Part shown: one piece after another, positions 1-55,694 of the stretch
Layout: every line of letters begins with the position of its first letter
Numbering within the stretch: the first letter of the stretch is position 1
DNA from: Clostridia bacterium
GTDB lineage: Bacteria; Bacillota; Clostridia; Oscillospirales; Acutalibacteraceae
DNA length: 55,694 nucleotides
Assembly: GCA_017537365.1 (NCBI GenBank)
Contig: JAFYKZ010000008.1
Span: 1 to 55,694 of the forward strand
Reading direction: 5' to 3'
The notes under the pieces: generated by a model
Told to the model about the DNA's origin: nothing
Databases searched by the model: none
Seen by the model: only the letters and a program-made list of their open reading frames with translations
Translations under genes and position numbers: made by a program

Positions 1-35
1 CCCTCACGGTGCAAGTCACGGAGAATGGAAGATAT

Positions 36-141
36 ACGCAAAATGCGTGTGTCTTACACCGTAACAAGCAGGGAACTTGTACGGCAAGTTCCAACTCAAA
101 ATAGGCAGTCTGCCTATTTCATCTTTAGGGGACACCCCTAA
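36..141. repeat. Candidate oriT: cluster of inverted repeats
   Basis: Five perfect inverted repeats follow one another in about 105 bases: ACGCA/TGCGT (36-48), GTGT/ACAC (49-59), GGAACTTG/CAAGTTCC (72-92), AAATAGGCAG/CTGCCTATTT (99-119) and TTAGGGG/CCCCTAA (125-141). A CCCC-rich stretch follows at 144-147. No convincing gene lies here. Transfer origins commonly combine relaxosome-binding inverted repeats with a nick site, and MobC and relaxase genes lie 1.6 kb downstream. Calling this oriT is inference; it could also be the control region of the neighbouring gene pair. Confidence 0.5.
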
Positions 142-190
142 TACCCCGTTGCAATAAAAATGTATATCTTTGTTGGTTTTGGAAAAACTG

Positions 191-219
191 TTGACTAATG
201 CACCCAATGGGTGTATAAT
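191..219 (+). promoter_or_regulatory. Sigma-A-type promoter with embedded palindrome
   Basis: TTGACT at 191-196 and TATAAT at 214-219 are separated by exactly 17 nt. The spacer contains the palindrome CACCC-AAT-GGGTG (201-213), abutting the -10 box. The gene directly downstream encodes an HTH protein, so an autoregulatory operator is plausible (inference). Confidence 0.75.
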
Positions 220-236
220 GATAGCGAGGTGAAAAT

Positions 237-887
237 ATGAACATTCGTGAAATGAGAACAAGATTGGGAGATACCCAAAGCGAATTTGCTGCACGGTATA
301 ACATCCCCTTTCGTACTGTTCAGAATTGGGAAACAGGTAAGCGCACACCGCCTGAATATATTATTAGCTTATTGGAACAACGTATAAAGGACGATTTGAT
401 TAACCGTAAGACGATAACACTGCCTAAGTATGATCCGCAAAAGCGAAACCTTCCTAAGCGCAGTGATTATGTAGGTGCTCTCTCTTGGCTTAAGGCAGTA
501 AGAGAATGTTTAGGTGAATCGGTTGTATTCGCTTTGGATGAAGCACTTATGTGTCAAGGGAGTTTCGGCGGTCGTAACGATGAATACGTTGTCTGGGTTT
601 ATGGTGATGATAGCGTTACACAGTTTAATGGCGTAGTTGTATTAGGAAATCACATTGGTTCTCACCATATTAAGAGCCGAAGTGGTCTGCTCTATACCGA
701 TTTCAACCGAACGGTATTTGATGCTTTTGCTAATGAAGCAATTTTGGATATGCAAGGAATAACCGAAGCCATAAGCCGCTATTATTATGCAAACGGTGAT
801 AGTTTCGACGGCATTTTTATCGCTCCCGAATATCAGGACAGATTTGAAAGATTGGCAAGCGAAGCGATAGAATATTACGGAAGTTGA
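237..887 (+). CDS. HTH-domain protein, probable antitoxin/regulator of an AbiE-like pair
   Basis: The 216-aa protein begins with a Cro/C1-type helix-turn-helix (about residues 1-45; TQSEFAARYNIPFRTVQNWE). The remaining ~150 residues form a domain I cannot name. The start ATG has a GAGGTG ribosome binding site. The next gene, an AbiEii-like nucleotidyltransferase, begins about 10 nt downstream. That is the arrangement of AbiE-type toxin-antitoxin pairs, in which the upstream DNA-binding protein is antitoxin and repressor. The operator-like palindrome inside its promoter fits autoregulation. The pairing and antitoxin role are inferred; the N-terminus is not the classic AbiEi winged helix. Confidence 0.65.
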   Translation: MNIREMRTRLGDTQSEFAARYNIPFRTVQNWETGKRTPPEYIISLLEQRIKDDLINRKTITLPKYDPQKRNLPKRSDYVGALSWLKAVRECLGESVVFALDEALMCQGSFGGRNDEYVVWVYGDDSVTQFNGVVVLGNHIGSHHIKSRSGLLYTDFNRTVFDAFANEAILDMQGITEAISRYYYANGDSFDGIFIAPEYQDRFERLASEAIEYYGS

Positions 888-897
888 GGTGATTGTT

Positions 898-1632
898 TTG
901 AATATAACAGCAGAAGAAAAAATCATGTATAAGGTTATGAAAGCTATTTATGACAGTGGAATCCCCATCAGTTTCAAAGGCTCTATGGTTTTAAAGGCTT
1001 GTTTGCTTGAAGCGGGATATGATGACGATACCCGCCACACCGTAGATATTGATGCTAACTGGAACTCGGATACTCCGCCTACTTCAGAGCAGATGGTGGA
1101 ATCTTTACAAAAGGCCATTGACAAAAGTGGTGTTGACCTTGAAGTTAAGATTTACAGAATGTATGGTGAAAAGCGTTCTGCCGGTTTCGAACTGATTGAC
1201 CGTGAAACGGAGGAAATTCTTTTCACTATGGATGTGGATGTAAACCGTCCGGTACCGCCTACAAAAATCTATGAAGTAGAAGGACTCCGTTTCTGCGGTG
1301 TATCTCCTTCGCAGATGATTGCGGATAAGGTTGCGGCGATCTCCACCGAAAAGGTCTTTCGTCGCATTAAGGATGTTGTAGATCTGTATTATATTTCAAA
1401 GGTGTTTGAATTTAACACCACCGACGTTCTTCAAACTTTGAAAAATAGCGAAAGAGCCTTGGAAGATTTTAATGGTTTTCTCCACAGACCCGAAGATTTA
1501 CAGCACTCTTATGAAAAGTTCCGCTTTGCCGGCGGTGTGAATAAGCCGGATTTTGAAGATGTATATCGTAGCGTTAAGGCGTATATAAAAGGTGTACTTC
1601 CGAAAGAGAAAAAACGAGATCTTGAAAGATAA
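898..1632 (+). CDS. AbiEii/AbiGii-like nucleotidyltransferase (probable toxin)
   Basis: About 244 aa. It shows the nucleotidyltransferase signature of the AbiEii family: G28-S29 in SFKGSMVLKA, then R46-HTVDID with D50 and D52, a further acidic strand (FTMDVDV), and the family-typical helix MIADKVAAI followed by RRIKDVVDLYYI. AbiEii/MenA-type toxins transfer nucleotides to tRNA or other targets; the target here is unknown. I prefer the TTG start at 898 because the Shine-Dalgarno GAGGTGA (886-892) is correctly spaced for it, whereas an in-frame GTG at 889 lies inside that site. It is cotranscribed with the HTH gene upstream and ends at a terminator. It is probably an element-maintenance or anti-phage module. 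Confidence 0.75.
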   Translation: MNITAEEKIMYKVMKAIYDSGIPISFKGSMVLKACLLEAGYDDDTRHTVDIDANWNSDTPPTSEQMVESLQKAIDKSGVDLEVKIYRMYGEKRSAGFELIDRETEEILFTMDVDVNRPVPPTKIYEVEGLRFCGVSPSQMIADKVAAISTEKVFRRIKDVVDLYYISKVFEFNTTDVLQTLKNSERALEDFNGFLHRPEDLQHSYEKFRFAGGVNKPDFEDVYRSVKAYIKGVLPKEKKRDLER

Positions 1633-1656
1633 CACAAAAACAAAATAAGTGCATTT

Positions 1657-1687
1657 AGCCGATGGGAATATTCTCATCGGCTTTTTT
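1657..1687 (+). terminator. Rho-independent terminator
   Basis: AGCCGATG / CATCGGCT stem with a short A/T-rich loop followed by TTTTTT, directly after the toxin-like gene. Confidence 0.85.
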
Positions 1688-1718
1688 GCGCCCAAAATTA
1701 CAGAAAGAAGGTATATAA

Positions 1719-2078
1719 ATGAATAAAACACCAAAAGAAAAACCTTGTAGGTTATATCTTCGTGTATCTCCCACTGAGAAAAAGAAGATAACCGAAATTG
1801 CAAAATGCTGCGGAATTCCCGTAGCTGAATATCTCCGTAAAAGGGCGTTGGGATATGCTGTGAAAGCAGCCGTTCCCGATGCCTTTTATGATTTCAACGA
1901 AAGTTTAAGTGAACTGCTTAATCGAGAATTATCTCCCCATGTGGAAGCAGCAGCGCTAAAACTCTTTGATGAAATTTACGCCGAGCTTATCGAAGTGCCC
2001 AAGCAAAGCAAGGGCGAAATCATAAAGGAGGTAACAAATTGGCAACCACCGGATTCTGGCCCGTCAAATCCCGATTAA
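1719..2078 (+). CDS. mobC: MobC-like relaxosome accessory protein
   Basis: A 119-aa protein with a short basic N-terminus followed by RLYLRVSPTEKKKITEIAK and CGIPVAEYLRKRALGY. This is the ribbon-helix-helix-like signature of MobC accessory proteins, which bind oriT and help the relaxase to nick. It is preceded by a GAAAGAAGG ribosome binding site. The relaxase gene starts 40 nt before its end, and the relaxase's ribosome binding site (AAGGAGG) lies inside this gene, so the two are translationally coupled. Family assignment is fairly secure; DNA target is not known. Confidence 0.8.
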   Translation: MNKTPKEKPCRLYLRVSPTEKKKITEIAKCCGIPVAEYLRKRALGYAVKAAVPDAFYDFNESLSELLNRELSPHVEAAALKLFDEIYAELIEVPKQSKGEIIKEVTNWQPPDSGPSNPD

Positions 2079-3427
2079 AGGAAGTTATCGACTACGCTAA
2101 CAACCCCGATAAAACAACCGACAAAAAATATTTAGACGAAGATTTGTATGCGACCCTCCGTTATGCGGAAAACGATAAAAAGACCGACCAAACAATGTAT
2201 GTATCCGCTATTAACTGCCCTAAGCAAAGAGCGTATCAATGTATGATGACAACCAAACAGCGCTACGGAAAGTTTGGCGGTAACGTCGCTTATCACGGGT
2301 ATCAGAGTTTTAAGACAGATGAGGTCACTCCGGATGAAGCACACCAAATCGGAACTGAAACCGCAAAACGTATGTGGAAAGAATACGAGGTTGTGGTTAC
2401 TACCCATCTCAACACCGACAATATTCATAATCATATTGTTGTGAATTCCGTTTCCTTTAAAACGGGCAGGAAGTTTGAAAACCACGTTTCCGATCACTAC
2501 AAGCTCAGAGAAATTTCTGACCTTATTTGTGAAGAGCGTGGAAAGAGCGTGCTTCCTCCAAGCAAATTTAAAGGCAGTAGCAAGAAAGAATATTGGGTAA
2601 AGAAAAACGGTGGTATGACCCACCGAGATATGCTTCGCAAAGACATCGACACTATCATTAAAAACTCAACTACTTGGACTCACTTCAAACTAAACCTAAA
2701 AGGCTTTGGATATGAAATTGTAAGAAACGATGATTACGAACACATTTCTGTTAAGGCAGTGGGCTGGAAACGGCCTGTCCGCCTTGATTCACTCGGTGCT
2801 AACTACACCATAGATGCTATTGAAAGAAGAATGGATCACAATTTCGAAACGGTAAATTATGTAGCTATTTACCAAATACGGAAAAGCCCATTATTACAGT
2901 TCGAACGAGAACTCGAATTTGAAATCAACCATTCTCATGATACCGGCACAGTCGTGATTCTCACGTTATTCTATATTTTATTACAACTTTTAAAACTTAC
3001 ACGAGATATTGAAGCTTGGGGCGATGGCGGTCAGGCGCACTCACCATTACTGCGAGAAGCCTTAATCTTTGAAAAGCAACTTGAAAAGGAATACTTCTTC
3101 CTTAAAAACAATAATATCCGCACCGTCGAAGAACTCACAACATTCTGCCGTGAAAAGGAAAACGAAATTGCTACCCTCGAAGCCGAAAGGTCTAAAATTC
3201 GCAACAGTAACCGCCGTCCAAAGTCACCGCAAGAACGTCAAGAAAAATTACACGCCGCAAGGGAGATTACAAAGAAAATAGATCCCTTGCGAGAACAACT
3301 CAAAATGGCAGACTCCGCTTTGGTACGCTTCCCCAAGGTTTGGAATTTGCTCAAAACAGAACACAACATTGAAACGGAAATGGAAGCACGTAATAAAACA
3401 AAAGAGAAAGAGAGATATGGAAGATAA
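2039..3427 (+). CDS. MobP-type relaxase (VirD2-like mobilization nuclease)
   Basis: A 462-aa protein starting at TTG (SD AAGGAGG seven bases upstream). The relaxase domain occupies the first ~250 residues. The N-terminal SRLKEVIDYANNPDKT carries a candidate nucleophilic Tyr19. H123-x6-H130-x-H132 in HLNTDNIHNH is the three-histidine metal site, with HGYQSF before it. A hydrophobic stretch occurs near residue 305, and a charged, coiled-coil-rich tail follows (about 340-450). It would nick oriT, bind covalently to the 5' end and pilot the strand through a helper conjugation system. The stop codon overlaps the start of the next gene (TAATG). Confidence 0.88.
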   Translation: MATTGFWPVKSRLKEVIDYANNPDKTTDKKYLDEDLYATLRYAENDKKTDQTMYVSAINCPKQRAYQCMMTTKQRYGKFGGNVAYHGYQSFKTDEVTPDEAHQIGTETAKRMWKEYEVVVTTHLNTDNIHNHIVVNSVSFKTGRKFENHVSDHYKLREISDLICEERGKSVLPPSKFKGSSKKEYWVKKNGGMTHRDMLRKDIDTIIKNSTTWTHFKLNLKGFGYEIVRNDDYEHISVKAVGWKRPVRLDSLGANYTIDAIERRMDHNFETVNYVAIYQIRKSPLLQFERELEFEINHSHDTGTVVILTLFYILLQLLKLTRDIEAWGDGGQAHSPLLREALIFEKQLEKEYFFLKNNNIRTVEELTTFCREKENEIATLEAERSKIRNSNRRPKSPQERQEKLHAAREITKKIDPLREQLKMADSALVRFPKVWNLLKTEHNIETEMEARNKTKEKERYGR

Positions 3428-4275
3428 TGAAAAGTACAAAGAAAATTATTTCAATTGATAAATTACACGCATTTGAAAACCACCCCTACAAAGTTCAGGA
3501 TAACGAGGAAATGGATGCCCTTGCCGAAAGCATTAAGGAACACGGCATTGTTTCTCCCGTTATAGTCCGACCACTCGAAAACACCACAGATGAATATGAG
3601 ATCATATCCGGTCACAGACGGGTTATGGCAAGCAGAAAGGCAGGGATTACAGAAGTCCCTGCCTTAATTGTTTCTCTTGACCGTGATGCGGCGGCGATTG
3701 TGCTTGTGGATAGCAATCTCCACCGAGAGCATATTCTGCCGAGTGAAAAAGCCTTTGCTTACAAGATGAAAGCGGAAGCGTTAGCGCATAAAGGTTTCCG
3801 TGCTGATCTAACTTCGGAGCAACTTGCACCGAAGTTAGCAACCGAACAAATTGCAGAAGATGTGGGCACAAGCAAGGATACTATTAAACGTTATATCCGC
3901 CTTACCAATCTCATTCCCGAAATTCTGAAATATGTGGATGACGGTCGTATTTCATTCACTCCCGCTGTCGAGCTTTCCTACCTCAATGAACAGGAACAGC
4001 AAGACCTATTGGAGCAGATTGAACAAAGCGATTGCACCCCGTCACTCTCGCAGGCTTGCCGCTTTAAAAAGATAAGCCAAGGCGAGGGGCTTACGCCCGA
4101 AGTGATTGCGGAGATTATGGAGGAAGAAAAAGCAAACCAAAAGGAACGTGTCAAAATTCCTACCGAAAAACTCCGCAAGTATTTCCCGAAGAATTATACA
4201 GTTCAGCAAATCGAAGATGAAATTATAAGGCTTTGCGAGAAAAATTATCGCAATAAACAAAAGGATGCGAGGTGA
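3427..4275 (+). CDS. ParB/Spo0J-family DNA-binding protein of the element
   Basis: A 282-aa protein with a ParB N-terminal domain: IDKLHAFENHPYKV, then the CTP-binding-type motif G62-H63-R64-R65 (ISGHRRVMA), and SNLHREHILPSEKAFAYKMK. A central HTH lies around TEQIAEDVGTSKDTIKRYIRL. The C-terminus is short and charged. Chromosomal ParB spreads from parS; ParB-like proteins of mobile elements, usually without ParA as here, may act in maintenance or regulation. No ParA is visible next to it and no parS-like site was identified. It is translationally coupled to the relaxase gene. Confidence 0.85.
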   Translation: MKSTKKIISIDKLHAFENHPYKVQDNEEMDALAESIKEHGIVSPVIVRPLENTTDEYEIISGHRRVMASRKAGITEVPALIVSLDRDAAAIVLVDSNLHREHILPSEKAFAYKMKAEALAHKGFRADLTSEQLAPKLATEQIAEDVGTSKDTIKRYIRLTNLIPEILKYVDDGRISFTPAVELSYLNEQEQQDLLEQIEQSDCTPSLSQACRFKKISQGEGLTPEVIAEIMEEEKANQKERVKIPTEKLRKYFPKNYTVQQIEDEIIRLCEKNYRNKQKDAR

Positions 4276-4279
4276 TTGT

Positions 4280-4522
4280 ATGAAGAAAATAATTGATATT
4301 TTAAAACGAATCAAGTCTGCTTTTCATTATATATTAAATAATAAATCGGCGGAGTGTACTTGTGACTTTAATTTGCAAGGCATAGAAGGTTTTACAAAAG
4401 AGCAAAAAATTGCCTTTAATCAAATGGTCGATTTTCTTGCCGATATGATAGAAAAATATGGTGATAAAATCCCGGAATCAAATAAAAACGCGGCAAATTT
4501 GCCAGGCGTAAAATCCGCTTAA
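4280..4522 (+). CDS. Small hypothetical element protein
   Basis: An 80-aa protein with no recognised family. The ATG at 4280 is preferred over an in-frame upstream codon because AGGTGAT (the end of the ParB-like gene) sits just before it. The N-terminal 20 residues are basic and amphipathic (KKIIDILKRIKSAFHYIL). A CTC pair (C29, C31) follows. The C-terminal half contains FTKEQKIAFNQMVDFLADMIEKYG. It is last in the mob-parB operon, before a strong hairpin. No function can be given. Confidence 0.6.
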   Translation: MKKIIDILKRIKSAFHYILNNKSAECTCDFNLQGIEGFTKEQKIAFNQMVDFLADMIEKYGDKIPESNKNAANLPGVKSA

Positions 4523-4528
4523 ACCAAA

Positions 4529-4560
4529 ACTGTACGGAGCAGATTTCTGCTCCGTACAGT
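4529..4560 (+). terminator. Strong hairpin between mob operon and integrase gene
   Basis: A perfect 15-bp stem (ACTGTACGGAGCAGA / TCTGCTCCGTACAGT) with a 2-nt spacer. It is flanked by A-rich sequence on the left and TGTCTTT on the right. It probably acts as a terminator in both directions. The U-tract is imperfect, so a protein-binding palindrome is the alternative. Confidence 0.65.
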
Positions 4561-4622
4561 TGTCTTTACTATGTAAGAATATAAAATTAAAGCAAGGTAA
4601 ATTTACAAAGGAGTTGAATTAA

Positions 4623-6311
4623 ATGAAAAGATTAAATTGTTATATTTATACCCGTGTATCTACTTCAATGCAGGTTGATGGGTATAGCCTTGATGCCCAA
4701 AAAGAAAAACTTTACAAATATGCAGAATATCAAGAAATGCACGTTTGTGGTGAATATAGCGATGAGGGTAAGTCGGGCAAGAACATTGGTGGCCGACCTG
4801 ATTTTAAAAGAATGCTTGATGATATTGAGAGTGGCAAAGATAAAATTGATTATGTTTTAGTATTTAAACTTTCGCGTTTTGGCAGAAATGCCGCCGATGT
4901 GCTTTCGTCTTTACAAATAATGCAGGATTTTGGAGCCAATCTTATATGCGTAGAAGACGGAATTGATAGCTCTAAGGATAGTGGTAAACTTATGATTTCC
5001 GTTCTTTCGGCTGTGGCGGAAATTGAACGTGAAAATATCCTTGTTCAAACTATGGAGGGTAGAAAACAAAAAGCACGTGAAGGGAAATGGAATGGCGGTT
5101 TTGCCCCTTATGGGTACTTTCTCGAAAAAGGAGAACTGAAAATTGCGGAAGATGAGGCCGAAGCAATCAAACTAATTTTTGATTTGTATATTAACACCAA
5201 TATGGGTGCTAATGGTATTGCAAGGTATTTAAATCAGCACGGTATTACTAAAAAGCCAAGACAGAACGGAACATTAGATACTTTCTCTGCACACTTTATA
5301 AAGTTAGTAATACAGAACCCCGTATATTGTGGAAAGATTGCTTTTGGTAGGCGTAAAACCGAAAAGATAAATGGAACCCGAAATGAATTTCACGTTGTTA
5401 AGCAAGAGGAGTATCCTATATATAATGGTGTGCATGAGGCATTAGTTTCGGTTGAGGATTGGGAACTTGCTCAACAAAAAATCAAGAAATTAGGTGTAAA
5501 AAGAGAAAAAATTTATAACCTGGAACACGAGCATCTGTTATCGGGAATCCTTCGTTGTCCGGTTTGTGGAGCTGCAATGTATGGCAATATCAATCGTAAA
5601 AGAAAGCCTGATGGTACGATATACAAAGACCATTTCTATTACGCTTGTAAACATCGCATGAAGGTGGATGGTCATAATTGCGATTATCATAAGCAATGGA
5701 ATCAGACAATTATTAACGGGGCTATTGAGGAGGTAATTGAGAAGCTTATTTTAAATCCAATATTTGAAAAGGCTTTGTGTGAGAAAATCAACACCCGAAT
5801 AAGCACAGACGAATTGGAAAAAGAACTCTCTGTTTTCAAAAAGGAATTAAATCAACTTGTTGTATCAAAACGAAAGTTAGCTTCCCAAATTGATAATCTC
5901 GATGTTACGGATAAGCATTATGATAAAAAATATCAAGATATGCAAAACAGACTTTATTCCTTCTATGATGAAATTGAAATCGTGGAAGAAAAAATTGAAG
6001 ATTTGCAGTCTCGAATTATAAATATTCAAAAAGAAAAAATAACAGGAGAAAATGTATTTCTTTTTTTGCAGTACTATGGTATAATGTATAAAAACTTCAC
6101 CGATGCCGAAAAGAAGAAGTTTTTTAACACGTTCATTGATAGTGTTGAGATTTTCCCAGAAGAGCAACCCGATGGAAGAGTGCTGAAAAGCATTAGTTTT
6201 AAATTCCCCGTCTTTTATGACGGGGAAGATAATATAACAAAAATCTGTTGGGACGGTGAAACAACAGTTGAAACAGTAGCGCTTTTAATAAGAACAAATC
6301 AGAAAATATAA
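4623..6311 (+). CDS. Large serine recombinase (element integrase)
   Basis: A 562-aa protein with three parts. The catalytic resolvase domain (about 1-145) has nucleophile S13 in YTRVSTS plus R11, and KLSRFGRN (R85, R88). The recombinase domain is at about 160-290. A zinc ribbon (C312-x2-C315, C342, C353) is followed by a coiled coil (about 390-465) and a C-terminal tail. This is the architecture of TnpX/phiC31-like integrases, which recombine attP and attB and excise with a directionality factor. The ribosome binding site is AAAGGAG. Its location at the element edge suggests attR lies immediately downstream. No directionality factor was recognised; the 80-aa gene upstream is only a positional candidate. 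Confidence 0.93.
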   Translation: MKRLNCYIYTRVSTSMQVDGYSLDAQKEKLYKYAEYQEMHVCGEYSDEGKSGKNIGGRPDFKRMLDDIESGKDKIDYVLVFKLSRFGRNAADVLSSLQIMQDFGANLICVEDGIDSSKDSGKLMISVLSAVAEIERENILVQTMEGRKQKAREGKWNGGFAPYGYFLEKGELKIAEDEAEAIKLIFDLYINTNMGANGIARYLNQHGITKKPRQNGTLDTFSAHFIKLVIQNPVYCGKIAFGRRKTEKINGTRNEFHVVKQEEYPIYNGVHEALVSVEDWELAQQKIKKLGVKREKIYNLEHEHLLSGILRCPVCGAAMYGNINRKRKPDGTIYKDHFYYACKHRMKVDGHNCDYHKQWNQTIINGAIEEVIEKLILNPIFEKALCEKINTRISTDELEKELSVFKKELNQLVVSKRKLASQIDNLDVTDKHYDKKYQDMQNRLYSFYDEIEIVEEKIEDLQSRIINIQKEKITGENVFLFLQYYGIMYKNFTDAEKKKFFNTFIDSVEIFPEEQPDGRVLKSISFKFPVFYDGEDNITKICWDGETTVETVALLIRTNQKI

Positions 6312-6340
6312 ATTGAAATAAAATGGAGATGTGAAATATT

Positions 6341-7372
6341 ATGGATATTATTTCTTTAAACTATACCGCTCTCCGTTTTAAAACCGCCGAAAAAATAAAA
6401 AGCTATCTTGCCCTATCAGAACACAACAAACTGACAATAGGCATTTATAAAAACGGAAAATGTTATATTTTTGGACAAAAAGAAGAGAACAATCTTTTTT
6501 ACGATATCGGCTCGGTAACCAAAACCCTAACCGCTCACCTGATATTAAAGCTTTTTAAAGAGGGAAAGCTCGATATAAACTGTACTGTGGATAAGTATTT
6601 ACCCCTTAAAAAAGGAAAATATCCCACCCTTTATCAACTTTTAACCCATACCGCAGGCTACCATCATTTAACGCCGATAGAAATCACCTTGCCAAGCCTT
6701 ATAGCTTATGGCTATTCAAGAAAAAACCCTTACGAAAACTGCTCGGTTAAAACGGTTATAAAAGCTCTTGAACGCCGCCGTTTTATAAAACCTAAAACAA
6801 AATACGGCTATTCCGATTTTGCCTCTGCCATTTTAGCTGCGGTTGCCGAAAATATTGAAAAAACCGATTTTTCAACCCTCTTCGAAAATTTTATAAAAAA
6901 TGATTTAAACTTGAACGAAACCTTTATTGAACTAGACCGCAAAAAAAGAAATCCCCCTGCCGCAAAGGGTGAAAAGCTTTTGCCCTTTTGGGTATGGCAT
7001 CGAAATAATCCTTATATTGCGGGTGGCGGTTTGGTGAGTAATATAAGCGATATGCTAAAATATATCGCTATGCAAATTGAAAGCGATAAACCTTATATCA
7101 TCTCAGCGCATAAAGTATGCGAAGCTTCAAAACTCAAAAATGATAACCACCTTATGTGCATAGGCTGGCATACTTATGAAAAATCGAATCAGTTATGGCA
7201 TGTGGGAGGTGTTGGAACTTTCCGCTCATCCCTTATAATAAACAAAAAATTAAAGCTCGGAGTAGCAGTTTTAGGTAACGCAAAGGGAAAAGCCTCTGCC
7301 AACGCCCATTATATCGCAAAAATGCTATATAGCGAGCTTAAAAATAAAAGAATAAAACTTAAAGAAAAATAA
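6341..7372 (+). CDS. Beta-lactamase-fold serine hydrolase (class C/PBP-like)
   Basis: A 343-aa protein with the three motifs of the serine beta-lactamase/DD-peptidase fold: S58-V-T-K61, Y157-S158-D159 and H287-V-G-G290 (in place of KTG). Members include esterases, D-aminopeptidases and autolysis regulators; the substrate cannot be read from sequence. There is no signal peptide or membrane anchor, which is unusual for a cell-wall enzyme and suggests a cytoplasmic role or loss of the original N-terminus. The gene begins 30 nt after the integrase, behind GGAGATG. An insertion at its 5' end may have replaced its upstream sequence (inference). Confidence 0.8.
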   Translation: MDIISLNYTALRFKTAEKIKSYLALSEHNKLTIGIYKNGKCYIFGQKEENNLFYDIGSVTKTLTAHLILKLFKEGKLDINCTVDKYLPLKKGKYPTLYQLLTHTAGYHHLTPIEITLPSLIAYGYSRKNPYENCSVKTVIKALERRRFIKPKTKYGYSDFASAILAAVAENIEKTDFSTLFENFIKNDLNLNETFIELDRKKRNPPAAKGEKLLPFWVWHRNNPYIAGGGLVSNISDMLKYIAMQIESDKPYIISAHKVCEASKLKNDNHLMCIGWHTYEKSNQLWHVGGVGTFRSSLIINKKLKLGVAVLGNAKGKASANAHYIAKMLYSELKNKRIKLKEK

Positions 7373-7438
7373 GAAAATTATTACTGCTTTATTTAAAATT
7401 CAACAGAAATATTAATAAAAAATCAGAAGGAATTATTT

Positions 7439-8434
7439 ATGAAATATTCAGATGTTTTCAAAATGCCTAAAACAACTAAAATAATGGCTAGAACTTCCAG
7501 TATAACCAACTCATTTGTAAACGGAATAATACCCTGTATTCCTCCAACCGAAGAAGAAATTAAAAATAACCTACATATTCTAGGAATGGAAAAAGAAAAC
7601 ATCAAATGTTGTTATTGCGGTGATATATGTACCGAATGGGACCATTTTAGACCTCTTGTAAAAGATAAACAACCAACAGGATATATTTCTGAAATAAATA
7701 ATCTTGTGCCGGCTTGTGGCAAATGTAATCAATCAAAAGGGAATAAGTATTGGAAAGATTGGATATTAAGTGATGCTCTGCTTTCGCCAAAAACTAGAAA
7801 CATACCCGATCTTGAAACAAAAATAGAAAAATTAGAAAATTTTGAAAAACTAACAAATCCAATAAAATTAGATTTTGAACGCCTTGTTGGTTCTGAACTT
7901 TGGAAAAAACATTGGGAAAACTGTAATAAATTGCATGACCAAATGAAAGATTGCCAAACAATTTCCGATCAAATAAAAGAACTAATTAATGATTCGCTAA
8001 AAAACAAAAATCAAAACTTCTCTAATCAAATTAGACCTAATAAATCTAACTCTACTAAAACCAATTTAATATATTCGTCTAATTCACACAGTAACGAATA
8101 TATTAAAGATTTACAAAATAAAAAAGTAGGAATCATTGTTCAAAACGACTTTAAACAACTTCTAGAATCTAATATACTTCCTGATTTTATAATTGATCAA
8201 CTTCAAGATTACAAATACTGTAAAAATATTTTCGATATTAATTTTACTGTATTATTAAAAATAAAAAATGAATCAAATATATCCCATCAGCGTAAAGACC
8301 ATTTGGGTCGAGATAGATATTATTCTACACCTATAACCATTAAAAATGAGCAATATTTCTTATCTTCTCAATGGTACGACAGAAATAAATATAAATTAAT
8401 AAATTTTATAGCAAATCATGCAACATCTAAATAG
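7439..8434 (+). CDS. HNH endonuclease
   Basis: A 331-aa protein with an HNH/beta-beta-alpha-metal nuclease domain at about residues 55-105: C57-C-Y-C60, WDH (D68, H69), N88-L-V-P, C93-x2-C96-N-x-S-K-G-N-K. A lysine-rich, low-complexity middle follows (about 170-225). The C-terminal ~110 residues, ending with YFLSSQWYDRN, form a domain I do not recognise. The gene is visibly more A/T-rich than malQ and ppdK and stands alone with no methylase beside it. It could be a restriction-type defence nuclease or a selfish nuclease acquired by transfer. Confidence 0.75.
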   Translation: MKYSDVFKMPKTTKIMARTSSITNSFVNGIIPCIPPTEEEIKNNLHILGMEKENIKCCYCGDICTEWDHFRPLVKDKQPTGYISEINNLVPACGKCNQSKGNKYWKDWILSDALLSPKTRNIPDLETKIEKLENFEKLTNPIKLDFERLVGSELWKKHWENCNKLHDQMKDCQTISDQIKELINDSLKNKNQNFSNQIRPNKSNSTKTNLIYSSNSHSNEYIKDLQNKKVGIIVQNDFKQLLESNILPDFIIDQLQDYKYCKNIFDINFTVLLKIKNESNISHQRKDHLGRDRYYSTPITIKNEQYFLSSQWYDRNKYKLINFIANHATSK

Positions 8435-8513
8435 CGTCATACTATTAAAGATTTAACGCATGTTTTATATAAAAATTTTTCTAGAATATTCCCAAAAAAG
8501 AAAGGAAAATTTT

Positions 8514-10022
8514 ATGCGTTCTAGCGGTATTTTAATGCCGATATTTTCTTTGCCTAGTAAATACGGCATAGGCACTCTCGGAAAATCAGCTTTTGAGTTT
8601 GTGGATTTTCTCGAAAAATCAGGTCAAACCTATTGGCAGGTGCTACCTATCGGTACCACCAGCTTTGGCGACTCGCCTTATCAGTCATTTTCCTCTTATG
8701 CCGGAAACCCATATTTTATAGATTTAGAGCTTTTAGAAAAAGAAAAGTTTATCTCAAAAGAAGAAATCGAAGCCTTTGATTTTGGCTCTGACAATACAAG
8801 AATTGATTATGAACTAATTTATAAATCCCGTTATAAAATTCTTAGAAAAGCTTATGAAAGATTTATCAAAAATCCGCCTTGCGATTATGAAAAATTTTTA
8901 AATAAAAATGCTTTCTGGCTTAACGATTTTGCTCTTTTCTCATGTTTAAAGGATTTACATAACGGCGCTTCGTTTGACTGTTGGAAAGAAGATTATAAAA
9001 CCCGAAACCCTGAGAGCTTGGCTGAAATCAGCCGAGAATATGAAAAAGAATTAGAGTTTTATAAGGTTGTTCAATATCTCTTTTTCTCTCAGTGGTATGC
9101 CCTTAAAAACTATGCCAACCAAAAGGGCATTTATATAATCGGCGATATTCCGATTTATGTTGCTTTCGACAGTGCTGATGTTTGGAGTTCCCCCGAACAG
9201 TTTTTATTAGATGAAAACCTTAAACCGAAATCGGTTGCAGGCTGTCCTCCCGATGCTTTTTCAGATGAGGGTCAGCTATGGGGCAATCCGCTTTATAACT
9301 GGAACTATATGAAGAAAAACGGCTTTGCTTGGTGGATAAACCGAATAGGCTTTGCCTGCAAGGTTTTCGATACGGTTAGAATAGACCATTTCAGAGCATT
9401 TTCGGCTTATTACTCTATTCCCTTTGGCGACAAAACCGCCCAAAACGGTGTTTGGAAAAAATGTCCGGGTAGGGCTTTGTTTAAAAAGCTAAACGAAACC
9501 TTGGGCGAGCTTAATATTATCGCCGAGGATTTAGGCACTATTGACGATGAAGTTAGGGCTCTTCTTAAATATACAGGCTTCCCCGGTATGAAGGTATTGC
9601 AATTTGCTTTCAGCACCGATAGCGAAAGCTCATATCTTCCTCATAATATCGGTAAAAATTGCGTTGTTTATACAGGCACTCACGATAACGACACCGCAAT
9701 AGGATATATGCTTGAAGCCGATAAAGATGAGGTTGAATTTGCACGAGGTTATCTCAGAATCAGCGAGAACGACAGTTTTAACTGGGCGCTTATAAAATCG
9801 GCTATGCAAACCGCTGCCGACACTTGTATTTTGCAGATGCAGGACTTTTTAGGTCTTGATAATCATGCTCGAATCAATAAGCCCTCAACCGTTGGGGTTA
9901 ACTGGCAATGGCGAATTAGCGAGGGTTGCACTAACGACTGGCTTGCAAAGATAATTTACGACTGCACAAAAACCTATTTCCGTCTGCCCGAAAATCGCCA
10001 AAAAGCCGATACAAAAGAGTGA
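8514..10022 (+). CDS. malQ: 4-alpha-glucanotransferase (amylomaltase)
   Basis: A 502-aa GH77 protein, near the family's usual 500 aa. Signatures are RSSGILMPIFSLPSKYGIGTLG at the start, GDIPIYVAFDSADVW, ALWG-like QLWGNPLYNW, the nucleophile motif VRIDHFRAF, IIAEDLG (acid/base Glu), and YTGTHDNDT. It transfers 1,4-glucan chains and, with phosphorylase, allows growth on maltodextrin or glycogen turnover. The ATG at 8514 has AAGAAAGGA upstream; an in-frame ATG at 8460 has no such site. No other maltose genes adjoin it, but glgB is in the same window. Confidence 0.95.
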   Translation: MRSSGILMPIFSLPSKYGIGTLGKSAFEFVDFLEKSGQTYWQVLPIGTTSFGDSPYQSFSSYAGNPYFIDLELLEKEKFISKEEIEAFDFGSDNTRIDYELIYKSRYKILRKAYERFIKNPPCDYEKFLNKNAFWLNDFALFSCLKDLHNGASFDCWKEDYKTRNPESLAEISREYEKELEFYKVVQYLFFSQWYALKNYANQKGIYIIGDIPIYVAFDSADVWSSPEQFLLDENLKPKSVAGCPPDAFSDEGQLWGNPLYNWNYMKKNGFAWWINRIGFACKVFDTVRIDHFRAFSAYYSIPFGDKTAQNGVWKKCPGRALFKKLNETLGELNIIAEDLGTIDDEVRALLKYTGFPGMKVLQFAFSTDSESSYLPHNIGKNCVVYTGTHDNDTAIGYMLEADKDEVEFARGYLRISENDSFNWALIKSAMQTAADTCILQMQDFLGLDNHARINKPSTVGVNWQWRISEGCTNDWLAKIIYDCTKTYFRLPENRQKADTKE

Positions 10023-10110
10023 TTTTGCATAAATAAAGCTTGATTTTTTCGCTTTCAACTATCGAATTTACCATTTTTTAAAAAAATGTAGTTTTTTAGT
10101 AAAAAAAACC

Positions 10111-10139
10111 TTTATTTTTTCAAATGAAAATGTTATAAT
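10111..10139 (+). promoter_or_regulatory. Candidate ppdK promoter and long leader
   Basis: TATAAT at 10134-10139 with a weak -35 (TTTATT, 10111-10116; 17-nt spacer). The resulting leader of about 120 nt contains a small hairpin (CAATTC 10160-10165 / GAATTG 10180-10185). The 241-nt gap before ppdK otherwise shows only an A/T-rich hairpin near 10071-10098 that may end malQ transcription. Confidence 0.45.
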
Positions 10140-10263
10140 ATTCACAGCGTGTCAAGATGCAATTCATCGGCGCAAACTTGAATTGGCTAAAAGAAATCAG
10201 TCGGTTTAAGTATCTTTTTGTAAACTGTGGTAAAACCATAAATTTTTTAGGAGGTTGATTCTA

Positions 10264-12894
10264 ATGAGTCACAAGTATGTTTACCTTTTCTCAGAAGGCG
10301 ACGCTAGCATGCGCGAGCTTCTCGGCGGTAAGGGTGCTAACCTTGCAGAAATGACCAAAATCGGTCTTCCTGTTCCCCAGGGTTTCACTGTTTCAACTGA
10401 GGCTTGCACACAGTATTATGAGGATGGCAGAAAAATTAATGATGACATCCAAGCTCAAATCATGGTAGGTATCGATAAGATGGAAGGTATCACCGGCAAA
10501 AAGTTCGGCGATAAGACCAATCCTCTTCTCGTTTCAGTTCGTTCAGGCGCTCGCGCTTCTATGCCCGGTATGATGGATACTATCCTTAACCTCGGTCTTA
10601 ACGAAGATGTTGTTGAAACTATGGCTGCTCAGTCTGGTAATGCTCGTTGGGCTTACGACTGCTACCGTCGTTTCATCCAGATGTATTCCGACGTTGTTAT
10701 GGAAGTTGGTAAGAAATATTTCGAAGAGCTTATCGACAAAATGAAAGAGGAAAGAGGCGTTACTCTCGACGTTGAGTTAACCGCTGATGACCTTAAAGAA
10801 TTAGCAAATCAGTTCAAGGCTGAATATAAGAACAAAATCGGTAAAGATTTCCCATCTGATCCTAAGGAGCAGTTAATGGGCGCTGTTGAGGCTGTTTTCC
10901 GTTCATGGGACAACCCTCGTGCAAACGTTTACCGTCGTGATAACGATATCCCTTATTCTTGGGGTACCGCTGTTAACGTTCAGATGATGGCTTTCGGTAA
11001 CATGGGTGATGACTGTGGTACCGGTGTTGCATTTACCCGCGACCCTGCTACCGGCGATAAAGGCCTTATGGGTGAGTTCTTAACAAATGCACAAGGTGAA
11101 GACGTTGTTGCAGGTGTTCGTACTCCTATGCCAATCGCTGAAATGGCTAACAAGTTCCCCGAAGCTTTCGCAGAATTCAACAAGGTTTGCGCTATTCTTG
11201 AAGACCACTATCGTGATATGCAGGATATGGAGTTCACCGTTGAACACGGCAAGCTCTTCATGCTCCAAACCCGTAACGGTAAGAGAACCGCTAAGGCTGC
11301 TCTTAAAATCGCTTGCGATTTAGTTGCTGAGGGTATGATTGATGAGAAGAAAGCTGTTTCTATGATTGATCCTCGTAACCTCGATACTCTTCTCCATCCC
11401 CAATTTGATGCTAAGGCATTAAAGGCTGCTGTTCCTGCAGGTAAGGGCTTAGGCGCTTCTCCAGGTGCTGCTTGCGGTAAGGTTGTATTTACTGCTGAGG
11501 ATGCTGAAATCTGGAACAACAAAGGCGAGAAAGTAATCCTTGTTCGTCTCGAAACCTCTCCAGAGGATATTACCGGTATGAAGGCTTCTCAGGGTATCTT
11601 AACCGTTCGTGGCGGTATGACTTCTCACGCTGCCGTTGTTGCTCGTGGTATGGGTACTTGCTGTGTATCCGGTTGCGGCGACATTATTATGGACGAAGAA
11701 AACAAGAAATTCACTCTTGCAGGCAAGACCTACAATGAGGGCGACTATATTTCTATTGACGGTTCTACAGGTAACATCTATGACGGTATTATTCCTACCG
11801 TTGATGCTGAAATCGTTGGCGAGTTCAAGACCATTATGGACTGGGCTGACAAGTTCAGAACCTTAAAGGTTCGTACCAATGCTGACACTCCTGCTGATGC
11901 TAAAAAGGCAGTTGAGCTCGGCGCTGAAGGTATCGGTCTTTGCCGTACAGAGCATATGTTCTTCGAGGCAGACAGAATTGCTGCTTTCCGTGAGATGATT
12001 TGTTCTGATACTGTTGAAGGCAGAGAAGCAGCTCTTGCTAAGATTCTTCCTTATCAGCAAGGCGACTTTGAGAAGCTTTACGAAGTTCTTGAAGGCAACC
12101 CCGTTTGCATCCGTTTCTTAGATCCTCCGCTTCACGAGTTCGTTCCTACCGAGGAAGCTGACATTAAGGCTCTTGCAGATGCTCAGGGCAAAACTGTTGA
12201 AGACATTAAGAATATCATTTCCAGCTTACACGAGTTCAACCCAATGATGGGTCATCGTGGTTGCCGTCTTGCAGTTACCTATCCTGAAATTGCTAAGATG
12301 CAGACTACTGCTGTTATTCGTGCAGCTATCAATGTTAAGAAAGCTCATCCTGATTGGAACCTCGTTCCTGAAATCATGATTCCTTTAACCGGTGAAGTTA
12401 AAGAACTTAAATATGTTAAGGATATCGTTGTTGCAACTGCTGATGCCGAAATTGCCGCTGCAGGTGTTGAGCTTAAATACGAAGTTGGTACTATGATGGA
12501 AATCCCAAGAGCTTGTCTCACCGCTGATGATGTAGCAAAAGAGGCTGAATTCTTCTGCTTCGGTACTAACGACTTAACTCAGATGACATTCGGTTTCAGC
12601 CGTGATGACGCTGGTAAGTTCTTAAATGCATATTATGATACTAAGATTTACGAGAACGATCCATTTGCTAAGCTTGACCAAACAGGCGTTGGTAAATTAA
12701 TGGATATGGCTGTAACTATGGGTAAGAAGACCCGTCCTGAAATCCACTGCGGTATCTGCGGTGAGCACGGCGGCGACCCTGTATCTGTTGAGTTCTGCCA
12801 TAAGATTGGTCTTGATTATGTATCATGTTCACCATTCCGCGTGCCCGTAGCTCGTTTGGCTGCTGCGCAAGCTGCAATCGCTGAATCTAAATAA
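10264..12894 (+). CDS. ppdK: Pyruvate, phosphate dikinase
   Basis: An 876-aa protein of typical bacterial PPDK length. The N-terminal ATP-grasp domain contains GGKGANLAEM. The central phosphohistidine domain has GGMTSHAAVVARGMG with catalytic H455. The C-terminal PEP/pyruvate barrel ends with C832 in GICGEHGGDP. It interconverts pyruvate, ATP and Pi with PEP, AMP and PPi, and is used by anaerobic Clostridia in PPi-linked glycolysis or gluconeogenesis. The ATG at 10264 follows AGGAGG (10249-10254). Codon choice is strongly biased (GGT, CGT, AAC, GAC, TTC), unlike its neighbours, which suggests high expression. Confidence 0.97.
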   Translation: MSHKYVYLFSEGDASMRELLGGKGANLAEMTKIGLPVPQGFTVSTEACTQYYEDGRKINDDIQAQIMVGIDKMEGITGKKFGDKTNPLLVSVRSGARASMPGMMDTILNLGLNEDVVETMAAQSGNARWAYDCYRRFIQMYSDVVMEVGKKYFEELIDKMKEERGVTLDVELTADDLKELANQFKAEYKNKIGKDFPSDPKEQLMGAVEAVFRSWDNPRANVYRRDNDIPYSWGTAVNVQMMAFGNMGDDCGTGVAFTRDPATGDKGLMGEFLTNAQGEDVVAGVRTPMPIAEMANKFPEAFAEFNKVCAILEDHYRDMQDMEFTVEHGKLFMLQTRNGKRTAKAALKIACDLVAEGMIDEKKAVSMIDPRNLDTLLHPQFDAKALKAAVPAGKGLGASPGAACGKVVFTAEDAEIWNNKGEKVILVRLETSPEDITGMKASQGILTVRGGMTSHAAVVARGMGTCCVSGCGDIIMDEENKKFTLAGKTYNEGDYISIDGSTGNIYDGIIPTVDAEIVGEFKTIMDWADKFRTLKVRTNADTPADAKKAVELGAEGIGLCRTEHMFFEADRIAAFREMICSDTVEGREAALAKILPYQQGDFEKLYEVLEGNPVCIRFLDPPLHEFVPTEEADIKALADAQGKTVEDIKNIISSLHEFNPMMGHRGCRLAVTYPEIAKMQTTAVIRAAINVKKAHPDWNLVPEIMIPLTGEVKELKYVKDIVVATADAEIAAAGVELKYEVGTMMEIPRACLTADDVAKEAEFFCFGTNDLTQMTFGFSRDDAGKFLNAYYDTKIYENDPFAKLDQTGVGKLMDMAVTMGKKTRPEIHCGICGEHGGDPVSVEFCHKIGLDYVSCSPFRVPVARLAAAQAAIAESK

Positions 12895-12916
12895 TTAGAT
12901 TTATATTGTAAAATTT

Positions 12917-12946
12917 ATCCCCTCGGATTTCTCCGAGGGGATTTTT
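12917..12946 (+). terminator. Rho-independent terminator of ppdK
   Basis: Perfect 11-bp stem ATCCCCTCGGA / TCCGAGGGGAT, loop TTTC, followed by TTTTT. Confidence 0.95.
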
Positions 12947-12947
12947 G

Positions 12948-12976
12948 TTGCATATTAAATTTTTTTGTGATATAAT
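12948..12976 (+). promoter_or_regulatory. Promoter of small membrane protein gene
   Basis: TTGCAT (12948-12953), 17-nt spacer, TATAAT (12971-12976), starting immediately after the ppdK terminator. Confidence 0.75.
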
Positions 12977-13010
12977 ACTAAAAACTATTTTTGTTCAAAG
13001 GAGTTTTAAT

Positions 13011-13256
13011 ATGAATAAACTACTTAAATTTTTCCCGCTTATGCCGGCGCCAAAAGAAGAAAGCAAATTAATCTGGGCAATCGTTTTCTATGTATTGGTT
13101 CCTCCAATCGTTGCTATGATACTTGGATTTATTTTAGGCTTAACTATTATTTTGCTTCCTTTGGCTTTCATCGTAGGTCTTGCGGCATCCGCATATACAG
13201 TAATGGGCATCGTTTTTGCAATATTGTGCTACACAGGCCACGATTTCAATAAATAA
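13011..13256 (+). CDS. Small two-TM membrane protein
   Basis: An 81-aa protein translated from the ATG at 13011 behind AAAGGAG. It has a soluble head of about 20 residues containing FPLMPAPKEESK and two hydrophobic segments (about residues 22-42 and 45-73) rich in Gly, Leu and Ile, ending with HDFNK. I do not recognise the family. It stands alone between its own promoter and a terminator, so it is a monocistronic small membrane protein of unknown function. Confidence 0.65.
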   Translation: MNKLLKFFPLMPAPKEESKLIWAIVFYVLVPPIVAMILGFILGLTIILLPLAFIVGLAASAYTVMGIVFAILCYTGHDFNK

Positions 13257-13283
13257 ATCATAAAGTATGTTTCGTTTTTTCTT

Positions 13284-13311
13284 ATCCTCACCTTAATGGT
13301 GGGGATTTTTT
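13284..13311 (+). terminator. Rho-independent terminator
   Basis: ATCCTCACC / GGTGGGGAT stem (one G-U pair) with loop TTAAT and a run of six T. Confidence 0.85.
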
Positions 13312-13382
13312 GTAAAATACTTTTAATTTAAAATCAAATATGATATAATCAAATAAACTAAAAATTATCAAGAGAATTTATT

Positions 13383-13985
13383 ATGGAATTTAATGTAAAA
13401 TTACAAGAACTCAGAAAACAAAAAGGTTTAACCCAAGAAGAACTTGCCAAATTACTTTATGTTTCAAGAACAGCAATTTCTAAATGGGAATCAGGCAAAG
13501 GATATCCAAATATAGAATCCTTAAAAGCAATAGCAAAATTTTTTAAAATAACAGTAGACGAGTTGCTGTCGGGCGAGGAGCTTTTAAACCTTGCCGAAGA
13601 AGCCTCAAAACAAAACGAAAAGTATTTTCGCGATTTGGTATTCGGTCTTATTGATATAAGTATCGCTTTGCTTTTCTTTCTGCCGTTTTTCAGAGAACAA
13701 ACAAATGATATGATAGTAAGCGTTCCTTTGTTATCGCTTAACGAAATTGCACCTTATTTGAAAATCGGATATTTTATTGCCGTTATTATCAATATCGTGT
13801 ATGGGATTTTAACCCTTGCTTTGCAAAACTGCGAAAAAAACTTTTGGACTCTTAGCAAAAGCAAACTTTCGTTATTTTTTAATTTACTCTGTTTGTTCTT
13901 ATTCGTTATCAGCCTGCAACCTTATGCCTCGGTTTTCTTGCTGATACTCTTAACCATAAAGGTTTTAATACTTATAAAATGGTGA
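13383..13985 (+). CDS. Membrane-anchored XRE-family regulator
   Basis: A 200-aa protein. Residues 4-60 form a classic Cro/C1 HTH (LQELRKQKGLTQEELAKLLY, then SRTAISKWESGKGYPNIESL and VDELLSGEE). The rest has about four hydrophobic segments (near 78-95, 118-140, 155-175 and 180-198). This HTH-plus-membrane layout occurs in Firmicutes regulators thought to sense envelope or bacteriocin stress, but the signal here is unknown. No ABC transporter or partner gene lies next to it. A TATAAT at 13344-13349 lies upstream, with only a weak -35. Confidence 0.8.
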   Translation: MEFNVKLQELRKQKGLTQEELAKLLYVSRTAISKWESGKGYPNIESLKAIAKFFKITVDELLSGEELLNLAEEASKQNEKYFRDLVFGLIDISIALLFFLPFFREQTNDMIVSVPLLSLNEIAPYLKIGYFIAVIINIVYGILTLALQNCEKNFWTLSKSKLSLFFNLLCLFLFVISLQPYASVFLLILLTIKVLILIKW

Positions 13986-14022
13986 TGACACGATAAGTGT
14001 CGCAAATGTTAACCCTTGTTTC

Positions 14023-14050
14023 TTGCATTTTTTTAGTTTTATGATATAAA
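14023..14050 (+). promoter_or_regulatory. Promoter of PHP-domain gene
   Basis: TTGCAT (14023-14028), 16-nt spacer, TATAAA (14045-14050). A small hairpin (TGACAC/GTGTC, 13986-14000) just upstream may end transcription of the preceding regulator gene. Confidence 0.6.
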
Positions 14051-14073
14051 TAAAAATATCAGGAGTTGATACT

Positions 14074-14754
14074 ATGTATAAATATGAAACCCATATGCAT
14101 ACCTACCCTGTCAGCCTTTGTGCAAAGGTTAGTGTTAGAGAAGCTTTGGAATTTTATAAAAAAATGGAATATGACGGTGTTTTTATAACAAATCATTTCA
14201 TTAACTCCAATGACCACAACTATGTTGGCAAAAACTTTGAAGAAAAGGTTGATTTTTATTGTTCTGCCTATGAAGAAGGGTTAGAAATAGGCAAAGAAAT
14301 CGGAATTAAAGTGTTTTTTGGTTTCGAGTTTACTCACAAAGGCACTGATTTTTTGGTTTACGGTATAAATAAAGACTGGATTTTAAATCACCCCGAATTC
14401 ATGGAGCTTAAAACTAACGAAAAACTCGATTTGCTAAAAGAAAGCGGTGCGCTTATTATTCAGGCGCATCCTTTCCGCGAAGCTTCTTATATCAGTCATA
14501 TCCGTCTTTTCCCAAGAAAAATAGACGGTGTTGAAATAATTAACGCTTGTCGAACAGATGATGAAAATGCTATGGCAAAATTATATGCCGACCATTATTC
14601 ACTAATCCATTTTGCAGGCTCGGATAACCATACTGCCTCAAATCAGAAACAATTGGCAGGTATCTGCTTTGATGAGCCTATTGAAAGCACCGAAGATTTT
14701 ATAAATAAGGTTAAAACAGGCAAAGCTCAAATTTTCACTATGGTTAATGAATAA
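14074..14754 (+). CDS. PHP-domain phosphoesterase-like protein
   Basis: A 226-aa protein composed of a single PHP domain. Metal-ligand motifs in order are HMHTYP near the start, ITNHFI, GFEFTHKGTDFLVYG, IIQAHPFRE and AGSDNHTAS. PHP domains hydrolyse phosphate esters or nucleotides using two or three metals; the substrate of this stand-alone form is unknown. It has its own promoter and a CAGGAG ribosome binding site. It differs from histidinol phosphatase in being shorter and in having no his genes nearby. Confidence 0.85.
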   Translation: MYKYETHMHTYPVSLCAKVSVREALEFYKKMEYDGVFITNHFINSNDHNYVGKNFEEKVDFYCSAYEEGLEIGKEIGIKVFFGFEFTHKGTDFLVYGINKDWILNHPEFMELKTNEKLDLLKESGALIIQAHPFREASYISHIRLFPRKIDGVEIINACRTDDENAMAKLYADHYSLIHFAGSDNHTASNQKQLAGICFDEPIESTEDFINKVKTGKAQIFTMVNE

Positions 14755-14787
14755 GATACTATTTGCAGGAGAGCTATTCGAATACAC

Positions 14788-14816
14788 TTGTTAAATATTC
14801 AGAATTATGATATACT
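14788..14816 (+). promoter_or_regulatory. Promoter of PAP2-like gene
   Basis: TTGTTA (14788-14793), 17-nt spacer, TATACT (14811-14816). Confidence 0.65.
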
Positions 14817-14849
14817 CTTTTTGGCAAAATAAAAAAGGAAGATTTTAAA

Positions 14850-15494
14850 ATGAAAAAAAAGAATTTAATTATTTCGTTTTCGCTTTTTATAGCATTTTTA
14901 GTTTGGACAGTTTTGTTATGTATAGTTGATGTTAAGGTTGTGGGACCAGAAACCGCAGAGGTTGGCTTTTCAGCTATTAACACCGCTTTTCATAATCTGA
15001 CAGGGGTTAATATGTTCCTCTATGACATAACCGATTTGTTAAGCATAATACCACTTTTAAGTGTTATTGTAATGGCATTTATAGGACTTATTCAGCTTAT
15101 TAAAAGAAAAAGCCTTTTAAAGATTGATAAAGATATTTTAGCTCTCGGCGGATACTATATTTTAGTAATAGCGCTTTATCTTTTCTTTGAGGTTTGTGTT
15201 TTGAATTACCGTCCTGTTTTAATCGAGGGAGTTTTAGAAGCATCATACCCATCCTCAACCACCCTGCTTTGTCTTACCGTTATGCCAACTGTTATACTTC
15301 AAATCAGCAGAAGAATCAAGAAAAAAGGCTTAGCCGTTTCGCTTAATTTAATAATCGGCATTTTCACCGCCTTTATGGTGATTGCCAGAATTATTTCGGG
15401 TGTTCACTGGATATCCGATATAATAGGAGGAACTCTTTTAAGTGCCTCGCTTTTAGCCCTTTATTGCTCGGTTTTAGAAAACATAAAAGAATAA
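14850..15494 (+). CDS. PAP2-superfamily membrane protein with degenerate active site
   Basis: A 214-aa protein with about six membrane segments. The PAP2 pattern is present but altered. Motif 1 keeps RP (NYRPV) but has Glu where the usual Lys stands. Motif 2 reads PSSTT instead of PSGH, so the catalytic acid His is missing. Motif 3 (ARIISGVHWISD) keeps Arg, the nucleophilic His and the Asp. PAP2 enzymes dephosphorylate lipid phosphates such as undecaprenyl pyrophosphate or phosphatidate. With these changes it may have lost phosphatase activity or changed substrate (inference). A terminator follows immediately. Confidence 0.75.
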   Translation: MKKKNLIISFSLFIAFLVWTVLLCIVDVKVVGPETAEVGFSAINTAFHNLTGVNMFLYDITDLLSIIPLLSVIVMAFIGLIQLIKRKSLLKIDKDILALGGYYILVIALYLFFEVCVLNYRPVLIEGVLEASYPSSTTLLCLTVMPTVILQISRRIKKKGLAVSLNLIIGIFTAFMVIARIISGVHWISDIIGGTLLSASLLALYCSVLENIKE

Positions 15495-15497
15495 GCA

Positions 15498-15531
15498 AAA
15501 AGCCATCCATATTGATATGCGGATGGCTTTT
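15498..15531 (+). terminator. Rho-independent terminator
   Basis: AAAAGCCATCC / GGATGGCTTTT stem with a 12-nt loop, directly after the PAP2-like gene. Confidence 0.85.
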
Positions 15532-15540
15532 AAATTTAAG

Positions 15541-15862
15541 ACGGGAGGGCACGGAGACCCTCCCCTACGGTTTTCAAATTTAACAATCTTTATATCATTA
15601 TTTTTCCAATCATTTATGATTAAATAGGTCAAGGGCGCAGCCATTGTCGTTTAGGGGTTAAGGCGACAGTTATGCTACTATAAAATATATAAAAATTTGC
15701 CGACAAATTGAAAACTTAAGTTTTCACTCTTTGGCGGCGGTTTAATTGTTTTTTTATTTCGTCGCCTAAGGGGGGAATCGAAATCCCCCCTTGGGCGAAT
15801 CTTTCCGCCCTTTCTTTTCGCCTACATAAGAAAGGGCGTGCCCGTCGCGGCACGAGCGACAA
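15541..15862. repeat. Cluster of REP-like intergenic inverted repeats
   Basis: The 447-nt gap between the PAP2-like gene and glgB contains no convincing gene. It holds four G/C-rich hairpins: GGGAGGG/CCCTCCC (15543-15564); an interrupted ~14-bp stem at 15763-15797 (AAGGGGGGA/TCCCCCCTT flanked by CGCC/GGCG); CGCCCTTTCTT/AAGAAAGGGCG (15806-15838); and GTCGC/GCGAC (about 15844-15860). They are much richer in G/C than their surroundings. The first resembles a dispersed intergenic element I know from gut Clostridia. Copy number elsewhere in the genome cannot be seen here. Confidence 0.65.
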
Positions 15863-15902
15863 TATAATAATTTATATTATATCTATCATATATTTTAAAT
15901 AT

Positions 15903-15935
15903 GAAAAATCCCATTTGCATTATACAAATGGGATT
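15903..15935 (-). terminator. Rho-independent terminator of glgB
   Basis: AATCCCATTTG / CAAATGGGATT perfect stem; read on the minus strand it is followed by TTTTTC. Confidence 0.9.
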
Positions 15936-15941
15936 AATTTT

Positions 15942-17936
15942 TTATATTTTCTTCAAAACAATCGCAGTTCTTGAAGGCAGATAGCATTTAAAACCATACC
16001 AATCAATAGGTGTTTTAAAGGTTTCGTATACTGTATCTAAATCTATTCTCGAAAAACCTCCAAACCTTTCCTCATCAGACGATAAAACAACCTTATATTC
16101 ACCCTCAAATTCAACCGGAACAAAATATCCCTCAAAAGATTTCTCAGGGTGGAAATTAAAGGCAAAAACAAAATCTCCCTTGGTATAAATAATAATCTTA
16201 TCATCCTGATGAAGCCAACGGTTAACCGGATTTTCGCTTAATAAATCATTATCCTTTAAAAGACTAACCATAGCCTTATCAAACTCATTTAAGCCTTTGT
16301 ATCTTAGATAATCCTTATCAGCCAAACTCCACTGTCTTCTGCAATAATGATAACTCCAACCGTTACCCTCGCGCGGAAAATCTATCCACTCAGGATGACC
16401 GAATTCGTTGCCCATAAAATTCAGATAACCCTCGCCTGCGCAAGAGGCCGTTATAAGTCTTATCATTTTATGGAGAGCTATGCCTCGGTCTATAACAGCG
16501 CTTTGGCTTTCCTTGTTCATCGCAGTATACATTTCGGCATCGCAAAGACGGAACATTATAGTTTTATCTCCAACTAATGCCTGATCGTGCGACTCGCAGT
16601 ATCCAATAGCCTTCTCCGCTTCGCGACGGGATATGAGTTCATACCAAAGTTTTGCCATATCCCAATTTTCATCAGTATATTCTTTAATAAGCTTTATCCA
16701 TAAATCAGGAAGCCCCATTGAAAGCCTGTAATCAAACCCGATACCGCCGTCTTTAAGCGGAACGCACATACCGGGCATTCCCGACATATCCTCCGCAATA
16801 GTTAAAGCATTCGGGTTAATCTCGTGAATAAGCTCGTTTGCAAGCTGCAAATATGTAACCGCCTCGGTATCGGTGTTCATTGAGAAATACATACTATAAT
16901 CGGTGAAAGCCGAGCCTAAACCGTGGTCGTGATAAAGCATTGAGGTTACACCGTCAAAACGGAAACCATCGAAATGAAATGTCTCCATCCAATATTTAAG
17001 ATTTGATAATAAGAAATGCAAAACCTCGTTTTTGCCATAATTAAATAGCTTTGTTCCCCAAGCAGAATGGTCTCCCTTTGAGCCGATATGGAAAAACTGA
17101 TAAACAGTTCCGTCAAACTCGTTTAAGCCCTCGTTTGTGTTGCTAACCGCATGAGAATGAACAACATCCAAAAGCACCGCAATCCCCATACTATGCGCGG
17201 TATTTATAAGCTCTTTTAAATTATAAGAATCACCGTATCTAGAAGAAGCAGCAAAAAAGTTCGAAACCTGATAACCAAAAGAGCCGTAATAAGGGTGCTC
17301 CATAATTGCCATAATTTGAATGGTGTTATAGCCGAGCTCTTTTATTCTAGGTAGCACATTTTGAGTAAACTGCTTATAGCTTCCTACCGAGCCCTCCTCC
17401 TGAGCCATACCGATATGGCACTCATATATAAAAGGTGTTTCTTGGCGTTTAAAGTTTTTATCAGTCCAATTAAAAGGACGGTTTTCTTCTATTTCGGCGC
17501 ACCAAAGATATGTATTTTCGTCCTGCACAACGCGGGTTGCATATAACGGAATACGGCGAAGAATCTGCCCGTTATGTTTAACAATAGCTTGAACCTTTTG
17601 TCCGCTTTTAAGGGTGTTCTTTCCTTTGATAAAAACCTCAAAAACCCCGTTTTCAAGCCTTTCCATAGGATTAGCATATATATCCCAGTTATTAAAATCG
17701 CCTGTTAGATACATTTCCTCAGCCGCCGGAGCCCATTCTCTGTAAACCCAGCCGGTTCTGGTTTGATGAAAACCAAAATACTTATGTCCCTCTGCAAACT
17801 TAGAAAGACTTCTGCCGTTTCCTAAAAGCTCTCGCCTTTTGTTTGAATAAAGATTTATTCTAAGATCTAAGTCAGACTTATAGGGTTCTAAATACGGATC
17901 TATTTTAGTCATATTATTTTCAAGCTTTGTTGCCAT
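15942..17936 (-). CDS. glgB: 1,4-alpha-glucan branching enzyme, eukaryotic-like type
   Basis: A 664-aa GH13 protein. An N-terminal CBM48 domain (YREWAPAAEEMYLTGDFNNW) is followed by the catalytic barrel: DVVHSHAV, GFRFDGVTSM with nucleophile D328, TIAEDMSGMPG with acid/base E382, and ESHDQALVGDKT. Wording such as LYHDHGLG and EDMSGMPG is closer to the eukaryotic GBE1-like subgroup than to E. coli GlgB. It adds 1,6 branches to glycogen. The ATG at 17936 is used because AAGAGGTG lies just upstream; an in-frame GTG at 17945 lies within that site. No glgC, glgA or glgP adjoins it; malQ is 6 kb away. Confidence 0.93.
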   Translation of the reverse strand: MATKLENNMTKIDPYLEPYKSDLDLRINLYSNKRRELLGNGRSLSKFAEGHKYFGFHQTRTGWVYREWAPAAEEMYLTGDFNNWDIYANPMERLENGVFEVFIKGKNTLKSGQKVQAIVKHNGQILRRIPLYATRVVQDENTYLWCAEIEENRPFNWTDKNFKRQETPFIYECHIGMAQEEGSVGSYKQFTQNVLPRIKELGYNTIQIMAIMEHPYYGSFGYQVSNFFAASSRYGDSYNLKELINTAHSMGIAVLLDVVHSHAVSNTNEGLNEFDGTVYQFFHIGSKGDHSAWGTKLFNYGKNEVLHFLLSNLKYWMETFHFDGFRFDGVTSMLYHDHGLGSAFTDYSMYFSMNTDTEAVTYLQLANELIHEINPNALTIAEDMSGMPGMCVPLKDGGIGFDYRLSMGLPDLWIKLIKEYTDENWDMAKLWYELISRREAEKAIGYCESHDQALVGDKTIMFRLCDAEMYTAMNKESQSAVIDRGIALHKMIRLITASCAGEGYLNFMGNEFGHPEWIDFPREGNGWSYHYCRRQWSLADKDYLRYKGLNEFDKAMVSLLKDNDLLSENPVNRWLHQDDKIIIYTKGDFVFAFNFHPEKSFEGYFVPVEFEGEYKVVLSSDEERFGGFSRIDLDTVYETFKTPIDWYGFKCYLPSRTAIVLKKI

Positions 17937-17956
17937 AGTATTCACCTCTTATTATG

Positions 17957-17985
17957 AGTATACCACACCTATCTTTTATTGGCAA
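17957..17985 (-). promoter_or_regulatory. Promoter of glgB
   Basis: On the minus strand, TTGCCA (17985-17980), 17-nt spacer, TATACT (17962-17957). Confidence 0.75.
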
Positions 17986-18036
17986 GAATTAAGAAATCAA
18001 AAACGCACAAATTGGATATTTCACCATAAAGACTAA

Positions 18037-18067
18037 AAAAGCCCTATGCAAATCGCATAGAGCTTTT
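18037..18067 (-). terminator. Rho-independent terminator of the Asp23 gene
   Basis: AAAAGCCCTATGC / GCATAGAGCTTTT stem read on the minus strand, followed by a T run. Confidence 0.85.
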
Positions 18068-18082
18068 AATCTCTTATTAAGA

Positions 18083-18436
18083 TTAATCTTCTTTGTTAGC
18101 AACACCGAATTTAATATCGGCAACAACAACATTAATCTGAGTAACCGCAGTTCCTGCCATTGTTTGAACGCGGTCTTTTATATTTTCCTGAACCTTTTCG
18201 GCAACTTCCTTAACATGAGCAGACTCATCAACAGTTATATAAACCTTAATTTTAACTGCACCGTTAACCTCTTCAATCTTAACTCCCTTGAAAGCCTTTT
18301 GAGATTTAACAGCACCTCTAAGGTCATAAGCTTTTTTAGAAAGACCTATAACACCCTCAACCTCTTTTGCTGCGATTTCAGCCATCTTTTCGATAACTTC
18401 GGTATTTATTGAAAGCTCGGTTCTGATTTTATCCAT
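18083..18436 (-). CDS. Asp23/Gls24-family envelope protein (YqhY-like)
   Basis: A 117-aa single-domain Asp23 protein (INTEVIEKMAEIAAKEVEGV at the start, then VKIEEVNGAVKIKVYI and VQENIKDRVQTMAG). Members are cytoplasmic or membrane-associated proteins linked to alkaline or envelope stress and, for YqhY, to balancing fatty acid synthesis. In many Firmicutes yqhY lies just after spoIIIAH, as here, so the gene order is conserved. It has its own promoter and terminator. The ribosome binding site GGAGGATTA is clear. Confidence 0.9.
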   Translation of the reverse strand: MDKIRTELSINTEVIEKMAEIAAKEVEGVIGLSKKAYDLRGAVKSQKAFKGVKIEEVNGAVKIKVYITVDESAHVKEVAEKVQENIKDRVQTMAGTAVTQINVVVADIKFGVANKED

Positions 18437-18478
18437 AATTAATCCTCCGTTGTGCTAATTTAAAACTTTATATGTATT

Positions 18479-18506
18479 ATTATACCACATTTTTCAAATA
18501 ACACAA
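18479..18506 (-). promoter_or_regulatory. Promoter of the Asp23 gene
   Basis: On the minus strand, TTGTGT (18506-18501), 16-nt spacer, TATAAT (18484-18479), in the gap after spoIIIAH. This lets the Asp23 gene be read apart from the sporulation operon. Confidence 0.6.
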
Positions 18507-18515
18507 CTATTATTT

Positions 18516-19052
18516 TTAGGCTATTGGAATTATTTTAATCTTATCAAGTGAAACGCCCGATTGTTCGGTTGCAATTTCTTGAATTTGCATAGTTTGAGCA
18601 GAAGTTAATCCTTGTGATTTAACCACTATACTAACACCGCTATCCGAAATAACTGCCAAAGCATTCTCAAAGCCTTTTGCTTTAAGCAAGGTTTCAATAT
18701 TGCTCTCTGCTTCTATTCTTTTTGCAATAAGCTCAATTTTTTGCAAGGCGGTCTTTTTATCGGCATCGGTTAATTTATCGGTATCAAGCAGTTCTTCAAC
18801 CGTTTCCACCGCTTCCTCGCGAGCTTTTTTTCTGTCATTAGCAGATTTAGAGAAATAATCCTCTTTGGTTTCAGTTTTTGCCGCAGTTTGCACCGCGTCT
18901 TTATCTTCTGTTTTGCTAACATACGAGGTCTCACCTAAATACTTTGTTCCCGATGGCAAAAACTTAGCGTTAAGCCAAATAGCACCACCTAATGCTATCA
19001 GCATAACCGCCACCGTTATTTGTCCCTTAGTTAAAACCTTTCCCTTTTTCAT
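18516..19052 (-). CDS. spoIIIAH: Stage III sporulation protein AH
   Basis: A 178-aa protein with one N-terminal membrane segment (about 12-27), an acidic, Lys/Glu-rich, coiled-coil-prone linker, and a C-terminal EscJ/YscJ-type ring-building domain (ESNIETLLKAKGFENALAVI and SGVSIVVKSQGL). In sporulation it forms a mother-cell ring that docks to forespore SpoIIQ across the septum. The ATG at 19052 follows GGGAGG; a longer frame would need a TTG lying before that site. It overlaps the end of spoIIIAG by 4 nt. It is last in the operon, before the Asp23 gene. Confidence 0.93.
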   Translation of the reverse strand: MKKGKVLTKGQITVAVMLIALGGAIWLNAKFLPSGTKYLGETSYVSKTEDKDAVQTAAKTETKEDYFSKSANDRKKAREEAVETVEELLDTDKLTDADKKTALQKIELIAKRIEAESNIETLLKAKGFENALAVISDSGVSIVVKSQGLTSAQTMQIQEIATEQSGVSLDKIKIIPIA

Positions 19053-19597
19053 CTTATTTTCCTCCCGCAAATATAAACTCTTTTTTCGGTTATATCAAAT
19101 GCCGAAGTTACGGCATTTTTTATTTTTTCGTTTAAAATCTCATCATCACCGCCCTCGCATACTATCGCAACCCCTCTGATTTCGGGCATTTTCTCGGTAA
19201 TAAGCAAAGCTTCCTCTCCGCCGTCTGCCGTTTTAACCGTTATAAACCCCTCTTTAACCGAGGAATCAAAGCTCTCAGAAACACTGTCCGTTTTTTCGGC
19301 TTCGTTTGTTTCCTTAATATCGGCATAACTATATTTAATAGAACTTTCGAGGGTTACTATCGCCTCAACCTTTCGGCTTCCTGTTATATCAGCAACCATA
19401 GAACAAATATCCTTTTGAAGCTCTGAGCGGTATTCGGTTAAATAAATATCGGTTTTAGAATTTGCCTCTGTTTTCTTTTTAGATTCCCCCGTAAAAAAAG
19501 AGGAAATAAAAATCAGTATAATCCCCGATATGCCTAATATTATCAGAATTTTGGGCGATTTAAGGTAAGCTATGTAATCTTTTAATTTGCTATTCAT
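19049..19597 (-). CDS. spoIIIAG: Stage III sporulation protein AG
   Basis: A 182-aa protein with a cytoplasmic N-terminus, one membrane segment (about 17-34), a variable Ser/Glu-rich loop (about 95-115) and a ring-building domain (MPEIRGVAIVCEGGDDE, then AVTSAFDITEKRVYICGRK). SpoIIIAG forms a large multimeric ring of the feeding-tube channel between mother cell and forespore. It overlaps its neighbours on both sides by a few bases, consistent with tight translational coupling in the spoIIIA operon. Confidence 0.93.
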   Translation of the reverse strand: MNSKLKDYIAYLKSPKILIILGISGIILIFISSFFTGESKKKTEANSKTDIYLTEYRSELQKDICSMVADITGSRKVEAIVTLESSIKYSYADIKETNEAEKTDSVSESFDSSVKEGFITVKTADGGEEALLITEKMPEIRGVAIVCEGGDDEILNEKIKNAVTSAFDITEKRVYICGRKIR

Positions 19598-20021
19598 TTA
19601 TAACTATAACCTCGTAATTTTTTGCCGCCTCGCCCAAAGCAGATAGTATTTTTTCTTTTTCAGAGGAGGAATAAACCTCTATTCTATTAATTACTATGCT
19701 GTTATTCGAGTCGGTAGTAGTAAAAATTTTAATTTCTTTAAAATCTATGCCTGCGCTTTGCAGTGCATAGGAATAAACATATCTTGCGGCTTCTATTTGA
19801 AGCGGTGCGCTATCGGAAGCTTCAATTTCTAATTGAGGCAGTTTAAACTCGGTATTTTTAGCAGTTATTCCTGCCGAAGCTATTAGCGAGAGTATAAATA
19901 CAAGCGACAGTATATACTGTACCGATTTCGAAAGTGCGCCTTTTGGAACGAGCATAAAAAGAACTCCTATAAATATACTCGAAACACAAAAAGCGGTTAT
20001 AATTTGCGAAAAAATCTTCAT
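19590..20021 (-). CDS. spoIIIAF: Stage III sporulation protein AF
   Basis: A 143-aa protein. Two closely spaced N-terminal membrane segments (about 5-25 and 33-52) are followed by a soluble domain with a ring-building fold (QIEAARYVYSYALQSAGIDF, IVINRIEVYSS). It is one of the inner-membrane parts of the SpoIIIA-SpoIIQ complex. Length and position between AE and AG match the standard operon. The assignment rests partly on gene order because SpoIIIAF sequences are variable. Confidence 0.9.
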   Translation of the reverse strand: MKIFSQIITAFCVSSIFIGVLFMLVPKGALSKSVQYILSLVFILSLIASAGITAKNTEFKLPQLEIEASDSAPLQIEAARYVYSYALQSAGIDFKEIKIFTTTDSNNSIVINRIEVYSSSEKEKILSALGEAAKNYEVIVINE

Positions 20022-21139
20022 TTTGCCACCGTTAAAACTACTCCTAATGAAATTATAAACATAGCAGATGTCAATAGTATCAGTCCAGTTATCACTGCGA
20101 TTACGGTATCAGCAGAGCGAATGAGCTTAGATACCGAATCGAGCGAAAACATATCACTCACAAAGCCTGAGAAAATCAAAACCAACCGCCAGATAAGAAG
20201 CTCGGCTAAAAGGGGTAAAAATATAGCGCAAATTGCAACTATTCCGTAAACTCCAACGGTTGATTTTAAAATACCCACCGAAGCGGTAACCGTGTTCAAA
20301 GCCTCTGCCAAAGCAGTTCCCGCAACCGGCACCGCCGAGCCTAATATAAATTTTGCGGTTTTAAGACTCAAACTATCCGCCGAGGCATTAACCGCCGTTT
20401 GTATTCCTAAAATCCCAACGAAAACACAGGTTAAGGTGCCCATTATCCAAAAAGCAAGCTTTTTAATTCCGTCTGCTATTTTGGATTTTTCGAGTAGCGG
20501 CGAGGCGGCGCCAGCAACCGAAATAGCGGTAAATCCGCTAAGCAAGGGAACCACCGCAAAATTCGAGATAAAATTGACTGCCTCGCAAGCAAAAAGCATT
20601 AAACTGCTCATAGAAGCTGAGGTTATAACCGCTCCGCCCGATATAAGTATCGCCGCAAAAACAGGTATGAAAGAGGTCATAAAAACCGTAACACCCTGCA
20701 TCGCATTCACCGCCGATTCTATAACCGAAAAAATCGGAAAAGAAATAACCCCTGCCGCCGATAAAGTAACTGCATATTTAACCGCAATCTGAACATTACC
20801 GCCGATTTCGGTATTGCTTAAAGCCGCGCTTATTAAAATAACACTAAGTATCCCCGCGGCAGAAATTAAAGGCTTTTTGCCGCCCGACTTTAAAAAAGAC
20901 CAAATATGCAAAAAAACATTTTCTGCCGTTAAAGAATTCACCCATTCAGGATTTTCTGGGCTTATACCCTCGCTATTTAAAAAATCCTTCGCAAAATCAG
21001 GCAGATTGTTTTCTAATTCGTCCGCACCGATATTTTCAGCCTGAGAGTTTAAAAAATCCTCAGTATTAACACCCTCGGCGGTGCATTTTACGGAAAAAAC
21101 AATACTTAAAATAAAAATTAACAATAATATTCTTTTCAT
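20018..21139 (-). CDS. spoIIIAE: Stage III sporulation protein AE
   Basis: A 373-aa polytopic membrane protein with a cleavable-looking signal peptide (KRILLLIFILSIVFSVKCTA), an exported N-terminal region (about 25-95) and eight or so membrane segments containing MQGVTVFMTSFIPVFAAIL and GSAVPVAGTALAEALNTV. It is the largest integral membrane component of the feeding-tube channel. Ala-rich segments make the complementary strand open for long stretches; those antisense frames are shadows. It overlaps spoIIIAF and spoIIIAD by 4 nt each. Confidence 0.95.
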   Translation of the reverse strand: MKRILLLIFILSIVFSVKCTAEGVNTEDFLNSQAENIGADELENNLPDFAKDFLNSEGISPENPEWVNSLTAENVFLHIWSFLKSGGKKPLISAAGILSVILISAALSNTEIGGNVQIAVKYAVTLSAAGVISFPIFSVIESAVNAMQGVTVFMTSFIPVFAAILISGGAVITSASMSSLMLFACEAVNFISNFAVVPLLSGFTAISVAGAASPLLEKSKIADGIKKLAFWIMGTLTCVFVGILGIQTAVNASADSLSLKTAKFILGSAVPVAGTALAEALNTVTASVGILKSTVGVYGIVAICAIFLPLLAELLIWRLVLIFSGFVSDMFSLDSVSKLIRSADTVIAVITGLILLTSAMFIISLGVVLTVAK

Positions 21140-21525
21140 TTAACAAAACCTATCGCCGTTTCAAGCAATGAAAATACAAGTGGCAAGGATAAAATAAAAA
21201 TTGCGCATTTGCCCGCAAGCTCAGCGCAGTTTGCAAGCATCGTTTGTCCTGAATCGCGGCAAGCATCGGCAGCAAAAGCAGTAACATACCCGATACCAAC
21301 CGCTTTCAAAGCCACCTTAAAATACTCGGTGTTTATGCTATGCTCAGAAAGCTTATCTATAATCTGAGATATCGGCAAAGCTATATTTTTCAAAAGCAAA
21401 ACCGCGATACAAACCACCGCCGCCACCGCGGTAAAAATACTGTATTCGGGCTTCGGCTTTAATATTATGCAAATGATAGCGGCAATAAGACAGACTGCCA
21501 AAATTTTAAAAAGGTCTGCCGTCAT
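21136..21525 (-). CDS. spoIIIAD: Stage III sporulation protein AD
   Basis: A 129-aa protein with about four hydrophobic segments. It ends with a region typical of SpoIIIAD (KVALKAVGIGYVTAFAADAC, then DSGQTMLANCAELAGKCAIF). With SpoIIIAC it is a membrane component of the mother-cell channel complex. Four-base overlaps with AC upstream and AE downstream keep the operon stoichiometry coupled. Confidence 0.94.
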   Translation of the reverse strand: MTADLFKILAVCLIAAIICIILKPKPEYSIFTAVAAVVCIAVLLLKNIALPISQIIDKLSEHSINTEYFKVALKAVGIGYVTAFAADACRDSGQTMLANCAELAGKCAIFILSLPLVFSLLETAIGFVK

Positions 21526-21716
21526 AACCCGAAGAGACTTTTAACGGTTGTAAAAAGGTCGGCAACCGCATTAACAACCATCAAAAGCACAACCACCAAA
21601 CCCGCCAAGGTTGTTAACATTGCCTGTTCCTCTCTGCCCGAACGAATAAGCACCTGATTTAAAACGGTAACAATAATACCTATCGCGGCAATCTTAAATA
21701 TGAAATTAACATCCAA
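21522..21716 (-). CDS. spoIIIAC: Stage III sporulation protein AC
   Basis: A 64-aa protein with two membrane segments (about 5-25 and 34-57) and a short loop carrying IRSGREEQAML, the conserved SpoIIIAC signature. This is the usual length for the family. It lies between AB and AD in the standard order. It is a small integral membrane part of the spoIIIA channel expressed in the mother cell. Confidence 0.93.
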   Translation of the reverse strand: MDVNFIFKIAAIGIIVTVLNQVLIRSGREEQAMLTTLAGLVVVLLMVVNAVADLFTTVKSLFGL

Positions 21717-21725
21717 TTTTATCCC

Positions 21726-22181
21726 CTACCATAAAAATATACAAATAAATATCCCTGCCATTACACCTAAACTGCGATACAATTTAGATTGCTCTTTATA
21801 CTGTTTTTCCGCCGATATAGCTTCGTTTTCAAAAAGACTGCTATAAAGCTTAGTTCTATCATATTCGCCTTTTATATCGAGTTTGCCAAATTCTTTAAAA
21901 AAATCCTCAGATAACTCCTTGTCTTTTTTATCAAGACCTTTAATATCGGCTATAATTTTCCCATTTTCTATGTAAACATCTCCGTTTTTAAAGCTTTGGG
22001 GCAAAATTACCTTTGTTTCGCCCCGTTCTCTTAAAATCCGCTCGGACAAAACATTCAAAGAATTATGATAATAATGAAGTCCCTCTGCCCTCTGCTTTAA
22101 ATTAAAGGATTTTAAAAACCCAAACGCTATGCAAGCAGAAAAAATTAAAAGCATACCCGCCAATTTAAACAGCCAATTCAA
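21726..22181 (-). CDS. spoIIIAB: Stage III sporulation protein AB
   Basis: A 151-aa protein with hydrophobic segments at both ends (about 5-25 and 134-150) and a soluble helical middle (LNVLSERILRERGETKVIL, LDIKGEYDRTKLYSSLFE). That layout resembles type II secretion GspF domains and is typical of SpoIIIAB. It overlaps the end of spoIIIAA by 17 nt. The region from the KGEYDRT helix to the C-terminal membrane segment is the best preserved part. Confidence 0.9.
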   Translation of the reverse strand: MNWLFKLAGMLLIFSACIAFGFLKSFNLKQRAEGLHYYHNSLNVLSERILRERGETKVILPQSFKNGDVYIENGKIIADIKGLDKKDKELSEDFFKEFGKLDIKGEYDRTKLYSSLFENEAISAEKQYKEQSKLYRSLGVMAGIFICIFLW

Positions 22182-23094
22182 AATTTAACTCCTTTGCAGT
22201 TAAAAATGTTATATCACCGCCATGAAGCGAGGGTAATATCGCGATATGATTTATCGCGCCACTTTTTAAAAGTTCCTTAACAACGGGACGAACCGTCAGC
22301 TCTGATATATTTCCTATATGAGCGGTTGTATAAATATCAACTCCCGAATTAAAGCTTTGTCGCACGGCATCAAGCTCGGAGGTGTTTCCTATTTCGTCAA
22401 AAGCCACTATATCGGGAAACATTGTTCTTACCGCAATTTCAACCCCGTTTGCCTTATCCTCGGTATATAAAACATCAGTGTTAACTCCTAGATTATAAGC
22501 ATCCTCGCGGTTTACTCCGCTAATCTCGCCGCGACTATCTATAACCGCAATCCTCATATTTTTACCCAAGGCGCCGTTTGAAACCTGTCTTATTAAATCG
22601 CGAAGTATGGTTGTTTTTCCGCTTCCGGGTGGTCCCGCAATCAAAATACCGCCAAAAAGCTTTTTATTTATTATATCGTTAGCTGCACCCTTAATTTGCC
22701 TTGCTACACGAATATTAATTGAGGTTATATTTTTCATACATCCGTTATCCAAAAGTGTTCCAAAAACACCTGCTCGGTTTCCGTTTTTCATCATAACATA
22801 GCCTGATTTAAGCTCGTTTTCGTGAGCATAAACCGAATTTTCGCAGATATTGTTAAAACATTTCTTTATATCTTTTTCTGAAACTGTATATAAATTTTCT
22901 GCCATACCGAAAGCTACTGTGCCATCAGTTTTAACAAAAACCGTTTCACCTTCAACCGTAAGGCATAACGGCAAACCTTTTCTTAATCTTATCTCCTCTG
23001 CATTGCTTTTAACTATGGGAGAAAGTTTATCCAAAACATAAGCCAGTTCATCAGAAAAAGCATATAATGCCGATTCAAAACCCTGATTTTTCAA
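22165..23094 (-). CDS. spoIIIAA: Stage III sporulation protein AA (ATPase)
   Basis: A 309-aa GspE-like ATPase: Walker A in LIAGPPGSGKTTILRDL, Walker B in DIVAFDEIG, and TTAHIGNISELTVRP near the end. It is thought to energise the SpoIIIA channel from the mother-cell side. I choose the TTG at 23094 as start because AGGGAGGTG lies five bases upstream; a longer frame from 23127 lacks such a site. It is the first gene of the eight-gene operon. A CATAAAAT sequence on the minus strand (23117-23124) could be part of a sigma-E -10 element, but no matching -35 is clear. Confidence 0.95.
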   Translation of the reverse strand: MKNQGFESALYAFSDELAYVLDKLSPIVKSNAEEIRLRKGLPLCLTVEGETVFVKTDGTVAFGMAENLYTVSEKDIKKCFNNICENSVYAHENELKSGYVMMKNGNRAGVFGTLLDNGCMKNITSINIRVARQIKGAANDIINKKLFGGILIAGPPGSGKTTILRDLIRQVSNGALGKNMRIAVIDSRGEISGVNREDAYNLGVNTDVLYTEDKANGVEIAVRTMFPDIVAFDEIGNTSELDAVRQSFNSGVDIYTTAHIGNISELTVRPVVKELLKSGAINHIAILPSLHGGDITFLTAKELNFELAV

Positions 23095-23203
23095 GTTTGC
23101 ACCTCCCTTTTTTAAAATTTTATGCAACGGTTGTCCTAACTAGAACATTTTTTACATTATTTAACCTGCTTTGCGGAAAGATATTTAAAAAAGGAGATGT
23201 TTT

Positions 23204-23569
23204 ATGAAACTTTTAAATAAAAAAAACGCCCTTATAGCAGGCGGCGGTGTTTTCACAGGTATAGTAAACAGTATTTTAGGTGCGGGCGGCGGTATGCTCG
23301 CAGTGCCTTTGTTAAAGCTTTTAGGTCTAGACACCAAAGCTTCTCATTCAAATGCGGTTGCGGTTATTTTGCCTATAAGCATTTTATCTGCATACTTTTA
23401 TTTAAAGGCAGGCTATGTTACCTTAAAGGATAGTTTTATTTATATCCCAACTGGACTATTAGGCGCTATTGCAGGCACTTTTTTGCTTAGAAAAATTTCT
23501 TCGGTATGGTTAAACCGAATTTTTGGTGCATTTATGATTTATGCAGGCATTCGCCTGCTACTAAAATGA
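23204..23569 (+). CDS. TauE/SafE-type transporter, N-terminal half
   Basis: A 121-aa membrane protein with about four membrane segments. It carries the first TauE/SafE repeat: GVFTGIVNSILGAGGGMLAV, then LGLDTKASHSNAVAVILPIS. Full-length members of the family have two such repeats and about 240-270 aa; this one stops after the first. Its TGA overlaps the ATG of the next gene, which encodes the second repeat, so the two chains probably pair. Sulfite or small anion export is the family's usual role, but the substrate here is unknown. The ribosome binding site is AAGGAG. Confidence 0.85.
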   Translation: MKLLNKKNALIAGGGVFTGIVNSILGAGGGMLAVPLLKLLGLDTKASHSNAVAVILPISILSAYFYLKAGYVTLKDSFIYIPTGLLGAIAGTFLLRKISSVWLNRIFGAFMIYAGIRLLLK

Positions 23570-23952
23570 AAATCTTTGCCCTTTTAGCAGGGCTTTTTTC
23601 AGGTGTTCTCGGCTCTATGGGTTTAGGCGGCGGAACAGTTTTGGTTATTTACCTAAGCCTTATTAAAGATACCGAGCAATTAAAAGCGCAAGGAATAAAC
23701 CTTTTATTTTTTATACCTATTGCGGTTTTTTCGGTTATAATCTATTCTATAAAAAAACAAATCAAATGGAAGCTATGCTTAAAGCTTGCCTTTTTCGGTC
23801 TAATTGGTGCTTTTATAGGAAAGCTTTTATCCGAACATTTAGGGGGAGAGATAACCGCTAAAATTTTTGGGGTTCTTTTAATTTTAATAGGACTTAGCGA
23901 AATATTTATGAAACCAAAAGAAAAAAATATTGCAAAAACCCAAAAAAACTGA
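23566..23952 (+). CDS. TauE/SafE-type transporter, C-terminal half
   Basis: A 128-aa membrane protein with the second TauE/SafE repeat (LLAGLFSGVLGSMGLGGGTV, then QLKAQGINLLFFIPIAV). It begins at an ATG overlapping the previous stop (ATGA), so translation is coupled. The two half-length proteins together have the length of one usual transporter. The last 22 nt of this gene contain the -35 box of the lexA promoter. Substrate unknown. Confidence 0.85.
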   Translation: MKIFALLAGLFSGVLGSMGLGGGTVLVIYLSLIKDTEQLKAQGINLLFFIPIAVFSVIIYSIKKQIKWKLCLKLAFFGLIGAFIGKLLSEHLGGEITAKIFGVLLILIGLSEIFMKPKEKNIAKTQKN

Positions 23953-23958
23953 TATACT
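23930..23958 (+). promoter_or_regulatory. lexA promoter
   Basis: TTGCAA (23930-23935), 17-nt spacer, TATACT (23953-23958); the -35 overlaps the 3' end of the TauE half gene. Confidence 0.75.
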
Positions 23959-23960
23959 AA

Positions 23961-23980
23961 AAACGAATAAATGTTCGTTT
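23961..23980 (+). promoter_or_regulatory. LexA operator (SOS box)
   Basis: CGAATAAATGTTCG (23964-23977) matches the Gram-positive SOS box CGAAC-N4-GTTCG at nine of ten positions. The palindrome extends to AAACGAA/TTCGTTT (23961-23980). It lies just past the -10 of the lexA promoter, so LexA should repress its own gene. Confidence 0.85.
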
Positions 23981-23992
23981 GGAGGGATATTT

Positions 23993-24580
23993 ATGTCAAA
24001 ACAACCCCTTAATGAAAAACAGGAAGCGGTTTATTCGTTTTTAGTTAAAGAAATGTCCCAAGGCTTGCCGCCAACTGTTCGCGAAATATGTATGGCTACT
24101 AATATTAAATCAACCTCAACTGTTCACGCAATTTTAAGCGCATTAGAAGAAAAAGGTTATATAATAAGAGATGCTAAAAACTCGCGTTCAATAAGGCTCG
24201 ATAATGATTTCGAGTCCTCTATGGTGCCACTCGTTGGCAGAATAACCGCAGGTAAACCTATTTTAGCGGTTGAAGAAATTGAGGATTATATTCCCTATCC
24301 CACTCGCGATGCCGAGGGGTTATTTGCCCTTAAAGTTGTGGGATACAGTATGAAAAATGTCGGCATTTTAGACGGTGATATTATCGTTGCCGATAAAAAT
24401 AAACCTTGCAAAAACGGAGATATTGTAGTTGGTATGGATGGCGAGGAAGCCACCGTTAAGCGACTTGTTATTAAAGACGGTCAAATTATCTTTATGCCTG
24501 AAAACGAAGATTTCGAGCCTATTTATCCCGAATTTCCCTCGGTTTTAGGCAAGGTTATAGGAAGTTACAGAAAGTATTAA
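23993..24580 (+). CDS. lexA: LexA repressor
   Basis: A 195-aa protein. The N-terminal winged helix (about 1-65) includes [16 protein letters not shown]. The C-terminal S24 autoprotease domain has the cleavage bond A86-G87 (RITAGKP), catalytic S119 (GYSMKNVGI) and K156 (ATVKRLV). It represses SOS genes and self-cleaves when RecA filaments form. The ATG at 23993 follows GGAGGG; an in-frame ATG at 23930 lies upstream of the promoter's -10 box and is not the start. The SOS box upstream supports autoregulation. Confidence 0.97.
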
Positions 24581-24584
24581 TATT

Positions 24585-25022
24585 ATGAAAAAAACAGTTG
24601 AAATTTTTACAGATGGCGCTTGCTCAGGAAACCCAGGTCCTGGCGGATGGGGTGCAATTCTCCGCTTCGGCAAAGCCGAAAAAGAGCTTTCGGGCGGCGA
24701 AAAAGATACAACCAACAACCGTATGGAACTTACCGCGGTTATAATGGCTCTCTCGGCTTTAAAAGAGCCTTGCAAGGTTATTCTCACGACCGACAGTAAA
24801 TATGTTGCCGACGGTATTTTAAAAGGTTGGGCTTCCTCCTGGCAGAAAAACGGTTGGCGAAAAGCCGATAAAAAACCCGCTCTAAACCCTGATTTATGGG
24901 AAAAGCTTTTAGAGCTTTGCGATGTTCACGAGGTGGAGATTAACTGGGTTAAGGGCCACGCGGGGCACCCTGAAAACGAAAGATGCGACAAGCTCGCTAC
25001 CGACTATTATAAAAGCCTATGA
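24585..25022 (+). CDS. rnhA: Ribonuclease HI
   Basis: A 145-aa protein. The catalytic carboxylates are D10 ([11 protein letters not shown]), E48 (NNRMELTA), D70 (LTTDSKYV) and D135 (NERCDKLA), with H125 in KGHAGHPEN. The basic handle region ([15 protein letters not shown]) is present, as in E. coli RNase HI. It removes RNA from RNA-DNA hybrids. It starts 5 nt after lexA, so it may be in the SOS-controlled transcript, and it overlaps tadA by 4 nt. Confidence 0.97.
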
Positions 25023-25459
25023 ACAGAGAATTTATATATAAAGCGCTGGACCTTGCAAATAAAGCCTTGAAAGAGGGCGAGGTTCCGGTTGGCGCAGTAA
25101 TTGTTAAAGACGGTAAAATCATAGCCGAAGGCAGAAATATGCGCGAAGCTAAGCGAAATGCCCTCTCTCACGCGGAAATTGAGGCTATAAACAATGCCTG
25201 CAAAGCCTTAAACAGTTGGCGGCTTGACGATTGCGAAATGTATGTTACCTTAGAGCCTTGCCCAATGTGTGCAGGTGCGATAATAAATGCAAGAATTAAA
25301 ACCTTAATTTTTGGAGCTTTCGATTTAAAGGCAGGCAGTGTTGACAGTGTTGTTAATCTGCTTGATTACCCTTATAACCATAAGGTTGAGGTTTACGGCG
25401 GCATTTTAGAAGAAGAATGCCAAAAGCCGCTAAAAGAATTTTTTGAAAATTTAAGATAA
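25019..25459 (+). CDS. tadA: tRNA-specific adenosine deaminase
   Basis: A 146-aa cytidine-deaminase-fold enzyme. Zinc ligands are H51 with catalytic E53 (SHAEIEA) and C81, C84 (PCPMCAGAI). The N-terminal [11 protein letters not shown] and the [15 protein letters not shown] region are typical of TadA, which converts A34 to inosine in tRNA-Arg(ACG). It overlaps rnhA by 4 nt (ATGA) and is last in the lexA-rnhA-tadA transcript, ending at a strong bidirectional terminator. In many Firmicutes the SRP RNA gene follows tadA; none is seen here. Confidence 0.95.
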
Positions 25460-25505
25460 AACACTGCTTAACATTTTTAAAAAATGTTAAGCAGTGTTTT
25501 TTGTT
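25457..25505. terminator. Bidirectional terminator between tadA and mnmG
   Basis: An almost perfect 18-21-bp stem (ACACTGCTTAACATTTTT and its complement) with A and T runs at both ends, placed between convergent genes. Confidence 0.95.
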
Positions 25506-25507
25506 CA

Positions 25508-27376
25508 TTATTTGGATAAATAAATTAAAAGAACTGAGATATCCGCAGGGCTAACGCCCGAAATTCTTGAAGCCTGAGCTATATTGGTTGGTTTAATTTT
25601 ATTTAATTTCTCAATAGCTTCAAGTCTTAAACCTGTTATATCATTATAACAAATACCCTCAGGGATAAGCTTGTTTTCAAGTCTTAGCATTTCGTTAACC
25701 TGAGCTTTTTGGCGGGAGATATATCCCTCATATTTGATTTCAACCTCAACCTTTTCTTTAACGCTTTCAGGAAGCTCTGGTCTGGCTTTATCAAACTCAG
25801 CTAGCATTTCATAATTTAACTGCGGTCTTTTAATAAGGTCGGAAAGGCGCATACCTGTGGTCATCGCGGCGGTGCCCTTTTCCTCTAAAAGAGCATTTAA
25901 CTTTTCATTTGGCGCAATAAAGGTATTATTTGCACGCTCTATTTCCTTTTCTTTAAGCTGAACCTTTTCTAAAAAGGCATTATACTGCTCTTCACTTATA
26001 AGACCAATTTTATAACCTATCGGCATTAAGCGTTCATCAGCATTATCCTGCCTTAAAAGAAGCCTGTATTCGCTTCTCGAAGTCATCATTCTGTAAGGGT
26101 CCATACAGCCTTTGGTTACAAGGTCATCTATCAATGTTCCTATATAAGACGACGCGCGGGATAAAACAAGAGGTTCTTCGCCCTTGATTTTAAGCGCCGC
26201 ATTTATTCCTGCAACCAAGCCTTGAGCGGCGGCTTCCTCGTAACCTGATGAACCATTGAACTGACCTGCACCGTAAAGTCCCTCAAAATCTTTGGTTTCA
26301 AGGGTTGCCTTTAAGCTTAATGGGTCTATACAATCATATTCAATCGCATAAGCATTACGCATTATTTTAACATTTTTAAGGCATTCAATAGTCTTATAAA
26401 GTTTTATCTGAACCTCCTCAGGAAGAGAGGAGGAAAGACCTTGAAGATACATTTCCTCGGTATCCTCACCGCATGGCTCTATAAAAAACTGATGCCTTTT
26501 TTTATCGGCAAAACGAACGATTTTATCCTCAATGCTAGGGCAATATCTGGGACCGATACCCTCAATATCCCCCGAATATAACGGAGAGCGATGAATATTT
26601 TCCAAAATAACCCTTTTGGTTTCATCATTTGTATAAGAAATATGGCAAACAACCTTATTTTCAGGGTTCTTCTCGGTTGAAAAACTAAAAGGAACAGTCT
26701 TTTCGTCCCCAGGTTGCACCTCTAACGAGGAAAAATCTATACTATCACGCGCTACTCTTGCGGGAGTTCCTGTTTTAAACCTTCTAAGCGGAATTCCTAA
26801 TTTCTTTAAAGATTCAGATAATCTGTTAGCCGCAAAGCTACCGTCAGGTCCGCCCTCGTAATTAACTTCGCCAACATATATTCTACCACCCAAAAATGTT
26901 CCGGTTGCTAAAATAACAGCCTTTGAAGAAAATTCAGCACCAAGTGCCGAAACGCATTTCCAAATACCGTTCTCATTAGAAATTTCTACTATTTCGCATT
27001 GTTTAACATCAAGGTTTTCCTGCAATTCGATAATATGCTTCATATAGCCGCTATAAGCTCGTCTGTCTATCTGAGCTCTGAGAGAATGAACAGCAGGACC
27101 TTTGCCTAAATTTAGCATGCGGCTTTGCAAAGTAAATTTATCTGCCGCTTTGCCCATTTCACCGCCCAAAGCATCAAGTTCGCGCACTAAATGACCCTTT
27201 GCAGTTCCTCCAATTGAGGGGTTGCAGGGCATATTACCAATCCAGTCTAAACTAACTGTAAAAATAATTGTTTTGCAGCCGAGTCTGGCAGAGCTTAAAG
27301 CCGCTTCAATACCTGCATGACCTGCGCCTATAACCGCAACATCATATTCTCCTGCATTATATTTTTCAATACTCAA
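25508..27376 (-). CDS. mnmG: tRNA uridine-5-carboxymethylaminomethyl synthesis enzyme MnmG
   Basis: A 622-aa FAD protein of standard GidA length. The N-terminal dinucleotide site is [19 protein letters not shown]. Family signatures are [20 protein letters not shown]-like at about 50, [23 protein letters not shown] and [15 protein letters not shown]. The C-terminal helical domain ends with [16 protein letters not shown]. With MnmE it modifies the wobble uridine of several tRNAs. No mnmE is in the window. It is the last gene of the dnaD-dnaI-mnmG minus-strand group. Confidence 0.97.
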
Positions 27377-27386
27377 TTAAATTACC

Positions 27387-28352
27387 TCATATGCTTTCAA
27401 GTCGCTTTTGTTGGCGGATATCTCTGCCTATAAACTTTTGTCCCTCATAATTTCCTATTAGTCTTGAAGAAATTCTTGGAGTGTATCTTTCCTCTATTTG
27501 CTTCATAGTTAAATTGGTGTTAATTATGGTGGGCTTTCGGGTTAAAATTCGGGTATTTACAAGGTTATAAAGCACCGATTTTGTAAATGAAGTTGCCATT
27601 TCGGCACCCAAATCATCTATAACCAACAAATCACAGTTTAAAATAGATTCGTAACTGCCTCTGCCCTCGCCGGCAAACTTTTCAGCTTCAATGATTGAAA
27701 ATAAGTTTTCTGCCGAGCCATAAACCGGAAGATAACCCTTTTCAATAACACCTGAAACGATAGCCAAGGTTAAATGGGTTTTGCCAAGACCTGCATCCCC
27801 CATAAACAAAAGGTTTTCCTTTGTATTCTCATCAAAATTCAAAACATATTCTTTGCAAAGCTTTAAAATTGCGGTCATTCTTCTGCGAGGATTCTGACCG
27901 TTTTCATCAGTTTTATCGCTATAATATTTTAAATCAAAGTCCTCAAATTTAGAGTCTATCAAAGGCATTTCGCGAGAAAGCTCCTCCGCCATAACGCGAG
28001 CCGCCTCTTTCTTTACACATTCGCAGATTTTTCCGCCGACATACCCTGTATCCAAACAAGCCTTACAACAATATTCAACAGGCTCAGCACCGTTTTCTCT
28101 AAGAATAGAATTCTTTTCCTCAGTTAACTTTTTTGAGGTTTCCTTTAAAGCTTCTATACCCTCTTTACCGTCGGTCAAAGCGGCGGTAACAAGCTTTGCA
28201 CCCAAAACGGAAAGCTCGTTATCTATCTCATAAAGTCTGGGATTTTTATCATAAGCTAAAAGAACTGCTTTCTCATAAGCCGCAGTTTTAAGATTTAAAG
28301 CTTCCTTTATATTTTCGAATGCTTTTTTATATGTAGCTTCCTTAGTTATCAT
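27387..28352 (-). CDS. DnaI/DnaC-like helicase loader ATPase
   Basis: A 321-aa protein. The N-terminal helical region (about 1-90) precedes a cysteine cluster (C-C-K-A-C, then C-x-C) resembling the zinc site of Firmicute DnaI. The AAA+ module has Walker A GDAGLGKTHL, Walker B LLVIDDLG, and an arginine-finger region RISSRLIGNYEGQK. DnaI loads the replicative helicase DnaC onto DNA. Coupling to a DnaD-like gene 5 nt upstream supports a primosome role rather than an IS21 IstB role, as no istA is present. Confidence 0.9.
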   Translation of the reverse strand: MITKEATYKKAFENIKEALNLKTAAYEKAVLLAYDKNPRLYEIDNELSVLGAKLVTAALTDGKEGIEALKETSKKLTEEKNSILRENGAEPVEYCCKACLDTGYVGGKICECVKKEAARVMAEELSREMPLIDSKFEDFDLKYYSDKTDENGQNPRRRMTAILKLCKEYVLNFDENTKENLLFMGDAGLGKTHLTLAIVSGVIEKGYLPVYGSAENLFSIIEAEKFAGEGRGSYESILNCDLLVIDDLGAEMATSFTKSVLYNLVNTRILTRKPTIINTNLTMKQIEERYTPRISSRLIGNYEGQKFIGRDIRQQKRLESI

Positions 28353-28357
28353 AATTT

Positions 28358-29260
28358 TTAATCCTTTGAATTAAGCATTTTTTCATATAAATCTATATCA
28401 TAAGCCGCAAAATCGGATTTTTTGCCCGACTTTTTAGATTTAACTTCATCCGCCGATTTTCCGCCCGATTTATGCCAATTAGCCAAAATACCATCTATAT
28501 AAGGCATATTAAGCTTAGTTTTTATATTAACACATTCCTCATAGGCCTCACTAAGCTGCTGCTCGGTTATTTTCCATTCTTCAAGCCATTTGTAGCTATA
28601 CTCGGCTTCCTTTTTGCTGGGTTTTCTTCTTTCAATAGAGAAAGCCTTGCAAACAATACCCCAAGCGGTTTCGGTTAAGGTTATTTTATTCAACTCTTCC
28701 TCTGCCTGAGCGATAGAATTTATACCCTCATTATACCAGTTAACCGCGGTGCTTTCAATAAAGCTTATATTTGCTCGTTTATGGGTTACGGCATACTGAA
28801 CAATCAAAAGTATAACCGAAACATCAAGCCCCAAATCGTCATAAAGCCAAACTAATGAAGATGCTTCATTTCCTTTTAAATTTCTACCAAACTTGCTTTG
28901 AGTTTGGGTTAGCATATATTGAATTTTAGGGTCTTCAAGACCTCTTTTTGCAACATCTGAACGACTGGGCTTCTCGCATTTTGCAACCGCCTTTTTCTTT
29001 TCTTCCGTTTTCGGCGGTGCTTCTTTCGGGAGGAGGATTGAGGCATCTGCCCAATAAAGCAAAGCTTCTTTTACATCATATTCTGAAACGGCAATTTTCT
29101 CGGCTATATTTTTAACATTTATTTCTTCATTAAAATTTCGCATAATATAAAGCAAAACCTTGATATGCTCTGCTTTGGCTAATTTCAAATGATTGTCAAC
29201 CACAGTGGCAGGCACTGTAAAAACCGAGGTTAAACTCGCAAAATTAACATAATAATCCAT
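28358..29260 (-). CDS. DnaD-domain primosome protein
   Basis: A 300-aa protein. The N-terminal winged-helix-like region (HIKVLLYIMRNFNEEINVKN, then IAVSEYDVKEALLYWADASI) is followed by a Lys-rich linker and two DnaD/DnaB_2 domains (around 115-190 and 200-270; SLVWLYDDLGLDVSVILLIV, then YSYKWLEEWKITEQQLSEAY). DnaD-like proteins help remodel the origin and recruit the helicase loader, encoded next door. The ATG at 29260 follows AGGAGG; a longer frame starts at a TTG before that site. The gene has its own promoter with a palindrome over the -10. Confidence 0.88.
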   Translation of the reverse strand: MDYYVNFASLTSVFTVPATVVDNHLKLAKAEHIKVLLYIMRNFNEEINVKNIAEKIAVSEYDVKEALLYWADASILLPKEAPPKTEEKKKAVAKCEKPSRSDVAKRGLEDPKIQYMLTQTQSKFGRNLKGNEASSLVWLYDDLGLDVSVILLIVQYAVTHKRANISFIESTAVNWYNEGINSIAQAEEELNKITLTETAWGIVCKAFSIERRKPSKKEAEYSYKWLEEWKITEQQLSEAYEECVNIKTKLNMPYIDGILANWHKSGGKSADEVKSKKSGKKSDFAAYDIDLYEKMLNSKD

Positions 29261-29291
29261 AAAATCCCCTCCTTTTAGTATTTTCAAATTG

Positions 29292-29320
29292 ATTATATCA
29301 ATTTTTCTGGTTCATGTAAA
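29292..29320 (-). promoter_or_regulatory. Promoter of dnaD-dnaI-mnmG with palindromic -10 region
   Basis: On the minus strand, TTTACA (29320-29315), 17-nt spacer, TATAAT (29297-29292). The -10 lies inside the perfect palindrome AAATTGAT-TAT-ATCAATTT (29286-29304), a possible operator. Confidence 0.75.
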
Positions 29321-29360
29321 TAGTAATATTCGATAAAAAAATCCATTGATTTAGAGCAAT

Positions 29361-29388
29361 ACGGACTGCACCTTGCGATACAGTCCGT
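29361..29388 (-). terminator. Hairpin after proS
   Basis: ACGGACTG / CAGTCCGT stem with a 12-nt loop just beyond the proS stop. The U-tract on the minus strand is poor, so termination may be partial. Confidence 0.6.
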
Positions 29389-29402
29389 TAAATATCAACA
29401 AA

Positions 29403-30836
29403 TTAATAAGCCTTGCCCCAATAAAGCATATGCTTTGCTTCTTTACCGCAGCAAACGCATTTACCTGAAATTTCTTCCTGTTCAAAAGGAATACAGCGAG
29501 AGGTTACACCTGCAACCTCTTTAAGCTTGTCCTCGCACTCGCGGTCGCCGCACCACATAGCACGGATAAATCCTGGCTTGTTATCGGCGATTTCTTTCAT
29601 TTCGTCTAAACCGTGAGCATCGTAGGTCATTTTTTCTCTGCGAGCCAAAGCTTTATCAAAAAGTCCCTTATGAACTGCATTTAAAAGCTCAGGAATACGG
29701 GTTTCAAGCTCGTCTAAGCTTACAACAGTCTTTTCACCGTTATCTCTACGGACAACAACACAAACATTGTTTTCAATATCGCGAGGACCAAGTTCTATTC
29801 TTAATGGAACACCCTTCATCTCATACTCAGCAAACTTCCAACCGGGAGACTGCTCGCTATCGTCAAGCTTTGCGCGGCAAACAGTTTTTAATCTCTCTAA
29901 AACTTCGCGAGATTTATCCAAAACGCCCTCTTTATGAGTTGCAATAGGAACTATAACCGCTTGAATAGGAGCAATAGCAGGAGGAAGCACCAAACCGCTG
30001 TCATCACCGTGAGTCATAATAACTGCACCGATAAGACGGGTGGTTGTTCCCCAAGAGGTCTGGAAAGGATGAACAAGATTATTATTTTTATCAGTATACT
30101 GAATTTCAAATGCCCTTGCAAAGCCATCACCGAAATAATGAGAGGTTCCGCTCTGCAAAGCCTTACCGTCATGCATCAAAGCTTCGATTGTATATGTATC
30201 TTCGGCACCTGCAAAACGCTCTTTTGCGGTTTTAACACCTTTAACAACAGGCATTGCAAGACAGTCCTCAGCAAACTTTGCATAAACATTTAACATTTGA
30301 ATTGTTTCTGCCTGAGCTTCTTCGGCGGTTGCATGCAAAGTATGACCTTCTTGCCATAAAAACTCGCGCGAACGAAGGAAAGGACGGGTTGTTTTTTCCC
30401 AACGAACCACACTGCACCACTGATTATAAAGCTTCGGCAAATCGCGGTATGACTGAACGATATTTTTAAAATGGTCGCAGAAAAGGGTTTCGGAGGTTGG
30501 TCTTACGCACATTCTCTCCTCCAACTTTTCTTCACCGCCATGAGTTACCCAAGCAACCTCAGGAGCAAAGCCTTCAACATGGTCTTTCTCCTTTTGCAAA
30601 AGACTTTCGGGTATAAACATAGGCATATAAACATTTTCGTGCCCGGTTTTCTTAAACATAGCGTCCATCTGAGACTGAATATTCTCCCAGATAGCATAAC
30701 CATAAGGTCTTATTATCATACAGCCTTTAACAGAGGAATAATCAATAAGCTCTGCTTTAATGCAAACATCCGTATACCATTTAGCAAAATCCTCATCCAT
30801 TGAGGTTATAGATTTAACAAGCTTTTCCTTAGCCAT
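29403..30836 (-). CDS. proS: Prolyl-tRNA synthetase, archaeal/eukaryotic-like short type
   Basis: A 477-aa class II synthetase. Motif 2 is in [24 protein letters not shown]; motif 3 is near [20 protein letters not shown]. An anticodon-binding domain follows ([21 protein letters not shown] region). The C-terminal zinc-like extension ends with [15 protein letters not shown]. It lacks the editing insertion of bacterial-type ProRS and belongs to the archaeal/eukaryotic-like form found in many Clostridia. The ATG at 30836 is chosen as the usual N-terminus ([20 protein letters not shown]). The ribosome binding site lies unusually far upstream, across a hairpin. Confidence 0.95.
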
Positions 30837-30844
30837 ATCAGCGC

Positions 30845-30871
30845 GGCGCAAAAGCGCCTGATACCACCTTT
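30845..30871 (-). promoter_or_regulatory. proS leader: hairpin between ribosome binding site and start
   Basis: On the minus strand, AAAGGTGG (30871-30864) is followed by a 5-bp hairpin GGCGC-TTTT-GCGCC (30858-30845) and then the ATG at 30836. The linear spacing of about 27 nt is too long. If the hairpin folds, the ribosome binding site is brought close to the ATG. AGGTGGTA also resembles the end of a T-box, but no stem I fits in the short leader. Confidence 0.5.
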
Positions 30872-30908
30872 CACATAAAACAAGAATAGTTTAATTTAAC
30901 AATATAAT

Positions 30909-30937
30909 ATTATATATCAGCTCATAGCATTTTGCAA
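30909..30937 (-). promoter_or_regulatory. proS promoter
   Basis: On the minus strand, TTGCAA (30937-30932), 17-nt spacer, TATAAT (30914-30909). It is divergent from the acpP promoter. Confidence 0.75.
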
Positions 30938-30986
30938 CAGTTTTTAGAGGTTTCGAAAATTTTTTAGCCGAAATTTCAAAAATGTG

Positions 30987-31015
30987 TTGACAAATTATGT
31001 TTTTCAACATATCAT
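30987..31015 (+). promoter_or_regulatory. acpP promoter
   Basis: Consensus TTGACA (30987-30992), 17-nt spacer, TATCAT (31010-31015). An inverted repeat TGTTGA (30985-30990) / TCAACA (31004-31009) spans the -35 and spacer. Confidence 0.8.
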
Positions 31016-31074
31016 TTATTTATAAAAATTGTTAACGCCGTGTTTTAAATGGCATATATTTCAGGAGGATTTTT

Positions 31075-31302
31075 ATGGTATTCGAAAAAATTAAAGAACT
31101 TTTGGCAAACCAACTTGATGCTGATGAAAGCCTAATGTCTATGGAAACTAACATCGCTTCCGACTTAGGAGCTGACAGTCTTGATGTTGTTGAACTTCTT
31201 TCAGAGATTGAAGACGAATTTGATATTGAAATTCCTGATGAGGATATTGAAACTATCAAAACTATCGGCGACCTCGTAGAATACATTCAAAATAACGCTT
31301 AA
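31075..31302 (+). CDS. acpP: Acyl carrier protein
   Basis: A 75-aa very acidic protein with the phosphopantetheine attachment site D34-S35-L36 in LGADSLDVVELL and the helix IEDEFDIEIPDEDIE. It carries growing acyl chains in fatty acid synthesis and supplies acyl groups to phospholipid synthesis. It has its own promoter and terminator and stands apart from other fab genes, beside the envelope lipid cluster. The ribosome binding site is AGGAGG. Confidence 0.97.
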   Translation: MVFEKIKELLANQLDADESLMSMETNIASDLGADSLDVVELLSEIEDEFDIEIPDEDIETIKTIGDLVEYIQNNA

Positions 31303-31315
31303 TTTTTTAAAATCG

Positions 31316-31355
31316 AACAGCAGTTAAGCCTTTATTGGTTAACTGCTGTTTATTT
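31316..31355 (+). terminator. acpP terminator
   Basis: AACAGCAGTTAA / TTAACTGCTGTT 12-bp stem, 11-nt loop, then a T-rich tract (TATTTTT). Confidence 0.85.
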
Positions 31356-31376
31356 TTATATTTACTATATTTATAA

Positions 31377-31405
31377 TTGACTTTATATGAATTTTAAGGT
31401 AAAAT
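31377..31405 (+). promoter_or_regulatory. Promoter of the pyrH-polC cluster
   Basis: TTGACT (31377-31382), 17-nt spacer, TAAAAT (31400-31405), 46 nt before the pyrH start. Confidence 0.75.
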
Positions 31406-31451
31406 ATATTTAATAAATTTATATCACATACTAATTTTGGAGTGAATACTT

Positions 31452-32156
31452 ATGAAACCGGTTTATAAAAGAGTTTTGCTTAAACTCAGCGGCGAAGTGC
31501 TCGCCGGCGAAAAAGGCTCAGGAATAGATTTCGATAAGGTTTTATCGGTTTGTGAAAGAATAAAAACCTGCACCGAAATGGGTGTTCAGGTTGCAGTTGT
31601 TGTTGGCGGAGGAAATTTCTGGCGCGGCAGAAGCAGCGGTCAGATGGACCGTACAAGAGCCGACCATATGGGAATGCTCGCAACCTCTATCAATGCTTTG
31701 GCGCTTGCCGATGCATTAGAGCTGTTGGGTGTTACCGCTCGCGTTCAAACCGCTATTGAAATGCGCCAGATTGCCGAGCTTTATATCAGAAACAAGGCTG
31801 TTCGCCATTTAGAAAAAGGCAGAGTTGTTATATTCGGTTGCGGAACAGGTAACCCATTCTTCTCTACCGATACTGCCGCAGCTTTGCGTGCTGCCGAAAT
31901 AGGCGCCGATGTTATTTTTAAGGCTACTAATGTTGACGGTGTTTACGATAGCGACCCCAAACTCAATCCCGATGCTAAAAAGTATGATACTTTATCCCAT
32001 ATCGAAGTTTTGCAGCAGGGGCTTCATGTTATGGATAGTACCGCCGCTTCGCTTTGTATGGATAATAGTATTGAAATATTAGTATTTAATCTTGAAAATC
32101 CCGATAATATTGTTTCGGCTATGGTTGGCGAAACTATCGGCACAATAGTTAAATAA
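31452..32156 (+). CDS. pyrH: UMP kinase
   Basis: A 234-aa amino-acid-kinase-fold protein of standard PyrH length: [17 protein letters not shown] at the start, [13 protein letters not shown] (phosphate-binding glycines), [35 protein letters not shown] and [14 protein letters not shown]. It makes UDP from UMP and ATP. It heads the conserved pyrH-frr-uppS-cdsA-dxr cluster. The ribosome binding site TTGGAGTG is close to consensus. Confidence 0.98.
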
Positions 32157-32173
32157 TCAAAAGGAGAACTCTT

Positions 32174-32728
32174 ATGAACGAATTACTTAAAAATACCGAA
32201 GAAAAAATGAATAAAACGGTTGCCGTTTTAGAGCGTGATTATAAATCTATCCGCGCAGGCAGAGCAAATGCCTCTGTTTTAGACCGCGTTACCGTTGATT
32301 ATTACGGTGTTCCAACTCCAATAGGTCAGATGGCTGCTATTTCCACCCCTGAAGCTAGAGTTTTAATGATTTCTCCTTGGGATGCTTCAACCTTAAAGGA
32401 AATTGAGCGCGCAATCTTAACTTCTGATATTGGTATCAATCCTCAAAACGATGGTAAGGTTATCCGCCTTTCTTTCCCACCTCTTACCGAAGAGCGCAGA
32501 AAAGAAATCGTTAAAGAGGTTAAAAAGCTTGCTGAGGATAATAAGGTTGCTATAAGAAACACCCGCCGCGATGCATTAGAAAAACTAAAAGCTCTCAAAA
32601 AGGCTAACACCATAACTGAGGACGATGTTACAAACGGCGAAAAGAAAATCCAAAAATTAACCGATAAATTCTGTGGTGAGATTGATGAAATCGCAGGATT
32701 AAAGGAAAAAGAAATTTTAGAAATCTAA
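32174..32728 (+). CDS. frr: Ribosome recycling factor
   Basis: A 184-aa protein of the exact usual length. Signatures are SIRAGRANASVLDRVTVDYY, TPIGQMAAISTPEAR, RAILTSDIGINPQNDG and PPLTEERRKEIVKEVKKLAE. With EF-G it splits the post-termination ribosome. It starts 17 nt after pyrH and is followed by a hairpin with a T run, so transcription of the downstream lipid genes is probably attenuated here. Confidence 0.98.
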   Translation: MNELLKNTEEKMNKTVAVLERDYKSIRAGRANASVLDRVTVDYYGVPTPIGQMAAISTPEARVLMISPWDASTLKEIERAILTSDIGINPQNDGKVIRLSFPPLTEERRKEIVKEVKKLAEDNKVAIRNTRRDALEKLKALKKANTITEDDVTNGEKKIQKLTDKFCGEIDEIAGLKEKEILEI

Positions 32729-32731
32729 TAT

Positions 32732-32765
32732 TAATCGGGCGGAAATCTTGCCGCCCGATTTTTGC
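32732..32765 (+). terminator. Terminator-like hairpin after frr
   Basis: AATCGGGCGG / CCGCCCGATT perfect 10-bp stem followed by a run of six T. uppS follows 40 nt later without an evident new promoter, so partial readthrough is likely. Confidence 0.85.
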
Positions 32766-32801
32766 CTAATTATTTCCAAAAATTTTAAGAGGTGAAAAAC
32801 T

Positions 32802-33515
32802 GTGGGTTTATTTACTAAAACTCCAAAAACCCGCCCCGTTCCAACACATATCGCAATTATTATGGATGGAAACGGCAGATGGGCAAAAAAACGCGCGTTG
32901 CCTAGAACCGCAGGTCATATTGCAGGTGCTAAAACATTCAAAGAAATCGCAAAATACTGCAATAAAATCGGTCTTAAATATTTAACTGTTTATGCTTTTT
33001 CAACTGAAAACTGGAAAAGACCAAAAGATGAAGTTGAAGGCATTATGAATCTGCTCAGGGATTATCTTAAAGATACCGAAAACTTTAAGGAAGATAATAT
33101 CAGACTTAAATTTATCGGAAACTTAGAGCCTTTGGCAGATGATATTAAAGAATTAATTAAACACAACGAAGAAACCTCGGCCGACGCTACCGGATTGCAG
33201 GTTCAAATCGCAATTAACTATGGCGGTAGAGATGAGATAACAAATGCGGTTAAGAAAATCGTTGCAAGCGGTGTTTCTCCTGACGAAATAACCGAAGACC
33301 TGATTTCTCAAAATCTTTATACATGTGATATACCCGACCCTGATTTCATAATAAGACCCAGCGGTGAATACCGCCTTTCAAATTATCTTATTTGGCAGTC
33401 CGCTTATGCTGAATATTGGTTTTCTGATGTTTTATGGCCCGATTTCAAACCTAAACATTTAGAACTTGCTATTGATGAATTCCATCATAGAAATCGTAGA
33501 TTCGGAGGAGTTTGA
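32802..33515 (+). CDS. uppS: Undecaprenyl diphosphate synthase-type isoprenyl transferase
   Basis: A 237-aa cis-prenyltransferase: HIAIIMDGNGRWAKKR (catalytic Asp), RTAGHIAGAKTFKEI, YAFSTENWKRP, INYGGRDEI and DFIIRPSGEYRLSNYLIWQ. It condenses FPP with IPP units to give the C55 carrier lipid precursor for cell wall synthesis. The GTG start follows AGAGGTG. It lies just upstream of cdsA; dxr and ispG of the isoprenoid pathway are in the same cluster. Confidence 0.97.
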   Translation: MGLFTKTPKTRPVPTHIAIIMDGNGRWAKKRALPRTAGHIAGAKTFKEIAKYCNKIGLKYLTVYAFSTENWKRPKDEVEGIMNLLRDYLKDTENFKEDNIRLKFIGNLEPLADDIKELIKHNEETSADATGLQVQIAINYGGRDEITNAVKKIVASGVSPDEITEDLISQNLYTCDIPDPDFIIRPSGEYRLSNYLIWQSAYAEYWFSDVLWPDFKPKHLELAIDEFHHRNRRFGGV

Positions 33516-33520
33516 GCTTT

Positions 33521-34381
33521 ATGAAAACTCGTATTATATCAGGAATAATAATGGGCGCTATCGTTATATCGGTTTTATGCCTCGGCTTTTTTATTGAGCC
33601 GCTTATTATAACTCTCGGTATCGCTGTTATAACTGCTGTTGCAATTTATGAGCTTCTCCATAATGCCGCAGGCATTAAATCAAAGCTTTGCATTATAGGT
33701 GCTTGCAGTTTTTCGGCTTTATTTATATTAGGAAATGATGATAGATTAAAAGAGCTTCTATTAAAAGCTTTCTCTATCAAAGCCATAACCATTGATACCT
33801 TTGATGCATATTGGTCTTATTCAGTTACCGCAATTATAATTCTTTACTTTATGTTTGCAGTATTTATGACCCTTAAAAACCATAAGGATTTTGACCTTGC
33901 AAAAATAGTTTCGCTTTTTGCAATGCCTTTGCCCTATGCTTATGCGTTTTCTTGCCTTTCAGGTGTTATAAAACACGAAAGCGGCATATATTATTTACTG
34001 TTGCTCTTAAACTTCTCGTCAGTTTGCGATATTGGCGCTTATTTTACAGGTGTTACAATCGGCAAACACAAGCTCTGCCCCAATATCAGCCCTAAAAAGA
34101 CGGTTGAGGGTGCTGTGGGCGGTATTGTTTCAAGTATTATCGTAACAATTATTTTATCCCTTTGCTTTGATAAAGGCATTGTTCTTCCTTTGATTTTAAC
34201 TGTTCCGTTCTGCATTTTAGGTATGGTTGGAGACCTTTTTGCCTCAGCTATAAAACGCTCGGTTGGTTTAAAGGATTACGGAAGCTTAATTCCCGGCCAC
34301 GGTGGTATTTTAGACCGTGTTGATAGCATAATAATGATAGTGCCATTGCTTTATTTAGCAATAGAAATAGGTATAATATAA
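33521..34381 (+). CDS. cdsA: Phosphatidate cytidylyltransferase
   Basis: A 286-aa polytopic membrane enzyme with about eight hydrophobic segments and the CdsA signature at the C-terminus, SAIKRSVGLKDYGSLIPGHG followed by GILDRVDS. It makes CDP-diacylglycerol for phospholipid synthesis. The ATG at 33521 is ten bases after GGAGGAG; an in-frame TTG at 33512 is too close. Its stop overlaps the dxr start (TAATG), so the two are coupled. Confidence 0.96.
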   Translation: MKTRIISGIIMGAIVISVLCLGFFIEPLIITLGIAVITAVAIYELLHNAAGIKSKLCIIGACSFSALFILGNDDRLKELLLKAFSIKAITIDTFDAYWSYSVTAIIILYFMFAVFMTLKNHKDFDLAKIVSLFAMPLPYAYAFSCLSGVIKHESGIYYLLLLLNFSSVCDIGAYFTGVTIGKHKLCPNISPKKTVEGAVGGIVSSIIVTIILSLCFDKGIVLPLILTVPFCILGMVGDLFASAIKRSVGLKDYGSLIPGHGGILDRVDSIIMIVPLLYLAIEIGII

Positions 34382-35517
34382 TGAAAAGTTTAATTATTTT
34401 AGGTTCAACCGGCTCAATAGGAACTCAAAGTCTTGATATCTGCCGCAGAGACGGTTATAAGGTTTGCGGTTTGGTGGCAGGAAGCAATATTGAACTACTC
34501 GAAAAACAAGCGCGCGAGTTCAAACCCTCAAAGGTTGCCGTTTTTAATGAAGAAAAAGCTAAAGAATTAAAAATAAAGCTTAATGACACCGATATTAAAG
34601 TTTTATCGGGTGTGGATGGTGTTTGCGAGGTAGCTTCCGGAGAAGGCGAAATGGTTATAAACGCAATCGTTGGTATTGCAGGTTTAAGACCAACCCTAGC
34701 AGCCATTGATGCCTGCAAAACTATTGCGCTTGCAAACAAAGAAACCTTGGTTACAGGCGGCGAAATAGTAAACCGCAAGCTCAAAGAAAAGGGTGTTAAG
34801 CTTCTTCCTGTTGATAGCGAGCATTCAGCAATTTTCCAATCGCTTCAAGGTGCGCCCGAAAATTCACTTATAAAAATTTTATTAACTGCATCGGGTGGTC
34901 CATTCTTTAATAAAACCCGAAAAGACCTCGAAAATGTTACAGTTAAAGAAGCTCTAAACCATCCAAACTGGTCTATGGGTGCTAAAATAACTATTGACTC
35001 TGCAACCCTGATGAACAAGGGCTTAGAGGTTATTGAGGCGGTGCATTTGTTTGGTGTTCCTGCCGATAATATCGAGGTTTTGGTGCATAGACAAAGCATT
35101 ATCCACTCGGGTGTTGAATTATCTGACGGTGCGGTTATTGCCCAGCTTGGAACTCCCGATATGAAGCTTCCAATAGCTTATGCTTTAACCTATCCTGAAA
35201 GAAGTGAAACCGCTTTTGAAAAGCTTGATTTGTTTAAGGTGGGAACTTTAACCTTTGAAAAACCCGATACCGATACCTTCCGTTGTCTTCCCTTATGCAT
35301 TAAAGCCATTAACGAGGGTGGATTAGCGCCAACCGCAGTAAACGGCGCAAACGAGGAAGCGGTTAGACTTTTCCTTGACGGCAAAATTAAATTCTTGCAG
35401 ATTGCCGATTTAGTGGAAAAAGCGCTCATAAATGTTAATAATAAAAAGGATTTCTCGGTTGAGGATATTTTCGAAACCGATAAATTGGCTCGTCAGTTAG
35501 TTAGAAATTCTATTTAA
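34381..35517 (+). CDS. dxr: 1-deoxy-D-xylulose 5-phosphate reductoisomerase
   Basis: A 378-aa NADPH enzyme of the MEP pathway: LGSTGSIGTQSLDICRRDG (nucleotide binding), ALANKETLVTGGE, LPVDSEHSAIFQSLQG (metal-binding Asp/Glu), ASGGPF, NHPNWSMGAKITIDSATLMN, and PTAVNGANEEAV. It converts DXP to MEP. ispG, a later step of the same pathway, is two genes downstream, and uppS uses the final product, so this cluster feeds carrier-lipid synthesis. Confidence 0.98.
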   Translation: MKSLIILGSTGSIGTQSLDICRRDGYKVCGLVAGSNIELLEKQAREFKPSKVAVFNEEKAKELKIKLNDTDIKVLSGVDGVCEVASGEGEMVINAIVGIAGLRPTLAAIDACKTIALANKETLVTGGEIVNRKLKEKGVKLLPVDSEHSAIFQSLQGAPENSLIKILLTASGGPFFNKTRKDLENVTVKEALNHPNWSMGAKITIDSATLMNKGLEVIEAVHLFGVPADNIEVLVHRQSIIHSGVELSDGAVIAQLGTPDMKLPIAYALTYPERSETAFEKLDLFKVGTLTFEKPDTDTFRCLPLCIKAINEGGLAPTAVNGANEEAVRLFLDGKIKFLQIADLVEKALINVNNKKDFSVEDIFETDKLARQLVRNSI

Positions 35518-35523
35518 ATTCAG

Positions 35524-36585
35524 GTGATTTTTATTTCTGTTATAATTGATATTTGGAATAATGTATGGCCATATTTAATCGCGATAGGCTTGTTTTTGCT
35601 GCTTATTACTATTCACGAATTCGGTCATTTCATAGCGGCAAAATCATTAGGCGTTAGAGTTAATGAATTTGCTATTGGCTTTGGTCCAACTCTTTTTTCT
35701 ATAAGAGGAAAAGAAACCAAATATATGTTAAAGCTTTTCCCTCTTGGCGGATACTGCGCTATGGAGGGTGAAGACGAGGAAAGCGGCGACACTAAGGCTT
35801 TTTGCAACAAATCTGCCCTAAAAAGATTTGTTATTGTGGCGATGGGTGCGATTTTTAATATTATTCTGGGTGTTATAATCGTCTCAATCACCCTTATTCC
35901 TCAAAAGAGCTTTACTTCAACCGTTATAGCAGAATTTGAGCCGAATGCAAAAAGTGAGCAAAGTGGCTTAAAGATTAATGATAAAATCATTGAGGTTGAC
36001 GGCAGAAAAATTTACACAACCTATGATTTAAGCTATTCTTTTACTAATGTTGATGACGGAAAACTTGATATAACCGTTCTTAGAGACGGAGAGAAAAAGC
36101 TTATAAAAAATGTAAATTTCTTAACCGAAACTGAGGACGATATTAAATATATCACCCTCGATTTCAAGGTTTACGGTATAAAGAAAACCTTTTTATCATT
36201 TATTAAACACACTGTAAACAGTACCCTTTCATTTTGCGCGGTTATTTGGCGAAGCTTGTTTGATTTGCTTGCAGGAAAATACGGTATAAGCGCTATATCG
36301 GGTCCTGTTGGTGTTACGGCTGCAATAGGAAATGTTGCAAAGCAAAGCCTTATAAACATTCTTCCTATTATGGCGTTGATAACTATAAACCTTGGTTTAT
36401 TCAATTTATTGCCTATCCCCGCTCTTGACGGTGGCAGACTTCTATTTATTCTGATAGAAATTATTTTCAGAAAACCCGTGCCTCAAAAGTATGAAACCTT
36501 GGTTCACACTATTGGATTTTTTATCCTAATCGGATTTATGTTGCTTATTTCCGCAAAAGATATATGGACGTTAATTTTTAAGTAA
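35524..36585 (+). CDS. rseP: Site-2 intramembrane metalloprotease RseP/RasP
   Basis: A 353-aa M50 protease with four membrane segments: zinc site H31-E-F-G-H35 (TIHEFGHFIAAK), then FAIGFGPTLF, a PDZ domain at about 120-200, and the second metal motif NLLPIPALDGG. It cleaves membrane-bound anti-sigma factors and remnant signal peptides. The start is uncertain: GTG at 35524 lies inside AGGTGA, so an ATT at 35533, six bases after that site, is an alternative start. Confidence 0.95.
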   Translation: MIFISVIIDIWNNVWPYLIAIGLFLLLITIHEFGHFIAAKSLGVRVNEFAIGFGPTLFSIRGKETKYMLKLFPLGGYCAMEGEDEESGDTKAFCNKSALKRFVIVAMGAIFNIILGVIIVSITLIPQKSFTSTVIAEFEPNAKSEQSGLKINDKIIEVDGRKIYTTYDLSYSFTNVDDGKLDITVLRDGEKKLIKNVNFLTETEDDIKYITLDFKVYGIKKTFLSFIKHTVNSTLSFCAVIWRSLFDLLAGKYGISAISGPVGVTAAIGNVAKQSLINILPIMALITINLGLFNLLPIPALDGGRLLFILIEIIFRKPVPQKYETLVHTIGFFILIGFMLLISAKDIWTLIFK

Positions 36586-36599
36586 GGATATGAGATTTT

Positions 36600-37652
36600 A
36601 TGTTTACAAATGATAAAACAAAACAGGTAAAAGCAGGTAATATTTATATTGGCGGTGGCGCACCGATATCGGTTCAGTCTATGCTTTGCGCCGAGGCGCA
36701 TGATATTGAAGGCAACATAGCTCAGGCTAAAAGACTCGAAGCCGCAGGCTGTGATATTGTTCGCGTTTCTGTTCCCGATAAAGAGGCTTTAAAAACTGTT
36801 GAAGCTTTAAAGAAAAATATAAATATTCCCCTTGTTGCAGATATTCATTTTGATTATAGACTCGCGATTGACAGTGTTTCGGCAGGAGTTGATAAGGTTA
36901 GAATTAACCCTGGCAACATCGGTTCTGATGATAATGTTAAGCTTGTTGCCGATGCTTGCAGAAATGCAGGTGTTCCGATAAGAATAGGTGTAAACTCAGG
37001 CTCTCTTGAAAAAAACATTTTGGCTAAATACGGCTCTGCAACACCTGAAGCTATGGTTGAAAGCGGTCTTTATCATATTTCCTTGCTTGAAAAATTTGAT
37101 TTTACCGATATAGTTTTATCCCTTAAATCCTCTGATACCGCGAGAATGTATCAAGCTTACTGCTTAGCCGCAGAAAAATGCCCTTATCCGCTTCATTTAG
37201 GTGTTACCGAAGCGGGCACTGAGAATATGGGTGTTATAAAATCTGCCGCAGGAATCGGTGGATTGCTTCTTAGAGGAATAGGCTCAACTATTCGTATTTC
37301 TTTAACCGATGACCCTGTCAAAGAGGTTGAAGCAGGTATCAAGCTTCTTAAAGCTCTTGATATGAGAAACGGCGGTATTAAGTTTGTTTCCTGTCCCACC
37401 TGCGGAAGAACCCAGATAGACCTTATCGGTCTTGCAAAAGAAGCAGAAAAAAGACTCGAAAAGATAAATAAAAATATAACAGTTGCTATTATGGGTTGTG
37501 TTGTTAACGGTCCCGGAGAAGCCTCTGCCGCAGATATAGGTATTGCCGGCGGCAAGGAATGCGGAGTTATATTCAAAAAAGGCGAAATTATAAAGAAACT
37601 CCCCGAAAACCAACTTATAGACGCTTTATTTGAGGAAATTGAAAAATTGTAA
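36600..37652 (+). CDS. ispG: 4-hydroxy-3-methylbut-2-enyl diphosphate synthase (flavodoxin/ferredoxin)
   Basis: A 350-aa enzyme. The TIM-barrel part has ISVQSMLCAEAHDIEGNIAQ, CDIVRVSVPDKEA, ADIHFDYRLAI and RINPGNIG. The C-terminal iron-sulfur part supplies cysteines in SCPTCGRTQIDL and GCVVNGPGEA for one 4Fe-4S cluster, followed by GIAGGKECGVIF. It performs the reductive ring-opening step of the MEP pathway. It starts 14 nt after rseP and 17 nt before polC. Confidence 0.97.
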   Translation: MFTNDKTKQVKAGNIYIGGGAPISVQSMLCAEAHDIEGNIAQAKRLEAAGCDIVRVSVPDKEALKTVEALKKNINIPLVADIHFDYRLAIDSVSAGVDKVRINPGNIGSDDNVKLVADACRNAGVPIRIGVNSGSLEKNILAKYGSATPEAMVESGLYHISLLEKFDFTDIVLSLKSSDTARMYQAYCLAAEKCPYPLHLGVTEAGTENMGVIKSAAGIGGLLLRGIGSTIRISLTDDPVKEVEAGIKLLKALDMRNGGIKFVSCPTCGRTQIDLIGLAKEAEKRLEKINKNITVAIMGCVVNGPGEASAADIGIAGGKECGVIFKKGEIIKKLPENQLIDALFEEIEKL

Positions 37653-37669
37653 AACGGAGTTGTTAAAAG

Positions 37670-40600
37670 ATGGGTAAAGCCGCCCTGCTTGAAATTTTCG
37701 GCGAATACATAAACGAAGAACTAAGACTTAAATTAAATAACGGCGAAATTGAAAACTGCCGTCTTGATATAGAAAACCGCTCGCTTGAACTTGGCTTGCG
37801 GTTTGATAGTTATATAAATAAAGCTGTTCAGTCTGCGCTTCATAGCGCTTTAAAGCAAGCCTTAAACCTTAACGGCATTTTAATTGAATACGAATTTTCA
37901 AAGGACTCTCTTTGCAGTGAGTCTTGCGCCGATATATCCTCTGAGCTTAAAATTAAAAACCCTGCTTTAAACGGATATTTTGCCAATGCCGAATATGAAT
38001 TATCAGGTGAAAATTTGAAAATCACCTTGAAATACGGCGGTTTAAATAAAATAACCTCGCTTGATTTCGAAAAGCATTTTTGCGATATAGTAGAAAAACG
38101 ATTCAGTAGAAATATTTCTATTTCTTTTGACGGTCAGTTAGAAGATACCGAAATAGAATTACCTCCCGTAGAATATTCTGCTCCAGCTGAGGCTAAAAAA
38201 CCTCAAAAGACCGAAAGCAAAGCCCCTGAAATTAAATTTGAAAAAAGAGCCGAAAAGCCTGCTAACGGACTGGTATACCTTGATAATCCCAAACTTTTCT
38301 ATGGCAGAAGAATCGATTCTAACACTAAACCTATGATAGAGGTTTCAGGTGATGACAGTGAAATTTGCTGTTGGGGCGAAGTTTTTGAGACCGAAGTTAG
38401 AAGCATTAAAACCAAACGCGGCGATACTAATATTTTCACCTTTTCTTTCAGCGACCATACAAATTCTTTAACCGCCACTATGTTTGTTGACCCCAAAAGA
38501 ATGGGTGATGTGGCTCCTGTTAAAAAAGGTAATTTCATTTTAGTTAATGGTCTTTTTGAATTTGATAACTATAAAAAAGATTTCATTGTTAAGCCTCGCG
38601 CTATGGCGCTCTTGCAGAAATACGAGGAAACTGATGATTACGAAGGCGAAAAAAGAGTTGAGCTTCATTGCCATACTAATATGTCCTCAAAGGATGCGGT
38701 TTCAAGTGCCGAAAGCATTATAAACCAAGCTTTTAAATGGGGGCATAAGGCAATCGCCATCACCGACCACGGTGTTGTTCAGGCTTATCCCTCTGCCGCA
38801 GGCGCAGTAAAGGGTATTCGCAAATCAGGTGGCGATTTTAAGGTTATATACGGTGTTGAGGGCTATTTTGTTGACGATATTGCAAATGATGTTTCAGAGC
38901 TTAACTCTAAGCAGCTTGCCAAAATGCGCCACCACCAAATTATTCTGGTTAAAAACTTAGTGGGTCTTAAAAACCTTTATAAGCTAATCTCGGAGGCTCA
39001 CTTAAAAGATTTCCATGGCAAACCGATTACTCTCAGAAGCAAGCTTGATACTCTCAGAGAGGGTTTAATTATCGGTTCTGCCTGTGAGCAGGGCGACCTC
39101 TATTCTGCTATTATTGAGGGCAAAAGCGAGGAAGAATTATTAAGAATTGCCGATTATTATGATTATCTCGAAATTCAACCTCTCGGCAATAATGCCTTTA
39201 TGGTTAGAGAATCTTTAAACCCCGATAAAAAGGATAAGAAAACCGGCGCGGTTATTCCTAATAAATTTAAACATGTTACCGATTTTGAGGTTATCAAAAA
39301 CTTTAACCGCAAGGTTGTAGAACTTGCAGATAAGTTGGGCAAACCTGTTGTTGCAACAGGAGATGTTCATTTCCTTAAAAAAGATGATGAAATTATCCGT
39401 AAAATCTTAATGGCAGGTCAGGGCTTTGATGATTTCGATAATCAAGCTCCACTCTACCTTAAAACAACCGCTGAAATGCTTGAAGATTTCAGTTATTTCG
39501 GTGATAGAGCAAAAGAATTTGTTATTGATAACCCAAATAAGATTGCCGATATGATAGACGGTGATGTTATCCCCGTTCCTGAGGGTAACTATCCCCCTGT
39601 TATTGAGGGGTCGGACGAGGAGCTTCGCCGCATTTGTTGGGATAATGCTCATAAGATTTACGGTGAAAATGTTCCCGAAATAGTTGAAAAGAGACTTGAA
39701 AAAGAACTTAATTCTATTATCAATAACGGCTTCTCAATAATGTATATATCCGCTCAAAAGCTCGTGGCATATAGCGAGGAAAACGGATATTTAGTAGGCT
39801 CACGAGGTTCGGTTGGCTCTTCCTTTGTTGCAACAATGGCAGGAATTTCAGAGGTTAACCCCTTGGCTCCCCACTATGTTTGTCCAAAATGTCAATATAG
39901 CGAATTTTTCACAGACGGTTCAGTGGGTTCAGGCTTCGATTTGCCCGAGAAAAACTGCCCTCATTGTAATACTCCGCTCGACCGAAACGGCCACGATATT
40001 CCTTTCGAAACCTTCCTGGGCTTTAAAGGAGATAAAGTTCCTGATATTGACCTTAACTTCTCGGATATTTTCCAAACCGAAGTTCAGAAATATACCGAAA
40101 GTCTTTTCGGTAGCGAAAATGTTTTCAAGGCAGGAACCATTTCAACCGTTGCCGAGAAAACCGCATTTGGTTTTTCCAAGGCTTATGCTGAGAAAAAGGG
40201 TATTACTTTAAGCCAAGCCGAACTAAACCGCTTGGCAAAGCTTGTTGAAAGTGCAAAAATCAAAACAACAACAGGTCAACACCCTGCGGGTATGATTGTA
40301 GTACCGAGGGACAAAACGATTTACGATTTCTGTCCCATTCAGCACCCCGCAGATGATGTTAATGCCGATGTTATAACCACCCATTTTGATTTCCATTCTA
40401 TTCACGATACCATCTTGAAGCTTGATGAGCTCGGTCATGTTGTTCCGTCTACCTATAAGTATTTAGAGGAATATACAGGTATCCCCGTAAGTGAGGTTTC
40501 TATGAGCGATGAAAAGGTTTACAGTCTTTTCACCTCTCCTGAGGCTCTTGGTGTTACCGCCGAGGAAATCGAATCTCAGACAGGAACTTACTGTATACCC

Positions 40601-41491
40601 GAGTTTGGCACCTCCTTTGTTCGAGGAATGCTTGCCGACTGTAAACCAAAAAATTTCTCTGATTTATTGCAGATTTCAGGTCTTTCTCACGGTACGGATG
40701 TTTACTTAGGAAACGCAAAAGACCTTATAGATAAAGGTATCTGCACCATTTCAGAGGTTATCGGTACCCGTGATAACATAATGGTTTATCTTATCCATCA
40801 GGGCATGGAAGAAGGCAGAGCATTTAAAATAACCGAAACCGTTCGTAAAGGTTTGGTTGCAAAGGGCAAGGTTTCAAAAGAAGAATGGGGCGCAATGGAG
40901 GAGGATATGAGAGCAGTCGGCGTGCCTGAATGGTATATCGAAAGCTGTTATAAAATTAAGTATATGTTCCCGAAAGCCCACGCCGCCGCTTATGTTATCG
41001 GTGCTTTGCGACTTGCTTGGTATAAGGTTTATTATCCCCTCGAATTTTACTGTGCATATTTCACCGCCCGCCCTGAGGATGTTGATGTTCCAACTATTTT
41101 AGGCGGTCCTGAGGCAGTTAAACGCTATCTTCGTGATATTAAGGCAAAGGGCAAAGAAGCCACCAAAAAAGAGCTTGATGTATATGACAATATGCTCATA
41201 TTCAATGAAATGATGGCAAGAGGCATTGAGGTTCTACCTATTGATATAAATAAATCCCACGCTATGAAATATGTTCCTGAAAACGGCAAAATGCGTTTGC
41301 CTTTCGGTTCGCTTTCAGGTGTTGGTGAAAAAGCGGCATACTCTATTTATGAAGCTGCCCAAAAAGGAAATTTTGTGTCGATAGAAGATTTTCAACTTGA
41401 AGCAGGGGTTTCAAAAACCATCATTCAAAACCTTGCTGACCTTGGCGCTATGAACGATTTGCCCGATACTAACCAAATTTCTATGTTCTAA
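37670..41491 (+). CDS. polC: DNA polymerase III alpha subunit, PolC type, lacking the exonuclease domain
   Basis: A 1273-aa replicase. Order: N-terminal domains (1-200), OB fold (about 215-320), PHP domain (330-570), polymerase palm and fingers with a cysteine cluster (YVCPKCQYSEF, CPHCNTP) and catalytic VPDIDLNFS, then PHP-distal fingers and a C-terminal helical region ending DTNQISMF. Usual PolC is about 1430-1460 aa, with a DEDD exonuclease inserted in PHP. Here E397 (GVEGYFVDD) and H421/H422 (RHHQIIL) are only about 24 residues apart, and no exonuclease motif such as FDxETTG exists anywhere. The reading frame is intact. PHP metal ligands H333, H335, D342, H367, E397, H421/H422, C472, D565 and H567 are all present. 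Confidence 0.95.
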   Translation: MGKAALLEIFGEYINEELRLKLNNGEIENCRLDIENRSLELGLRFDSYINKAVQSALHSALKQALNLNGILIEYEFSKDSLCSESCADISSELKIKNPALNGYFANAEYELSGENLKITLKYGGLNKITSLDFEKHFCDIVEKRFSRNISISFDGQLEDTEIELPPVEYSAPAEAKKPQKTESKAPEIKFEKRAEKPANGLVYLDNPKLFYGRRIDSNTKPMIEVSGDDSEICCWGEVFETEVRSIKTKRGDTNIFTFSFSDHTNSLTATMFVDPKRMGDVAPVKKGNFILVNGLFEFDNYKKDFIVKPRAMALLQKYEETDDYEGEKRVELHCHTNMSSKDAVSSAESIINQAFKWGHKAIAITDHGVVQAYPSAAGAVKGIRKSGGDFKVIYGVEGYFVDDIANDVSELNSKQLAKMRHHQIILVKNLVGLKNLYKLISEAHLKDFHGKPITLRSKLDTLREGLIIGSACEQGDLYSAIIEGKSEEELLRIADYYDYLEIQPLGNNAFMVRESLNPDKKDKKTGAVIPNKFKHVTDFEVIKNFNRKVVELADKLGKPVVATGDVHFLKKDDEIIRKILMAGQGFDDFDNQAPLYLKTTAEMLEDFSYFGDRAKEFVIDNPNKIADMIDGDVIPVPEGNYPPVIEGSDEELRRICWDNAHKIYGENVPEIVEKRLEKELNSIINNGFSIMYISAQKLVAYSEENGYLVGSRGSVGSSFVATMAGISEVNPLAPHYVCPKCQYSEFFTDGSVGSGFDLPEKNCPHCNTPLDRNGHDIPFETFLGFKGDKVPDIDLNFSDIFQTEVQKYTESLFGSENVFKAGTISTVAEKTAFGFSKAYAEKKGITLSQAELNRLAKLVESAKIKTTTGQHPAGMIVVPRDKTIYDFCPIQHPADDVNADVITTHFDFHSIHDTILKLDELGHVVPSTYKYLEEYTGIPVSEVSMSDEKVYSLFTSPEALGVTAEEIESQTGTYCIPEFGTSFVRGMLADCKPKNFSDLLQISGLSHGTDVYLGNAKDLIDKGICTISEVIGTRDNIMVYLIHQGMEEGRAFKITETVRKGLVAKGKVSKEEWGAMEEDMRAVGVPEWYIESCYKIKYMFPKAHAAAYVIGALRLAWYKVYYPLEFYCAYFTARPEDVDVPTILGGPEAVKRYLRDIKAKGKEATKKELDVYDNMLIFNEMMARGIEVLPIDINKSHAMKYVPENGKMRLPFGSLSGVGEKAAYSIYEAAQKGNFVSIEDFQLEAGVSKTIIQNLADLGAMNDLPDTNQISMF

Positions 41492-41546
41492 ATAGATTTT
41501 TTTAGTAAAAAGGTATAATTCTTTAAAAAGTTAAGAAAATATTACA

Positions 41547-41574
41547 AAAAAGGTTGCAATTTTGTAACCTTTTT
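41547..41574 (+). terminator. polC terminator overlapping the next promoter
   Basis: 12-bp stem AAAAAGGTTGCA / TGTAACCTTTTT (one G-U pair) with a 4-nt loop and a T-rich 3' arm. The -35 box of the M23 gene (TTGCAA, 41554-41559) lies inside it. Confidence 0.75.
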
Positions 41575-41582
41575 GTTATAAT
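41554..41582 (+). promoter_or_regulatory. Promoter of the M23 peptidase gene
   Basis: TTGCAA (41554-41559), 17-nt spacer, TATAAT (41577-41582). The related words ATTACAAAA and GTAAC(C)TTTTT occur twice between 41541 and 41617 and could mark an operator. Confidence 0.75.
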
Positions 41583-41630
41583 GTATAGCGTACTGATTAC
41601 AAAATGTAACTTTTTAAGGAGTGTCAGGTT

Positions 41631-42887
41631 ATTTTTCGAAATATTAATAAAGAATTCATTTCAGATAGAATTCTAAATAATAAATTTTCAAACTCAGTGT
41701 TAAATTTCATAAAAACAAATAATCTAGTAGTTAGAACAATTTCTTTTTGCCTTGTTGCAGTTTTATCAGTTGTTGTTACTGTTATGTCAATTGGCTTAAC
41801 AATAGGCTTTAATGTTAACTACTCAGGCAAAATGATTGCCACCGTAAGAGATACTACTGTATTCGAAAAAGCTCGCGAAATCGTTCTCAATGAAATCCAC
41901 GCGAAAGACAGCAAGGATGCTATAAACTCTCCCAAATTTGTTATGACCTTAACCGTTGCCGAGAATTTATGCGAGCCTACTACCCTTGCAAATGTTATTA
42001 TAGAAAATACCGATGAAATCGTTTTGGCTTCGGCTCTTATGGTAAACGGTGAAACTGTTGCAACCACCGAAACCGCTAATTTAACTGATTTAATCGAAGC
42101 TCGCCGTACTGCTTATTTTGTTGAAGGCGCTGAAAACACCGCTAGCTTTACAGAAAGCCTTGAAATCAAAGACGGTTATTACTTAAAATCAGAACTAAGT
42201 TCATTAGAAGAAACAAAAACTGCTATAAATAATTTAGAGGTTAAAACCGTTTCAGTAACCGTTTCTGAGAAAACTGTTCCTCATACCGTTAAAAAACTTA
42301 AAACTCAATCTTATAAGGTTGGTTACAGTAAGATTTACCAAGCAGGTAAGGACGGTATTGTTAAAACAACAACCTCAAATGAAACCGTAAATGGTGTGGC
42401 TGTTTCTGAGCCTAAGATTTCAACCGCAGTTGTTTCAGAAGCTGTACAGGAAATTCAAATTATCGGAATAGCAAATGAAAGAGTTACTGCAACCGAGAAA
42501 GCAAATGCTACTTCAAAAGGCTTCATCTTCCCGCTCAGAGCAGGTACTTATAAAATCAGCTCTTATTATGGAGACGGCAGAAACCATAAGGGTGTTGACC
42601 TTTGCGCAAGCAAGGGAACCGCAATTTTTGCAGTTGCAAAGGGAACTGTAACCTATGCAGGTTATGATAGTGATTTCGGTTATAATGTAATCGTTGACCA
42701 TGGAAACGGAATTAAAACCCGATATGCACATGCTAGCGCGCTTTGTGTTTCAAGAGGCGCTACCGTTGCTCAGGGTGATATGATTGCCGCCGTTGGTAAT
42801 ACAGGTTGGTCAACAGGTAACCATTTGCATTTTGAAGTTATCGTAAACGGTGTGCGCGTTAACCCCGCACCTTATATCGGACTTTAA
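41631..42887 (+). CDS. Membrane-anchored M23 (LytM) peptidase with G5-like domain
   Basis: About 418 aa. An N-terminal signal anchor (VVRTISFCLVAVLSVVVTVM) leads to an exported part with a G5-like domain (about 200-270; KTVPHTVKKLKTQSYKVGYS, then GIVKTTT). The M23 zinc endopeptidase domain follows: RNHKGVDL, VIVDHGNGIKTRYAH and GNHLHFEV hold the catalytic histidines and Asp. It probably cuts peptidoglycan cross-links. I place the start at ATT 41631, nine bases after AAGGAG; the next possible GTG (41697) has no ribosome binding site and would remove 22 conserved-frame codons. It has its own promoter and terminator. Confidence 0.85.
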   Translation: MFRNINKEFISDRILNNKFSNSVLNFIKTNNLVVRTISFCLVAVLSVVVTVMSIGLTIGFNVNYSGKMIATVRDTTVFEKAREIVLNEIHAKDSKDAINSPKFVMTLTVAENLCEPTTLANVIIENTDEIVLASALMVNGETVATTETANLTDLIEARRTAYFVEGAENTASFTESLEIKDGYYLKSELSSLEETKTAINNLEVKTVSVTVSEKTVPHTVKKLKTQSYKVGYSKIYQAGKDGIVKTTTSNETVNGVAVSEPKISTAVVSEAVQEIQIIGIANERVTATEKANATSKGFIFPLRAGTYKISSYYGDGRNHKGVDLCASKGTAIFAVAKGTVTYAGYDSDFGYNVIVDHGNGIKTRYAHASALCVSRGATVAQGDMIAAVGNTGWSTGNHLHFEVIVNGVRVNPAPYIGL

Positions 42888-42903
42888 TTTTTCAACAAAC
42901 TTA

Positions 42904-42936
42904 AAAAGGACATCTTCATTTTGAAGATGTCCTTTT
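42904..42936. terminator. Bidirectional terminator between M23 gene and dut
   Basis: AAAAGGACATCTTCA / TGAAGATGTCCTTTT perfect 15-bp stem with a 3-nt loop, between convergent genes. Confidence 0.95.
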
Positions 42937-42950
42937 ATCATATCTAATAA

Positions 42951-43391
42951 TTATTTCTTACCTGTTGAGCCGAATCCGCCGCTACCTCTGTCAGTATCAG
43001 TTAATTCCTCAACCTCATCGAAGTTTACAGCCAAGAAAGGCGCAATAACAAGCTGAGCTATTCTCTCGCCGTCTGCAATAACCTGAGTTTCTGCCGAATG
43101 GTTATGAAGCGATACCATTATCTCTCCGCGATAATCAGCATCAATAACACCTACTTTATTAGCAGGAGCTAAACCGCGCTTGGTTGCTATTCCGCTTCTA
43201 GCATATATCAAACCTGCGTAACCAACAGGAATTTCCATTGCAATACCTGTGTGAATTAATTTTGTTTCGCCCGCCTTAATCTCAACCTCTGCTCCCTCGC
43301 AGGCATAAAGGTCTGCACCTGCGGCAAACTCAGAGCCATAGGTGGGTTTTACTGCCTTTTCATTAAGCTTTTTAAAATTAACTTTAATCAT
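42951..43391 (-). CDS. dut: dUTP diphosphatase
   Basis: A 146-aa trimeric-type dUTPase with its five motifs: GADLYACEG, ARSGIATKRGLAPAN, GVIDADYRGEIMVSL (catalytic Asp), GERIAQLVIAP and the C-terminal RGSGGFGSTG that closes over the active site. It hydrolyses dUTP to dUMP and PPi, keeping uracil out of DNA and supplying dUMP for thymidylate. It follows nrdG by 11 nt, so dNTP reduction and dUTP removal are co-expressed. Confidence 0.97.
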   Translation of the reverse strand: MIKVNFKKLNEKAVKPTYGSEFAAGADLYACEGAEVEIKAGETKLIHTGIAMEIPVGYAGLIYARSGIATKRGLAPANKVGVIDADYRGEIMVSLHNHSAETQVIADGERIAQLVIAPFLAVNFDEVEELTDTDRGSGGFGSTGKK

Positions 43392-43402
43392 TTCATATTC
43401 CC

Positions 43403-43963
43403 CTATTCATAAATATCGCCCGAGCCCATTCTTCTCTGCCATTTGCCCGAAAGCCAAACAACCTCGCCTGAGCTAAGCGACTTTTTAACATCAATTATAC
43501 GCTGATTTGAAGAGCCTCTGAAAATAAGGTCGGGACTTTTTAGCTCCTCAACAAACCGTCCGTCAACCAAAACATCAATTCGCTTTAATATTTCTTTAAC
43601 GGTCTCAGAATTTCCAACCTTACCTTCAAGCAACTGAGTATCATAAAGAAAGCCTGTATAACACCAAACGGTTTTCTCAGGCATCTTTTCTTTTATAGCC
43701 TTTAAAATCTCCAAAACACCCTCTTGGTTTTCAGGTTCAAACGGCTCACCGCCCAAAAGCGAAAAACCCTCGATATGATTTGGCGATAACGCGGTTAGAA
43801 TTTCATCTAATGTATCATTAGTAAAAGGCTTTCCGTAAGAAAAATCCCAAGCCTCACTGTTAAAACAATTTTTGCATTTATGCCTGCAACCGCTAACAAA
43901 AAGCGAAACTCTAACGCCCGGCCCGTTTGCGATATCAAATTTTTTAATTACCGCGTAATTCAA
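43403..43963 (-). CDS. nrdG: Anaerobic ribonucleotide reductase-activating protein
   Basis: A 186-aa radical SAM enzyme. The 4Fe-4S cysteines are in SGCRHKCKNCFN (C-x3-C-x2-C). DIANGPGVRVSLF near the N-terminus and FSLLGGEPFEPEN are typical of NrdG. It generates the glycyl radical on NrdD. The TTG at 43963 is chosen because AGGAG lies eight bases upstream and the family N-terminus begins at this NYA; a longer frame starts inside the ribosome binding site. It lies downstream of nrdD, separated by a hairpin. Confidence 0.95.
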   Translation of the reverse strand: MNYAVIKKFDIANGPGVRVSLFVSGCRHKCKNCFNSEAWDFSYGKPFTNDTLDEILTALSPNHIEGFSLLGGEPFEPENQEGVLEILKAIKEKMPEKTVWCYTGFLYDTQLLEGKVGNSETVKEILKRIDVLVDGRFVEELKSPDLIFRGSSNQRIIDVKKSLSSGEVVWLSGKWQRRMGSGDIYE

Positions 43964-43984
43964 CTGAATAACTCCTATCACTTA

Positions 43985-44018
43985 AAATATCGGTGTTTTT
44001 AAAAACACCGATATTTTT
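43985..44018 (-). terminator. Attenuator-like hairpin between nrdD and nrdG
   Basis: AAATATCGGTGTTTTT and its complement form a 16-bp stem just after the nrdD stop and about 20 nt before the nrdG start. It may reduce nrdG and dut expression relative to nrdD, or protect the nrdD message. Confidence 0.75.
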
Positions 44019-44025
44019 ATATCTA

Positions 44026-46203
44026 TTAAAGATGCAATACTCTTTCTTTGATTTCCTGAGTTCTGCCCTGATTCCAATACTGAGTACCGATATATCCGCA
44101 GGTACGACGAGCAACATTCATTCTGTCTTGGTCGGTATTTCCGCAGTTAGGACATTTCCAAACCAACTTGCCGTGCTCATCCTCTTCAACACCAATTTCA
44201 CCGTCAAATCCACATTCGTGGCAATAATCGCTCTTAGTATTAAGCTCTGCATACATAATATTATCATAAATAAACTGCATAACAGAAATTACAGCATCAA
44301 TATTATTCTGCATGTTAGGAACTTCAACATAAGAAATCGCACCGCCGGGTGATAACAACTGGAATTTAGCTTCAAGCGCCAACTTATCGAAAGCATCTAT
44401 TTGCTCACCAACATGAACATGATAGCTATTAGTAATGTAATTTCTATCGGTAACACCCTTAACAACACCGAAACGGTTTTGCAAGCATTTAGCGAATTTA
44501 TAGGTTGTACTCTCAAGAGGAGTGCCGTAAAGTGAATAATCAATATTCTCGGCAGCTTTCCACTTAGCAGTATACTCATTAAGCTTTTTCATAATTTCTA
44601 AGCCCAATTCCTCACCCTCAGGCTCGGTAAGCTTTTTGCCGTTCATAGAATAAACGCATTCCCAAAGACCTGCGTAGCCTAGCGACAAGGTTGAATATCC
44701 GCCATGCAAATACTTGTCAATGGTTTCACCTTTTTTAAGTCTAAGCAAAGCGCCATACTGCCAAAGAATAGGAGCAGCATCCGAAACAGTACCGGTTAAA
44801 CGCTCGTGGCGAGCCTGCAATGCTCTATGGCAAAGCTCCATTCTTTCATCAAATATCTTCCAGAATTTATCCATATCGCCGCCGGCAGAAAGACCGATAT
44901 CAACAAGGTTTACAGTAACAACACCTTGGTTAAATCTACCGTAATACTTAGGTTTGCCGTTTTCATCAACATAAGGAGTTAAGAAGCTGCGACAACCCAT
45001 ACAGGTATAACAATGTCCCTCTCCGTTTTTATCAATTTTATTTTCGAGCATCATCTTCTCGGAAATATAATCAGGCACCATTCTCTTTGCGGTACACTTA
45101 GCGGCAAGCTGAGTTAAATACCAATAAGGTGTTCCCTCTTTTATGTTATCTTCCTCTAAAACATAGATAAGCTTGGGGAAAGCAGGAGTAATCCAAACAC
45201 CCTTTTCGTTTTTAACACCTCTGTATCTCTGCTTTAAAACTTCCTCAATAATCATAGCGAGGTCTTGCTTTTCTCTGTCGCTTTTAGCCTCGTTAAGATA
45301 CATAAATACAGTAACAAACGGAGCCTGTCCGTTAGTAGTCATCAAAGTAACAACCTGATACTGAATGGTCTGAACACCCTTGCGGATTTCATCGCGCAAA
45401 CGTTTTTCGGTTATTTCTCTGATTGTTTCATCAGGAATATTGGCATCTATGGTAGAAAGCTCTGCCTTAACCTCTTCGTAAAGCTTTTTACGGCTGATAT
45501 CAACAAAGGGAGCCAGGTGAGTAAGACTTATACTCTGACCACCGTATTGACAGGAAGCAACCTGAGCAATAATCTGGGTTGCGATATTACAAGCGGTTGA
45601 AAAGGTATGAGGCTTTTCGATATAAGTACCGCTGATAACCGTACCATTTTGAAGCATATCTTCAAGGTTAACAAGGTCGCAGTTATGCATATGCTGAGCA
45701 AAATAGTCTGCATCATGGAAATGAATTAAACCTTGCTCATGCGCATCAACAATATCAGGCTCTAAGAGAATTCGTCTTGTAATATCCTTACTAACCTCAC
45801 CTGCCATATAATCACGCTGAACGCTGTTAACAGTTGGGTTTTTATTAGAATTCTCCTGCTTAACCTCTTCATTATTACATTCAATAAGACTTAAAATCTG
45901 CTCATCAGTAGTATTAGATTTACGAACCAACGCTCTGGTATAACGATAGGTTATATAACGGCGCGCAACATCAAAGGCACGCTGATTCATAATCTGGTCC
46001 TCTACCATATCTTGTATTTCTTCAACGCTTAAAGAACGGTTTATATTCATTGCTGCAGACTCAACATCCTCTGCAATACGCTTAATTTGAATTTCACTCA
46101 TACGAGCGCTGGGAACTACGCTTTCGTTAGCTTTTGTAACGGCTATTACGATTTTCTCAGGGTTAAACTCAACCTCTGCACCGCTTCTCTTGATGATTTT
46201 CAT
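44026..46203 (-). CDS. nrdD: Anaerobic ribonucleoside-triphosphate reductase
   Basis: A 725-aa class III reductase. The N-terminal ATP cone is about residues 1-95 (KIIKRSGAEVEFNPEKI). The barrel includes CNIATQIIAQVASCQYGGQS and EGHCYTCMGCRSF. The C-terminal zinc site CHECG / CPNCG precedes the glycyl radical motif RTCGYIG with G703. It makes dNTPs without oxygen, indicating anaerobic growth. An NrdR box and promoter lie upstream; nrdG and dut follow. No intein or frameshift is seen. Confidence 0.97.
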   Translation of the reverse strand: MKIIKRSGAEVEFNPEKIVIAVTKANESVVPSARMSEIQIKRIAEDVESAAMNINRSLSVEEIQDMVEDQIMNQRAFDVARRYITYRYTRALVRKSNTTDEQILSLIECNNEEVKQENSNKNPTVNSVQRDYMAGEVSKDITRRILLEPDIVDAHEQGLIHFHDADYFAQHMHNCDLVNLEDMLQNGTVISGTYIEKPHTFSTACNIATQIIAQVASCQYGGQSISLTHLAPFVDISRKKLYEEVKAELSTIDANIPDETIREITEKRLRDEIRKGVQTIQYQVVTLMTTNGQAPFVTVFMYLNEAKSDREKQDLAMIIEEVLKQRYRGVKNEKGVWITPAFPKLIYVLEEDNIKEGTPYWYLTQLAAKCTAKRMVPDYISEKMMLENKIDKNGEGHCYTCMGCRSFLTPYVDENGKPKYYGRFNQGVVTVNLVDIGLSAGGDMDKFWKIFDERMELCHRALQARHERLTGTVSDAAPILWQYGALLRLKKGETIDKYLHGGYSTLSLGYAGLWECVYSMNGKKLTEPEGEELGLEIMKKLNEYTAKWKAAENIDYSLYGTPLESTTYKFAKCLQNRFGVVKGVTDRNYITNSYHVHVGEQIDAFDKLALEAKFQLLSPGGAISYVEVPNMQNNIDAVISVMQFIYDNIMYAELNTKSDYCHECGFDGEIGVEEDEHGKLVWKCPNCGNTDQDRMNVARRTCGYIGTQYWNQGRTQEIKERVLHL

Positions 46204-46245
46204 TTCTCTAATTCCCCCAAATATACGATGGTTTTATTTCTAAAA

Positions 46246-46261
46246 ATACAATATCTTGTGT
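46246..46261 (-). promoter_or_regulatory. NrdR box upstream of nrdD
   Basis: On the minus strand ACACAAGATATTGTAT matches the NrdR consensus (ACACWATATATWGTGT) at 14 of 16 positions. It lies between the -10 box and the nrdD start. A second box, usual for NrdR control, is not clear. Confidence 0.75.
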
Positions 46262-46273
46262 AGTGCAGATATT

Positions 46274-46301
46274 ATTATATCACAAGAAAAATAAAAATCA
46301 A
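46274..46301 (-). promoter_or_regulatory. nrdD promoter
   Basis: On the minus strand, TTGATT (46301-46296), 16-nt spacer, TATAAT (46279-46274). Confidence 0.65.
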
Positions 46302-46313
46302 GGGGAATTATAA

Positions 46314-46370
46314 ATAAAATCAATTTTTTTCTTTTTTTCGACATTTTCTACATATAAAATCAATTTTTTT
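46314..46370. repeat. Direct repeat at the nrdD/prophage junction
   Basis: ATAAAATCAATTTTTTT occurs at 46314-46330 and again at 46354-46370, 40 bp apart, in the A/T-rich gap between nrdD and the phage-like genes. It may mark the junction or be simple sequence. Confidence 0.5.
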
Positions 46371-46400
46371 ATATCTTTTGCCCAAATCCGACCTTGAATT

Positions 46401-46652
46401 TTATTGTCTGTTAAAGCTTGCTGTAAAATCAGACGGTTGACGTCTCTCCACAATATATAGTCTCTTGCTTATATTAGATATTCTCTCCTCAATAAGAGGA
46501 ATTTTGGCATATTCACCGTTTTGCGATTCAACCTTTTTCTCTAATTGGCTCAGTCTATACTCGGTAAGCTTGGCAGAGGCAAAAATACCTCCGGCAGTGC
46601 CTACCAATGTGCCCGCAAATGAAATAATAGCTACAATCACTGTGCTGGACAT
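46401..46652 (-). CDS. XhlA/holin-like small membrane protein
   Basis: An 83-aa protein with one N-terminal membrane segment (VIVAIISFAGTLVGTAGGIF) followed by a coiled coil (RLSQLEKKVESQNGEYAKIP, then LIEERISNISKRLYIVERR). This layout is common in small proteins next to holins and lysins in Clostridial phages. It may assist lysis or anchor to the membrane; the family call is from layout, not from a firm match. Last gene of the cassette; it overlaps the GHL10 gene end by one base. Confidence 0.6.
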   Translation of the reverse strand: MSSTVIVAIISFAGTLVGTAGGIFASAKLTEYRLSQLEKKVESQNGEYAKIPLIEERISNISKRLYIVERRQPSDFTASFNRQ

Positions 46653-47848
46653 TATTCAGCCCCCTTAAAAGAGCTAAGCTTTACTTTTAAATTTTCTGTT
46701 TGCGAAACATTTAAAAGCTCGCTTGAAAATGCCGAACTATACGAAAACAAAACAAAGCCTTTAACAAAACTGTTGTTATAACAAATTTCTGCCTGACGGG
46801 CGATAATATCCTCATATTTTTGCCATTCCTCATTGTCAGGCACAGCAGTAGTCCCTATTTTGTATGTAGCCAAACCTATAAGCAAATCAACTTGTGAATT
46901 TTTCTTGGATAAATCGGTCCATTCCTCTAATAAATTTTCAAACCTATACGCTTTATCGGGGTATGAAAATCCAAAATAAAGCTGAGGAATTATACTATCA
47001 ACATATCCGCTTTCTATCCAGTATTCAACATCAGCATAAAGCTCATTATAATTTTTCTTAATATCTGCCGTAGGACTTATAGAAAACTCAATATTTTCAT
47101 CAATTTCCTTTATAGTATCATAACAATCGCTTATTAAAATGTTTACGTTCGCTCTCCGCCAATCCGCCAAAGATAGAGGACTTTCAGCCCCTGATATATA
47201 TTCCTCATAGCTTGTTTTATCGAACTCTATATCGGTAGTCGGATAAAAGTAATCGTCAAAATGAATACCGTCAACCTCATAACTTTCACATATTTCGGTT
47301 ATGGCGGAAGTTATAAACTGTCTTACCTGTTCGCTTGACGGATTAAGATAAATTCCGTTATATAAGCTAACATTGCTATCATTTCCTTTATCCTCATCGC
47401 TAAGCCATTTTCTTACTATACTCTTTTCATCAAGCTTATCCGGCTCGCTATGTGTAGTGGACACACGATAAAGATTAATCCAAGCGTGTACCCTGATTTC
47501 GTTTTTATGAAAAATATCTATAAATTTTTCCAAAACATCAAACTCCACAACCTTAGAGTTTGCGGTTTGAGGATAGATTTTAGATTTATAAATCGCATCG
47601 CAATAAGAAACTGTATGAATATAAATATCTTTAATATCTAAGTCCTTGCAATTTGAAGCCACCTGCTCTATCTGTTCTTCTATATCATCAGACTTCAATA
47701 TAGAATTTATCTCACTAAAAGATAGCCAAACACCGCCTGTTACACTGTTTTCATATTTTCCTGTAATTTCTTCTTTGCTATTATCAATATTTCCGCAAGC
47801 CGTAAGACTTATAACAAGCATTAAAATTATTGCAACTATTTTTTTCAT
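46652..47848 (-). CDS. Lipoprotein of the glycoside hydrolase-like GHL10 family
   Basis: A 398-aa protein. A lipoprotein signal peptide (hydrophobic core, then LTAC with Cys18) is followed by a TIM-barrel domain of the GHL10/YngK type: GVWLSF at the N-terminal strand, RVHAWINLYRV, NGIYLNPSSEQVRQFI, VDGIHFDDYFYP (paired acidic residues), FSISPTADIKKNYNELYADV and SIIPQLYFGF. The family is predicted to act on cell-wall or extracellular glycans; no activity is proven here. It lies between the hub-like gene and the holin-like gene, an unusual place for a lipoprotein gene in a structural operon. Confidence 0.85.
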   Translation of the reverse strand: MKKIVAIILMLVISLTACGNIDNSKEEITGKYENSVTGGVWLSFSEINSILKSDDIEEQIEQVASNCKDLDIKDIYIHTVSYCDAIYKSKIYPQTANSKVVEFDVLEKFIDIFHKNEIRVHAWINLYRVSTTHSEPDKLDEKSIVRKWLSDEDKGNDSNVSLYNGIYLNPSSEQVRQFITSAITEICESYEVDGIHFDDYFYPTTDIEFDKTSYEEYISGAESPLSLADWRRANVNILISDCYDTIKEIDENIEFSISPTADIKKNYNELYADVEYWIESGYVDSIIPQLYFGFSYPDKAYRFENLLEEWTDLSKKNSQVDLLIGLATYKIGTTAVPDNEEWQKYEDIIARQAEICYNNSFVKGFVLFSYSSAFSSELLNVSQTENLKVKLSSFKGAE

Positions 47849-47860
47849 GATATTCTCCTT

Positions 47861-49906
47861 TTAAAGAGTGTAATAAATTTCCGAATCAGAGAAACTGAAC
47901 GAATCTTGTGTTTCAAATGAGATTTTTATAAATTCGTCGCATTTAAGTAACGGGAAAAGCTTTATATCCGAGGCAGATAAACAATATTCCTTATTAATAT
48001 GGAATTCGCATTCACTGCAAGCGGTTTTAAATTTTATTTTACAATCGCCGTTAACCAACAAATCCAGATATGCTTTTTTCAAAATAATGGATTTATCACG
48101 TTTTTCAGGATAAAACGGTTTTGTTTCAAGCTTAAAATTTATTTTTCTTTCAGAGTAACCAAGCTCATCCGAATTAAAGGCTATTATTCTGTCCTTCTCG
48201 CCCGAAAGTCCCGCCAAAAAGCAAAAACTTGTTTCTTTTAAGGATAAAAGAAGCGAAATATTGTTTCCCTCAGAATAAGCCCCCTTAACAGAATATTCCT
48301 CAGGTAAATGCCAAATGAATATTTTAGCATTTTTCTGAGGATTAGAAAAATCCTCTATATTAATCATAACAACTTTATCGCTTAAAAACAACATATAATA
48401 TTCTTGCCAAATAGTACCGATAGCATTTTCAATATCATCCAGCTCAGTTTTTTTCAAGAGTGGACTTATTTTGCTTGATAAATTATAAATACTGTTTTTA
48501 TAAAAACAATAAATATCCCCTGAGGTTTCTTCAAAGATTACACCCTTTGAAAATCCTACCGTCCCGTTTTTTGAAATACTTCCTAAACTCAAATTCAAAG
48601 TATCTATTTTAAATTTGCCCGAATCATAAAATATTTCAGGATTATCTGATAAAACAGTCGATTGATTTATAGCTTTAGCACCCTGTATTTCAAGCGTATA
48701 AATACCTTTTTCCTTAAAAGCTAATATTTTATCCTCAAACGCGCATAAACCCGTTACATTATCCTTGGGCGAGCCTATTATATTGTCTGTTAGTGCAGGA
48801 AAATATAAAGGTCTATCATACGATGAATAATAAACCTCACCCTTTTCATTTCCTCCGCTAAATACTATTTTATCCCCTAGTTTTTCTACAACAGTACAGC
48901 TAAGAACCTTTTCTCTGCCTCGTTCAGGCAGTTTTTCTGCTGATATTCTTAAATTGTTTTCATCGTAAGACATCATTCTCGGAAAAGCAAAACTTTGATT
49001 GTTTTTAGTGAAATAAAAAACTCCTTTTTCTCGGTCAACATGAAATACTATTTCCTGTCCGTTAAAATAAGCGGAAGAAGAAGTCTCATATTCATAAACA
49101 CGCCAATCTATATATTCATACATAGAAATATACACCCTGCAATTAACTGTGTTATTTGCGAGTTGTGAAAACGGAAGTCTGAAACTATCGGAATAACCGT
49201 CAGTAGTGAAATAAGCATTAAACCAACCGTCAAGCATATTTAATGCCTCCAACATTCGCGGCTTCGGGGTATAAACCGCTCCGTTTTCCGCCGCCAACTC
49301 ATAAGAATCTCCTCTGCCGTTTATATAAACAGTTGGGGTATAATAACCCGTGCAAATCTGCCACGCGGTATACTCCGAATTGATTTCATATATTCTATAT
49401 TCTTTTTGCGAAAAATTTTCTTGATTTACAAGTGAAACAACCGCAAAAATTCCGCCGCCGCTTTGTGATTTGCCGGTGTAATATAAAATATTATACGGAA
49501 GATAAAAAGTTTCATCATCAACTCTGCCAAAATGTATACTTCCCATACTTCTAAAAGTATTGTCCGGAAAGACTATTCCTGTATATACCTTGCAGTTTGA
49601 ATCGTCATAATACATATCAAGTTCAGCAAGCTTTCCTTTTAAACCCTCAAACTCAATTTCCGTATCGGTTAAACGATATTTATAATCAAAGGCATCCTCC
49701 CAAACATCCTCAAAAATTCTATTTTGAGGCGAAGTGTTTATTGCAGGGCGCGATACTATTTTCTTATCCTTATACCATACGTTTTCGCAAACCGAAAACC
49801 CGTTTACTGCCTTGTTTTCTTTCTCACTCGTTAAATCAAAACCTTTAATATTATCGAAAACCGAAAAGCTTTTATCTTTTTTCTTAATTAGCGGTTTATA
49901 TTTCAT
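47861..49906 (-). CDS. Large phage structural protein, probable head-tail hub or stabilization protein
   Basis: A 681-aa beta-rich protein with no signal peptide. Repeated strand pairs (GEVYYSSYDRPLYFPALTDN, NVTGLCAFEDKILAFKEKGI, YCFYKNSIYNLSSKI) suggest a beta-propeller like that of P22 gp10-type packaged-DNA stabilization proteins. This assignment is inferred from pattern and from position after a P22-like portal and a connector-like gene. Its ATG overlaps the preceding stop (TAATG). It could instead be a tail or receptor-binding component. Confidence 0.55.
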   Translation of the reverse strand: MKYKPLIKKKDKSFSVFDNIKGFDLTSEKENKAVNGFSVCENVWYKDKKIVSRPAINTSPQNRIFEDVWEDAFDYKYRLTDTEIEFEGLKGKLAELDMYYDDSNCKVYTGIVFPDNTFRSMGSIHFGRVDDETFYLPYNILYYTGKSQSGGGIFAVVSLVNQENFSQKEYRIYEINSEYTAWQICTGYYTPTVYINGRGDSYELAAENGAVYTPKPRMLEALNMLDGWFNAYFTTDGYSDSFRLPFSQLANNTVNCRVYISMYEYIDWRVYEYETSSSAYFNGQEIVFHVDREKGVFYFTKNNQSFAFPRMMSYDENNLRISAEKLPERGREKVLSCTVVEKLGDKIVFSGGNEKGEVYYSSYDRPLYFPALTDNIIGSPKDNVTGLCAFEDKILAFKEKGIYTLEIQGAKAINQSTVLSDNPEIFYDSGKFKIDTLNLSLGSISKNGTVGFSKGVIFEETSGDIYCFYKNSIYNLSSKISPLLKKTELDDIENAIGTIWQEYYMLFLSDKVVMINIEDFSNPQKNAKIFIWHLPEEYSVKGAYSEGNNISLLLSLKETSFCFLAGLSGEKDRIIAFNSDELGYSERKINFKLETKPFYPEKRDKSIILKKAYLDLLVNGDCKIKFKTACSECEFHINKEYCLSASDIKLFPLLKCDEFIKISFETQDSFSFSDSEIYYTL

Positions 49907-50253
49907 TATAATGCCCCGCCTTCCGCTTGGGGTAAAACATCCTCAATCTTTTCGGTTTTGCAAAGAACAGTTGCGCGTTTAGCGTTATAGATAGCAGTAT
50001 AAATCTGGTTTTTATCCTGTTCACCCAATGCGAACGATAAAAGCATCGCTATTCCACAGCATACCGCCTCACCAACCACCGCACTGCATTTAACCTCCTC
50101 AGACAATTCTTCAATCGGGCTTAATTTTAAATCGGTTAAAATCTGATTTATAAATTCTAAATCTCTTTTTGATGTACCATCTAACAGTTCAGTATCGTTA
50201 TTTATCCCAAGCCTTAAAAAAGCTCCTTTTAAAAGTTCATATCCTTTCATCAT
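49906..50253 (-). CDS. Probable head-tail connector protein
   Basis: A 115-aa, mainly helical protein (GYELLKGAFLRLGINNDTEL, FINQILTDLKLSPIEEL, AVCCGIAMLLSFALGEQDKN). Its size and position directly after the portal gene match small connector or adaptor proteins such as P22 gp4-like factors. No firm family match can be claimed. It starts with ATGATG behind GAGGTG and overlaps the portal gene end by 17 nt and the hub-like gene by one base. Confidence 0.5.
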   Translation of the reverse strand: MMKGYELLKGAFLRLGINNDTELLDGTSKRDLEFINQILTDLKLSPIEELSEEVKCSAVVGEAVCCGIAMLLSFALGEQDKNQIYTAIYNAKRATVLCKTEKIEDVLPQAEGGAL

Positions 50254-51835
50254 TTTTCACCTCTTCGCCTTCTTTTATAAGCGCACTTATGTCTTTAACC
50301 AAACCGTCAGGGATACGCAAAAGCAACTGCTCACGGTTAATAATACCCTTGTCGTAAAGACTTAAAAGGGTTTCGGTTATTTCCCTGTCGGTAAATGAAA
50401 CATTTTCCGAAACCTCAACATTAGCGCAAAGCATTAAAGCTTTATATCGCTTTGCATCAAAAGGAATATATTTAATCCCTGCCTTGCTCGATTGCTTTAA
50501 GCTTCGGTTTCCGTAATAAGCAACCCAGAAATCCGCCCAGATGCGCGCAGTATCCTCAATAAAGGTATAATAACGGCTTTTAACTATTTTAAGAGGCATA
50601 AGCGCCGCATCACGCATCGCAATAAGCGCGGTTGCATTGTCGGCTTTACTGTCTCCAAGCGCCACCTCATTAGCACCGCTTTGAGTTAAGGTGTTATCGA
50701 TAAGAGTATTTATGCTCGCATCAAAATCCTTAGTAAAAACAGGCGGATTTATATATTTAACCGCGCCCGCAACATCCTCGTTGCTTCCAAAAACCTTAAT
50801 TATTTGTCCTGGGTCATTGGTTATTTTATCGGTAACCGTATCACCGTTTACAACCATTATAGGCATACCCGTAGTCATAGCCGACCACACATTTGCGGTT
50901 ATCATTCTGTTTATTGCGATTTGGTTTGGAATTAAATATGTAACCTCGCTCTCGCCATAAATAGAATCGGTTTTTCTCTCCCATGTAAAAATAGAAATCG
51001 GATAAAGCTTAAGACCTGTTTCAAAAGGTTCTCTTATGGTAAACTTTTCAGTAGTTTTGATGCATTTAATGGTATATTCATAAGCATTTTTATATTCCTT
51101 GTAAAGCTTGGTAAATTGAGTAACCTTGCCGTCTATTGCTTCTTCGGCTATTCCCTTTAAAACCGAAGTATCCGCACCTGAAAGTCTTGCCTCTCTTAAA
51201 ACCTCTTCTACATCCTTTTTGCTCGAAAGTATAATATAGCCCTGCTTTTGAACCTCCTGTATATAAGGGTCTCCAAAAACCACATCATCAATACTTAAAA
51301 CCTCGCAAGCTATATCCCCGTTTATCCTTACCTTTTTTTCATAATCGGCAAAAAGTCCGGTGTAAATTCCGTTATCCCAATAAGTATATAAAACCGCTGT
51401 GCCGCATATATACGCATTTCTGAGAATTTTTTCGCTAATTTCCGCAAATTTAAGTCTTTCGGCAGTAACCTTATAATAATTATCAAAAGCATTCATTACG
51501 AAATTGATTTCATTATCGGTAAGTTTGCCTGAGAAACTTTGTGTTGAATCCGAAAGCTCAATACTTTCGTTGGAAGTTGGTATACCCTCGGCAGAAAATC
51601 TTACCGCAGGATTATAGCTTAAAATCTGAGAAATTTTATAGTCGCCTATTCTTTTTATAACATTATGACGAACAAGAGGTCGGTCGTTACCGCATTTAGC
51701 ACCATGCCACTGGTCGCCAACATAAAACCGCTCGTTTAAGCGCGACTGCTCATATATCCCCTTGCTTCCTACCGATGCTTTAAACTCAGTACCCTTTTTA
51801 TATTGTTCAAATATCTCCTTTGGTGAGTAGTCCAT
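50237..51835 (-). CDS. P22-like portal protein
   Basis: A 532-aa protein. N-terminal NERFYVGDQWHG and RPLVRHNVIKRIGDYKISQI, central SIFTWERKTDSIYGESEVTY and IPNQIAINRM, then TQSGANEVALGDSKADNATA are typical of P22/phage-plasmid-like portals, which form the dodecameric ring for DNA entry. The C-terminal acidic helix (EGEEVKNDER) ends the protein. The ATG at 51835 follows AGGAGG. It is placed after the capsid gene, whereas most phages have portal before scaffold and capsid. Confidence 0.82.
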   Translation of the reverse strand: MDYSPKEIFEQYKKGTEFKASVGSKGIYEQSRLNERFYVGDQWHGAKCGNDRPLVRHNVIKRIGDYKISQILSYNPAVRFSAEGIPTSNESIELSDSTQSFSGKLTDNEINFVMNAFDNYYKVTAERLKFAEISEKILRNAYICGTAVLYTYWDNGIYTGLFADYEKKVRINGDIACEVLSIDDVVFGDPYIQEVQKQGYIILSSKKDVEEVLREARLSGADTSVLKGIAEEAIDGKVTQFTKLYKEYKNAYEYTIKCIKTTEKFTIREPFETGLKLYPISIFTWERKTDSIYGESEVTYLIPNQIAINRMITANVWSAMTTGMPIMVVNGDTVTDKITNDPGQIIKVFGSNEDVAGAVKYINPPVFTKDFDASINTLIDNTLTQSGANEVALGDSKADNATALIAMRDAALMPLKIVKSRYYTFIEDTARIWADFWVAYYGNRSLKQSSKAGIKYIPFDAKRYKALMLCANVEVSENVSFTDREITETLLSLYDKGIINREQLLLRIPDGLVKDISALIKEGEEVKNDERI

Positions 51836-51913
51836 AGTTTTCCTCCTATTGTTAAAACACACGTTTATAAGATTAAAGCCCGACCCGACGGGCCGAGCCT
51901 TAATTTATTTTAA

Positions 51914-53077
51914 TTATTCTACTGTAACGGTGTAAACATCTGAATCTGTGCTTGCAACTGAATCAACAGTAACACGAACAAAGTAGTAATAAACACCTGC
52001 TTCAAGCTCATCATCGGTAGTAAAGCTTTCATCATTTGCGCCTGCTATTTTAACTGCACCGCGCTTGTTTTCATTATCGCATTTATACCATTGATAAGTA
52101 AGCTCGCCCTCGCTTGTTGCTGTAACAGCTAAGGTTGCGGATGTACCCTCGTAGGTTGTTATTTCGGTATCAACAGCCTCAATCTCAACCTCAGGAGATA
52201 CCCAAGCCCAGATAGAATCAAGACCGCTGTTCTTAACAAATACATCATAATAAATTCTGTAATCAAATTTGTAAGCATCAGCATCAATATTCTGCTCAGG
52301 AGTGAAAATTCTCATTTGCTCGGTTTTCTTCACAAGATGAGCTGCACTCTTAGGACATACAAGCATATAGGTTTCTCTTGTAATATCAGCTGGTTTAAAG
52401 CCCGAAGAACCAAAATCATAAGCGGTTTTCATTCTCTCGGAAACCACGGGAATGATAGCCACTCCGTTAATAGATTTAACCTTCATATCAATGTTACCCT
52501 GCTTGAAATCGCTTACGGTAATCATCTTTGAAATTTCGGAAGAATTAAGTAAAGAAGCGTAAATATGACTGTCAACAAAAGCCACAATTTCCTCATCATA
52601 GCCGACACCGGCCTGAACCTCACCTATAAGATTGCAAAGAGCCTCAAAGGGAGCTTTGATGTCGCCGTCGATTGTGTTAGCGCGAGAAATTGCCAAGCCT
52701 GCAAGCTTAGAAAGAACATAAGCATCACATTCAGGAACAACCTTTGTTCTGACATATTCGCCTAAAATCTTTCCTGCAAGATTTGCAATGCCTGTTTCGC
52801 TCATATCCTCGCGGTCAATCTGCAAGGAACGGGCGCGGTCCATCTGCATTGTGTAAGAGCCGTTAGAAACAGTAATAGCTCCGCGCGCAAAACCTGCCTC
52901 TCGGTCATAATCTGCAAGACCTTGAAAATCAATGTCAGGGATTATAACAGTTTTAGCGCCAACAAACTTTGTTGCCATTGCATTGTCAGCAAAAAAGCCA
53001 ACCGCGCTCTTTTGTTCAAACATCTTATCTAGTTCATCCGAATAACGAACTGCATTTTCAATAGAATTTATTGCCAT
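51914..53077 (-). CDS. Major capsid protein with C-terminal Ig-like domain
   Basis: A 387-aa protein. The first ~305 residues look like an HK97/P22-type coat protein (VIIPDIDFQGLADYDREAGF, MQMDRARSLQIDREDMSET, VVPECDAYVLSKLAGLAIS, KSINGVAIIPVVSERMKTA). The last ~80 residues form an Ig-like fold (LTYQWYKCDNENKRGAVKIA, then YYYFVRVTVDSVAS). Such domains decorate capsids of some tailed phages and may bind surface glycans. No chaperone or protease gene is adjacent; a scaffold-like gene lies upstream. Confidence 0.8.
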   Translation of the reverse strand: MAINSIENAVRYSDELDKMFEQKSAVGFFADNAMATKFVGAKTVIIPDIDFQGLADYDREAGFARGAITVSNGSYTMQMDRARSLQIDREDMSETGIANLAGKILGEYVRTKVVPECDAYVLSKLAGLAISRANTIDGDIKAPFEALCNLIGEVQAGVGYDEEIVAFVDSHIYASLLNSSEISKMITVSDFKQGNIDMKVKSINGVAIIPVVSERMKTAYDFGSSGFKPADITRETYMLVCPKSAAHLVKKTEQMRIFTPEQNIDADAYKFDYRIYYDVFVKNSGLDSIWAWVSPEVEIEAVDTEITTYEGTSATLAVTATSEGELTYQWYKCDNENKRGAVKIAGANDESFTTDDELEAGVYYYFVRVTVDSVASTDSDVYTVTVE

Positions 53078-53096
53078 TTTAATTTCTCCTTAAAGT

Positions 53097-53723
53097 TTAT
53101 TTCCATAAGCCCTTTAAAAACTCAACCGCTTCGGGATTATCTCTGCCGTCTCGGTTTATTTGCGAGCCTATGCATACATTTTCTGTTAATTTTTTATTCT
53201 TATTTGCCTGCTTTAAAGCGCGCTCTTTAAATAGTAAATATCTTAAATATTCATCGGTTAAAGCTCTTCCGCTGAGTTCTGCCTTTTCTATAACCTCTTC
53301 GGGCAAATCGGTCTCTTTTTTTATCTCAGGAAAAATTTCCTGTAATTCATTAAAACCTCTTAATGCAGATACCTCTTTACCGCATTCAAGCTCTGCCACC
53401 TTTTGAGCAAACTCGCGGTCGCCCGAACATTTTTCGGTAAGCTCCGCTATTCTTTTTTCTAAGATTTTTCCATTTATATCACTTAAAAATTCTTCAACCG
53501 ATTTATCGTTTTGAGCGCTTAAATTTTTAAGTGTTTCATAATCCTTATAAATAAGGTCATATTTCATTCCCTTTTGAATAAGTGTTGTCGCATCCTCTAA
53601 GGGAATCTCCTTAAATTCCTTGTTGAATTTTACCCTGATGGTATCTGTATTTGGTGTGGTATCCTCAACAGCTTCCATTTTATTTTCATTTTCGGGTGTT
53701 ATAATTTCGGAATTTTCTGCCAT
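53097..53723 (-). CDS. Probable scaffolding protein
   Basis: A 208-aa acidic, helical protein with IRVKFNKEFKEIPLEDATTL near the N-terminus, a long charged coiled-coil middle (KILEKRIAELTEKCSGDREF, FAQKVAELECGKEV) and a short basic C-terminal stretch (LKQANKNKKL) near the end. Size, charge pattern and location just upstream of the capsid gene are those of phage scaffolding proteins. The assignment is positional; sequence conservation in this family is low. Confidence 0.65.
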   Translation of the reverse strand: MAENSEIITPENENKMEAVEDTTPNTDTIRVKFNKEFKEIPLEDATTLIQKGMKYDLIYKDYETLKNLSAQNDKSVEEFLSDINGKILEKRIAELTEKCSGDREFAQKVAELECGKEVSALRGFNELQEIFPEIKKETDLPEEVIEKAELSGRALTDEYLRYLLFKERALKQANKNKKLTENVCIGSQINRDGRDNPEAVEFLKGLWK

Positions 53724-53735
53724 TTTAACTCTCCT

Positions 53736-53924
53736 TTAAATTTGTTCACTGCCGTCATAACTTAAAAAGTTTCGGTATTCCTCTGTAAGACTTGTATCAC
53801 CATAAAATCTCGCTTTTTTGCTTGAACTTAAATTTTTATGGTTTCTTCTCTCGGCTATCAAATATCCGGAAATAAAACTGGATACGCCTAAAAGTATATA
53901 AAGCACTATCATTAAAAATCCCAT
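53736..53924 (-). CDS. Small one-TM phage protein
   Basis: A 62-aa protein with one N-terminal membrane segment (LMIVLYILLGVSSFISGYLI) and a basic then polar tail. It overlaps the end of terL by 13 nt and precedes the scaffold-like gene by 12 nt. No family is recognised. A membrane protein between terminase and scaffold is uncommon, but the coding frame fits the tight packing of the cassette. Confidence 0.55.
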   Translation of the reverse strand: MGFLMIVLYILLGVSSFISGYLIAERRNHKNLSSSKKARFYGDTSLTEEYRNFLSYDGSEQI

Positions 53925-55195
53925 CCTCCGTTTAAATCCTCTGCCGAAATAAAGCTGTCTGTTTCTTCGAAAACCTTTTCTTTTTTAGGTCTGAAAAACT
54001 TAACATCATAAAAGGCATACCTTAAAGCATCGCAAAGATGATTTTCAGTATCTCTCGGCAGCCTTTGACCGCGTTCGTTGTATTTGTCGGAATAAGCATA
54101 GCTCGATAACTCTCTAACTGTGTTAACGCAGGCAGGGTCAACCGTTATCTTATATTCGCTAATCGTTGCTATGCCGTTTAAAATGCTGTCTTTACCCTTA
54201 ACCGATGGCATAATTCTGCCAAGTCCCAACCGCCTTAAATCGTCATTCGATTTAGGCTCTGCCGCATCAGCGCGAATTCTCTCTTTCGAAAACCCCATAG
54301 CTTTTATCTTTTCTGCAATATCACAGTTTAACATCCGCTTGATATAAAATTCATTAAATATATAAATTTTCTTATCTATCGGATTGGCTTTAAACGCTAT
54401 AAAAGCAGTAGGGTCATTTGTATAGCCATAATCAAGCCCGAAAAAGCTTTTCCATTTGTACTTCTCGCTTTCAGGTATTTCCTCTTTTCCAACTGTCCAA
54501 TTTTCGTAAACTAGTCCCTCGGCAATACCCCAGTTTCCAAGCCCCGCAACCTCATATTTGCGAGGATTTTGCTTTTTCATCCGCTCGAAAACCACGCGGT
54601 CAGTACTGTCTAAAAATTCGTTTATTAAATAATTGGTTGAAAAGGTTGCCACCTGAGACGAAGAATTGTCAAAAAAGCGTTTTTTGAGCCAATGTGCCTC
54701 ACTCCAAGGGTTAAAGGTTATAGTGGTTTGTTTGTATAATGGTTCGGGAACTCTGCCTCTCGGCACAGATAAATCGAGTTTATCAAAATCAGCCTCTCTG
54801 CCTATTTCAAAGGCTTCCTCAATCCAAACAAAATTCAAATACCCCTTTGGCACTGTGGTTGATGCCAGCTTCAAAACATCATCAAACCCGCGAAAAATAA
54901 TCCTCTGCCCCGTTGGCTTGTATACCATTTCCATAGGAGACACGGTATTGTTCCAAAGGTCTGATACACCAAGCCTCTCCTGAGCCCATTTAAGCTGAGC
55001 AAAGGTTGAATCGCGATGGGTGTTGGCAACCTGCCTCACCACCAAAAGATTACTGTCTTTAAGCTTCATAAGTCGGTATATGAAATTGAGTGCGGTTGTT
55101 GCCGATTTTTTAGAACCTTTACCGCCTTTAAGAACACGGTATCGCTTCTCGCAGTTCCAAAATTCGTCATATCCCTGACCCACTATCTGCGACAT
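53912..55195 (-). CDS. Phage terminase large subunit (PBSX-type)
   Basis: About 427 aa. The ATPase domain has a P-loop variant G24-G-K-G-S-K-K-S31 (VLKGGKGSKKSATTAL), followed by LLVVRQVANTHRDSTFAQLK and Walker B FVWIEEAFE. The nuclease domain has FFGLDYGYTNDPTAFIA, RADAAEPKSNDDLRRLGLG and HLCDALRYAF with the metal-binding acids. It pumps and cuts DNA during packaging. ATG at 55195 lies just after the terS-like stop (TAAGATG); a longer frame starts at TTG 55219. Confidence 0.93.
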   Translation of the reverse strand: MSQIVGQGYDEFWNCEKRYRVLKGGKGSKKSATTALNFIYRLMKLKDSNLLVVRQVANTHRDSTFAQLKWAQERLGVSDLWNNTVSPMEMVYKPTGQRIIFRGFDDVLKLASTTVPKGYLNFVWIEEAFEIGREADFDKLDLSVPRGRVPEPLYKQTTITFNPWSEAHWLKKRFFDNSSSQVATFSTNYLINEFLDSTDRVVFERMKKQNPRKYEVAGLGNWGIAEGLVYENWTVGKEEIPESEKYKWKSFFGLDYGYTNDPTAFIAFKANPIDKKIYIFNEFYIKRMLNCDIAEKIKAMGFSKERIRADAAEPKSNDDLRRLGLGRIMPSVKGKDSILNGIATISEYKITVDPACVNTVRELSSYAYSDKYNERGQRLPRDTENHLCDALRYAFYDVKFFRPKKEKVFEETDSFISAEDLNGGWDF

Positions 55196-55196
55196 C

Positions 55197-55469
55197 TTAA
55201 TTTCCGATGTCGTCAACAATCATCACCGCCTTGGCCTGACTGGACCTGCTGTCGTCATTTTTTTCGCTTACTATCGAACGCAACTCCTTTATAGCCGAAA
55301 GCTCCCCGCTCGACGCCTTTTCATAAAGTGCTATCATCACCGCAGTCGTTCTGGTTGGATTTTTAACCTCATATCCCTTAGACCTAAGTGTCTCTACCTC
55401 TGCTTCGGATAACTTCTCGTTTAAAAGCGTTTTAAGGGTTTTATAAAGCAGTTTATCGTTTTCTTTCAT
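55197..55469 (-). CDS. Terminase small subunit-like protein
   Basis: A 90-aa protein from the ATG at 55469 behind GGGAGG. NPTRTTAVMIALYEKASSGE and LSAIKELRSIVSEKNDD resemble the C-terminal oligomerization part of small terminase subunits, and the gene lies directly upstream of terL. It is shorter than usual (often 140-180 aa) and lacks an evident DNA-binding HTH, so it may be a reduced or truncated form. Upstream sequence is interrupted by an IS end about 90 nt away. Confidence 0.6.
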   Translation of the reverse strand: MKENDKLLYKTLKTLLNEKLSEAEVETLRSKGYEVKNPTRTTAVMIALYEKASSGELSAIKELRSIVSEKNDDSRSSQAKAVMIVDDIGN

Positions 55470-55558
55470 AAGCCATTCCTCCCGGCGTCTAAAAGCATAC
55501 ACTCAAACCTTAGGGACATTCACCGACATAAAAAAATAAAGCCTAAGCACCAATGATA

Positions 55559-55694
55559 TGCACCCCAAAAGTTAGACACTTTTGGAGGTGCATATTTTCA
55601 TGCGTAAAAAAGGAGTAAAGAATAAAGTTTATAGTGCAGAATTTAAAATAGGTGTTATAATGGATATGCGAGAACACCATTTAAGTTATCACGA
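55559..55694 (+). mobile_element. IS3-family insertion sequence, left end (partial)
   Basis: The end starts near TGCACCCCAAAAGTTAGACA, the typical terminus of the IS3 family, and contains a near-perfect hairpin CACCCCAAAAG / CTTTTGGAGGTG (55561-55590). A transposase frame follows. The element runs off the window, so the right end and target duplication cannot be seen. Confidence 0.85.
55600..55694 (+). CDS. IS3-family transposase OrfA (5' part only)
   Basis: ATG at 55600 behind GGAGGTG encodes a basic start, MRKKGVKNKVYSAEFKIGVI, continuing MDMREHHLSYH to the window end. This is the beginning of the OrfA helix-turn-helix protein of IS3 elements, which normally joins OrfB by a programmed frameshift. 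Only about 31 codons are visible. The gene runs opposite to the phage cassette. Confidence 0.8.
   Translation, partial: MRKKGVKNKVYSAEFKIGVIMDMREHHLSYH

Follow-up and report, generated by a model that had tools for sequence, protein, structure and literature searches.

The window analysed here, a stretch of 55,694 nucleotides from a gut Clostridia bacterium of the Acutalibacteraceae, contains an intact polC gene that follows a series of other genes on the same strand. The features relevant to this gene and its product are the following:

31452..37652, + strand: upstream genes pyrH, frr, uppS, cdsA-like, dxr, rseP and ispG (NCBIfam; the cdsA-like match scores under its curated cut-off)
37670..41491, + strand: polC open reading frame, intact, 1273 aa (Pfam and NCBIfam)
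38660..39373, + strand: PHP domain with nine ligands, motif HHDHEHCDH, spanning residue 331 (Pfam start) to slightly past H567 (AF2 mean pLDDT 90.5)
38861..38932, + strand: loop of 24 residues (398-421) separating the PHP ligand E397 from H422, the usual DEDDh exonuclease insertion site
40043..40051, + strand: palm motif KVPDIDLNF with D792 and D794 (alignment A1, pair invariant)
41474..41488, + strand: C-terminal clamp-binding-like motif QISMF, of the QxxLF type (sequence; type according to PMC3919608)

The whole protein passes two NCBIfam PolC equivalogs (NF001688, 1403 bits for a cut-off of 873; TIGR01405, 1273.9 bits for a cut-off of 1043.45) and is thus a DNA polymerase III alpha of the PolC type. 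A Pfam profile search identified the PHP, DNA_pol3_alpha, finger and HHH_6 domains and no RNase_T domain along the 1273 residues, and the order OB, PHP, Pol3 core and HhH is the usual one for PolC. Residues D792 and D794 of the palm are presumably the catalytic pair. The N-terminal domains NI (21.1 bits, cut-off 22) and NII (14.6 bits, cut-off 26.3) give weak but correctly placed matches, and both are known to be poorly conserved in PolC (PMC3919608). The AF2 model matches 3f2b, a crystal construct from which the exonuclease had been deleted, with TM scores of 0.89/0.94. The initial annotation, which had recognised a PolC deprived of its exonuclease domain and otherwise complete, was right in both respects. 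The genome (1.72 Mb, 98% complete) holds one polC and one dnaE, and the search for a second polC proposed at that time found none in it. The DnaE appears to be full length by its score (1638 bits with NF005298, cut-off 1260) and, judging from its intact PHP motif, is probably a DnaE1 rather than a DnaE3.

What distinguishes this PolC is the segment between E397 and H422. It measures 24 residues here and 197-223 residues in the 48 exonuclease-bearing sequences that we aligned from the same order, where, as is usual in PolC, a DEDDh exonuclease of about 210 residues is inserted at this site. The position of the missing insert had been correctly indicated from the start. The intact frame of 1273 aa stands, but the shortfall is nearer 180 than the 165 aa first proposed, since the frame of the nearest exonuclease-bearing relative (L093, genus g31) has 1454 aa. 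What remains of the linker is similar to the connector at the C-terminal end of the exonuclease domain in sister genera; judged by eye, this would fit a deletion beginning directly after YFVDD.

The same short loop occurs in all 29 same-genus loci fetched (36 same-genus genomes were searched), in a 97% identical public record (L052) and in 36 of the 40 loci of a named collection, the other four of which stop before the site; ten sequences are identical between the 29 loci and this collection. L052 is itself a metagenome assembly, which is the one point in favour of an assembly or annotation error, but recurrence in L052 and in 29 same-genus loci makes an assembly deletion untenable, so that the probability of an artefact is practically nil. 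The absence of the domain is therefore a trait of the lineage, as had been suspected, and the comparison with close relatives, which might have revealed the domain in the same genus, found every member fetched to be devoid of it. In two genomes of this genus, G013 (95% complete) and G028 (94%), a full PolC match was absent and only DnaE-like matches were present, together with a short piece in G028; this reflects either a loss or a missing contig.

PolC enzymes of this kind, hereafter exo-less, are less unusual than the initial annotation had supposed. They were reported in 2013 by Timinskas et al. (PMC3919608) in Clostridia and Negativicutes, plus one copy in Thermotogae, and made up 6% of the PolC sequences and 16% of the set with PolC and DnaE1. 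The present genus thus adds members to an already published kind. We called a genome exo-less when a single BLAST stretch ran across the loop. By this rule, and with a PolC match threshold of E 1e-60 in the order sample, 18 of the 136 PolC-matching genomes of the order (147 drawn), 20 of the 138 of the class (147 drawn) and 55 of the 91 of the phylum (119 drawn) were exo-less; 34 of the remaining phylum genomes had the longer form and two, truncated (G362 and G388), were left unclassified. All the calls checked on fetched sequences were confirmed as exo-less (18/18 for the order, 16/20 for the class, where G247, G269, G290 and G311 were not among the genomes fetched, and 29/55 for the phylum). 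The class figure is slightly low, since the BLAST rule missed G203, which is exo-less with a 57-residue loop. Four partial loci (L083, L089, L090 and L091) were excluded from the loop counts. The frequency in the class is no surprise given the 16% of the 2013 study, which is close to 20/138, while the majority found in the phylum sample is far above the overall figure given there.

One family of the same order, f10, had no PolC match at E 1e-60 in 10 of its 11 sampled genomes (G045, G068, G085, G099, G113, G138, G151, G161, G171 and G181), and the eleventh, G126, contained only a PolC fragment with stops; the four genomes tested all encode a DnaE with an intact PHP. Some Clostridia are known to have DnaE1 alone (PMC3919608).

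We inferred the history of the domain from PolC trees built with the exonuclease region removed. They indicate at least five changes of state in the order (73 sequences) and at least nine over the order, class and phylum samples together (107 sequences), these being parsimony counts that are blind to the direction of change. In the PolC tree, our genus (g1) is sister to the exonuclease-bearing g31, an AU test on 23 sequences rejected a single clade uniting g1 with the exo-less g30 (p 0.020), and the DnaE tree (30 sequences) also joins g1 with g31 (support 97). Family f96, which lies outside the class, was examined in a tree of 67 sequences. Two species of its genus g264, L276 (G438) and L241 (G411), have sister PolCs (support 99) that are 92% identical over the PHP domain, which is intact in both. 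In L276 the exonuclease is still recognisable (HMM E 1.2e-6), with its DEDDh columns reading AAGGE, and in L241 it is deleted, leaving a 39-residue loop with flanks as in L276; their nearest neighbours, L271 and L275, have an active exonuclease. Family f96 thus appears, from its sequences, to show the loss under way, with a decayed and a deleted copy within one genus. L276 is the only sequence for which we claim a decayed exonuclease. Four others carry inserts without DEDDh residues at the same site (L221 and L222 in f57, L223 and L225 in f60; 150-161 and 327-347 residues according to the family), which we considered as dead exonucleases and rejected, as an HMM of the 48 PolC exonuclease domains misses them (E 0.07 to 1.2).

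The opposite polarity, with the exo-less form older in part of the phylum and several later gains of the exonuclease, could draw on the exo-less majority of the phylum sample (55/91) and on the indifference of parsimony counts to direction. We consider it very improbable: the exonuclease domains examined are homologous and occupy one site, a decayed copy adjoins a deleted one in f96, and our genus is nested inside the exonuclease-bearing family f1 in both the PolC and the DnaE trees. Homology at one site and this nested position favour loss, and the best reading for this genus is that the exonuclease was lost and not primitively absent.

Lacking the proofreading domain need not amount to lacking proofreading, as the PHP domain may represent a second nuclease site. 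Its ligands, identified by alignment, are H333, H335, D342, H367, E397, H422, C472, D565 and H567, and they conform to the nine-ligand pattern HHDHEH[C/H]DH of PHP exonucleases. The motif HHDHEHCDH is whole in all 131 sequences without a working exonuclease (83 from the order, a set of 15 with the domain absent and four with a non-DEDDh insert, a further 18, and a set of 10 with the domain absent and one with it decayed), although these are related by descent and 10 of the 83 from the order repeat the sequence of another. By comparison, a PHP ligand is broken in four of the 80 exonuclease-bearing sequences (L247, L274, L277 and L278), always by replacement of the eighth ligand, D, by N, and within two families only (f98 and f146). 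The DEDDh residues were verified in 78 of these 80, L247 and L248 being supported by the FDxETTG motif only. No sequence examined has therefore lost both sites, as every exo-less one keeps its PHP ligands and the four with a broken PHP keep the exonuclease. Conservation is by itself no demonstration of compensation, since the 48 exonuclease-bearing sequences of the order also retain all nine ligands (48/48), which may alternatively serve stability or another reaction.

The comparison with characterised enzymes helps to place this PolC. The Bacilli PolCs of Geobacillus kaustophilus (3f2b) and Enterococcus faecium (9qpc) share its OB-PHP-Pol3-HhH order and carry the DEDDh exonuclease (removed in the 3f2b construct) that it lacks, but they read GNVH where it reads GDVH, one PHP ligand being changed. 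The G. kaustophilus enzyme, in which one ligand is mutated, is inactive as an exonuclease at its PHP site (PMC5636811), and the literature covered here yielded no report of PHP exonuclease activity for any PolC. The PHP-exonuclease DnaE1 enzymes of Mycobacterium tuberculosis and Taq combine a nine-ligand PHP with a short E-H loop, as here; the present protein is a PolC and a candidate PHP exonuclease. That loop, which adjoins the PHP site and is the one into which the PolC exonuclease is inserted, has 29 residues in M. tuberculosis, 18 in Taq and 9 in E. coli (PMC5636811); it has 24 in our PolC against 19-20 in the DnaE1 of 30 genomes, all of which (30/30) retain their nine PHP ligands. The exo-less PolCs of PMC3919608 likewise have no Exo insertion in the PHP and come from genomes with DnaE1, and that study counts them as PolC, the DEDDh insert being a hallmark and no requirement; decayed copies such as the one in f96 are not described in the parts of it covered here.

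A stand-alone DEDDh exonuclease that proofreads in trans would be a possible substitute, and we searched for RNase_T (PF00929) proteins in our own genome and in the order, class and phylum samples (class at E 1e-4). Strong stand-alone DEDDh proteins do exist in other exo-less groups, with RNase_T matches in 9 of the 10 sampled f2 genomes and in all three of f19-g19, and our genome encodes a single RNase_T protein, of 298 aa, that passes the cut-off, plus one sub-threshold match. The search for such proteins suggested by the initial annotation thus had a positive outcome, but the 298-aa protein, whose best NCBIfam match is KapD, under cut-off, is common to 10 of the 11 f1 genomes, exonuclease-bearing genera included, and we rejected it as compensation for that reason. 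No RNase_T match was found in 13 of the 20 exo-less class genomes (E 1e-4), so trans replacement is not general; nor was there one in either of the two f24 genomes (86 and 89% complete) or in 15 of 54 other exo-less phylum genomes, four of the latter being inferred from their absence among the matches listed. In a quick exonuclease tree, 8 of the 11 f2 stand-alone sequences group with those of the exonuclease-bearing f7 (support 97) and none nests among the 48 PolC exonuclease domains (support 92), which gives no support to the fission of the PolC exonuclease into a separate gene in f2 or f19-g19. Supply in trans consequently appears improbable. At the other extreme, PolC errors might simply go unproofread, with a raised mutation rate and mismatch repair alone to correct them. 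A known proofreader has indeed been lost, and three of the four exo-less clades have raised relative branch lengths (25 genomes) for PolC and DnaE alike, the exo-less/exo-bearing ratios being 1.89 and 1.27 in g1, 1.90 and 1.34 in g30, and 1.35 and 1.49 in f2, for PolC and DnaE respectively. However, the fourth clade, f19-g19, is slower (0.62 and 0.88), the DnaE ratios span only 0.88-1.49, the trait lasts through whole families, and the PHP ligands are intact in every exo-less sequence examined. The mixed rates settle nothing on this point, and we give a mutator state little credence. MutS occurs in each of the 20 exo-less genomes of the class and also in 123 of the 127 others, its presence being therefore unspecific to the exo-less ones.

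A different possibility, raised in the discussion of PMC3919608, is that DnaE1 carries out bulk replication and PolC has a limited role in which proofreading matters less. This agrees with the lack of a PolC match in 10 of the 11 f10 genomes and the intact DnaE PHP of the four tested, and with the larger branch ratio of PolC than of DnaE in g1 and g30 (1.9 versus 1.3). Against it, the palm aspartates and PHP ligands are kept in all 29 genus members fetched, as is a QxxLF-type end wherever the C terminus is complete, PolC is slower in the exo-less f19-g19, and its ratio in f2 lies under that of DnaE. Such a demotion of PolC is compatible with proofreading at the PHP site; as the explanation of the loss we regard it as unlikely.

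The reading that we favour, and consider reasonably probable, is that this polC was inherited vertically, in single copy, within an uncultured Clostridia genus which lost the exonuclease and proofreads through zinc PHP sites together with mismatch repair. With a short loop, sized as in PHP-exonuclease DnaE enzymes, the PHP site could still operate; the zinc centre of PolC, like that of DnaE1, would then excise the mismatched primer termini that PolC leaves, mismatch repair acting as a backup, and the DEDDh domain would become redundant, making its repeated decay and deletion possible. With no general supply in trans, the PHP site is the candidate left for proofreading. A S. aureus PolC without its exonuclease is a fast polymerase (PMC3656037). 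With a wider scope we propose, more tentatively and at somewhat under even chances, that a DEDDh domain nested in the PHP loop constitutes two redundant proofreaders of which lineages may lose either and never both: Bacilli-type PolCs would have lost a PHP ligand, and many Clostridia and their relatives would have lost the exonuclease by decay and then deletion, relying on PHP proofreading alone and often having no RNase_T-family nuclease.

Clostridia are described as mostly having three active proofreaders, and in Pol III alpha subunits it is the PHP and not the DnaQ proofreader that is said to be inactivated (PMC12926913); L276 is one exception to the latter statement. In the parts of the articles covered (PMC3919608, PMC12926913, PMC5636811, PMC12592400, PMC3656037, PMC11963600 and PMC11890065), we found neither a genus that combines decayed and deleted exonucleases, nor the exo-less frequency in a species-diverse phylum sample, nor the pattern of never losing both sites. 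Exo-less clades offer a natural experiment on a possible proofreading role of the PHP site in PolC. They also bear on PolC as a drug target (ibezapolstat), as enzymes such as this one drop out when the RNase_T insertion is required for inclusion, a filter applied in at least one in-silico survey of the PolC spectrum (PMC11963600).

Some relatives have second, shorter PolC-like genes (L139, L140, L141 and L142) that match the phage polymerase family phrog_405, the one in L140 having PHP and Pol3 domains by Pfam. Elsewhere in the window, two open reading frames on the - strand, of 681 aa (47861-49906) and 541 aa (50237-51862), have no Pfam match at 1e-5, and a MobA/VirD2-like relaxase is encoded at 2039-3427, so that a mobile element may sit at the window start.
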